From NCBI GenBank assembly GCA_963669155.1, contig OZ022576.1, positions 31,279,335 to 31,343,334 of the forward strand: a stretch of 64,000 bases of DNA, read 5' to 3'. Both the position numbers and the translations under genes were made by a program. The notes under the pieces were generated by a model. The model did not search any database. It was not told the origin of the DNA and saw only the letters and a program-made list of their open reading frames with translations. Of this stretch, positions 1 to 64,000 are shown in pieces; the stretch's first letter is position 1; each line of letters opens with the position of its first letter. Source of the stretch: Arbacia lixula. Lineage: Eukaryota; Echinodermata; Echinoidea; Arbacioida; Arbaciidae.

Positions 1-1506
1 GGAGCGGGTGGGGAGGGAGAAGTAAAAATGTAGTAAAAATAGGAGTAGTAAAATGGCCTCTACTATTGATTTCTATAGTTGTTTATCGCGATAATACGTG
101 AGATTTTTCAGGTGAATAAAATCCAAATCGTCGACGGACGAGCGGCTAGTATGCGCGCTAGCACTAGCAAACTAGCGCTCACCGAGCTTTTTGCTGATTA
201 TTTCAGGTTTCATCCTAGAAAAATGTCGTTTACGTCGAATTTTTTTCTACCCAATATGTATTTGTTTGTAATTGACAATCGCAATTTTTTTCATTCAAAA
301 TAACTATTGTACAGAAACATCGCAAAATCAAATCAATGATCGAGCAACTGCGCCTATACGTCATACCCTCACGGAAAGTTCAATAAAATGGCGACGCACA
401 GTATGCTTTCTTTTTGCCATGAATATCGTTAGGTGGGGTTTAATATTGGTAGTTATTTAAGCATAATATTGATTTAATCTTTGGGGTGAGCTTTCCTTAA
501 TGCCGTTTATTTTTGGAACGTGAACGGCATATTGAATTCTTTTGATGTTTTTTTTTAACATTTCTTTCGATGCTAAACACAGGGCAAGCAAAATTCAAAA
601 CGATGTGAAACGAACAGTAACACATAATAGCAATATAAGTATGATCGAACTTATGGACATCTCTAACACTCTCACTTTTTTAATACAAGGTATAAAGTTT
701 ATGATTTCGTCCATAAAACCATGTCTTTAGACTTCGTTGATTGTCTTTGACATCACAAATGTAGTTGTCTGTTATGTCTAATCGAAATGATCACAACCTT
801 AAAGGAATAGTTCATCCTTCAATTATTTTGGTTTTAATACAAGGAGACACATGAAAAAGCATCTTAATGAAGCTTTGAAGAAAATAGATCAAGGAATAGA
901 AAGTAATTTGATTTGATTTTTTTTATTTTGTGAAGTCAGGTGCGAGGTGCTCTCTCATATGTTATGTACATTTCTTTTCTCAAAAGGATATTTACCATTT
1001 CATCTATGCGTTTGATGTATCTTTATACACATGTTCTTACACAAATATCGCTATTCCTTCATCAACGAACATAAAAGAGGCAATTTATTGACAAATGAAT
1101 AAACAATATAATATGGGAGAGTACCTAGCACGTGACGTCATAAAATCATAATTTAAAAATCAAATAACTTTGTTTTCCTTTGACCGATCTTGGTCAAACC
1201 TTCACTGATGTGTTTTTTTTTCATGTGTCTCCTTTTATTGGAACCAAAATAATTTCAGGGTAAACTATTAAACCGTCATGACGTCTGACGTATGAGAGGG
1301 TTATCGCAATGCCTAGTACAAGTGTGTGGTGATTTATTGCAACAGAGCTATAGGCCTACTAAACGACAAATCGTGATTTCTTTGAATATAATTCCCAAAT
1401 GCGACAAAAAAAAAATGTTGCTGTATTTGCTGTATGTGTATCACTGGTAAAAACTGCATTTCACGAATTCATATGCTTCCATCGACCATGTTGACCGCTT
1501 CCTCAG
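1..1506. other. upstream intron or 5' flank of DXO-like gene
   Basis: I recognise no exon here. Upstream DXO exons, including the one that should carry the first catalytic glutamate, are expected before the window or are missed. The stretch holds an inverted-repeat element at about 799-1272 and otherwise unremarkable AT-rich DNA. Confidence 0.5.
799..1272. repeat. MITE-like inverted-repeat element, family A, copy 1
   Basis: The ends are inverted copies of each other: about 60 bases around 800-860 (containing AATTATTTTGGTTTTAATAC and GGAGACACATGAAAAA) match the reverse complement of 1215-1270. The interior contains GTGACGTCATAAAATC followed by TTTGACCGATCTTGGTCAAACCTTCAC. Related copies lie at 49477-49930, 55345-55440 and about 56390-57990. 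I see no coding capacity. A short non-autonomous DNA transposon is the simplest reading. Confidence 0.7.
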
Positions 1507-4500
1507 TCGATGGCCAACAGCCCGACACTTCCCTTCCGGTCAACGCACACGTTGGCTACTATGCAGCGATGACCGCAAGGTGCGCTGACAAGTTGCTGCT
1601 ATTCGACGTAGAGGTCCACGCCGAGCGGCAAGGCTCGCAGGCCCCGCCGCCCGGGAACTATCTGAAAGTAAAGACGAAGAACTATGAAACTGAGCTGAAA
1701 TGGTAATGTTCATTCCTTTACAGTAAAAATAAAGGATCATGTATTTCGTTTTGAAGTACGTTGTACAGTGTGTCTAAAAAAAACCCTATACATTTCTGAA
1801 ATGGCGGCCAAATAAAAAAGCATACAATTTTTTATTGGGGGGGGGGGAGAGATTATATGTATGGATAGCTTATGGACTCAACTTTCATATGACACAAAAA
1901 AACTATGAAAATACTTCATGCTTGCATGAGCAGTACTCACTTTTGTAAATGGTATAAAATTAACCTTCCAATTTAGCGAGAGGTGAGTCCGTTGGAGCTT
2001 AAAAAACTGGAGTTGATGTGATAAATTCATGATCAATTGTGATCTGAGGGGAAAAGATTTATTTGTAAGAATAGTTACAGAATGATCTCATCTTTCATAC
2101 GACCCAAAAATGTCAGAATAAGTCATGCATGGGTGAGCACAATTCAGTTTTGTAACGGGTATGGGGATTGAGCCTTCCAGTTTGTGAGAAAAGTCCTTTG
2201 AGAGTTTGGAATTGTGGATTATATGAAAAATGGACGTATGGTCAATTGTGACGACTTGTGTTATGCTTGTGCATAATCCTAGCAATACATGCTGTTCTTT
2301 GCCCCCACTCCGAAATATCCAGACCATGCACCCTCTCTTATCCCGAATTCTTTCTACATTTTCCAAATTGGACTGGTTGCTATTACCCATTGATACATGA
2401 AATCAATAACAATCTGGTATCAGTCCATCAGTCAATTTATCAATACCATGACTTTAACAATGATCATTCCGCTTTCAATCGCTTAACACAAATGCATCAA
2501 TCAATCGATTAATCAGTTAATCATTCAAGCAGTCAGTCACCATTCAGCTATTTCAATCAATTATTCATGTATAATTAAACTCAATCAATCACTCAATCAA
2601 ACAACCAACCCACCAATCAGTTAAGTACTTGAGTTCACACATTTAATAAAGAAAAATGCAACACAAATGTGTAACATGAATATGTCGGTCTTCGTTTTCA
2701 GTTGATGATTATTTCAAATTTACAGCTGTTTAATCCGCTGCAAAAAAAGGGGGAATCCAAAAATCAAAATCAAAAGTCTGCCAGTTCACTGAGTTCAGTG
2801 GTCCACATGTCCACCTCCTCGTTCGATGCAGTTGTGCTCTCTTCGTCATGTCCCGCACAGCTAGCTCTCCTGACCGTTGCTCTATCTCGGGTGATTTTTC
2901 TTCTGATTTTGTCCAAGTTGGCTGGAGGGGTAGTGTACACCTTTGCCTTCAGATATCCCCACAGGAAAAAAGTATAGAGGCGTAAGGTCGGGGCAGTGGC
3001 GTAGACAGCTTCGTACACCTGGGGGATGACTGGGCAGCCAACGCTCGAGAGGGCGCGAAAGCGCCGAGCAAAGAATGGAAGCGACCGAGCCGAGGGCATC
3101 GAGGGTGTCCCACCACCAACGGTAGGGAGCTTTTGCAATCTTGAACTTGAAATCGTGCAATCTGATGCATACTTAATGAGGTAAAATAACATACACAAGC
3201 GTGCACGCACACTCATACACATACTCACACGCACACACACGCACACACACACATACACACACACACACATATACTACGCCTCGAATGGACAGTCATAGTT
3301 TCGAAAAGATCTACACACCGTGGCATACGAGTACAGAATAAACTGACACATATTTTGCAGAAAGGTTCGTAATGGATCCAGGGGTAGTTTGGGTACCATT
3401 CGGCTTGAAGCAGGCATCAGTTTCAAACGGCACTTTTTTTTCTGGTTGAACTTCCGGAAGAACAGTCATATCTCCGACATCATCCGATTTTGACGTAGAC
3501 GGCTGTTCGTCATTATGTTCTTCTTTCTCATTATGTTTGAAAAAGAAGTGATCTTTGATGTTTTCAACTTCTTATTATGAGCCATCCTAGAATCCGAATA
3601 TCAATTCACGCTGTGAATTATGACTTTTGAAAAGTTACATTTTTGCCTCTAAAAAGTGCCCACTCACGTACGCATGACTTATTGGATTAATGTGATTTTC
3701 ACACAACCTCTTCAATAAAAAGTTATGCTATTTTGCTTAGTGAGTACAAACCACAAGATAACCACAAAATACTTGTAAGATTTTCTCTTTTTTACCGTCT
3801 GAATTGGCTTTCACCGTGTGAATACGGCTAATACATGTACCAATAAACACAATTTCAATAATGATGAGGATTATTATCATAATCATCATTATAATTATTA
3901 TTATTATTATTAATATAATTGTTATCATTATTTTGTTGTATTCGTCTTTATTGGTCTCAAATCATTCATATACATCGAAACATACAATACACAGAACGTA
4001 ATAAACACAATAAAGATGGAAAATATAACATAAGTAGATATATAGCTTAAAGGTAAAGTAAGTTTAGAACGCCCAGGTCCTTAGCATGGAACGTATAAAA
4101 TACTAAATGCCAATGGCAGGGCTCATAAATAAGGATGCAGGTGAGATAGGAAGAAAAGGCAACAGAAAGCGGAGGAAGTTGCACAAGAAGGAAGACAATC
4201 TTTGCGATATACAAGAGATTAATTTAGGGGTCACTAGTTTACGACAGTGTACATAAATTTGCATTGACACTGGCGTTAATAAGATCGTATTTGTTTTTAC
4301 ATGTATAATCGTTTTTACGTTCTTATAAATACTATACAGATTTAAGTACAAAATTCACTTAACGAAACATTAAATTTATTGCATATGAAACAACAAAAGG
4401 AAAATGTTATGGGCTTACTTTATAGGTTCATTTCAATCTCACATTATTATAATGGTTTATGCAGGAGCCTTAAAGGAATTGCACGTCAAAATAAATGCAT

Positions 4501-7500
4501 TGTTATTGACAAAATCTGCAAAGTTAAGATTTCATTCATATCAAATAAACAATCTTATTCCAACAATCTATCAGAACGTAATAACAAAATGAGCTTGGCG
4601 TTCAGATAAAAGTGCAAAGAATTAATTCATAATTTCATAAAGAGGTAATTTGGATTACCTAGGATCAATATCCCTATTCATTGTACGAGATTCAAAGAAA
4701 AGTGATAATCTTTATATGAACTACCAAAATACAGAATATATGGAGATCGCGTTGTAATTTTCAATATTTCTAATTTCACTAGTTTGGGGTATTGCAACAA
4801 TGCTAACACGACATGTATATAGAATACTAATGCCTTAAACCAAGCATGCCTGCAATTAGTTGCCAAAATAAAACGCCCCCCCCCCCCCCCCCCCCCGCAG
4901 TTTGGGAATCTTACATATTTACACATTCATATACTGGGGTGTGTGCCACACAAGTTCCTTCCTACTATAAAAAATAACGTATGATCCCATAAGTGCAGAT
5001 TTGGCCACAGTATCTCTAAGTTCCGAGTATTTGACTTTGATATTGCACAGTCCCATGATCAATTTCAGTCTAGATTTGTTGTCTGGCGTGATCAACCCTC
5101 TTGATCCAATTTCAAGACAGACCAGTCTTGGTCGCCACCCGACAGTTTGAAGATCGTGAATGAGACCTGCATATCGGTCTTCTTTCCTTGTGTGTGCGTC
5201 ACAAATATTGGTCTCAAAAGGGACAGTGAGTTCAATAACTATCACTTCTTTCTTTTTCTGGTCAAAATAACAAATGTCCGGTCTTTGCTCAGTTGGGAGG
5301 ATAGATGGGGGTATGGTGCCACCATTGACGTTCTCACCCTCCAGATCAGCATAAACTTGACAGATTTTGTCTACCATATTTGCTTTGATGCGTAGTAGTA
5401 TGGCTTGGAGGATATTGTTATGTCTCCATGCGTAACGGTCAAGCATATGCTGACAATTATTAAGCACATGATGGAGAGTGCCGGTGACGTTGCACAGACT
5501 GCATTTGTCGCTCAATCTCTTACCCCAGCGATAGAGATTTTTGTTTGAGGGGAGACTATCAATGGAGGCATTTACAGCAAATTTCATAACTCCTTGAGGC
5601 AAATTGTACTTAATAGATTTCCAAGATAGGTCAGTGTCTTCATTATATAGAATTTTTAGAAATTCTCCCTGTACCAACAGTGGTTCTATGACCGCTTTCC
5701 ACTTTTCATGATTTTCCTCAATGAGCGTCATTTTAATAGACTGTTTCGTTTCCTTCCACGTATTATGTTTACTCTTTTCATATACAGCATGTGCATCGCT
5801 AATAGTTGATGACTTTCGATTCCAATTTCCCTCCCTAACCAAACGAGTATCCAAAGCATGGTTAACTAACCCGTCTCCTTTCATCTTAGATCTCCCGTAG
5901 GCAAGGGAATGGCAAATTTTGTACAGCCCGGAAATATTTGGTATATTCAATCCCTTCTGAGCATGAAGCAAGGCTATATTTGCGCCTTGCTTAGGTATCT
6001 TTGACCACTTTTTCAGGTACCTGTCTAACAGCATATCTAAAGATTTTAGGTGAGTAGCATGTAAGTCATTTACCGTTAATGCGTATCGAAGAGAAGGCAA
6101 TGAGTAATCTGTGCATATTCTTCATTAATATTCTTTTTAATATTACTGTATTATCATCATTATGACTTATTAAGTAAGCAAATAATCATTCACCCAAACC
6201 TGGGGGGGGGGGGGGGTGATTGTACATGCCATCACCCACCTTGTGAGGTGGGGGGGATGCATCTCACTCATTCCCCCCCCCCCCCCCCCCCCCCCGTTGT
6301 CTACGCCCCTGGGTCGGGGGAACGCGAGGGCCATTCAACATCTCGATGCAAAGAGACAACTCGATCTCCGAAAAGCTGGGTGAGACGCTCTGTCACTGCT
6401 CTCGAACGATGACAAGGAGCTCCATTTTGTGCCCACAAAACACGCTGGAAGTGAACGTTTCGACGACGGCGGTATCTTGGAATCCTGGTAAGGGCAGGTA
6501 CTACTTCCTCGTCTATATCATCTGGACACAGGCAGCTCCGGTAACGTTGTTGTCGAAAATAACAGGTCCAATGATATCGCCATTCCCTGTGAGGCCGGTG
6601 CCACCGCGTCAAGTGACACCCGCGTCAGATGACCAGATTTTTTATGGTGTCGCTGAAGAGACCCACTCATGTTTCTGTGGACTGTTGCGCGTGTTGGGCA
6701 TCTTACATGCGGAAAGAAATCTCGGAACCTCTGAAGGACAGCATTGGCACTGTTACTGCGATGATACGCTGTTAAGGAACGCTGCTGTGGTGTGAACTGA
6801 GGCCTCTCCATCTTTGGTTGTCAGTCCAACACTCCCAGATGAATGAGGACTGAGTAACAAACTTACAGCTCTTAATTTTTTCTTAACGTTTCATGGGCAA
6901 GTGACACACTGGTACACACTGTTATTATTTTACATTCACTTTGAATGAAAACCTCCATCCCACATTCCAGTTATTTTAAGATTAGTTGAACATCTCATAG
7001 ATTTACGTAATTGTACTCTTGTAGGCCTAATCATTATCACCATGGGCGGATCTACGAAAGGGGGGGGGGGGGTAAATCTCCTCTTGTTGCCATAGTTTCA
7101 ATATCACGCTAGAACGCGAGGCTATGATTAATATAATGTTGAATAATAAAGCACATTCCCATAATCTGCAATCATCGTGTGATTTTCGCATACCACCCTC
7201 TATAGGTATAAGTCGATGGATTGGTGGGCGGATTGCGTTTTGTCCGGAGTCCCGGAGGTCGTGTGTGGTAACCGGGACGATGTGCGTGGACGGGCTAAGT
7301 CTGTCACGATGTACCGCACCAGTGATATCCCCTATGTAAGTAAACTCAGCAGCTAGTGGGTGTTAAAAACAATTGCTGACACTTGTGAAAAATAATGAAA
7401 AAATGTTACAACTCGAATCAGGCTGAAATTGACACATCATAAAGTCAAAGGATATCAGTTTTCTTCGAAGCACATAGGTTTCGTGATATTTCATCAATTA

Positions 7501-10500
7501 TCATTCCTGTCATAATCCTCTGAATGAATTCAATGAGATCTTTACTTTTGGACAAATTTGAACCTAAAAATATGTATATCAGATGATTTATTCCAAACAT
7601 TGTGTTAATATTAATGCATGATGCCTCTAGCCGAAAAATGGCCATTGTTGTGTTCTGACTTAATCATCTGATACAAACAAATTTCCAGATCTGAACTTGT
7701 CTAAAAGTGAAAAACCCATAATATTCACAGGATTTTTAAAAGAAATATAATAAATGAAATGTCACAAAATATTTGACATCCTTTCACTTTATGATGTGCC
7801 AATTTCAGCTTGATTCAATTTATGACTTTTAATCAGTTTTCAAAAGTGCCAAAACTTTTCTTAAAAAGTGTCTGAATTCTGACCACAATTACTGAGAAAG
7901 TCTCTAACCGTGTTTAATGTTCAGTTTGTCTATTGATCGGTTGTACTCGTTATATAACAAGACATAATGACAGCATATCCTTTTAAATGTCACCTTTCCC
8001 CTTACCGTAATCTTATAGACACCTTTAGCATGTTTAAAGGTGATATTCATAGGAAATGAAATTAAATAAATATAGTTTATTTTATAATTGAATGAGTTAT
8101 TACAGCAATTTATGCAGCTAACATGCCATGAAAGTGTTCAGTTTTGTGTTTTATGAAAATCAAACTTCACTAAATTGACTCCCTCCTGACCTGCGAAATC
8201 GCCTAAAGGGAGAGTGGCTTTGTGCGTACGTCACAGCCGGGATATGCTTCACACAGCTATAGAGACTAACTGCAATCTACACACAAATGTTCATAGAGTG
8301 GATGTCAGTTCCACTCTCTCAAAACGATGAAATATTTCCTGAATGGTCAATATCTTACATACATTTGTCCTCTCCCGTCCCGAAAAATATCCTAATGTCA
8401 ATATTCATATCATTATTGGCATTGAAAAAGTGACAATATATCCATAAAATAACTGTTTACAACTCAACTTTTTCGCCGGCTTTAGCTTGACAGCTAAGCT
8501 GTATGTATGAGTGGTCCACAAACCGGCCCCTACCCTTGAAACGGGTAGGTTGGGTCGAAGGTTGGGTCGCGATTTATTATCTATTTACGCATTAGTAAAC
8601 AAAATGCAAGATTTTCGGAAGCAAAATTAGACAAAATGTGCACTTATTTGGCAATTGCACATTTTCGTTCGAAACATCTCCGTTTTTCAACTTGTTCGCA
8701 CTTCCGTGATTTTCAACAACAGCAGAATCGCCTCGATTTCTCCAGATAATCTAGCTATGATACGATCGACTATGTTTATTCTTCGATTGGTTTGAATCTT
8801 ATCTTATTCATAATAATGATTAAATAAAAACCAACTGGGTTTTTTTCATAGTGGAAGAGGCGAAGTCTCCGACTGATATGTCATGCAAAGTGAAACTACA
8901 TGGTGGTAAAAAAATCGCCCCATAGTATGCACTGCAGGCTTGCTGTACAAAGCCAGGAACATGCACAGCCATAGTTTTGCCTCTTTTCTCCATTTTTCAA
9001 CCTTTTTATTTCACAAATATTACATTTCTTAGAATATCAAGATAAATATATTAATAACAAGTAACTTACACACGATGTTGCATTATAATTTATTCTATAG
9101 TAAAGGAAAATAACACATAGGTTGAAGCTGTGTTTTCAGCCTTACAATGTAATACATGCATTCTACTCGATACCCGGAAGTGGCACACTAGCCACGCTTC
9201 CCGTTTCTTACGTCATAACTACAGGCCGTTTCGGATGACGTAGGGCAAATTTGTCCCAGCGAATATGGTGATTGTTTTCACCTTAATTTCGCTTTTTTGG
9301 AAGTGATATATTATTTGAAAGTCCCCCACACGTACCACCCCTCCGACCATATTTTTCTTACATACATACACACACACACATACACTCACACACACATACA
9401 CACGCACATGCAACCTCACACAACTTCACACAACCTCACACACACTCACACACACAATCCCACACACACACACACACACACACTTCTCCTCTCACACCTT
9501 TTCTCTCTTTATATGTTTTTCTGTCTCTTTCAGAACTGGACGCCAGGTGATGCATTCACGAAGTTTTGGTCTCTCCTGAATGATATCGAAGGGGAAGTGA
9601 TCGATGACGACCCCAGGTACAAAATGTCTGTCCTTCTCACATTATTTGCTCAATTAGTTAGAAGAGCGTCTGATTTTGTTTAGTGAAATGATTCGAGATT
9701 TAAGATTCAAGATTCAGTTTATTTTTCCACAAAAAACATGCGTAAAGTTCAAATACAATGAACGCAAACAATAAATAAACACATGAACATAGAAAACAGC
9801 GAACAGCTGACAGACTAGCGACTACCGGATGGTTTTATTATGCGCTGTGTATCGTGGGATACACCATATCAATTTTCAATTCGCGACAGATTCACACGCA
9901 ACGCTCGGCAAATTATCACGAGGGTTCTGAAAATCTCAAGAAGAACTGCAAATTGGATCGCGATCGCAAATTGGATCGTGATCAAATTTCACTTTTTGCG
10001 TGTGTGTGAAAGCGGCTAATCTTTTAGGTCCAAATTTGTCCAAAAGGTAAAATCTCATTAAATATTTAAACTATTATATCAAGAAAAGCAATCGATGAAA
10101 TATAACGAAACCTGTTACGAAATATTTGACATAGTTTGACTTTATTATGTGTCAAGTTTGGCTTAATTTGAGTCGAAACTAACTTATCATTTTCCGAAAC
10201 ACCTAGTACATGTATTATGAAATTAACTTGTGTGTGTGTGTGTGTGTGTGCGTGTGTGTCTATGTGTGTGTTTTTGTGCGGCCATTTTTCAAAATGGCCG
10301 CCTTGGAAAAAGTATTGACCACTATTTAAGATAAAATCTCAATAGAAAATTTTCCCACATCATATGAGGTATCATATCAAAGAAGATAAACTTTCCTACA
10401 AGGAGGTACCACATTTGCTAGACTTTGTGGTTATATCCATAACAATTCGGAGCAAAGAATGTGACTTTTTACCATATTTTCCAAAGATTTTAATTTCAGA

Positions 10501-13500
10501 GTAATACACTTTCCTTCATATTTCCGATAATTTATACATTAACGAGATGAAACTTATCAGAAAACCGTCCAAGTATTTTTCCTATACGATATGCAAAAAT
10601 CAATTACAATGCTTATCTTAATATGAAGTTTTAGTAATCTAAAGTCCATACCTTGATGTTAGCCAAAGCCGTTTTTGTACATTTCTGTTCCTCTGCCATA
10701 TGTTTGACACGCAAAACCGTTCATTGAGTATGTCTGTTTCTTGTGTTTACATTTTCTCCCATATTACAATTTGTTTCTTGTCTTCATCATCATGATAACG
10801 TTTGGTAAAGAGATGGGTGTTCCTGATATAGATTTATGGGTATGCAAGCCTGACGCAGATGAAAATATCCAAGTGAGGAATCCGCCTGAAATAGGTTATA
10901 TTTTTAATGTATATTTTAATGCCTACGAATCATTTTTTTTTTATCACTGAGTCCTGAAATACGCTTTATCGCCTTAAAATAATAGTAGTGTCATGTAAAA
11001 CTGGTCTTGACATCCACTATGACCTATGAAATGATTGCCATTTTCTGAAATGGTCGTCGCAAGTGACTACTTTTGACCATATATTAATCAATACTGGACG
11101 GAGAGTTGTTATTTATGTGGGTGTTAAAGGGAATCAGACCCGGCGCTCAAGAGGGCGTTATTCCATGTAAGCGCATGAGCGGACAGTACGTGTTGTCCAA
11201 TGACGGCAATGTTATTCGATGATTTCACCGGTTACGCAAATGCCATGTTCCGAATGCCCGAAGAATGTCGATTCTCAATCTAGGTATGCCGAAATACAGT
11301 TCGGCTCATGATTCTTCGGCTGTTCCCTGCTGGCTCCGCCCACTTGCATACGGTACTTCCAGCTAGCACTCACGTACGTAGACTAGTATTTGATCTAAAA
11401 AAATATTCGGCGAAAACGTAAGTCAGACGGGACTAAATTATCAACAACAACATGAGCATCAACGTCTAGCGAAACAAGTACACTCTTCTTACTTTGAATC
11501 TTAGTCTTACCCTCGAACTTAGTAACTTACGTACATGTACATTACGCCGTTTACGGTATGCACAAACGTGTACTGGCATAGCTCGCTCGGCTAGCGCTCA
11601 CAACGTACGTGAAAGGGCAAGCAACGCATATCCGCAATCTACCAGTTTGATTGACAGCGTTACTCGTCAAACTTCGGAACTAAGATGGCGATGATTGTGA
11701 CGTCATCCAACAGCGCCCTCTTGAGCTCCGGGTCGAAATTCCTTTAATCTGATTTTATGGGTTAACAATCCAGGCTGTCTTTTAGTGTCATCCTGAAATA
11801 AGTTGACATTCTCTATAACAGCTGGCCTTCATGCAGAAGGCTGTTTTTTTTTTCTTAATCGATTCACATTGTAATTATTCTGGTTGGGTATTTTGAATTT
11901 TGGAAAATCATAACAATATGTCAAGATAAGCACTCTCCTTGATATTTGCAAATCATGTGTAACATATCTTTAGGCACCTTTCTAAAAAGTTTCATCTTGT
12001 TAGTGTAAATGTTTTCTAAGATACATGTATGACAAAATTTAGAATTTTATAGAATTCAAATTTTGGGGGGAAATTGTTAAGATGCAAATATTTTTCCAAA
12101 TATTGTAATGAAAATCACCTCAAAGCCCCCCAAATGTGTTACCATCTTGTTTGAAATGTCATACACTTTAACTTGATGTGAGAAAATGTCAAATTTTGAG
12201 GAAAAAAATTATTTTACAAATTTTCCCCAATAAATCATTTTTAATATAAAATTAATTTATTCATATTCCAAAAATTCTTTTTCACTAATTGATTTAAGAT
12301 TTAGGATAATTTGTGTAAATATTGGCTTTATATGATGTCTAAAAATTAAGAGCAGTACATGTACAAATGTTGATACATAGTAATGGTTCTCCAAAGTCCA
12401 AAACAGTTAACCAGATTAGTATAACAATGTAAGTTGATGAAGACAAAACCAGCTGTCGGCATCAATGTCAGCTGTCACTTTGAATAATTTCATGAATTAT
12501 TTAACCCCTATATAATCGGTTTAACGCCACATAAATTGCAACTCTTTATACTGTATTAGCCATGATGTCACAAATAGTCACTCGTAGCGGCCATTTTGGA
12601 AAATGGCGGTTATTTGGTAGGTCATAGTGGATGTCAAGACCAGTGCAACATGTCTCTCTACTGTTATTTTAAGGTGATAGAGCATTTTTAGGACTCAGTG
12701 ATAAAAAACATGATTCATAGGCATGAAAACATACATTAAAATACCACCTGTATTTAAGGCGGGTTTCTCACTGGGATATTTTCACCTGCGTCAGGCTTGC
12801 AAACCCATAAATCTACATTAAGAACACCCTTCTTTTTACCAAATATTATCATGATGATGAAGACAAGAAACAAATTGTAATAAGGGAGAAATGTGGACAC
12901 AAGATGCTCATAATGGACGCAAGGAACAGACAAACTCAATAAACGCTTTTGCGTGTTGAACATTATGGTAAAGGAACAGGTAAAAAAAGCGGCTTTGGCT
13001 AACATCAAGGTATAGACTCTAGATTACTATAACATCATATCAAGATAAGCATTGTAATTGACATTTGCACATCGTGTAGGATAGATGCTTGGACAGTTTT
13101 CTGACAAGTTTCATCAATCAATTATCGGAAATATGAAGGAATGTGTATTACCCTGAAATTAAAATCTTTGGAAAATATGGTAAAAAGTCACATTCTTTGC
13201 TCCGAACTGTTATGAAAATCGCCACAGAGCATAACAAATGTGGTACCATCTTGTAGGAAATCTTATTTACTTTAGTATGATACCTCATATGGGAAAATGT
13301 TCCATTGAAATGTTATCTTAAATAGTGATCAATACTACATTTCCACGGTGGCCATTTTGAAAAATGGCTCCCATTTCTTTCCAGAAGCATATCGCAAAGG
13401 TAGTCCACATAGAAAATGTGCAGACTGATCTTCCGAACACATTGATACCAAACAACCTTTTACAACAGCTCATGACATGTAAACCTGTCTTGCTCCCTGG

Positions 13501-13832
13501 GTACCACTTCGGGGCAAATTTTCGCTCAGGATGCGATCTGGCACGGCAGCGGTACAAAGTAATTGAAACCTTATTGAGGCTTACTACAACATAATAACAA
13601 TATGCTTAAACAGGCGACGTGAAAGTGTGGTTTCTGAACTACCTCTGTGACGTGCCTGCATTAACCTATCCACCCTAGGTCTGTCTACCACCTGGTTCTC
13701 GAGGAAGAACCGATAGGCCCAGGACTCAAGCACAGACTCAAGGAGAGGAAGTTCACCGTCAAAGGGAAGTACCCGGATGACTACGTCATCCTCCCTGACT
13801 GGTACATCGATGAGGTGCTCGGAGGGGAATAG
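1507..13832 (+). CDS. DXO: DXO/Dom3Z/Rai1-family decapping exoribonuclease-like protein, C-terminal exons
   Basis: Four exons join in frame: 1507-1702, 7206-7335, 9534-9616 and 13679-13832 (stop 13830-13832), all with AG/GT boundaries and matching phases (2-base, 0, 2-base). The protein aligns along its length with the C-terminal half of human DXO: LLLFDVEVHAE with LLFSGEVDC, YLKVKT with YVELKT, WWADCVLSGVPEVV with WWAQSFLPGVPNVV, the VIDDDPR end of exon 3 with VVQDDPR, and ILPDWYIDEV with FLPIWYVEAM. The family removes incomplete or non-canonical 5' caps and degrades RNA 5'-3' with a two-metal site. Here the metal-ligand Asp of EVD is His, the Glu of ELK is Lys, and the Gln after WWA is Asp. 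The N-terminal exons are not seen. Family assignment is strong; catalytic activity is doubtful. Confidence 0.87.
1850..2270. repeat. two diverged direct units of a dispersed repeat
   Basis: Two stretches of about 100 bases (about 1865-1970 and 2075-2175) share the order CTCA..CTTTCATA.GAC, AAAAT, a TCATGCATG-like core, GAGCA and TTTTGTAA.GGTAT. A third relative is at about 18235-18350. Function unknown. Confidence 0.45.
3188..3272. repeat. (CA)n microsatellite
   Basis: Imperfect CA/CACG dinucleotide run. Apparent reading frames across it are low-complexity artefacts. Confidence 0.9.
4872..4898. repeat. poly-C tract
   Basis: About 25 consecutive C, just beyond the 3' side of the R2-like LINE reading frame. 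Comparable G or C runs occur at 6203-6216, 6274-6296, 7062-7073, 46151-46164, 51599-51625, 55090-55107 and 55291-55304. Confidence 0.9.
4919..6100 (-). mobile_element. RLE-type (R2-like) non-LTR retrotransposon, C-terminal ORF, 5'-truncated
   Basis: A 393-codon open frame encodes the end of an ORF from the R2/R4/Hero group. After a region resembling the RT-distal linker come a zinc-knuckle-like CCHC motif (C200, C203, H210 or H211, C216; CSLCNVTGTLHH) and then a restriction-like endonuclease pattern, RPD at 273-275 and VIVIELTVPFE with E290. These elements cut a target site and prime reverse transcription from it. Reverse transcriptase motifs are not present; sequence upstream of about 6120 is unrelated, so the copy is 5'-truncated. 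The remaining frame has no stop, suggesting a fairly young copy or a recently active family. The 3' UTR probably runs down to about 4680. Confidence 0.82.
6203..6310. repeat. poly-G / poly-C flanked transposon end
   Basis: A poly-G run (6203-6216), a central segment and a poly-C run (6274-6296) lead into GTTGTCTACGCCCCTG. Its reverse complement, CAGGGGCGTAGACAAC, resembles a common GGCGTAG-type transposon end; a relative, GGCAGTGGCGTAGACAGC, is at about 2993-3010. No second end is identified. Confidence 0.45.
6301..6811 (-). pseudogene. Tc1/mariner-superfamily transposase relic with DUF4817-like N-terminus
   Basis: Two minus-strand frames overlap. The upstream one (6811-6518) begins FTPQQRSLTAYHRS and resembles the DUF4817 helix-turn-helix region of animal transposases. 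The second (to 6301) contains QNGAPCHRSRAVTERL, FGDRVVSL and WPSRSPD, the second-aspartate region of an IS630/Tc1/mariner catalytic domain (normally QDGAPxH; here N replaces D). The two parts are in different frames, middle sequence is missing, and the gene stops at a C-rich junction before the final Glu motif. It is clearly dead. Confidence 0.72.
7369..7865. repeat. MITE-like inverted-repeat element
   Basis: About 80 bases at the left (GCTGAAATTGACACATCATA and AAGTCAAAGGATATC at 7421-7456) recur inverted at the right (GACATCCTTTCACTTTATGA at about 7775 and TTTCAGCTTGATTCAA at about 7803). Partial relatives lie at 10110-10185 and 32530-32575, so the family is dispersed. No coding capacity. 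Confidence 0.65.
7866..9533 (+). other. DXO-like intron sequence
   Basis: Intron between the WWAD exon (ending 7335) and the exon starting 9534. Beyond the element at 7369-7865 I see no gene. It contains a GGGTAGG-type short inverted motif (8525-8570) and a long CA tract ending 50 bases before the 3' splice site. Confidence 0.6.
9360..9484. repeat. (CA)n microsatellite next to a 3' splice site
   Basis: An interrupted CA tract of about 120 bases ends at 9484. The pyrimidine stretch and CAG acceptor of the next DXO-like exon follow (exon from 9534). Confidence 0.9.
10226..10272. repeat. (GT)n microsatellite
   Basis: GT run with one CGTG interruption, immediately outside the left arm of the 3.1-kb inverted-repeat element. 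Confidence 0.85.
10280..13372. mobile_element. 3.1-kb long-inverted-repeat (foldback-type) element in DXO-like intron
   Basis: The left arm (about 10280-11075) is repeated inverted as the right arm (about 12580-13372). Outer ends read GGCCATTTTTCAAAATGGC on the left and GCCATTTTGAAAAATGGC on the right. Inside, left segments such as GGAGCAAAGAATGTGACTTTTTACC (10449-10473), TTCCTTCATATTTCCGATAA and GGTCTTGACATCCACTATGACCT match the reverse complement of the right arm at 13185, 13130 and 12625. A separate inverted-repeat element lies between the arms. A further copy of an arm segment (GTCAAGATAAGCA..TTTGCAAATCATGTG at 11918-11958) is in direct orientation with 13039-13075. I see no transposase or clear target duplication. 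Confidence 0.75.
11124..11755. repeat. MITE-like element nested between the arms of the larger element
   Basis: The left end, TTAAAGGGAATCAGACCCGG then CGCTCAAGAGGGCG, is inverted at the right as CGCCCTCTTGAGCTCCGGG then TCGAAATTCCTTTAA. Length about 630 bp. The interior is richer in CpG and in CGTACG-type words than its surroundings. Position and structure imply it entered the larger element later. Confidence 0.75.
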
Positions 13833-14203
13833 AGCGCATGCGAATTCTCGAGCTCACCCATCAAGAGGCTGCGGTACGCGTTTAAATAGGGACCCGTCAC
13901 ATGATATAACAAATTGAGTGGCTGCTTTGTAGACGTTACGTATGCTTAATACATAATACCATTGCTTATCTCTCGGAGTTATTTATAATGTCTTGATCGA
14001 GTAAGGATTTGTCGTCTCTCCTATTAAACAGTGTAAATCATCGACATTTTACTTAATGAAAAGTATCTTTATTTTGTTTTTATTATAGGTGAAAGAAATG
14101 AAATGAAATACATGTAAAATGAAATGAATTCAGTGGGTAATAAATCCACAATGGACCTATAGCATAATCGCTATCGGGTGAAATACATGTAGCTGCTTTA
14201 AAC

Positions 14204-15429
14204 ATGGTTTGTGCACTCTTTCAAAGCTTAACATGTTGTGGTATTTTTCTATATTCTCTGCAGAAAAACGTATATCATTACAATTTTCTTATTTATTTAT
14301 TTATTTATATTAATGACCTACCTTGTTCATCCCAATCTTTACATTATATATTATTCGCACACGACACAAGCATATTTTATAAAGGTAGGGATTTCCAGTC
14401 AGTCTTTAATTTTGTGAACACACAGTTACAGTTTATGAGCGACTGGATGGCTGCAAATAAATTGATTTTGAATGTAGTAAAAACAAATTATATAATATTC
14501 GGTCCATCCAAATCACATACTTGTAATGTGGATTTATATTATAGGAATGAAAAAATAACCAGAGTTTCAAATACCAAATTTCTAGGTGTTCTTATCGATG
14601 AAAAGTTATCGTGGAATAATCATGTGAACTATTTATGTAATACACTATCCAAAAACATTGGAATCCTTTATAAATTGCAGTTCTTGCCGCACAGTGTTTT
14701 AAAAATATTGTATCATTCACTAGTATCACCTCACATAAATTATTGCAATACAGTTTGGGGCTTCACAACTAAGAAAAATCTTGATCGTCTTATGAAACTC
14801 CAAAAACGTGCAATCAGTGTGATTACCTCTTCGCCATATTTAGCCCATTGTTCACCTCTGTATTTTAAAACACACTTTTTACCTCTACAAAGCAGTATAT
14901 CTTTAGAGACAGGTGTTTTTATGTTCAAATTGTGCAATGATTATTTACCAGATTCGTTCTATGACTATTTTACCGAGAATCGTGCAATACACAGTTATAA
15001 AACTAGAATTTCTGAAAATATTCATATACCTTTACACCGCACTTCAATAACTCAGTCTTCAATCTTTTACCATGGACCCAAACTCTGGAATAGCCTTCCT
15101 ACAACGATCAAAGAAAGTATTACATTATCTCAATTCAGACGTCTATTTAAGCAACATCTGTTCAATACATTAGTATCCTTTTAAAATTTGCCTCAATACA
15201 TTGTTCTCATCCTTCCCTTTTTAATGTCGGTTGTGCTGTTTCTCGTTTATATTTTGCTGTATTGTAATGTTCTGTTCTTTGTTTTTTGTAACGGTGTCAT
15301 TTTCACACAAGTTTTTGTAAGTTCCTCAATGACTCCGCCACTATGTAAGTTAATGTTTGTCTACTTCTTTACATTTTGTATGTTTTTTTTTTTTACGTGT
15401 GGAAATAAATGAAATAAAAAAAATAAAAC
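14204..15429 (+). mobile_element. Jockey/CR1-group LINE, 5'-truncated 3' end with reverse transcriptase
   Basis: A 326-codon frame (14204-15184) carries the end of a non-LTR reverse transcriptase: YINDLP (about residues 35-40), FAHDTSIFY (51-59, the FADD active-site box), NTKFLGVLID, SHINYCNTVWG-like thumb segments and a C-terminal LWNSLP..FKQHL tail typical of Jockey/CR1-type elements. It is much shorter than a full ORF2, with endonuclease and early RT missing. FAHD in place of FADD removes one catalytic aspartate, so it is dead. A short 3' UTR ends in GTGGAAATAAATGAAATAAA followed by an A-rich tail at about 15429, the usual 3' end of such elements. Confidence 0.85.
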
Positions 15430-16008
15430 AATGTGGCTTTGTTCTATGCTATGGTTGTAATCCGACACTGTTGAATCAAAGCCTTCATTAAATTGCTTTC
15501 AGTTTAATGTCATTCCATATAATACAAACAAATTATGATACTGATATAGTATTGCTGCATATCAACATTTTTGTGGATAGAAAAGAAGAAATGTCTTAGC
15601 TTGTAGGTGCATTTTACATTAGTTGTCCAGCAGATTCTAGCAGTGACAATGTTATAGGCCAATATGAACCAATTATTTGGGACATCTTTCTCTGACATAC
15701 ATATCTCCACTATCCATGCATCATAGGGAATTATGATTATGGAACAAACCATTCACTTTGATTTCTAGAGTACAATATTATATTACAATACAATTACAAT
15801 ATATTACAATTACAATACAATTGGCTTCAATGAAATCAACAATCAACACAAAATCGGAATTATGCTCGACCAGTCAAATGTAAGTTGCGAATATTAGAAG
15901 AATTAGAGTTATATTATGTAGCCTAATTAAAGTGGTCTACATTTCAACGTTGCAAACATTCATAAAAAAGTTGAAGTTCTGGTTACTGAATGATAATGAG
16001 GGTAAATA

Positions 16009-16147
16009 TTACGGAAGAAGGAGAAGAAGAAAAAAAGAACAAGAACAAGAACAAGAAGGAGGAGGAGCAGGAGGAGGAGGAGGAGCAGGAGCAGGAGGAG
16101 GAGGAGAAGAAGAAGGAGGAGGAGAAGAAGAAGAAGCAGAAGAAGAA

Positions 16148-16178
<31 letters not shown>

Positions 16179-16232
16179 GAGAAGAAGAAGAAGAAGAAAG
16201 AGAGGGGGTGGGAGATGGAAAGAGAGAGAGCG
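16009..16232. repeat. long (GAA/GGA)n purine tract
   Basis: About 220 bases almost purely of A and G, dominated by GAA, GGA and GAAGAAG units. Such tracts can form triplex (H-DNA) structures. Confidence 0.9.
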
Positions 16233-19200
16233 GCAATTTCAAGGAGCGTGATAACTCATGTTGCTGGTTCCTTTCTTGTCCGTGTTAGAAACTTAGTTCA
16301 CAAACATCTTAACTAATAACATGTGCAATAGATCGATATTCTCAATCATCTGCATTCAATTTAAGTGACGGTAACGTTATAAATCTCAAGACTAATTAAG
16401 CTTAAAAAACATTGCTTGAAATATGTATAATTACATCTGCATCCATAACTTTGCATACTGTAATAATTTTTGTTTACCTATGCGCTTTCATCAGTACCTA
16501 CACATTTTATATTTCTGCAATAGCAGGGTTTTTTTTATACTCTTTAATTGGGCTACAATCCTTCATTATGTAGCTTTGTACTTTGCTTTGTCTCGCCCAT
16601 TGAATGGTTGAAACTATTGCTAGGTTATGTATTGTTTTATTGTTGCTTTGGTTATGTATTGTGATGTTTTTTTTTAATATGTCAGGGCCCTCAGTAACAG
16701 GAGTTCTATCACTAAAGAGGCCACCCTGCATAACTAAAACTGGAAATGAAAAAAATATATAAATAAATCCTTTTTAAGCCTATATTCGATGTGAAATCTT
16801 CAAACGATATTTCCTTCTGAATGCCGTGTGTAGCGGCAAGATAGCCTTTTCCCTGTAAATAACCTTGTTTACTTCTGTGGGTAACTACGGTAGTTTACCC
16901 AAAGTGAAAGTGTATAGAATAAACCCAGAGTGCATGACTAATGCTTATGCAATCCCTATTGCTAGTGATGAAGTGAATCAGCCTTGTTATTATATCAACA
17001 CTTGACCGTGTGCAGTCATGATTTACTGTACCATTATTGATGTACGTCTGCATTATGATAAACATAAATACCAGATTAAAGGACACATACATGTATGGAT
17101 CAATTCATCAGTTAAAGTGCTTGCAAACCGCAGATCGCTATTACAGAGCCAATTAGCATTATTTTATCGCATATGATTTAGGATAAAGTTGTAGAATATT
17201 CAACAGTTATTCATATTATTTGGCTAAGCTAGTATGTATTAGTAGAATATAAGTCTGTTATACATTTACGCATAGTGAAGATTGGGTACATTCGGTAAAG
17301 AAATCAGTTAGAGGTATATTATACTTGTACAAATCTAGAGCATAACTTATAACTCTAAGGTAGTGGTAATGGTATACGTCACAATAGCGGTTTAATACTG
17401 AAACAACAGGGGTTGTGATGAATATGTATTCAGGGCGTTAGATTACGCTAATGAGCCCAAGGTTTATAGCACATTATTGTGATGTGATATGATATTGTTC
17501 AGTAGTTAAGCAGGAAATATTTTCCATATTATTTCTCTGTTAATGTTTATGCATCAGTATAATCCACTATATCAGTTGCTTGAGCTGTATTAAATATGCA
17601 GTTTATTTGCAGTCATACACATATTCCAAAGAATATAATTATGTCTTACGATAGCATAGTATCTGTTGATATTGGAATGAAGTATACATTTATATGTCTT
17701 CTTGGTATGTGATGATTAGAAACATAAGATTAGGATTTGACACATAATTAGCGATAAGTTCTTACTTAGGTATTAGTTACTTCAGTAAATTTGTGTAATT
17801 AGGAAGCTCAGCATTTAACACATTGTTATTGTTATTATTTGTCTACAGTGAACCGCACAGTAAAACGCACAGAGTTGACGAACAGTAAAACCCACAGTGG
17901 AATTTCGACGAGTGTTAATTGCTAGTGATTGTGATCCCCAGCCGAGATCATAATCTGAGACAATTGACATCAATAAACAGAAAGGGCTTCAAAGCTGTTT
18001 ATGCCGTGTCGTCATTTTAGCGTAGCGTGTTTGAGCAGTGCATCCCACATGATATTGGGTTACCAGGTAGCGGACGCTACACCGTGGTATTTATACTCGT
18101 TTTTACTTGAGGTTTCCGGGGGGTACACTTCATTCATTAACCATGATATTTTTAGAATAAAGAGTAGCATTATTTGTCTCTCACATTTGCAACAATAATT
18201 GTGTTTATCATTATCAGATTTTTACCTTTAATATGTATGGAAAGCTCTTATACGCAATATAATGACATAGACAACTTTGAAAATGATTCATGCTTCGGTG
18301 AGCACTGTTCACTTTTGTATTGGATATGAAAATTGCTTTGCGCAAGAACCCTTTTAGACGCACGGTTTAGGTTTCCTACGCTTGGAGTGTATTTACTTTG
18401 GAGAATTTAATTGTAAATTTGCCATTTTACATAATTTTATTCTTCCTATTTAATGTCCTATATTCATATAAAGTTTTTGAAAATTTACAAAACAATGATG
18501 TAAAATCAACTGCATTAATTTCACGCAGTGGATTCCTTGATTAGTTTGGAGTTTTAAAATGTAATTCATTAATTGGTTGATTGTATAATGCACTTATTTA
18601 TTGTACGTATAGTGTATATCATTTGCCCTTCTGCATGTAACTTGATTATGTAATATGTCACGATTTTGAACGTAGAATTAGTGTTCTCTGAACCTTTCCA
18701 TGGTGATAGTGTACTAATAAATACTCAGAAAAATCTCTCAATAACACCGTGTGGTTAGATTCTTTTGGGATATTGGTCCTACTTCATGGGTTAAAAGGGG
18801 GAGAGAAAATGCAGAAAGAAGAAAATTATTAATTTCATTTTGCAGTGTACATAAGACTGTTTTATAGTTTTAGTTTTCGGTGTTCAAACTGAAAAGAGGG
18901 GAGAGTCGGTGTGGGAGATGTGAGCAATCGTCACAATGTATTTATGCAGAAAGAAACAAAACAGAAGAGAAGAAACGCGTGCTAAAAGTAGAGTAAATCG
19001 TGCAAGATACTATTACATGTATTTCTATTTTAGAAAGAGAGAGCATCGGTCGCGACGTTTGGGCAGTGTACTTCTGTTTTTCGTGTGTGACTGGCTGGGT
19101 AAATTATTAGTTGCTTCAATGATTGATAAATTGATTGGTTGATGATTGGTTGGTTGGTAGTTGATTGACCGACTGATTGATAGATTGACTGATTAAGGAT

Positions 19201-19365
19201 TTATTAATAAGCCGGTTTCATAATGTATTCACAACTTTCTTTCTAAAATGGGTGGAAAGCACTCTGAATCTATTGATTGTTGCTACTCGGACAAAGTTCG
19301 GACAAGCTTGCGGGTAACCATAGGTAACATTATTTGAAAGACGTTCAGAACATTTGCATATACTG

Positions 19366-19374
19366 GTAGTTGAT
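19366..19374. repeat. 9-bp target site duplication, left copy
   Basis: GTAGTTGAT directly precedes the terminal inverted repeat. An identical copy lies at 22038-22046. The target is inside a TTGATTGA-type simple repeat. Confidence 0.7.
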
Positions 19375-22037
19375 GGGTTAGGCCATTTCCTGACCTACTT
19401 TTATCTGACCTAGTCTTTCTGACCCACTTTTTTGCCATTCATTTTGTACACGAGGCAGTTTTCATGAGACGGCCTCTGTTATTGGCTACTGTGCTAACGA
19501 ATATTCAAGACTATGGCTTGTCGAAATTCTACACCCGGGTGCGTTCTCATTCACTGCATGCACGTGCAGTTAGCGAGCTAGCTGCTCGCTCATTCACTTT
19601 CCTAGTATAGGTTAGCTGAGTGAAGCTGTAGGGATTATTTTCCTCTCCTTTGCTTTCCTGTTTTTAGCCCTCTTTTGTGTCACCTTTTCCTCTGACTGCA
19701 ATTTTTTCCGTGTGTGGATATATTGTGACGGTTCTGACAGCTGGATGTGGCATTTTGTTGAGTTTTTGGTGAGTTTCGGGCTGGTTTAGAATGCTTGGTA
19801 TATGACTGTTGTGTGATGACCGAGGTGTGACTGCCGTTTGTTTTTGCTCGCCGTGAACGCATTACGCGTGTGTAAGACTGGCCTGTAGCGCGAACAATAC
19901 GATAATATAGGTAGACATAGATTCGAGGTTTTTTGCTTTGCATCCTTTTCAGTCGCATTTCAGTTCTAATTTGGTTCACAATCCTGACCAGCACTGTTTT
20001 AGTTATCGTGTAGCTTTCATCAGTATACCTCTAAACATTTTTTTTTTTTTTTTTGCAGTTTAAATCAGGTGTGTTCTTAACACTTCAAATTTCATCGCAG
20101 ACCCAGTCCCAAACACTCGTTTTGCTGTGATCGTGTTGTGGCTGTAATTGTGCAGAGAGAATGGCTGCTGACCTCTTTTATTCTCTAGTTGCTTTCTTCC
20201 ACAGGTTCTGCAAGCAACTTGTAACAGTTTACCCCCTTTTGATGATATGTATATATGTATATCTTGTATAATAAAGAGAGCCTGCTCAGCAGGTGTTTCA
20301 TTCTTCCTTTCTTCATCTTTCTAGTTCTCTGAACCCCAAATGATGAACAAAAAAATCCACAATAACTATGTAAAGAAAGAAACGAACAAAAATAATCACG
20401 TTTTTTTCTTTCTCACTTCCAACACATCTGTTTCTATGGACCTTTTTTCCCTCCATGATGCATGTTCTAAAACTGTACTCCTCAGAGGGCAATGATTATA
20501 TCAATGTAGTAACTAAATTCCTGTAAATTGTTTCAAGAAAACCACAACTTTTCTTTACTTGAGGTAAATGTCGTTCATCATGGCAAAAATACCATCAAAG
20601 TTTGAGGTGTAAGAACACTCCCTGAAAGAACATGGAGAAAAATGAATACTTAACATCACATTCGCATTTCTTTGCAAAATGTAGACATCACATGCCTGTC
20701 TGGAAGGTCATAATACTTAATACTTTGAGAACTTCCCCCAAGACAAGCCTGCAATGTTTACATTTTGCAAAAGAATGTGTTGATGCATAGTGTAGCGTCC
20801 AGACTACGAAGGTCACTCGTAGGACGTTGATAGTCTACACTCTAAAACTTTTTGTTCTCCTCTTGTTATAAACATGCTCTTATCTCTTGACTACCAATGC
20901 TACCAATGCTAACAAAATCTTGCTTCCGTGATAAAATCAAACATTTTTCTTTATTTGTTGGTTATCTTATTGTGATACTTGCGCTTCTTTTGGATCGTGC
21001 CTTATCAAAATTCTCGGAGTATAAATATTCATTGTGTCTAGGAACGTTAGACTATCAGTTGTTTCTAATATCAGCTCGCGCTCTAAAGCGCGTTAAATCT
21101 CATTGACATCCCATTCGCAACCGCTCTCTGATTACACTCTCGGAGTCACGTGGATTACACGTGGATTACACTCTCGGAGTCCACGCGGGAATTGCCGGCG
21201 CCGGACTGCTCCACTACAGAAAAAGGGGACGGTGCTCTCAGAAAGAAAATATAATGTAAAAAACACTGGATTTTTGTGGGACAATAAGATAAAAGTGAGT
21301 TTGTTTATCCTTGTTGTATTATTGAAGAATACATCATCTCATGAAAATGTTATTGAATGATTGAATAAGGAATATGTTTGGTAGAAATTTATTATGCACC
21401 CCTATCAAACAGTCGATGACTCCAATATTTTTTTCTCTAGGGAGATTTGGGGGAAAAGAGACGGGAGATTCCATTTTGTTCTCGGGGATTTAGAGCATCA
21501 TGTCGGGAGGGACAGATAAAAAAATAATAAATAGTCTAATAAAACCTAGCAAACATGAAATAATTATAACACAAACACATATCTATTTACTCAACTTTTT
21601 ATCACAACATGGCATTTGTGCACAGTAATAGGTTTTCTAGTGTCCTTATATCAACTCATTACCCACATACAATGGTACAAAGGAACAGCTGATATCGGCA
21701 TGAGCGTGCTCTCGCAGGCTGTGTGTGGCCGATTGCAGAGAGCAAGGATTTCTCTCTCAGCTGTGAAAAGCTCTGGCGTCTATGAGCTAGCGCGTAAAAA
21801 AAAAAAATTGCGCCTCCTGGCCGCCTCTTTGGCCGCGCCGGCGCGAATGTTCGAAAAAATTGCGCCTCCTGGCCGCCTCTTTGGCCGCGCCGGCGCGAAT
21901 GTTCGACAAGCCATACCATAGTCTTGAATATTCATTAGCACAGTAGCCAATAACAGAGGCCGTACTGAGTGAATGGCAAAAAAAGTGGGTCAGAAAGACT
22001 AGGTCAGATAAAAGTAGGTCAGGAAATGGCCTAACCC
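19375..22037. mobile_element. Mutator-like non-autonomous DNA transposon (long TIRs, 9-bp TSD)
   Basis: The terminal inverted repeat begins GGGTTAGGCCATTTCCTGAC and runs at least 60 bases without interruption. A second matching block (CTCTGTTATTGGCTACTGTG and onward to GCTTGTCGAA) extends it to about 150 bases with one small indel; right arm about 21900-22037. The 9-bp duplication GTAGTTGAT flanks both ends exactly. Long TIRs with a 9-bp TSD are characteristic of Mutator-like elements. Length is 2,663 bp. No transposase is recognisable: the largest internal frames (104 aa at 19680-19994 minus; 69 aa at 20897-21106; 101 aa at 21616-21921) match nothing I know. Superfamily is inferred from TSD and TIR only. 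Confidence 0.75.
21802..21905. repeat. two 52-bp GC-rich tandem units inside the Mutator-like element
   Basis: Two near-identical units with the core CGCCTCCTGGCCGCCTCTTT then GGCCGCGCCGGCGCGAATGTTCGA follow each other at a period of 52 bases. They are far more GC-rich than the surrounding DNA. Confidence 0.85.
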
Positions 22038-22270
22038 GTAGTTGATTGACTGATTGATTGAAGATCGCTACATTGGTGATGGATTGATTGATTGAATAAT
22101 TGGTGATTGATTGATTGATTGATTGATTGATTGCCGCTTGCTGAATTTGTGTTTGATTGACTGATTGATCGATGATTTATAAATTGTTGATTGATTAGTT
22201 GGTTCGTAGTTGATTGACTGAGGATTGACGAATTAGTGATTCATTGATTGATTGGTGATTGCTTGATGGA
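22038..22270. repeat. (TTGA)n-like simple repeat, with right copy of 9-bp TSD
   Basis: Begins with GTAGTTGAT (22038-22046), the right target duplication, then degenerate ATTG/TTGA units. A similar tract at 19110-19200 lies to the left of the element, so the insertion appears to have split one tract. Confidence 0.7.
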
Positions 22271-22401
22271 ACAATCGGCCGACAGGTTGTAGTAACAAAT
22301 GAGTGTCCTTCGTCGAATGCACGTATTTGTTGTAATTTGTACATGACATCTACGTAAAGCCGACACAGAACGATGTACCAAGATGTTAATCACCTGTGTC
22401 G

Positions 22402-22660
22402 GGAATATGCTGTACTGGGAAGACAAAAGGCCTTCAAAAGGTGATCGGGAGCAATCTTCTTGCCAAAGATCTTAAATTCATGTATTGTCCATTTTGAAGA
22501 GTTGTGATTTAATCACTAATTACTCCAAATGTAGATGATTTGAGGGCAAATAACTTGCAGCAATTTGCTTAAATGGACAATACAAATTTAAGACCTTTGG
22601 CAAGAAGATTACTCACGATCACCTTTTGAAGGCCTTTAGTCTTCCCAGTACAGGCATTTC
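22402..22660. repeat. MITE family B, copy 1
   Basis: Left end GGAATATGCTGTACTGGGAA then GACAAAAGGCCTTCAAAAGG; the right end is its inverted match (CCTTTTGAAGGCCTTTAGTC then TTCCCAGTACAGGC). About 110-base arms contain TTCTTGCCAAAGATCTTAAA. A second, longer copy starts 0.5 kb downstream. Confidence 0.8.
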
Positions 22661-23172
22661 TCACTGCTCTGGAAAATAGTTCGCGACTTACTGGCGCCTC
22701 AGTTTCCAGTCAGTCACGGCGACGCGACGTCTCTTGGATAACAGTCTAGTTTCTGGTCACATCCTAGCATCTTGTCGAGGCCCCAACGACTGCTTCTCTA
22801 GCCAAGCGAGGGCCTCGACAAGAGGCTACAGCGCACGTCGAATGCTGGGATGCCACACCTAATGATGTCATCACTGTAGTCTAGGTTCTAGACGTATTTT
22901 ATCAGCTCGAATATGTGTACACAGCGCGACGGAACCGAGTACCGTCGCGCGCTGTGTGTACGAATTCAGGCTAATTATAGTTTATTATCTGAGAGCATGC
23001 TTAAGAACACTATTTCTAATATGGATGATTATTCAACATTTCATGACAACTAAATGAGCACTATCCATTTCCGAAATGCGAAACTAACAGACTCTTCCTC
23101 GTCCCTTTATTTCATCCCAGTACCCAAAATTTTGATGGAGATATCAGAACACTACAAGTTAACACTGAGTTA

Positions 23173-23539
23173 AAGGGCATATACTGTACTGGGAAGGCAA
23201 AAAAGCCTTCAAAATGTAATTGTTAGCGATCTTCTTGCCAATGGTCTTAAATTCATGTATTGTCTACTTTAGAAGCTTGCTAAAAGGTATTTGCCCTCAA
23301 ATGGTCTACATTTGGAGTAATAAGTGATTAAATCACAAATCCTCAAAATGTTCGGGCCAAACATTTTGAGGATTTAATCATTAATCATTAAATACTCCAT
23401 ATGTGGATCATTTGAGGGCAAATAACTTTCAGCAAGCTTCTAAAATAGACAATACATGAATTTAAAACCAGTAGCAAGAAGATCGCTAACAATTACCTTT
23501 TGAAGGCTTTTTTGCCTTCCCAGTACAGTATATGCCCTT
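23173..23539. repeat. MITE family B, copy 2, with TA target duplication
   Basis: The ends AAGGGCATATACTGTACTGG and CCAGTACAGTATATGCCCTT are perfect inverted repeats flanked by TA (23171-23172 and 23540-23541). Arms are about 150 bases. The centre contains a second small hairpin, CCTCAAAATGTTCGGGCCAA then ACATTTTGAGG. A TA target with short TIR suggests a Tc1/mariner-type non-autonomous element. Confidence 0.82.
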
Positions 23540-24570
23540 TAAGAGCATTATTCTCCATGGCTCATGGCATCTGATGTTTACCCATTTACACAAGGCATTC
23601 AAAATGTGTGTTTTTTAGATGGTCAAACACAATGAATAACACAGGTAGCATAGGTTGTACATGTACAGTGTACTGCATTGTTACTAATTTTTTTTTATTC
23701 TGTACACGTAAAAGATACGCTGCTTGATTTTGTGACATTTTCCTTTGTAGTCTTTTGACTTTTTGACATTTGACTCCAACATCGCATCTACCAGGTCTTC
23801 CATCGCGATGCCACATCATTTTGGCATCCCAAAATTTGACTAATTTTTGTGATTTTGTGTACAAAACCAAAGGAAAGTGTGTTCTTTCGTACAATTCCAA
23901 ACAACCCAATTATTTTTCATTCTCATATTGATTAATTGATTTTGGTCTTTTCCTGGCTTGACAATTGTGTTATTTCTGCCAATGAGAACCCCCCACCCCC
24001 GCCCCCCCCCCCCCAAACAAAACAAAAAACAGACATAAATTCACAATACAAAAAACAAAAGGGGAAAATGTGGCTTTTGCAATTTTCTTATGTTAAAAAC
24101 TGATCAATAAAATCGTAAAGATGCTTCATGCCGTAAATGTGCACAAATTTTAATGATTAATTGACAATAAATCATTTTTCATTAAATATAATAATGAACT
24201 TATGCAATCATAGAGATTACGTCACACTCGACGTATGTGCCAAATATTGTGGGCCTTGCGCATTGCGCCCACCCTAGTATTAGGTAGACTCCACAAATCC
24301 CTGCCTGAATAGAGTTAATACAGGTTTCACCAGAAGCATTGTTCAAGGGAAGAAAATTGTGATCTTTCATACAGGTGATTGCTTCTTTTCAGAAATTTGA
24401 CTTCATAGATAAGACCCCTCCCAATTACCTTTTGTGAAAATGTATAAAAAAAAACATCTACTGAAATGAGAATTCCATTCAAACATAGCTGACAATCCAT
24501 AATACAATCAGTTTACTAATATATGCCAATTGCATGCATACTCATTTCACAAGGCTTACCAATGACTATA

Positions 24571-24713
24571 CCAGAGCCTTCTTTACACAGAGTTTGGCCA
24601 ACTCGTGTTCAATAGGAAGCAACATGGCACGTGTTCAGATAGCAAAAGGATATGTGAAATGTTGCTACCTATTGAAACTGAATTGGCCAAATTCTGTGTA
24701 TAGCAGGCTCTGG
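24571..24713. repeat. small hairpin MITE (143 bp)
   Basis: CCAGAGCCTTCTTTACACAG then AGTTTGGCCAA at the left pairs with the reverse complement of TTGGCCAAATTCTGTGTATA then GCAGGCTCTGG at the right. The arms extend through an AATAGG.AGCAACAT block. Confidence 0.75.
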
Positions 24714-25074
24714 ACAATACCATGAAAGGTAGCCTCCCAGCTTGTCTTTCTGAAAAACAGAACATGATTCATGACTCAAACTGTATGAAATGTATCGTAT
24801 TTGTATTCAAAATACATATTTTTAAGACGGGGTGTCCCATTTCATTTGCAAGAACCATGAAACTCAGCAGGAATCCACAGTATACCGTAACAATAATGTG
24901 TATGAAATCTCACAGCGATAGCTTCATGAACATTTTAAAAAAAGTGAAAACTATTCTTGTTTACGTTTGAACCGCAGCGAGCATTGTCTAGATTCATAAT
25001 CATAGTTCCCTCTTAGTGCGATATGCAGGCGTTGCATGCACCTTGGAGCTGAAGGGTGCAGACCAAAGCACATA

Positions 25075-25196
25075 CAGTTGGGCCTGAGATCAACATCACA
25101 GCTGATTGCAATCATTTGCAGTCAGACTGCAGTCAATGTATGGAGCTGATTGCATTTGATTGCAATCAGCTGTGACGTTGATCTCAGGCTCTACTG
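25075..25196. repeat. 122-bp MITE family C with TA duplication
   Basis: The element runs from CAGTTGGGCCTGAGATCAAC to its near-perfect inverted end GTTGATCTCAGGCTCTACTG, flanked by TA on both sides. The arms carry GCTGATTGCAATC. A longer relative is at 59086-59493. Confidence 0.85.
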
Positions 25197-25440
25197 TATC
25201 GGTCTCTAGATTAAAGGTTTTGGACGACCAGCCCAAAACCTCCTCAAAATCTTCTGATTGCTACAATTTTGCTCACAGTCAGTGTCCAGTTCTGTTTTCG
25301 GGACGGAAGTTCTTTTACAGTAACTTCTGCCATTTTATGTGTTTTTTACAAAATTTGTCCATGTTGACGCTTACACAGAGTTGCAGTAGACTTTGAAGGT
25401 TCGTTCAGAGGAGATCAGTTTGCCACTCCCGCTTGTCACA

Positions 25441-25525
25441 ATGGCCTTTTTTACCAGGCTCCCTACGCGGACTTCCTTCCCTCCGATGGAGCGTGGAACG
25501 CCTTGGCATTTTCAAGAGGGTGAAT
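25441..25525 (+). CDS. possible isolated first coding exon (unrecognised)
   Basis: An ATG in fair context (GTCACAATGG) opens 28 codons beginning MAFFTRLPTRTSFPPMERG that run into a strong donor, GAAT|GTAAGT. I recognise no homologue and can find no downstream partner exon. The block from 25392 to 25525 is GC-richer than its flanks. A second frame on the same strand is also open, so the reading frame is not certain. It could be a first exon, a UTR exon or chance. Confidence 0.2.
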
Positions 25526-25739
25526 GTAAGTAGTCCCGCACTAGAACACCATTCTCACAACAACCAAACTACCAGTACAGATTGATGGATATGACTACAG
25601 TGTGTTGTAAATATGCCTCTGCGTTTTTCTGCGTATCCTGTATTTTAATAAGCGGCAACAAAATGCGCCTATAGTTTGTAATGAGGACCAGGAAACAAAA
25701 ATACAGCTTGTTTGTAGGGGCTACTTTTCACACCCTTCT

Positions 25740-26188
25740 GCCATGAAACAAACACCCTGTTCATTATACCCTATGATTCAAGATCACATTTTCACCGGGG
25801 ATCTTCTGCTGTCCACAGTGTCCTCTTTGTTTGCATTGAGGGGAATAAATTGGCGAGGAGGACAAAAAATGCTCAAGAAGATCTGAGCATAAGACATGGA
25901 CACATCCTAACACAGACTGCTCCTTCATGGGCCCTGTCGCCATTACTCGTGTCAGGACTAGGTTGCATCTTGAGCGAAAATCAGACATTTGTCTCCATTC
26001 TTCCAACACGATGTCGGGCACGAGTGCCACTCCTGGGTTTCCGATGACACTTCCAGCAATGTACAATGTGGCTTATGGAATGGTCACTCTGGGAAGTCAG
26101 GGGCCAACGTCTTGAGTGTATCTCTTGTTGTCCTGATCACTCTGGTAATTCGGAGGGCTAATGTGTTATGTTGACTGTGTTGTCCCGC
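25740..26188 (-). other. PQBP1: probable PQBP1 3' UTR
   Basis: Sequence immediately after the PQBP1 stop. Its first 110 bases contain two diverged tandem repeats of the last coding segment (see the repeat entry). An antisense-shadow frame of 100 codons (26066-25764) is open but resembles nothing known. No clear poly(A) site is chosen. Confidence 0.5.
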
Positions 26189-32904
<6,716 letters not shown>

Positions 32905-33049
32905 TGTGTTTGTGCTGCAGATTTCAAAGAGAATAGAATTTAGAAAGATCAATATCGTACACTTTTATTCTTAAACCTTCCTTGTGAACCGCACCATTAT
33001 TCAAAAGGTATGATAGACCTAATACTGTCGCAGTAAGTCCCAATCCCAG

Positions 33050-34005
33050 ACATAAATAATCACATCTGATTGTAGACAGGAATAACCGTCTCATTCGGGG
33101 CAGTTTTTTAATCGAAATTACATGTTTGGACATATCCCTGACGCAGTGAAGGAGCCAGATGCAATCTCAGCGGCTCCAACGTCCGGAGACTGATTTTTCG
33201 GTCTAATCTGATTGCTACACATCTAGCATTGTGGTAGACCGAAAAATCAGTCTCTATAGGACATTGGATCCGCTGAGATTGCATCTGGCTCCTCTGAACG
33301 CCCTATTTAGAGACTGAACATTGCACCTGTACACTGTATGGCGATCGATGCGAGTCGCCATTTTGAATATGAAAACGCTAATGATAATGCATATATGAAT
33401 AAGTAATTTCACGCAGGCGCACATTTTTTTCCCGCTCGTTTGCCGTGTGCTGTTTTTTTTTCGTCGAACCGATTGACGATTTAAATATTCATAGCCAACA
33501 ACCCGTCGAACAATCTGATTGGTCAAATTTATGTCAGACTCGAGCAGATTGAAAATGTCTGCGATAAACGTGTGATCGGCAGAAAGTAAGTCTTTAATTT
33601 TCACCTTTCTATACATTTGGTGGAATCTTAGTCCTAGAATTTATAAATATATAATATAGATCTAATTTTGATGTAAGTAAATTTGTTGCATCATAGCTTG
33701 AAAGATGTTAGATTTTGAAACGAAGTCGCTATGTCTAGTTCCAAAATCCGTTTTCCCATAGACTTTGCACTAATTCCTCTAACTTTAGCAGAAACCTTGT
33801 ATTTGCTTGTACACATACGAACCCCGCCACTGTGCGTTCGGTGTGGATGTACCGTCTCTATTCGGGGGGTATGTCCAAAAATGTCATTTTGATTAAAGAA
33901 TGCCCCCGAATGAGACGGTTTTTCCTGTCTAGCATTGTGGTAGACTTAAAATTCAGTCTCTGTAGGTCGCTGATATTTCATCTGGCTCCTCTGAATGCAC
34001 TACTA
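33050..34005. repeat. cluster of inverted copies of a dispersed repeat
   Basis: GGAATAACCGTCTCATTCGG (33080) through GGACATA (33134) recurs inverted at 33871-33930 (TATGTCCAAAAATG, then CCCGAATGAGACGG). Within it 33151-33292 is a nearly complete hairpin: GGAGCCAGATGCAATCTCAG and AGACTGATTTTTCGGTCT pair with the right arm. A partial third copy (CATCTGGCTCCTCTGAATGC) ends near 34000. It lies in the inferred first PQBP1 intron. Confidence 0.7.
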
Positions 34006-34378
34006 AGATTCCACTACGATGATACACCAGACGGTGGCCTGTACTGTTACCAAAAGAAGAAGAAGATATTCGGTACAGTGCGATGCTTCGTCTAGGTCGG
34101 TGAGCAGTTACCATACATACGCAGGCTGTATGTATGGTAACTTGTTGTGTTGTGGGTCATCCGATACAACGTTTTGTATCGTACTTGACACAAAATGTAG
34201 TTATAGGGACTGCGATAATACAACGCCTTTGAGAAACTGGCAAACCCGGCGTCGTGTTTTGCGATACTCATGATGCCACCTGAAATTAAAACTGAATATT
34301 AAAATAACGTCTACTGAGTTTTAGTATCAATTGATTCCTTAAAATATTGCACTATTAAAAATACAAAAACTAACTTAC

Positions 34379-34520
34379 CTCGACGCTTAGGGCCCAGTCT
34401 TGACAAGGTCAATCGATCGCTCGCTAAAATTAAGCGCAAGCTATGCGCCGTACGTGCGTCGTATGTGCGTGCGGCCGTGCGTGCCGCGCCGTTCCGCGCT
34501 GGATCGATGTCACATCGGTC
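34379..34520 (-). promoter_or_regulatory. PQBP1: probable non-coding first exon and CpG-rich promoter of PQBP1
   Basis: On the minus strand AAGCGTCGAG|GTAAGTTAG is a strong 5' splice site at 34379/34378. The PQBP1 start exon has a possible acceptor, CTGCAG, ten bases before its ATG. Just upstream, 34430-34510 is strikingly CpG-rich (GCGCCGTACGTGCGTCGTAT type words) in an AT-rich region. I infer a 5' UTR exon and promoter here. No TATA box is assigned. Confidence 0.5.
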
Positions 34521-35969
34521 CCTGTCACATCCTGCATTTTTTGTACTGTTTAGTAATCACAAAAGTGTAATTGAGGGAAACATGGAGTGACATTCCTCCC
34601 TTATTGTAGTAACAGATGCAAAAGTAAATAAACGTCCTTTATTTCACCCAAATTGAAACAAGAATGTTTTTCGAGGGAAGTAGAATCATTTTTATTCACT
34701 AAACAGTCCACGGTTGAATAGAAAAGTTACAGAATAGTATGAAACAAATTCTGTAAACACAAAGAACTCGAATAACAAGCAGCCTAGGGTAGCCAACTAC
34801 TAAAACCATTGCTCCCCGCTTTAGTAGGACAATGTACTTACAAACTAGATGTGTTTTGACAATGATATTGCAAAACTAATTTATGCAGAATCATGTCCAT
34901 CACTGCATAAACAATTCAAAAAATGCCACCATGTAAACATGGTTCTGAAGCTAAAGCACAACCAAAGTTGTTGTTTTTTATTTTTTTACTTTTGAACATG
35001 CTTTACCAAAACATTAGCCCATAGTTCCTAAGCTGTTCTGCATGGATAGAACTGAGTCTGTGAACATTTACATATTTTCATAAAGACTAAGCCCTCTGTC
35101 CTGTCTTCCTTCACTACAGAAGGCAGGCAGGGAAGAAGGCTTAGTCCATATTGCCAGACTTCTTTCTTTACGCACTGAGTTGTGACTAAGCATTCCACCA
35201 ACAGACAAAATATCCTCATGAAGTGAATCTCTTTTTGGCAGACAAGTTTGACAAATTCATAGATTTAAAAAACCTCTCTCGCTCGCTATAGGAGCATTCC
35301 TCTCTCCCTCTCCGCCCCTTCCCCCCCCCCCCCTCTCTCTCTCTCTCTCGCCATAGGAGTGTATCCCTCTCCCTCTCGCTATAGGAGTACATTCAGAAGT
35401 TACAGTTACAGTATATCCCAGCACACTCACAAAACACATATTATAAAGCTTAGAAATAATAAGTACAAATCATCTTTTAATATACATGTACTACTCATCA
35501 TGCTCATAACATCGTTAAAAAGAGGGAACAACCCATTTCTGGCGAATTCTGATCAGAGAATTATGTTCATGGAATTTATTACAATTGTGATACGGGGCCC
35601 TGGAAAATAATTATTGACTTGATAAAGAGACAGTAAAAGGGAAAAGGAAGCAGGTGACAACACCAACATTTGGAGAAAGTAAAGAAACAATTCTGCCAAT
35701 GGCATAAGTACATGCATCAATGTTAGAAGACAAGATTTTAGTTTGAGCATCGTCAAAGACGATTGAGATTTTCCTCTAATCTGTACCATTCCTCCTCTCT
35801 CTCTGTCTCTCCGTGTCTGTCTCTCTTTCTCTCTCTGTCTCAGCGTGTCTGTCTCTCTCTCTGTCTCTCTGTGTATCTCTCTCTCTCTCTCTTCCTCTCT
35901 CTGTCTGTCTGTCTCTCTATGTGTCTCGATCTCTCTTTCTTCTCTGTCTCTGTGTCTGTCTCTCTCTCT

Positions 35970-36014
<45 letters not shown>

Positions 36015-36774
36015 CCTGTCAGGTGACCGGATCACGTGCCAAAACGTAAAGGGAACGTCTCACAAGTGCATGGTAGCAAGTTAAACAAAACATTTTTGTA
36101 ACAGACCAACAAGAAAAGTGATTACATGTATTCGACAAGCATCAAATGAAATGGAACAAACGTTGATTCTCATACGTCGACACAGTCTTAGATGAAATAG
36201 CCCTATATATGTCGTTAAAATAATAGGGTTTCCTTACCATTATATTGTAAATCGTTTGAATGTTTCACCTCCATGTAATTAAGCTCAATTTTGTGTCCCG
36301 AGGTGTGCGAAAAAGTTACGGATCGAGTTCATCAAAATTTCCCTTCGCTCATCTCCAAACTAACAGACCATTTTCATTATGTAATCAAATTTCATTCACG
36401 TCGTTCAAACAAAACGTTACTAATGGTAACCCCAATCGGATATTTTGCACCTTGAACTATACCGACATGATAACTGAGATGCTTACGAATATTCATGCAT
36501 GCATTAGGCCTATTGACTTGTGTCACACCGGTATAAACTAGATAAAAGGAATATTTAAGCATAAATTCCAATAACCGTTTTATTAAAAAAAAAATGCCAC
36601 CTAAGTGAATCCAGACAACAATATTTACGACAAATTTTAATCTTTAATTGTACTAACCAATATTTCTTTAAGTAAATTTCCGTAGTACTATTGTACTGAG
36701 GAATACAATAGGATTGAGTAGGATAGGATAGAATAAGATATGATGAGGTTAGGATAAGGATTATGTGTTCGTAT
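34521..36774. other. intergenic DNA with CT microsatellites
   Basis: No gene recognised. It holds a CT-rich segment with three CGCTATAGGAG-type repeats (35280-35392) and a long CT tract (35790-36012). Confidence 0.6.
35790..36012. repeat. (CT)n / (CTGT)n microsatellite
   Basis: About 220 bases of CTCT and CTGT units. All open frames across it, on either strand, are low complexity. Confidence 0.92.
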
Positions 36775-37682
36775 TGTTACGGGTGCTACTTTTGTTGTAC
36801 AGGTTTCTCTATTTGGAGACGTATAGACGTACATAATAGACGATGTTGACAGCAGTTGTAGTTTCAGACGTTTATTTCGGTAGTCATTTCGATGGTCATT
36901 TCAATGTCATTTCGATACTCATTTCGATGGCGTAACATAGCGTAACAACATGGCTTAGAGTTGAACTCCAACCCTCAAAGCTAGACTGGTTTGTCTCCTT
37001 CTGATCTGTTCTGTTAGCGCCGTCTCTCCTCCTACTCTATACTGTTCCTACTCCGTTCCTCCCTGCCCAAAGCTAGACTGCCTCTATTTATACATGCTGG
37101 TGTACCTTATCAACTATATTCACATAAAGGAAATACATGACATGAAGGATTTCTAAGTACAAAGTAATGCAGTTTTGTAGGGACATCATAGTTTAAGCAG
37201 AAAGGAGTTGGTTGTATTGACGTCAGTCTTTTCCTTGAAGTCTTAAATTTCTCTTGATTGAATTTCAAACAAGAACTTTACCGAAAGCATCTCGTTTCCA
37301 AAGAAACGAGAATTACATCTCTGGAAGAAGTCTTTGGTCTTTCCTCCATAACAAATCGTAAATGTCAACCCCAATAGTGTTGAGCGGTCAGAAGAATGCT
37401 GGGAGAAGAGAGAAAATGATTTATTGCTGGACAAGGACAAGGACAAACTTGACCAGATCTATGACGTAGAAGAGGTCAGACTCAGTTTCATGCCTTTCCG
37501 AATAGAGAGTAGAGATATATGAAGAAATTATAGGTCAATAATGACGTCACCATTAAATGTCCAAGAACTTGGTCAATGTAAAGGTTGAGTTGAGCTCGAG
37601 GTTATCTAAGAAAGAGGGGGTGTTTGGGAGAATTTGGGCTTACTATAAACAGGGGAATAAAGGGAACTCGGGGACCGTAACA
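36775..37682 (-). repeat. solo LTR, Gypsy-like
   Basis: A 908-bp segment begins TGTTACGGG and ends CCGTAACA, the short inverted ends of an LTR. Read on the minus strand it has a TATA box (TATAAATAGAGG, near 37090) followed downstream by an AATAAA signal (near 36870), the order expected for U3-R-U5. Flanking four-base words (GTAT / ATAT) are similar but not identical. There is no internal coding region or second LTR nearby, so this is a solo LTR and an old insertion by its imperfect flanks. Family by terminal sequence only. Confidence 0.6.
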
Positions 37683-37724
37683 ATATGTTGCCTATCCACG
37701 TATGATATATCATGCCTCAATTTT

Positions 37725-37885
37725 TTTTTGCCCATTTGGCCCATTTGGGCCCCAGATGGGGTGTATGGTGCAAAATATAGATGGGTCCCAGATGGGCCAA
37801 ATGGGGCCCATGTGGGCCCAGATGTTCCCCATATAGACAGGACTAAATCAACCCATTTTATATAGCCCATATGGGCCCAGGATAT
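37725..37885. repeat. GGGCCCA-rich palindromic-word patch
   Basis: Repeated short words such as GGCCCATTTGGGCCCCAGAT, CCAGATGGGCC and GGGCCCATGTGGGCCCAGAT are spread over 160 bases. Each is close to its own reverse complement. No function assigned. Confidence 0.7.
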
Positions 37886-38450
37886 TTTGTTATCTGGGAA
37901 GTAATTACATGGCGCGTGTTGCTTTGTTGGACAAGCAGCGGATAACACTAGATGCGCCATGTTGTTACCTATGTTACCAGGTTGTGACGTATTAAAATCG
38001 AGTTGGCCAAACTTATATCTTCATCTCTCTCAATGATCGTACTAGATTGAAAGTTGCAGGGCGTACACCATGCCTGATATGTATGCATATTTTATTCATG
38101 TCGTTCAAACAATACGTTATTAATGGTAATCCAATGCTTGCCCGAGGTTTTTCCCAATTGCAACAACTAATAGATTCGGAGTGCGTTGAAACTGAATCAC
38201 GAAGTAGAGTGAATATATTTACGCGTTACTATAGCAAACGGCTTATTGAATGGCGGATATAAGGTGAAGGAAATATAGGCCTAAGTATGCTTCAGACAAA
38301 TTGATTACACTACGATGTGGTGATTGATATGCAGGTACAGACTTCTGACAGTGAGTCTGAAATGGTAGACTAGCTATCATTGTGTTTGCACGTGCCTCCC
38401 AACATGAGATTCATAATTTGTGTAAGCTTCTTACGTGAGCTTGATATGAG

Positions 38451-39144
38451 CAAGGATGTTTAAGCACATGGATATCCAACTGCCGTTTAATTAATGCAGA
38501 TTCATTGTACTCTCCTTCTAGTCACAAAAGAACGCTTCACAAAGATTTTCTCTTTGATCTCGATGTTCAATGCCGCCGATTCTCTGGATGAGTTTTGCCT
38601 GCATTTGACGTATAAACAAAATTGGATGCGCAGAAGAATTTGGTGAAATATCCTCATCCCATTTGCTTGCGCAGTTGTGACATGTAATACCTACGATGCA
38701 TCTATGAAGATTCAATCGAGGAATAGTGTTACAATATGGCAAAAAGGCTCTAAACGTGATATCAAGTTGCAGTATAAAAGTCTCAATTTCACAATGTTCC
38801 GCATCATACCTGCTTACAAAATTGCATGAAACGTTACTTTCAGATATTTTCCTTTCGGACAAGTAACATGAAAAACCGGGCCAACCGCGCCCAAGCTAGT
38901 ATTTCCATCTCAAAAAAGTATCAAATTTCGTATTCGCTTGTCCTTGTTAACTACATAATAAGCACTAAGTGACAAAATTAAAAGTTCAGCAGCGAAAGCT
39001 GAAATGTATGCATGTATAGGAATGCGTATGACCTATTATAAAAGACAGGTGAACGTGATGCAATCGCGTATGCATCATATTGTTGAGAGCAGACAGTCAA
39101 ACCTTGTTGAAAGCGATGTATATCCATGTGCTTAAACATCCTTG
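38451..39144. mobile_element. 694-bp element with perfect 25-bp terminal inverted repeats
   Basis: CAAGGATGTTTAAGCACATG then GATAT at 38451-38475 is exactly inverted at 39120-39144. Flanks show no convincing target duplication. Inside, a 114-codon frame on the minus strand (38862-38518) is unrecognised. It is probably a non-autonomous DNA transposon of undetermined superfamily. Confidence 0.6.
38518..38862 (-). CDS. hypothetical 114-residue ORF inside the 694-bp element
   Basis: The frame begins MSERKISESNVS and contains a cysteine/tryptophan-bearing stretch, CHNCASKWDED, then MQAKLIQRIGG. It has no membrane segment, signal peptide or family motif I can name. It is longer than chance usually gives in this AT-rich DNA, but there is no splice, codon or homology evidence of expression. 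It may be a captured gene piece, a small element-encoded protein, or chance. Confidence 0.2.
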   Translation of the reverse strand: MSERKISESNVSCNFVSRYDAEHCEIETFILQLDITFRAFLPYCNTIPRLNLHRCIVGITCHNCASKWDEDISPNSSAHPILFIRQMQAKLIQRIGGIEHRDQRENLCEAFFCD

Positions 39145-39839
39145 ATTATACAACAATCCCCGTTGTGATCACCGCTGCTTGTTCTACTCGCATTGTTTAG
39201 AGCCAGTTGTCTTGACAATAATGCTCAAATGACGTCACACTTCGGTACTCTATTGCAAAACAACACAATCACAACTCCACATGAGGCTGATAAAATTAGT
39301 ATAGAGTTGCGATCTTGCAATTTGACTTGTGATTGATATCAATCGATCGTAACTCTGTACATTGGGGCATTATGGCATTGATATGGATATAAATCAACTG
39401 TAGCTCTTCGTAAGATGGGCCTTCGTGGGACATGTCACGAAGCAAACATAACGTTCACAATCAATTTGATTGATGTGTAAAGAAAGGAGGTAATGTAAGC
39501 CTCTCGGTGATTATAGCCATACACTTTTGTTTAATTCGATGTGCTTCTTGAAAAAAGTAAGCATAAGAAGAACGCAGCCAATGAATAGGATTATGAGATA
39601 TCTCCTTTTATCTTTCATCGCACAATCCCCTGGCGGTCATTGCACAAGTTTATGCTAACTTCATTTTTAGTCACTTGACTTTGACGATACCACTCTTCAT
39701 GTGGCACCTGTGCATTTTTACTTTTTCAACACTCGTAAATTCCATTTAATCTATAAAAATAAGATACAAATCGCGTCTTCATAACTCGGTCATATAAGAT
39801 GACTAGTAATATTATGTGGGGTCCCAGGTCAAAATTCCC

Positions 39840-40035
39840 ATAGAAACCAGTAGAGATCGTCTACTGGTTTCTACTGGTATTGTACTGGTCTTCAATTGGA
39901 TCCAGTAGAGATTCTTACTGGTTACTTCTGGTATTCTACTGTTATATTTTAATGGTTTCTACTCGAAATCATTTCACTTTCCATATTCAGACCAGAAGAA
40001 CATTTCCAGTAGAAACCAGTAGAAATTCTAATGAT
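39840..40035. repeat. ACCAGTAGAAA-word repeat
   Basis: Many direct and inverted copies of CCAGTAGA, TACTGGTTTCTACTGGTAT and AGAAACCAGTAGAAA occur within 200 bases. Confidence 0.75.
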
Positions 40036-40312
40036 TTTTCTTTACTGATTTCGACTGTTTTTTCGTCCTGTGGTGGGGTGGGGGTCAATATTGTAAAGCG
40101 GTGTGAATATCACTCTCAGTGTGTTCAATACAGGGATACAGATAATGACACACACAGTAGAGCTGAATCGTTTTATCGTGACTACGAGTCACATTCTCGT
40201 TTGGTTTCAGCTAAGATCACGAGGAGGAATCATCTACAAAATTAACTGTAATTCTGCACTGCATGGTAAACGTCAAAATCTAACGAAAAAAAAAATCAAA
40301 TTGGATGAAAAA

Positions 40313-40830
40313 TGGATCTAACCCCTTTTGCAAACAAACTCTTCATGTTGTTTGCAAAAGGGGTTAGATCCACATATTGTTTGCAAAAGGGGTCAGATCC
40401 ACATATTGTTTGCAAAAGGGGTTAGATCCACACATTGTTTGCATAAGGGGTTAGATCCACTTTAGAGCATCTAGCTTGTTAATTTTCCCATATTACAATA
40501 TTCTTATGCGAAACTAAATTGTCATTATATACTAGCCTACCATGTGAACATAAAATCGGGTATAAAAGAAATCTACCTGTCTCCATATCTTTTATTTTGT
40601 TTAAATTACCTTTGTGGATCTAGCCCCTTTTAAAAACAAACTGAAATGGATCTATAGTAACCCCTTTTGAAAAAAGGTGATTTTTCTTTGCCATTTTGGT
40701 GAACTTTTAATGGGAATTTCAACTTTTCTTTGGTATCATCTTGTAGAGCTACTTCAAACCTATTGATTAAGACAAAAAAAAATCACATTTCATGAAAAAT
40801 GGATCTAACCCATTTTGCAAATGAGCTCTT
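40313..40830. repeat. 29-bp tandem array with inverted flanking copies
   Basis: Four units of TTTGCAAAAGGGGTTAGATC plus CACATATTG start at 40351, 40380, 40409 and 40438 (period 29). Inverted copies of the same word, ATGGATCTAACCCCTTTTGC, flank it at 40313 and more distantly at about 40617, 40650 and 40799. Confidence 0.85.
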
Positions 40831-41519
40831 CATTTGTGTATAATTTGTTTTCCCGTGTAGGGCTCCTTTATATTCGTGTTAGTATAATGATAAATTTATT
40901 TGCCCTGTGTTCAAAACATAAAAAAAATGGCCTACACTGGAACTGGAAAATGTATTCTCTGAAGGTTTGCACGTGTAGTAGCATGTTGCCATCAGTAAAA
41001 ATTAGGCAAAGACATCGGGAAATCAGATTGTGGGAGAGAAAATGGAAAGTTGGTGTACATACAACACACACGTTTACATTGAACACAGAAACAGATTGGA
41101 TGGTGCTTATTCCAAAGGTTTGTTTTGTATACCACGGAGCTCTCAATCCGAATATTGACTGCATTTATTTTGAAGGATCGTCAAACTGAAGGTTTGTTTC
41201 TTCCGAAAATGAAACAGGCCTAGGTTTCGTTAAATCAAAATTGCGACATAGGTACGTTCGTTACTCTGAAAATAAACTTAATGAAAATGAATTTCACGAA
41301 AGAGGTTTACGGTACACCATGTGTAAAAGTCCTGGGAGGACTGAGATGAGAAAACGTGGATAGAATTGAAGGTGAAATGGAAAAGCGAGAAAGTGGAGAT
41401 TTGACAGTAGAGTATTCTTTCGAAATGAGTGTATTCCTGAAAAGGACTGTAAACCAGAAAGCGTGAAGAGCTGATGAGTAAAAAGGTAGACTCGACGTTT
41501 CGGGCAGATTGACTGTCCG

Positions 41520-41721
41520 TCTTCAGGAGACGCACACGCACGCACACACACAAATGCACATACAGTATTTCTCTCTCTCTCTCTCACACACACACACACT
41601 CACACACACACACACACACACAAACACACGCATACTTCCGGGTACTCATATTTCCTGCATTGCCAACATAGTACACACATATCCATACATACACACCTAC
41701 CCCCCCCCCACCCCTCTCACA

Positions 41722-41760
<39 letters not shown>

Positions 41761-41775
41761 ACACACGCATACACA
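41520..41775. repeat. (CA)n microsatellite
   Basis: CA-rich for 250 bases with a short CT run at 41570-41585 and a poly-C interruption at 41699-41708. Confidence 0.9.
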
Positions 41776-44696
41776 TCTTGTACATGTTGCTTCAACAAAC
41801 ACAAATAACATGAGGAATGACCATGTGCACAGAAACTAAGCTGCAATTAAAACAAAATGAAAATGATTTTAATCATGTTTGATTAACCAAATGATCTTGA
41901 CTGATAAACATACCTCTAACACCGGCTCATCAAAATGAAAAGAAAAAAGGAAACTGATGATTAATTGATGATTAAGTAAATTAATAAATACATGTATCAG
42001 TTACAAAATTGGTTACCCACATAGTTACCTTTAATCATTAATAAATATCAAAACATTTACTTGATACATTTATGTTGTAAGAGTTCTTTACACTATTGTG
42101 TACATGTGCATGTAGTTTTTTACTAGTACATGATTCTTTTAAAGTAAAAAAAAGCTGGAACACAATTCTACAAAGTTCTACAATTTAGTTGACATAAGCT
42201 GTAGTCACTCTTTCGTTATAACATTGGCTCATATTCTGCTTATACATGTAATTATAAATCCAACTACAGTGTATTACTTTAATAAGGTGTGCAGGGTGCC
42301 CAGTCTGGTTTTATCTATTCAAGCTCCTTACAGTATGTACTACAAGAAAGACTCTGAGAATGAGAAGTTTCTATGTCAGTGGGTCTCAATATATGGCAGG
42401 TTTAAAAATGATACCTTCTTCACATGCAAAGGTGAGCTTTAAATCCCATTATCATTTAATTAGAATACAAGCCAATGTATTTAATATCTTTTCAGCATAA
42501 CACAATACACATTATTTCTTCGCAGTCATTAATCATGGTGAGAGAACACTGTCAAGCAATAATGCCCTAATCTGACAAAAGGAAGCAAGTAACAAATCAC
42601 TCAAATCTAGGCTATTGCATTCTCAGATTGTACCCAGCATTTCCTACATACGGACAAAATCCGGACAAGAATATTTATCTTGCTGCAAGATATTCAATCT
42701 AATATGATGTGGTATTGCACTGATGCCAATGCAAGTGACGGACACATTTTGCTCATTTACAAGAAAAGTTTCTTTCTTTAGTTGCTTCCTTTTGTCAGAT
42801 TAGTGCAGAATAATGCATCTTCTTTTCAGGATTAGGTGTGACCATCATTCATGACCACACATTATAAACATGCGACGACTCTCTTACACATTGTATTTCA
42901 TGAAAATAATTGACTCACATTTTGTCATTACGCTACCGAATGCTGTAGTAGGTAAGCACATCACACATGTAAATGATGCATTGCCATAGTTATGTGATAC
43001 TGATGTAAATTAGTTTAGACACCTTTACATTTCACACAATGAAATCACACAATGAAGTCACTGAAGTTGAGCAATATACAGAACTGTTCACAGCTTTGTG
43101 TAGTGTAACTGAACTACAAATTTAGTAAATAATCAATGTGCAGTTTTCCACTACATGTCCATAAATACAAATACACATACATGTACATAACATAGAAACA
43201 AGTACATACATGTACTGTATCAAATTTAAAGGCCTCATATTTGTACATGTATGGTCCCAGATAAATATATTTCTGGAATGTTCAAGTTATACATACTGTG
43301 ATTGTTTGATGACCTTTGCCAATGATTAATGTACAATTGTAATACACTCTTTTGTCTTATTTAAGTATATCTATTGTACATGTATATCCATCAAACAGTA
43401 ACACAGAGACAGGCATTCCAATTTCCAACATACATCAGATAGTGGAACTTTCAAAGAGCAATGCTAATTTTTGAAGCAATACATCACCATTCAAAGTATT
43501 CTACAAATTACCTTTCCGTCATTTGATAATTATCTGTGTACCTTGGACTTTTCATAAGAGCAATATTGGTTCAAGGATCAAGTTTATTTCAACTACAGTG
43601 TTTGCACATGTACATGAAAAGGATATAACTAGAACAGACGGTAGTGCACAACTGATGTCATTTCCTCTGTGTAATGGTTCTGTTTTTGTCTTCTCAGTTC
43701 ATGTACATGTACAACACTTTAAAAAAATGTGTACACATTGCTATTCATGTAGTCACCTGTTTGTAAACTCATTATTGCATTATCCATTATGCTGAATGTG
43801 GTCATTAATTCTCACATGCATTTGGTCATGCTATTTATATTTTCAGACCCAAGCCCAGCACATTTGAAAGAGTATACCCAAGTTAACTTTGACATGACAA
43901 AATAAGTTGTGTGCTGATGTTGCTCAGTGATGCATTGTGTCAGAACCCTCACCACTTTGGTTACTTCCCCATTGCTTCCAAATTTAGTGTTCAAGCCTTT
44001 TTTTTCAGAAAGCTGAACATGTAGTTAATAGTCAACAAGTTATGAAAATACACCCTATTTAAAGTCAAATTCAAATTGTTTCCCCAATCAAAATAATTAC
44101 AGGTCTTTGCAATTACAGTGGAAAAGAACCTGTACATGTACATATGTACATGACTTTCTACTTTTACTTTTGACTAGGCCAAATTATTGTTTAATTTTTG
44201 TGACCATCATTGATACCTAATCATTAGTAAAATACTATTATGTGAACTACATCACTCAACATATTCATCAATGTTATCAATATATTTATAATCAAATAAA
44301 TGCACGTACATGTATTATTTTCCAAATCCATATTAAAAATCAAATTATAAACTTCAGACGAGTTAAAAATTAAAAATGGATGTTAGCAAATATAAATGAA
44401 AAGGACAATACCAGTGAAAAAAACATGTCTAAATCCACTCAAGACATCCCTTATTCTCAGTTGTAACTAAGTAGTGTCCATTAAGTATGGCCAATGACGT
44501 ACTTCACCCGTTTTGTTTGTACAAAAATTATTAACAAACACTGGTTCTTTTGCCAAATATAAGCTATCAATTTTGACACATTTTTTTAAAGTATGAAAAC
44601 TACATTATATCTAGATAATAATGGCAGCAATACAGACATCGAACCAGGCTGTCCCACTTAAAAATTTCAGCTGAAGTCCTCAAGGATTTATGGGAC
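41776..44696. other. AT-rich DNA, possible SMIM30 3' UTR or intergenic
   Basis: No gene recognised on either strand. Words such as TACATGTACA are common. Its distal part may belong to the SMIM30 transcript, but no poly(A) site is assigned. Confidence 0.5.
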
Positions 44697-44858
44697 TCAT
44701 TCAGGTTGCAAGTGACGTTGTGGGATCTGTGAGGTCTTGCGAGTGGCGTAGCCAATGTCGTAGCATCTTGGGAGATTTCTTGTGACTCTGACTGTCCTGT
44801 CAGGCTCCTCCAGCTCCAGTCTGCTAAGCTGCTGGGCCGGCCTGGCGAACAGGGTCAT
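44697..44858 (-). CDS. possible 53-residue small ORF downstream of SMIM30
   Basis: Minus-strand ATG at 44858 opens 53 codons (MTLFARPAQQLSRLELEEPD ... RHLQPE-stop) in a locally GC-richer patch, on the same strand and about 500 bases beyond the SMIM30 stop. The charged, non-repetitive composition is protein-like, but I recognise no family. It may simply be 3' UTR of SMIM30. Confidence 0.25.
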   Translation of the reverse strand: MTLFARPAQQLSRLELEEPDRTVRVTRNLPRCYDIGYATRKTSQIPQRHLQPE

Positions 44859-45363
44859 GATGAGGATTTCAAAGACCAGAAAAAGTCAGCTGCTTCTTCA
44901 CAATCACCAGCAACGTGTAGTTCTGCTCATCTGCTGCAGTAGGTAGCAAAGAAGGTATTCATCTTGCTTGGGTCGCCAGATGATCACAGCATGACGACAT
45001 TGAGGAACTTTGGTTCATGGGCAGATGTGGTGAGAAATGGAGAACCAACTGCAGAAATGCAACTTCCTCAGAGGCCCAGTCCATCATGTCCATGTTTTGG
45101 AATTATCGTTGTTATTGAGAGTTGTTGAGGTGCGCTTTCGATCAGGTCCGGTGATGTTTTACGCATTGCTGATCAGAATCTGATCTCTCATTTGTTAGCA
45201 TAGATTAACATTTAAATTCAGCTCTTGAGTTAAACTAGAACAAGTGCATGCCACTTCAAAAATGCCACTCCAATGCAAGTTGCACGTCCATTACCGATTT
45301 CACATTCATCATCTCACTTATATGCAGAATGAACGCATTTTCAATGTATGGGCTCTATTCAAA

Positions 45364-45540
45364 TCAATAGTCTCCTCTCTTCTTTCGGGCGTAGCAACCC
45401 AGGCACGCGAATATGCCCAAAATGCCGATGATCAGTCCGCCAATGAGTGCGATTGTGTCGCCTGCACCGAATGCATGAGCACCGGGAAGGCAGGTAATGC
45501 AGACGAGAAGGAGGAGGAGAAGTTGCCACATTTCTGCCAT
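45364..45540 (-). CDS. SMIM30: small integral membrane protein 30 (SMIM30) orthologue
   Basis: One exon of 58 codons (ATG at 45540-45538, TGA at 45366-45364). A leucine-rich signal-like segment (about 5-22, ending PGAHA) is followed by GAGDTIALIGG, a single transmembrane helix (about 29-49) and a short basic tail. The core AGDTIALIGGLIIG and FACLGCYARKKRG aligns with human SMIM30 AGDAIALLLGVVLS and CACLGVYARKRNG. The human protein is a 59-residue microprotein of internal membranes. The length and single-exon layout agree with the vertebrate gene. Overlapping longer frames on both strands are shadows. Its upstream region (45545-45760) presumably holds the 5' UTR and promoter. Confidence 0.88.
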   Translation of the reverse strand: MAEMWQLLLLLLVCITCLPGAHAFGAGDTIALIGGLIIGILGIFACLGCYARKKRGDY

Positions 45541-45759
45541 GATGACAAATTAACAATCAAGCACCAGAACAGCGAAATACTTGTCGAGAATATTTGTAGC
45601 GTAATGCCAAGGCAGGTAAAGGCTCCACGCAGTTCAATCAATCAATGTATAGTGCATGCAGTACAGTGCCGCAATTTCAGTACGCTAGCACTAGACCCCG
45701 TGTACATTGCAGTATGGCTATTCTCGTAGTGTACTAGACTGGATATCATGTGACCTGGC

Positions 45760-46324
45760 CTGGCGTATTGGCACTGACGGATTAATAAAATGAAGAAATC
45801 ATGCCATACACCCTATATTAACATTTTGTTCAAAAACAATTTTGATTCGCATCTTTGGAAAACACAACATCAATGATTTTTATGAAGAGTTTAGGTGACA
45901 TGTAAGTCACTGTTATAAACCGTTTACATATTTATTTTTTAATTATTTGATTTGGTATAAACACGGAATGACCCAAAGGCATGACGTCATTTCAGTGTGT
46001 TTTGATCATGTGACAACATCATGAGAAGCAAACTAAATTACGCAGCAATATTATCAAGTTAAAGATTGTATATGGTAGAGCTCAGCGTCGAGAAAAGAAA
46101 ACGACGAAGATGGGAAAATGAAACGAAAACAGAAGATGAAATAATATATAGGGGGGGGGGGGGGCGGAGCATCTACAACAAAGTGAACAAGAGCAATAAT
46201 GGAAGGTTATATAACGGAAGAGATCGGATTAAATTATGAAGAATGTGGAAATTAAAAGCTGAAGGAGGAAAGTTGATGAAGAATTGTTTTTGTTTTTGTT
46301 TTCCTCGTGAGGCTATTCGTGATG
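45760..46324. other. intergenic DNA upstream of SMIM30
   Basis: AT-rich; includes a poly-G run (46151-46164). No feature recognised before the Gypsy insertion. Confidence 0.6.
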
Positions 46325-46328
46325 CCTT
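46325..46328. repeat. 4-bp target site duplication (CCTT), left
   Basis: CCTT precedes the left LTR and is repeated at 49372-49375 after the right LTR. Confidence 0.8.
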
Positions 46329-46710
46329 TTTAGTGGTCGTGTATCACCACTGAATATCGTGCAAGATACGCTGGAGAAATATAATATGTGTTGACTCACC
46401 GAGAGTAGATGAAGAAGTGAAGTTTCTCCGATGAGGCTAAAATATGTTCGTGGGCGGCTTCTTTGTTCGGGAGCGCATCGTTAATCATTGTCCATTGTGG
46501 TAAACTTTCTCGGAGCTCTGCGGTGTAAGAAAGTTTATTTGCCGACCGCGGTTGGTCGGATGTTTTGACCGTGGTCGGGCGATTACCGGAAATACCACGA
46601 GTAGGTGACAAACAACAGACTTCGGGAAGAACAGTGTTTCAGTTTCAGGGGGGTCCTTTGTCAAAGTCTCAGCCCAATATATTCACGGAGATAATAGTTG
46701 AGCTGCTACA
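46329..46710 (-). repeat. Gypsy LTR, left copy (3' LTR)
   Basis: 382 bp, nearly identical to 48990-49371. On the minus strand it begins TGTAGCAGC directly after the polypurine tract. Confidence 0.92.
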
Positions 46711-46731
46711 TTAGCTCCCCCCTAGAGAGCG

Positions 46732-47925
46732 TCATAGCGTTGATGTCGATCCGAGATAACGCATCGGCAACTGCGTTGTCCGCCCCTTTGACATGTCGGA
46801 TATCTGCCGTGAATTGGGAAATGAAATCCAAATGTCGAATTTCACGCGGCGAATATCGCTCTCGAGCGGCCGGATGCCCTCGTGGTCGACGCGGTGACCG
46901 AGGAACTCGAGCGAGGCCACACCAAACTCGCACTTGGCAGGATTGATCACGACGCCGTAACTTGCCAACCGATCGAAAAGGGCGCGGAGATGACGCTCGT
47001 GAGCCTCCATGCTGTCACTGGCGATGAGCAGGTCGTCGATGTAGGCGTAGCAGAAGTCGAGTCCGCGCGTGACCTCGTCGATGAATCGCTGAAACGAGTT
47101 AGCCGAATTCCGGAGGCCAAAAGGCATCCGAGTAAACTCGAATAACCCGAACGGTGTCGTAATCGCGGTCTTATGGATATCGGATGGCTCAATAGGTATC
47201 TGGTGGTAAGCGCGGACGAGATCGATCTTCGAAAATACGGTTTTGTTTGCCAGCATCACCACAAAATCGTGAATATGTGGGATGGGGTAACGATCCGGGC
47301 GTGTGATAGCGTTGAGCGCTCGGTAATCACCACAGGGCCGCCAATCACCCTCCGTACGTTTCGGCACCATGTGGAGGGGTGACGCCCAGTTACTCTCCGA
47401 CGGGCGGATGATGCCGAGCTCCATCATGTGGTCGAATTCAGCACGGGCGATCGCGAGCTTGTCGGGCGCAAGACGTCGCGGGCGCTGAACGACCGGCGGG
47501 CCCGTCGTCGATATATGGTGCGTAACCGAGTGTCGGATGGCGGTGTCGGTGAAATTCGTCCTGGTGATCGTGGGGTAATCTGCCAAGATATCGTTGAATT
47601 TCACCGAGGGGGCTTTGGCGAGCGACGGATGAGGAGATTGGGCAGATGAAAGCACGCCTTGAATTTTGAGTGTCGTCGTCGGGTCGATCAGCTGCCGTCG
47701 AGTGACGTCGACCATCAGGCCGTAATGACGCAGAAAATCGGCTCCCAATATTGGCGTCGAGATGTCGGCAATTACAAATATCCACTTGTAACTCCTTCTC
47801 AAGCCAACATCGAGTGCAAGCGATTTCTCGCCGTACGTCCTGATGGGCGTGGAATTGACGGCGCACAGCTGTGGTCCCGGTCGTGGTCGTTGTCGGTCCT
47901 GTTTACTCGGCGGGATAACCGACAC
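46732..47925 (-). pseudogene. Gypsy protease and reverse transcriptase region
   Basis: The region contains a retropepsin tail ([12 protein letters not shown]) followed by Gypsy-type RT motifs: [17 protein letters not shown] and the YIDDLLIAS active-site box. It is part of the broken CsRn1-type element; later pol domains are not seen. Confidence 0.85.
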
Positions 47926-48029
47926 CTCGGCCCCCGTGTCAACCAGGAATCGCCGACGTGTCTGACGATCCGTGACGTAAAAGAGGCGACTTTGAGTGGT
48001 CGATGATGGGCCAGCGAAATCAGTCGCAC

Positions 48030-48926
48030 CTATTCGCTGGCGTTGGCGTTTCCCTGGTCGAGCTGTCGGTCGTATGTGCGGCCGTACGTGCAGGGTGCGC
48101 GGCAGTTATGGGCCTGATCGCCATACGTAGCGTGATACCAGCATGTACCGTTGTCACCGCTGCGTGGGCGAGGGCTGGGTGAGCGGTCGTGGTGCCCGCG
48201 ACTACGATAACTGCCGCGCTGGCCTGATCGTGACCGACTTCGTTCACGCCGCCGTAGTTCGAAACTCAGAGCGCTAACCTGTGCTGCTAACTGCTGAACG
48301 TCTGTTTGCAGTTGTGCAACTGTCGAAGCTGGCTGGGCGGCGGGTGACGCGACAGCATTGACAGTCACACCTGTGGCGATGTCGACAATTTTATCCGCCA
48401 TGTCAGCTAGTTCCGCGATGTCCATGCGTTCGCTGGTGGATGCAAGAATCAATTGAACGCTGGTAGGAAGACGGTTAATGAAAAGCTGCTTCAAAATAGA
48501 GCTCTCCAACTGGCGATCACCTAGGAGCTGCCGCATACGTCGCAGCAGCTGCGATGGCTTGCGATCGCCAAGCTCCTCCTCCGTTAGCAGCTGTTGGAGG
48601 CGTTTCTGCTCCGACGCCGATGTCCGGCGGATTAGTGCCTCCTTCAGTGTGGAGTAGGGTGTCGATGGCGGCTTGCTGATGATGAGGTCACGTACCTCTT
48701 GGGCAATTTCCGGGCTGAGTGCTGCTATTATGTACGAATATTTCGTATCTTCGTTCGTTATCCTTCTGGTGGAGAACTGCGCCTCAACTTGCGCAAACCA
48801 CACGTGTGGGTCGGCCGGCCAGTAAGGTGGGAGTTTAACGCCCAGCGCGGCGATGCTGGTCGTCGTCGATGTCGATGTTGCTGGTGACTCCTCCATCGTC
48901 GATTCGGTCGGTGTAGTGGTAGACAT
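48030..48926 (-). pseudogene. Gypsy Gag-like region
   Basis: An open region of 298 codons. A Gag-type helical segment (LPPYWPADPHVWFAQVEAQF) is followed by an Arg/Ser-rich stretch and a CHCC zinc motif ([18 protein letters not shown]). This replaces the usual CCHC knuckle and is a mark of the CsRn1 clade. Confidence 0.85.
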
Positions 48927-48968
48927 CGTTGTCGGATTACGTACTTTGTTCGAAGTATATATCTTGCT

Positions 48969-48988
48969 GGATCACGTCGGGGTCACCA
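48969..48988 (-). other. primer-binding site, tRNA-Trp type
   Basis: Minus strand TGGTGACCCCGACGTGATCC starts two bases after the 5' LTR and matches the 3' end of animal tRNA-Trp. Confidence 0.8.
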
Positions 48989-48989
48989 A

Positions 48990-49371
48990 TTTAGTGGTCG
49001 TGTATCACCACTGAATATCGTGCAAGATACGCTGGAGAAATATAATATGTGTTGACTCACCGAGAGTAGATGAAGAAGTGAAGTTTCTCCGATGAGGCTA
49101 AAATATGTTCGTGGGCGGCTTCTTTGTTCGGGAGCGCATCGTTAATCATTGTCCATTGTGGTAAACTTTCTCGGAGCTCTGCGGTGTAAGAAAGTTTATT
49201 TGCCGACCGCGGTTGGTCGGATGTTTTGACCGTGGTCGGGCGATTACCGGAAATACCACGAGTAGGTGACAAACAACAGACTTCGGGAAGAACAGTGTTT
49301 CAGTTTTAGGGGGGTCCTTTGTCAAAGTCTCAGCCCAATATATTCACGGAGATAATAGTTGAGCTGCTACA
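48990..49371 (-). repeat. Gypsy LTR, right copy (5' LTR)
   Basis: 382 bp, with one difference from the left copy by eye. Followed by the CCTT duplication at 49372-49375. Confidence 0.92.
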
Positions 49372-49476
49372 CCTTCACGTGGGGAGATGAACCACGCAAC
49401 GAACTCATTATTTTTTTTAAAAAGAATATAAGCAATTTGTTTTATACACATATCCTATAGAGCAGTAATATATCTG

Positions 49477-49930
49477 AAAGTAAGTCGGTTTTAATAAAAG
49501 CAGGAACATGAGAGAAACATACGTGTATATGAAAGGTTTGACGAAAATCCGTCAAAGGATGATATATGATCTTTTAATGATGTTGCTCTCCCATAAATGT
49601 TGTTTGCTTTATATTCTACGGCTCTTTACGTTTCTGTTTTTGAAGGAAGTTTTTTTTTTCATAGAGGTATGTGAGTAAAAAAGTGTCTCTAATGACGTAT
49701 CGACTAGATGCAATGATGCTTATGAGAAAATCGACATTTAAACAAACAGTACTCAACATTATGGGAAAGCATCTCGCACGTTACGTCACAAAATCAAAAT
49801 TTTAAGCAATCGTGACTTTCCTATCCTTTGACGGATTTTCCATCAAACCTTCCACTTATAGTTTTCAGTTTCATGTTTATTCTGCCCTCATTAAAATCAA
49901 CTTAATTTCAGAGTGAACTATCCCTTTAAA
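49477..49930. repeat. MITE-like element, family A, copy 2
   Basis: The left end GTCGGTTTTAATAAAAGCAG and right end CTGCCCTCATTAAAATCAAC are inverted matches. The interior has ACGTTACGTCACAAAATCAA and CCTTTGACGGATTTTCCATC as in copy 1. Confidence 0.7.
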
Positions 49931-49959
49931 GAGGGGGCTCGATCGGGGTGGAGTTTTGA

Positions 49960-50255
49960 ACATTTGAGGATGGAATTGATGGTGAAAGGATGCGAATATC
50001 AATCGACTCATCATGTATATGTCCCCTCATTCCAATTATTGGTGCAAAGTTAAAATATGTTTTTGTCAACTCAACTACAAATTGAATGTAAAGAAACTTA
50101 GAGTGTATTCCTTCTGACATTGTGTGCATAATTTGAAGATGAAACTGCCCGTGAAAGTATGCGAATACCATTTATGAAGGCTTAAAAAGTACATATTGGA
50201 ATGTGTTCCCCTCATTCCATCTCTTGGCGCAAATTTTAAAATTGTCAGTAAAGTT
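49960..50255. repeat. two diverged direct units of about 175 bp
   Basis: TGAAAGGATGCGAATATCAA ... CCCCTCATTCCAATTATTGG (49982-50043) recurs as TGAAAGTATGCGAATACCAT ... CCCCTCATTCCATCTCTTGG (50152-50226), the latter with a longer interior. Confidence 0.6.
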
Positions 50256-50870
50256 GTGATCGCATTGGGCTTAATTATTGTCGGCACAATTTTCCTCATT
50301 CATGTCACTTACTCACTTCTTTGTTTTTGCAGTAAAAATAAATCTCACGGCAGCTCACATGAGCGATTTACAAATATGATTGCAAGGTAGGCATATAACA
50401 ATTTCCTAACTTAGGTTGCATTTTAATGCACTTTAGACTACTAACATAGATATATAAAAAAAACGAGAGAACAGTAATGAAAACACCTTGCACGAATGGA
50501 AAGTCCTCCGTGTAACAAAATCTAGGCTAATCAGCTTTTTGAAACATTTACAGAAAAAAAAATGCAGGACTAGCGGCCTGGGGAGGACATGTTTACATGG
50601 GAATACAGTCAAGAGCTCCATGGGGAAAAAGTGGAGTGGAGCCACATAAAATTATGATAATACCATGGCAGCTAGCTAGGCCTTTGTTCTGCTATTCTGT
50701 CTCCATTTCTATGTACGTGTCGCTTCTGACATTCGGGCCTATTTATATGCTAAATCACACAGTTTCACACTGCAGAATACATTTCTTGTGTGTGTATGTG
50801 AGCTACCATACAATATTTTCAAGCTACCAAACTTTGCCAGCTTCAGCATTCCGGTTGTCTGTTGGCGAAA

Positions 50871-53800
50871 ATGGCAGCTTCGGGATCGCAGTTGGTAGAC
50901 TCGGCGACGCAACGCCGTCAAGTTGAAAGAACCGTTTCTTTTGATGGTTTAGCAGACTGTGTTGAAACACAAGAAACAGGTGTTCCTCTCAACTCGCCAT
51001 GGACATTTTGGCTGGAAAGGTAATAGTAAAAGAATCCCGACAAATAAATAGATCTATTCAGATATTTTCACACACTGTCACACTCACAGTCACACAGACT
51101 AGACAGAGCAGAGCCCGTGCCAGCGCCAGAGGTCAGAGCCGTTCACAGACAGGCAGGATCAGGAACAGCCGGCAGGCACAGGCCAGTGCAGAAGGTTGAG
51201 AGAAAGTCTATGGACTTTCTGTCAAAAAATTATGGGCTATTTTTTGACAGTTTTGCTTTGCAGTTCATGCTGAGTCAGTACTGTGAGGTAATGCATGTAT
51301 TGCCAATGAGGCGAGGCCTTGGCATCGGGATTGCGTAACACATACACAATTGGGTTGGATTTCCTTTGGCCTTGTCAAAGAAAAGTGGGATTACCACTTT
51401 TGAGAAGGCATGAGGTTAATGCAAGCGGCAGGTCATTTGAGCGGCTGAAGCTGAGGCTACAACGGGTAATCAGGGTCAGAGAAGCATCACATCATTTAGC
51501 ATACCTCCCAACCATTCTGATTTTGGAGAAATGTTTTCTTATTTTTTTTTAAATTTTAGTATTAGCTTGTGTGTGTGTTTTTTTGTTGTTGTTTTTTAGG
51601 GGGGGCGGGGGGGGGGGGGGGGGGAGTTCTCTTGCCTCATTTATGGATTACAGATTCCTCCATTTTACAGTGCAATACTATACATTAAACACTCAGTATC
51701 CAATTTTAATGTACAACATTCTAAACTCCTTCCTTGGAAGGCTGGCATACTATGATTTAGCATTATAGCATACCACCCTGATAAAGCTGGATATTAAGCA
51801 AATAATCAGCGTTGGTGAGGGTGATGGGACGAACTATCACTTCCGAGGCGATGTGGATGTAGCTATCTTTCCGAAGCGCAGCTGAGGAAAGATAGCGTAT
51901 ACATTCAGATCGCCGAGGAAGTGATAGCTCGTCTCATTGCTTGAAACCAAAAGTTGATTATTTGCTTTATATTCCACATCTGAAACCAACTATCTATACC
52001 AAAAATGACAATTTGACGTAAAAAGGTAATGTTTACTTATCTCCATAGCCCCGAGCCGCTACCATGGGGAACACGCATTAGGATGCGCATTAGCACGCGC
52101 ATTAGCACGCGCATTAGCACGCGTATTAGGACGCGCATTAGGACGCGCGTAAGGACGCGTTAGATGTCAAGTGATAGTCCGAGTGTAACGCACTTTTATT
52201 TCGCGCGTACTCAAAAAATATTAATCACGCATTAGGACTGTGAGGAGTGAAGAGATCAGCGAAACCAAAAAGTACTATCACCTAGAGTGTAACGAACTTT
52301 TATTCTCAGGTGATCTGATAGGAAAAATTACGCCTCATCACGTGATCAACTCTTGACAAATCATATAGCAACATTCTCAGTATGTGGAATATAATGGATA
52401 TTATATTCCACACACTAAGAATGTTGCTATATGATTGGTCAAGAGTTGATGGCGTGATGAAGCATAGTTTTGCCCATCTGATCACCTGAGAAGAGAAGTT
52501 CGTTACACTCTAAGTGATAGTACTTTTTTGTTTCGCTGATCTCTTCACTCCTCAAAGTCCTAACGCGTGATCAATATTTTGAGTATGCGTGAAATAAAAG
52601 TGCGTTACACTCGGACTATCAATTGACAGTAGCTCCTACTGACGCGTCCTAACGTGTGTTCCCCATGGCAGCGGCTCGGGGTTAGGTAGAGAAGAAAACA
52701 TTACTTTCGTATGTCAAATTGTAATTTTTGGTATAGATAGTTGGTTTCAGATGTGGAATATAAAGCAAATAATCAACTTTTAGTTTCAGGCAATGAGACG
52801 AATAATCACTTCCTCGGCGATCTGAATGTATACGCTATCTGCATCCAGATCGACTCGGAAGTGATAGTTCGTCCCATCCCCTTTACCAACGTTGATTATT
52901 TGCTTACTAACTTTTCCATGAATTAACCATTTCAACCAGATTTATAGGGAGGTAGACCAATGGTCTCTGATGACAGACAAGATGATAGACAAAGCATACA
53001 CTGCTGGGTCTACATGGCTCATTGTTATATGTCAAATGTATCATGCAGGTCCCTGGGAAATGGTGTGAAATATCAGCTACTGTGCATCTACCAGTACATA
53101 TTATTTTCTACTCTTCTTCATGTACCTCAGGGAATAGTGCAAACATACGTTTATGTGAAGAGTTGTATGTAGGGATATTTGGTCTTTTCTGGAAGCACAG
53201 ACTAACTTGTTTTCCTGTTAAATATTTTTCTCTACAGATCCATGCCAGTAGCTACTGCAGCTGAAGTAGAAGCTAATCTTGAACCAATATACACAGTCAA
53301 CACTGTGGAGGTAAATATATATTATTATTTATAAAATATTCAAACGAACAAACAAATTGATGGAGGGTTAATTTGCTGATTTGAACATGTAAAATATTTA
53401 CAGCTATACAATGTACATCATATATGCTTGTCCACTCCATTAATTTTTTTATCACATTATGCTGAAAATGTTGTGATAGAAGAGCCTTTACTAAGTGTAA
53501 GATGAATGCTTACTTGAATTCTCTTTTCTCAAATATGTAGATAACTCTAATCAGTCTAGTGTTTGTGTTTATTAGTGTTTGTTTTTCAAAATATAGATTA
53601 AACGATTGGTATAAATCCCATATGTGTTGGGACACCTACACAATGTCAGAATCCAAGTAAATGCTTATCCCATACCGGTAAGCTATTTTTGCAATGTATT
53701 TGCAACTCTTCTCCAAAGTGCGCAGTAATGTGGTATTATAATCACCTGTCTACAGGGATTCATTTTCAGTTAGTGGAATGCCTTTTGAATTGATTAGTTG

Positions 53801-56800
53801 TTGCTACTCACACAAACCTCAGACAAGCTTTGGGGTTACCAGTAGGAAGGAATTGTTTCAGAGAAATTTGCATACATAACAGAAATGGTCTATCATGATC
53901 TTTATCACTTTGCATCACATACATATACTGCAACCAGACCCCTCTAAAAAAAAAAACTTAACTAGTATTCAATTTTAATTTTGACTGGTAGGTTTTAACA
54001 GTTTTAAGAATATAACACAGAAAACAGACTTCTAAGGGGTTTTATTGATTTTGGGGGATGGATATCTCAAATGTAGTCTTTTTCATTGATATGCTATTTG
54101 ATATCAACATCACAATATGAACAAATCAATCAGATTAATGCTATATCCAGAGAAATGTGTGATAAGACATCACATTCATTCTGCATTTGATAAAGAAGGG
54201 AAGCATGAGAGCAAAACTGCCAAATGATATGTTTTTCTTGCCTTTTAAAATAATTCTATGCCACTGTCCAGATTCATATCTTACAACCTCATACAATGAT
54301 TTATCTGCTAAAGTGATACACAACCTTTAAGAGAGTATTGTATTTTGTTGTTTTCTGTCTTCTCTCCAGAATTTCTGGGGTGTGTTCAACAACATTCCTG
54401 ATGCCAGTGAATTGCCACTCAGATTCAGCTATCACCTGATGAGGGACAAAATCAAACCTCTATGGTAGGGATTTGTCCAATTTTTATAAAGCCAGTTCTT
54501 GAAATTATTGGTTTATTGTCTAAGTTATGCTGAAATCCATACACCTCTGCATGGTACTTTAACCTGGACGTTTGTTGTGTTTTATCAATATGGTATGTAC
54601 ATGATTTGGTGTAGTAATCTGATCAATGTATCAGAGCAGCAGTGTATAATTTGTGACATTGAAAAGACTTAATCTAGTGCAGTGTGATTTGCAACTTTCC
54701 AAAATTGATTGATTAATCAAGATGACTAAATACCTGTATGTATTTGAAATTATTTAAGAAGGGTTAGCATTTAAAGAACCTCTGTCATTGTCACCCAGAA
54801 AACTGATATTTTCCTTTAAAGTGATTGGCACCAAAGAAATTTAAAACGGTATAAAGCAGGCCCGATGCCACCATTGTGTTTATTGCTGTGTCATGTGTTG
54901 TAAAGGAATTAATTGTGGTGGTCATACTTGTACATGTATGTATGTCATGGATTTTCTTTACCCTCATGCTCTATGGAAATATGATCCGATGAAGCATATA
55001 ATTGTGTTAGAAAGTATGTGAGGGCGACTATTTAAAGAAAGAGAACACACTGAGAAATCAGTGAGAATTGTGCTTAACCGTGTTCTAACTGGGGGGGGGG
55101 GGGGGCTCATTTTTACTCCCCCTGTATGAAATCTGCGTCTGAAGTGCAACCGCTGAGCATCACGACACGCCTTCAAATGACTTTGTCTTTTGAAGTGCCT
55201 TATAAGTTTTGGCACCGCATTTGAAAAAATCAGGACACTTAGTTCACAGGTTACGCAGCACTATGATCATCACATGTCAGACCAAAATGACCCCCCCCCC
55301 CCCCAGTCAAAACCTGCTCTCAAAAAACCCCAGTCAGAATAGGATTAAAGGGAAAGTTAAATTGGTTTTGATAAAAGCAGAAACATGAAAGAAAGAAATT
55401 ACTGAATGTTTGACAAAAATCTGGCCAGCATGTCACGGTCATATGTCCATTCTCTCTCTTCCTCCCTCGTTTGTACGCTACATAGGGAGGACCCCAGGAA
55501 TACGCAAGGTGGAGACTGGAAATTCAAAGTACAGAAACACCAAACGGTAAGCAGAGGCAGACTCTCTAGCATCGAGTTGTGAGGGCCTAACGATCCACTG
55601 ATGAGTATTCATAGAGCTATACTTCATTGATGAACAGTGTTGTACGGTCCCTGACTTACTTTTTTTGTTGTGTTTATCTTATTGAATCCACGTTTAGCCC
55701 GTCACCTTTGCAGTGTATCTTTGATATTTTGTTTGTATTGAAGCTGTGGAAGTACAAGTACCATAAATGTAATTTTAACTAAAACCCCTTCTCCTTGACT
55801 CTCCTATTCATAAATACGGGGAGTTGATTACCAGAATACAACAAGACTTGTACGTTTGATGTTTCTCCTTATGTTTACTCTAAAAACAGGGGTACATAGA
55901 ACTCAAAGTACATGACTGACAATGTAGGTAGTATCCATCATTTTCAAAATTTGTTTATTAAACTATAACTGTATTACACATGACTAGTACTTTGCTAATA
56001 GTTTGTTGTGCAAGTATGTCTTTAGCAAAATATATAGTCTTTCTACCGTAGATAGGTACAAGAGCCAGCTACCTTTTAAACTGCTTTATTTACCAATTTC
56101 CTTGTTGCTTTTTGTAAAATGACAAAAACCCCAGACTAATATTTCTGTTGTTTCTATTTTTGTGTTTAAATTTTATGTTGTAGACCAAAGTGTGGAAAGA
56201 AGTTCTACTAGCAACGATAGGAGAACAGTTTTCAGCAAGTATATCACCAGGTGAGGAAAGAAGGCAAACGCAAACCAAAGATGGCCGTTAGAGCTGTTCC
56301 AAAGGCTGTACAAACATAAATCTGTTTATTTTGGTGTAAAATTTGCCTTAATCTGTCCTGGCAATCTCCCATAAGTTGTGTTCAAAATGATTCCATAAAT
56401 TGCACTTTTTCTGTTTTTAACTACGGAATGATTTTTTATCGTACAGGTATGTGTGTAAAAACTATTTCTAACAATGTATCAAATGCACAAGTAAAAGGAT
56501 GCATATCTTTTTGCGAAAATGCACATTTAAAAAAAATGTACACAACATACTGGAGAGCACCTCACACGTGACGTCATAAAATCAAAATTTTGAAATCAAA
56601 CGAGACATACTTGTGGACAAGTTTAAGGTGGTCTGCATTGGCAAATTTGTGCACAGACATGGTATGGTAAATGCACGGCGACACCATCGTCTTTCCATGG
56701 TGACACCATCTATTTATTAGAAATCAGAGGCAACGCTCAAGAAAACTCATTAAGCCACATACAATATACTAACATTTCAGAGACTTGACAAAATGATGAC

Positions 56801-59619
56801 ACCTTCCATTGACATAACACGTACATGCGTCCGTTTATGACGCTAATGCGAATAATGAAATTTACACCATGAGGACATCAACAAAATGACAAATGAAGAA
56901 AATTTATCTGTAGAAGAAGGTCTCAGCTATAACATAGTGAAATTTGGGAGGAAATTGACAAAGGATTACTGAGATATGCAAAAGCGGGTAAAAAAGTTCA
57001 TGACGTCATAATTGAAAATTCATTTTTTCGATTCATATGGCAATATGATGACGTCACAATGTACTTACCGATAAAATGACACATAAAATCACATTTAAAT
57101 TTTATACTCTTTCCAAATATTAAAAAAAAATGGGGGTCACTGGCTATTCTGAAGAGCTATGGCCTATTGAAGACAGTCATTTTTTTTGCAATATTTGCAC
57201 ACAAAAACGTATTGATGCACGCGCGGACTTTCAACTTTGACGCACCCTCACGACCTTGTTTTTGCATGGAAATGGCTCAAAATTTCAGGATGTGATGGTA
57301 GTAGTGTCAGAAACATGAAACCAGTAAAAAAATGGAATTTTGACGGTGCGTACGCGCTACGCACGAAAAAACACGCGAATGCGCGCACACGCGCGGAAAT
57401 TTTTGAGATGCTTGAAATAACCTGAAACACATGGAAAACAATTTTGAGTTGATTTGGAGCATTTAAAAATTTTGCGCGCGCGTACGCGTACGTTAGTGCA
57501 AAAATGCGCGCGCAAAATTTTAAAATGCTCCAAATCAACTCAAAATTGTTTTTTTTTGTTTTTATTCATTGAAATCATTTGTATTATCATTAAATTGATG
57601 CATATTAATTTTCATTAGCTATAAATGTTTGGTTCTAGAGCTACATGAGGTAATAGGTTTTTCATTAAACTGCTCGTATATGACGTCACGATGACGTCAT
57701 GACCTTGAAAATGTTGCTGGAACATGTTCATGTATATATTCATGCATGATGAAGATTTCATGAAAAATGGCCCATGCATTGTTGAGATATCCATGCCACA
57801 AGAATTTGGAATAAAAGTAAATAAATAATAAAGAAAGAAAAATCGGACAAAAACAAGAGGTGATCTGCCATGGCATGGCAGACCACCTAATAACTTTCTT
57901 TTCCTTTGATCGATTTTTATCAAACCTTCACTAATATGTTTCTTTCATGTTTCTCCTTTCATTGAAATCAAAATAATTTCAGGGAGAACTCATGCTATAT
58001 GGAATTTGCAGGTATTACTTATCCTGTCTGCTTGTTCTTTTGTTTGTAAACTGAATAGAGGTGATGAGATATGTGGTGTGAGCATTGGCATTAATAAGGG
58101 TTTTAATAAGGGCATTAATAAGGGGTGAACAGCATAACTCTTACCTGCTTGTTCCCCTGTTTCTGATTTGAATACAGATGACGAGATATGTGGTGTGAGT
58201 GTCAGCATACGGAACAGCAACGATGTGATCCAGGTGTGGAACAGATACTCCCGCTTCTCTGAACAGGCCTCCATTGTGGACAAGGTCAAGGAGTTAACGC
58301 CAGACATCGATTTCAGGGCTACCTTCTACAAAAGTATGTGTCGATGTATACATAAATTCATTTTTGTATTATATTTGAATGTGCAGTGAAGCATATGTTA
58401 AAGGTCATTACACTTTACAAGCCATCAGCTCTCTGGTGATACCTTAAATTCATTGTTCATGAAGATTGTTTATTTTGTTTTTAAATGCTGAATAGATGAT
58501 TCAATTGAATTGAAATAAAATCATCAAATGTGGTTTAAAAAATGGTAGTTTACAAGGCTCTGAATGGTCAAGCTCGTAGTTATATGATGTTATTATTGAA
58601 TCCTAAGTCTTAAATTCTTGATTGTAGCACACAAGCACATCCATATTGCAAATGCACCCATGTAAAAACAAAGTAACACTCGCTTGAATTAACATTAGAA
58701 ATATGGAAAGCCTCATCATTAGTAAGCTTTAAATCAAGACTGAAACATGCTATATTCATGCAATATGTACACCACAACATTTATGAGCTCTTGCAGTGGT
58801 GTAGAATATATCCTATATGTATATTGCGCTGTACAAATAAATATCTTATTATTATAGGATGTCATCTCTCTATCTCCGTAGGGACAAACAGCCCTAGAAA
58901 TGATTTGATTTGAATAGAGAAAGACAAATTCAAAGCAATTTACTAGTGAGTATTTGGGTTAATTTTCTGGTAGACAAACAATAACTTGATAAGCATTTGA
59001 CATTTTATGAACTTTTAACATAATTTTGCATTCCTTAATTGAACTTGACTGCATATAAGGGGAAAGGACTGCATGGATAACCCATCAGTGGAGCCCGAGA
59101 TCAAATGCACAGTGATTGCAATCAAATGCAATCAGCTGCATACCAGATATTTTATTCAGTCCAAAATCATGGAAATTTGTTTTCCACCAGAGCAATAACA
59201 CAACAATATATAGCAATACTATAGACACATATAAACAATAAACAATGAGTTCGAAAAACATATCTAACCATGGTTGAAATTCGTCTGTGTAATTGTAAAT
59301 TATGTACTATATGTGGCATAATAATCAAGGACTGAAAAATCATGAGCTGCAGAATTGGGTTCATATTATTAGTTTCCTTCTCGTTCCACCCCTGATGTTA
59401 TAAGATATATTAGATTTACTTTGTTTATTCTTTGACTGCAGTCTGACTGCAATAGATTGCAATCAGCTGTGACGTAGATCTCAGGCCCAACTGCATGGTA
59501 TGTGTAATTGGTTGAATGTGAATGTCCCTCAGCATTGCAAGTAAAAAGCTTGTTCTTCTAAACACCTTGTTCCCCCTACAGCACATCATCTACACGACTC
59601 CTTTGAGAAAAGGCCATGA
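50871..59619 (+). CDS. EIF4E3: eIF4E3 (eukaryotic initiation factor 4E class III) orthologue
   Basis: Seven exons: 50871-51019, 53238-53310, 54370-54464, 55486-55546, 56184-56250, 58178-58333 and 59582-59619. All have GT/AG ends and consistent phases, giving 212 residues (human 224). Matches to human eIF4E3 run throughout: SPWTFWLER, NLEPIYTVNTVENFWGVFNN, LPLRFSYHLMRD, PLWEDPRN, VWKEVLLATIGEQF, GVSVSIRNSNDVIQVWN and FRATFYK, then a short C-terminus ending FEKRP. Class III proteins bind the mRNA cap with one conserved Trp (here W106 in PLWED). The second cap-stacking position, Trp in eIF4E and Cys in mammalian eIF4E3, falls at V60 (AAEVEANL). The dorsal Trp for 4E-binding partners is W77. It acts in the cytoplasm as a cap-binding, usually repressive, translation factor. 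The start ATG in exon 1 has context GCGAAAATGG. Confidence 0.95.
51795..51796. repeat. TA target duplication, left side of palindromic element
   Basis: TA at 51795-51796 and at 52905-52906 bracket the 1,108-bp inverted-repeat element. Confidence 0.55.
51797..52904. mobile_element. 1.1-kb nested palindromic element in eIF4E3 intron 1
   Basis: The whole segment is one inverted repeat centred near 52395. AGCAAATAATCA at the left end mirrors TGATTATTTGCT at the right. GACGAACTATCACTTCCGAG, ATTCCACATCTGAAACCAAC, GAGCCGCTACCATGGGGAAC and TCATGGCGTGATGA-type blocks have inverted partners in order. Within each arm the outer 150 bases (e.g. 51829-51937) are again an inverted repeat around a short loop, so the palindrome is nested. 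TA flanks suggest a Tc1/mariner-type MITE. No coding region. Confidence 0.87.
52078..52165. repeat. 12-bp minisatellite (ACGCGCATTAGC)
   Basis: About seven units of ACGCGCATTAGC/G with small changes lie in the left arm of the palindrome only. The right arm at the equivalent place (52640-52655) has just a remnant. Confidence 0.85.
55345..55440. repeat. partial MITE family A, copy 3, next to eIF4E3 exon 4
   Basis: ATTGGTTTTGATAAAAGCAG then AAACATGAAAGAAAG matches the family A left end. It stops about 45 bases before the exon 4 acceptor (exon from 55486). Confidence 0.55.
56390..57990. repeat. MITE family A, copy 4, split by another insertion
   Basis: Left part 56390-56625 (CACGTGACGTCATAAAATCA core) and right part 57890-57990 (TTTTTATCAAACCTTCACTA then CTTTCATTGAAATC) together look like one family A element interrupted by the 1.26-kb element between them. 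Confidence 0.65.
56626..57889. mobile_element. 1.26-kb inverted-repeat element inserted in a MITE
   Basis: Begins AAGGTGGTCTGC and ends GCAGACCACCT (11-12-bp TIR). An internal hairpin near the middle right (57428-57555) pairs AACAATTTTGAGTTGATTTG then GAGCATTT with its inverse around GCGCGCGCGTACGCG. The 57340-57510 segment is rich in alternating GCGC/ACGCG words. No coding region; the target duplication is unclear. Confidence 0.65.
59086..59493. repeat. MITE family C, long copy, in last eIF4E3 intron
   Basis: The left CAGTGGAGCCCGAGATCAAA and right GATCTCAGGCCCAACTG arms carry the same TTGCAATC / GCTGATTGCAATC words as 25075-25196. They surround about 300 bases of unrelated AT-rich DNA. The right end lies 88 bases before the last exon. 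Confidence 0.7.
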
Positions 59620-60550
59620 TGAACTCAGCTTGCCAAGTAAATGCTTCGTAGGTAATGTAAACTCCCAAAGAGCTACCCGCACCACTGGAGGGGCAAGAAC
59701 ACTCACCAAACCTCCCCAGCGGCTTGACAGCATCTCACAGACATTCAGTCCTGCGTGATGTAAACTGCCAGTTGGGTCGTTGGACATCCTGCTCCCCTCA
59801 CACCTCCGTGATGGCGTCTGTTTAAGTCTCTCATTACCATTGGCATAAACAAATGGAATAAGCCAATGGGTTTTTAAGGCCTGGTGATGTAAGCGTTTTA
59901 AAATGAGCCTGCTTGTTTGTTGGGGAAGTGTATATTTTCTCTGCCATGTTTAGGGAGAGGTAAGATTTTTATAGGAACATATGGCAATCCAGACTTCTGG
60001 TTTTGTATAAAGTAATTTGTTGTTGCCTATAGATTTTTTTAATCATTCTTACTTACAACAGTTGTAACTACAACCAATGAACTCTGGGTGGTATAGCTGT
60101 TGCCATAGTAAGTTAGTAAAATTTAGAGTCTATAGGCAACTTGGCCCGGGACAAGAATGGAGTAATTTTTTGAGCTGACTTTCAAGAGACAAACGCCATC
60201 AGGCTGTGTGTTTGTGTTTTACACTGAACAAAGCGTGAGGATTGTTTTCGGTTGATTGGACATATGCGCAACCTGGCACAAATCTCCTCACCAGTTTATA
60301 AAGAGAGCATACATTATGGAAGTCAGTCAGGTTTGCAACTTGAATTGCGACAAGTGTGCCCTGTACCTAAAGCTGCACAAGCCAACATGTGTAACAATCC
60401 AACTCGACTGTTTCAGTGCTCACAAACAAAAAAGATGTGCCACATATTATATCTATTAGCTCTTAAATCAAGGTGAATATAATTAAAATTCATATCTTTT
60501 TGCAATCTATGTCTATTTATTGCACAGTGTGTTAAGTTTTTGAGGGGCAG
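59620..60550 (+). other. EIF4E3: probable eIF4E3 3' UTR
   Basis: Sequence following the eIF4E3 stop. No further exon and no clear conserved frame; the length of the UTR is not determined. Confidence 0.4.
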
Positions 60551-61176
60551 GGCTATGTAATGAAGTTAAGTCGGTTGCCAGAATGTCGTAAAATGAACAT
60601 GCCGAAGAATTTGTTTGCCAAATGTGCAATACAATACATGTAAGTTTGGAAATATTAACGGGCATACTGTACAGCTACACCGCTTGCGGGAGTGGAGCTT
60701 CTGTGGGCGAGAAAATGAAACAAAAGTTATGAAAGCATTGTGTGAAGATAAATCCAACATAAACTTAAGTCTGATGGACAATTTGAAAGAAATTTTCTAC
60801 ACCGGTAAGTTACAGTAGTGCACTGCCTGTAGGCTATGTATGAATGAAGTAATGCCACCATATCAGTTGAATGCAAGCATGAACGGTTAAGCAATACTAT
60901 AGTATCATCTTATGAAATATGTTAGTGTTTAGAACTCAATTTAACATGGAACGCCATGCAGCCTCTGTATAACTTTTAGTTATTAGGGCTGAAGACGTCT
61001 ACTAGTATCCCAAAGCGGTGTGATTGGAGCTCTCCTACTCGTGACTAAAATCCAGAAACTCATTCCTGTTTCCATTGTAAAGCATTGCATGTAATACCAT
61101 TTCATTCATTTCCATCTGTTTTTCCCGATCTTTCTGGGTCAATGTTGCATAACTGTTCAACAATTGTGATTTACAG

Positions 61177-61520
61177 TTAAAGGGGAATTCCAGTCCAGAA
61201 TTGTCTTATTTTGAAACAAATTCTAAATGAGGGAATGAGATATCAAATTTTACATATGAACTCCAGTCTGAGTTTTAAGGACAGTTTTTGCATCGGCTTT
61301 GCAACAAAATCTTGAATTGTTGTTTGAGTGAAGGAATGATCATGTGCCCTGTGAGGTAATGGGCTCACTTTGATTAGTGTTTTGCTTTCTGCAGAATTAA
61401 TAGCACAAGCCAACTTAGCATATTGGTGAGCTGAGGTTAGCTGAGAGACAGGATTTGGGCTAAATTTGGGATAGATTTGGGTTACTCAACTTAATATTTC
61501 GGGACTGGAATACCCCTTAA
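61177..61520. repeat. MITE-like element with TTAA ends
   Basis: Left TTAAAGGGGAATTCCAGTCC and right GGGACTGGAATACCCCTTAA are inverted matches. TTAA at both edges fits a piggyBac-type target, though TA cannot be excluded. Length about 344 bp. Confidence 0.65.
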
Positions 61521-62096
61521 ATGGATAAGTCTGTGGAAGGAGCCAAAGTTTTCAGAATGTTTGGGAGGTACTAATAAAGACTGCCTGACAAATAGCCGCC
61601 AAGAGGGAGCCGAGAGTTTGTGATCGTTTTAGCTGTTGTTAGATATTACTGCGCAGAGGCCGCCAGGAGATTTTACGTTTTTTTACACAAAATTTTCTAA
61701 AAATACTGATTCACCGTACTGAGCAACCATTTTAACAGTCCTGCAGAAGTCTACCATGTGTCTGCCGTGCCTCCTGGTGTCTTCTGTTGCTCTTCGCTGA
61801 TTCTTTGCTGATTTTGGCTACCTTTGGCTGCCCTCAAATCTTGTCATTCATGACTGCTCTTCGCAGCTTTGAGGAGGACCTGAGGGTTATTTCACACAGT
61901 TGTTCGTAAGCTAAGAACGGCTTTACGCACGACTGGTGACCTTTTCTTGTGCTTAATGAGATACCCAAATTTGTTCCTGTTTTAACACAGTGGGCACTAA
62001 TCTCCAACAATTCCAATCAAATTTGACATCATAAAATTTGTACTCAGACATTTGTAATTAACAACAAGTTTAATTTATAAAGATCAGGGCCCTGTT

Positions 62097-62227
62097 GCAT
62101 AAAACTTACTATTGATGGTAAGTTTGCTATCGGTGGCAACTTCTATGGACACCTTGAATTTGATTGGCTGTCTATCAATGTTACCATGGCAGTTACCATT
62201 GATGGCAGGTTTTATGCAACGGGGCCC
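62097..62227. repeat. 131-bp hairpin MITE
   Basis: GGGCCCTGTTGCATAAAACT at the left and AGGTTTTATGCAACGGGGCC then C at the right are inverted copies. Inner arms (TATTGATGGTAA and TTACCATTGATGG) also pair. Confidence 0.8.
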
Positions 62228-64000
62228 AGATTTCAACTTTAGCAGACGGGAATTAAAAGCATTCAGAATCTTGATTTAGCACATGAAAGCTTAGGAACAG
62301 CTTGGTGAAACACCCCCTAGGTCTATAACTGCAGTGGACTTATTATTCTCTCCTTCCACTTGGCCTCTTGAATGGGGTAACGTACAAGTGACCAGTCTTG
62401 TGGATCTTAGATCCTGTTTTAGAGTTTAGCACTATTCAAAAGCATGGATGTCAGGCCAGATAGTTGCATGCATTATTATTCCATTGCATGTTTACACTGT
62501 ATCCTTTATGATTGGAGCAGACCGTAGGCCAGGAGTGAGACCCAAGCTCCTAATTTTGTTTTTGCATGTTTCATTACAGCTCAAATCCGTCCTTTGCTTC
62601 CGTGTAGCTTTATAGCCAATGTGTCTGTGTGTGAAATAAGTGATTAAAGAGAGTTTAAAATTAAATTCTTCATTGATAAAGCAAGGAAATTCATATTCAT
62701 TATTCCACTCCCATAATTTTTAGATCAAAATGCAACCTAGAGATGCATAACTTGGTCCATTTTATGGGAGGAGGTGACATCATAATCTCCTAAATATTTA
62801 TGTTGCTCCTGCCATGGTGTGATTTCTCATTTTACAAGAAACAACTTAAGATGAGAGAGCAAACAAAGAAGTGGCTATTTAAGTCAACTGCCAGGCTGGG
62901 GTACAGTTTTATGAGTAATACATCCGAGTAATGCATGTACACGTAACATTCAGTTTAGGGGGTACAACATATTGTTGAATATTGATTATATCTTTTATCT
63001 GTCTTTTCCCCTTAAGTTTTGAAACCTTGTATAGAAACCATGAACATTTTATGGTAGGAAGAATAAATTTTAACAAATTTTGATGCAAATTTTAACCCCC
63101 CTATAGTTGTGTACATCAGAAATGTGTATTTTTAAATGTGTTGAGAAAAATTACATGTGCAAAGTAGCACTTAATGAGATATCTAGTCAACTGCTTACTG
63201 GAATTTGTTTCAATTTTTCAGTCGCTTATAAAATTTTTGCGGTATATTTAATTGTTGTCATGTGTGGACATCAATAGAGCATGTTGGATTAGCTGCTGTA
63301 ATTAAGGTACAGTTATTTGCTTCGATAGACATCTTCTCATACCTCTCTCTCATCTGCTCTCATATTTACAATGGGTTGTCCAAAGCGCTTTAATACGTGT
63401 GATGCATCAGCCATTATTGTAGGTGATCAAATTGAATGTTAATCTAAAAGCATTTTACTGAATTTTATTTTGAATAGAGATGGGAGATTAATAAAAGTCT
63501 CTAGAAAGATCTTTCTATGTTCATGATATTATATATAGGTTCCCTGCCTGATTTTCCTCAAACTCTCACCATGAATTATTCTGATTGGTGTACAGTTTTT
63601 AAGCAATCATCTATCAAAGTGAGCTATTTTCGTCGCACTCAACTGGCTGAAAGACATGTCAACCTTTTTCACTCAAAATCGATAAAGCTTACAACTCTTT
63701 GTTCCTCGATTAATTTCCAATAATTGTTCCAATTAGCAGCACCCATGTGAATGATGTTAACTTCCCTATTGTGCTGATTGTGCTGAGCCTTCGCTCATCC
63801 GTTGCTCTGATGTTCTGCTTATATTAAAGGGACATGCAACTGAGCTTTTGAGGCGCGATATCATTTTTGGAGGGTGCTGCAATCGAAGGCGTTTGGTGGT
63901 CTCATCAGCCCCACCCCAGTGCCGGCACTGCCCCACCCTCAAGATCTGCAAAATTGTGTTAGTGGTGATCTCGTGCGTGTGTGCTACCAGCAATACCAGT

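Follow-up and report, generated by a model that had tools for sequence, protein, structure and literature searches.

A spliced DXO paralog of Arbacia lixula, probably maintained without two-metal RNA hydrolysis

The window, the whole 64,000-nucleotide stretch of Arbacia lixula DNA analysed here (C1:31279335-31343334, in an assembly of 607 Mb and 590 contigs), carries on its forward strand four exons of a gene related to DXO. A preliminary description had placed this gene at 1507..7335; the exons within that span are real, but they make up only the gene's middle, with two further exons lying downstream in the window and two upstream of it. Its features are as follows, in window positions unless a position on C1 is given.

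C1:31265893-31266176, upstream exon 1, about 13 kb before the window
C1:31279046-31279245, upstream exon 2, about 0.3 kb before the window
1507..1702, + strand, exon 3, with motif III (EVHAE) and motif IV (YLKVK); phase 1 in, phase 2 out; acceptor ttcctcag, donor gtaatg
1611..1625, + strand, codons for E-V-H-A-E; by alignment, E234 retained, D236 changed to H, a new E at 238
1665..1673, + strand, codons for K-V-K; by alignment, E253 changed to K, K255 retained
7206..7335, + strand, exon 4, with motif V (WWAD); acceptor ctctatag, donor gtaagt
7231..7233, + strand, codon for D at the place of Q280, by alignment
9534..9616, + strand, exon 5 (NWTPGDAF...DDPR); acceptor tctttcag, donor gtacaa
13679..13832, + strand, exon 6, including the stop codon

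Exons 3 and 4 have AG/GT borders and matching phases, in agreement with the earlier claim that splicing and phase are intact, and the four window exons when joined encode 186 residues up to the stop. With the two upstream exons added, the full model comprises six exons and 348 aa, with GT/AG borders, no internal stops, intron phases 2,1,2,0,2 and large introns (up to 12.9 kb); the donor of exon 2 was picked from three phase-consistent candidates. Openness of this kind exceeds chance, only 4 of 20,000 base shuffles of the four window exons being stop-free, and GC content is 0.51-0.57 in these exons against 0.38 in the introns. An ATG start within the 1392-1706 frame was ruled out because two exons with matching phases exist upstream, and exon 4 could not be extended 5' to include a DXO-like TLYR, there being no in-frame AG ahead of 7206. 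Elsewhere in the window, a minus-strand stretch was considered as PQBP1-like, a reading that was not confirmed.

The part encoded in the window is identical to mouse DXO at 60 of 195 aligned columns, has DXO as its best PDB match (E 1.3e-11) and matches the PF08652 profile at E 5.6e-13. For the 348-aa model the profile match strengthens to E 3.9e-32, and its score of 112.3 bits, against a curated cut-off of 26.8, places the protein in the family, with a RAI1 domain, a feature shared with mouse DXO, over residues 13-308 of 348. Identity with eIF3d was rejected: the window gene draws RAI1 and no other family from a Pfam scan at E up to 0.1. Mouse DXO and the window gene share E234, K255, G133 and the GVP.VV.G.R motif; they differ in that R132, E192, D236, E253 and Q280 are all replaced and the segment from KT to WW is about six residues shorter.

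These replacements fall on a site whose chemistry is well described. The ligands of metal 1 in mouse DXO are D236, E253 and the carbonyl of L254 (PMC13213243), while metal 2 has E234 or E192 as a ligand (PMC13213243, PMC7293010); R132 and Q280 constitute a conserved phosphate site that grips the cap phosphates (PMC13213243), W131 stacks, and K255 may aid water activation (PMC13213243, PMC7293010). Alignment to mouse DXO bears out the substitutions first described, EVH, KVK and WWAD standing where DXO has EVD, ELK and WWAQ (D236H, E253K and Q280D). Numbered within the window-encoded part, the changed residues are H37 (1617-1619), K53 (1665-1667) and D74 (7231-7233), beside the retained E35 (1611-1613) and K55 (1671-1673). 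Exon 2 adds W131R, R132H and E192R, so that two of the seven catalytic positions (132, 192, 234, 236, 253, 255 and 280) are retained, namely E234 and K255. The metal-1 ligands have become H and K; at metal 2, E234 persists and E192 is R; the phosphate-recognition pair R132 and Q280 reads H and D; and the motif IV lysine, K255, is present as in DXO/Rai1 enzymes. The preliminary description had assigned the Asp and Glu to the two catalytic metals; metal ligands they are, but both sit on metal 1 (E253 together with the L254 carbonyl), whereas the retained E234 belongs to metal 2 (PMC13213243).

Mutants indicate what such changes may cost. DXO D236A/E253A gives no decapping and nearly no exonuclease products (PMC5877831), and in the worm the allele E297K of EOL-1, at a position that the authors match to DXO E253, is one of six eol-1 suppressor alleles described by them as loss of function (PMC12247656, preprint). 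Because D236 and E253 are both changed in the window protein, one of them to the lysine of the worm allele, and the phosphate pocket is changed as well, ordinary catalysis has likely been lost.

The preliminary description had also asked for a second, canonical DXO, and the genome has one. A search with the PF08652 profile gave ten exon matches at five loci in this genome and zero matches in 14 control genomes. Among the ten, one that falls in the window gene is printed with three stops because it overruns exon 4 and continues into intron sequence. Match counts in the own genome are lower bounds, and no further DXO loci beyond these five emerged from the PF08652 search together with four protein queries. 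At one locus, C4, near 21.58 Mb, all seven catalytic residues are intact and the protein scores 324 bits with PF08652, its last exon not having been found. The remaining three are altered like the window gene:

C3, near 8.81 Mb, altered paralog
C5a, C5 3.634-3.649 Mb, altered paralog, first of a tandem pair
C5b, C5 3.667-3.680 Mb, altered paralog, second of the tandem pair

In C5a and C5b, neither the last exon nor the motif II segment was found. The residues below follow mouse DXO numbering and are given for the window gene, C3, C5a and C5b in turn:

132, H/R/R/R
192, R/A/-/-
234, E/E/E/E
236, H/H/H/H
238, E/E/E/E
253, K/N/N/N
255, K/R/R/R
280, D/Q/A/A

The sequence E-(V/I)-H-A-E is thus found in all four altered loci, while position 238 varies among five canonical sequences (L, R, I, C, V). 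Nine columns are common to the window gene, C3 and C5a yet differ from the canonical rows present there; H236 and E238 are among them. Of the three residues whose conservation in relatives had been put in question, H236 is present in all four of these same-genome paralogs, whereas the sisters have N/N/N at 253 and Q/A/A at 280; H236 is therefore common to the altered branch, and K253 and D280 are peculiar to the window gene. In a midpoint-rooted tree built from nine sequences, including three short stretches of fungal Rai1, a branch with 100/100 support separates the four altered loci from the rest, their order among themselves being unsettled. The window gene and C3 share all five intron phases, C5a has 2,1,2,0 for the introns found, and the exons of C5b equal those of C5a in length and borders.

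This recurrence bears on the suspicion that the three codons reflect sequence or assembly error. All the evidence comes from a single assembly, but error at H236 is ruled out because the residue is found in the three other altered loci as well; Q to D requires two base changes in the genetic code, and three more active-site changes sit in another exon, exon 2. We regard an error at these codons as exceedingly improbable.

We then asked of the same loci whether they are maintained or decaying. The window gene has no stops where 6.0-6.5 would be expected without selection (P 0.0015-0.0024, assuming 111 nonsynonymous changes, half of the differences between it and C3, on its own side), and its GC content by codon position is coding-like (0.60/0.38/0.66, against 0.38 in introns). 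Between C5a and C5b there are no indels in 860 coding bases against 6.1 expected (P 0.002), an expectation drawn from 85 indels in 11,898 aligned non-exon bases of three long BLAST blocks, and substitutions amount to 1.9% in coding and 3.6% in non-exon sequence. The coding changes comprise 15 nonsynonymous and 1 synonymous, a pattern that does not speak for strong protein-sequence constraint in this pair, the ratio of 4 being unreliable with one synonymous change.

Mouse DXO and C4, only 43% identical overall, nevertheless agree at all seven catalytic positions. Across the window gene, C3 and C5a, by contrast, 5 of 18 catalytic cells are retained against 29 of 66 at other family-invariant positions (P 0.28); when the count is confined to columns at which mouse and C4 agree, the figures are 7 of 21 and 147 of 423. 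The special protection of catalytic positions is gone from the altered loci. Because catalytic residues have not been lost significantly faster than other invariant ones, the changes may stem from general divergence and not from selection acting against catalytic activity.

A decaying pseudogene or unexpressed duplicate would fit that loss of catalytic positions at about the pace of other family-invariant ones, as it would the large introns and the 15:1 pattern of C5a and C5b. Yet the 348-aa model is open with GT/AG borders, about six expected stops are absent, codon-position GC is coding-like, and the tandem pair has been spared the indels that mark its non-exon sequence. On balance, decay appears an improbable account of the window gene.

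If the protein is kept, one role to consider is that of a non-catalytic sensor that uses the normal DXO pocket to bind RNA caps or 5' phosphates. The fold is retained; mouse DXO E192S/E234Q/E253Q still binds FADP (PMC7293010); and the sister C3 keeps both R132 and Q280. The window gene, however, carries W131R, R132H and Q280D, the last two in the conserved phosphate site (PMC13213243), and because that pocket is altered too, sensing through it is unlikely here, being more plausible for C3. The suggestion in the preliminary description of a constrained, catalytically dead or altered DXO member thus holds up in that the gene has been kept open and ordinary catalysis has very probably been lost, whereas its idea of cap sensing is weakened by the changes at R132, Q280 and W131.

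The shared E-x-H-A-E strand raises the question of whether the altered proteins have exchanged one metal site for another. E234, H236 and E238, on alternate strand places, might form a changed site in a still active hydrolase with altered substrate or metal preference, perhaps joined in the window gene by D280 from the helix. Constancy of E-(V/I)-H-A-E across the four altered loci, at a place (238) that canonical sequences leave variable, would fit such a site, as would the position of H236 and E238 among the nine distinguishing columns; relocated acids are tolerated in the PD-(D/E)XK fold, as in the CCGG-family restriction enzymes, where the acid has moved behind the Lys (PDX21-53KX12-13E; PMC4652773). 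The earlier proposal of relocated ligands is to this extent still tenable, E238 being new and constant beside H236, but E253 is missing in all four loci. Also against a rebuilt enzyme, E192 is missing in the window gene and C3, an acid at 280 occurs in the window gene only (C3 has Q, and C5a and C5b have A), the worm counterpart of E253K is counted among loss-of-function alleles (PMC12247656, preprint), and E238 is only predicted, from strand alternation, to face the site. An active enzyme of this kind seems rather unlikely. The broader proposal, a DXO paralog branch whose two-metal site was rebuilt on the Glu-x-His-Ala-Glu strand for a new metal-dependent activity or as a metal-gated RNA binder, beside an ordinary DXO, we likewise hold to be doubtful, although the retained E234 and K255 and the new shared E238 could support other chemistry.

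Taken from sequence comparison, the account that we favour is that the window gene is probably a maintained, spliced DXO paralog that has lost two-metal RNA hydrolysis and is non-catalytic. Metal 1 could not bind normally in such a protein, so that it would neither decap nor degrade RNA in the manner of DXO. More tentatively, it might serve as a non-cutting RNA-surveillance factor that holds RNA or partners via the retained fold; since its cap-phosphate pocket has changed as well, it would more likely work through protein contacts or an altered RNA surface than through classical cap reading.

Non-catalytic relatives of DXO are already on record, with eIF3d and Drosophila Cutoff both named as such (PMC7293010). 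Cutoff, on which this putative role is modelled, is a proposed shield of RNA 5' ends in flies; it is credited with protecting piRNA precursors, presumably because critical residues are absent from it (PMC4053829), and the fly has a Rai1-like protein, CG9125, beside it (PMC6179187). Compared by description, Cutoff and the window gene are both DXO/Rai1 homologs without catalytic residues beside a Rai1-like copy, here with seven of seven catalytic residues in C4 against two of seven in the window gene; our best reading is that the logic of the window gene may be comparable to that of Cutoff. The literature searched, with most subscription papers lying outside it, held no report of an ExHAE-type altered DXO family, and DXO was absent among the matches listed for the echinoderm, sea urchin and amphioxus literature. 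A four-locus ExHAE branch beside an intact DXO would show that in another animal, too, DXO has founded a family of altered copies. It leads one to ask whether such copies bind RNA ends uncut, shield those ends or work on the ordinary DXO itself.

C. elegans likewise has multiple DXO copies in its genome: EOL-1 and its homologues number 10 (PMC7735679) or nine (PMC12247656), and eol-1 is pathogen-induced (PMC7735679, PMC12247656). By analogy with this multiplicity and induction, a role in RNA defence would be a fair guess for the window gene, and no more. At the place of E253, the window gene naturally bears the same lysine as the worm loss-of-function allele.

Two of the altered DXO paralogs form a tandem pair on another contig of the same assembly (C5):

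G000:C5:3633937-3648558, minus strand, one member of the pair
G000:C5:3666934-3679510, minus strand, the other member

Across 860 coding bases the two copies are separated by 15 nonsynonymous differences, a single synonymous one and no indels, and the pair may be evolving fast.

Within the window, a gene of several exons at about 53242-59619 on the plus strand (limits set by eye) encodes an eIF4E3-like cap-binding protein: its 161-aa translation, with exons joined by eye, matches PDB chain 4b6u, eIF4E type 3, with an E value of 1.9e-55, and one frame of the region carries a Pfam match to PF01652. This is a second cap-related gene close to the DXO paralog of the window, a proximity that is probably coincidental. 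Candidate exons of a PQBP1-like protein were also picked out by eye on the minus strand at about 26200-29700, a reading that neither the Pfam nor the PDB search confirmed.

Three further stretches, judged by eye, resemble mobile elements:

4919-6121, minus strand, 400-aa frame lying within the third intron of the DXO paralog and resembling a portion of a retroelement polyprotein
30980-32044, plus strand, 354-aa open frame like a Tc1-type transposase
46732-48971, minus strand, two frames (457 and 313 aa) resembling Gypsy-type LTR retrotransposon pol and gag
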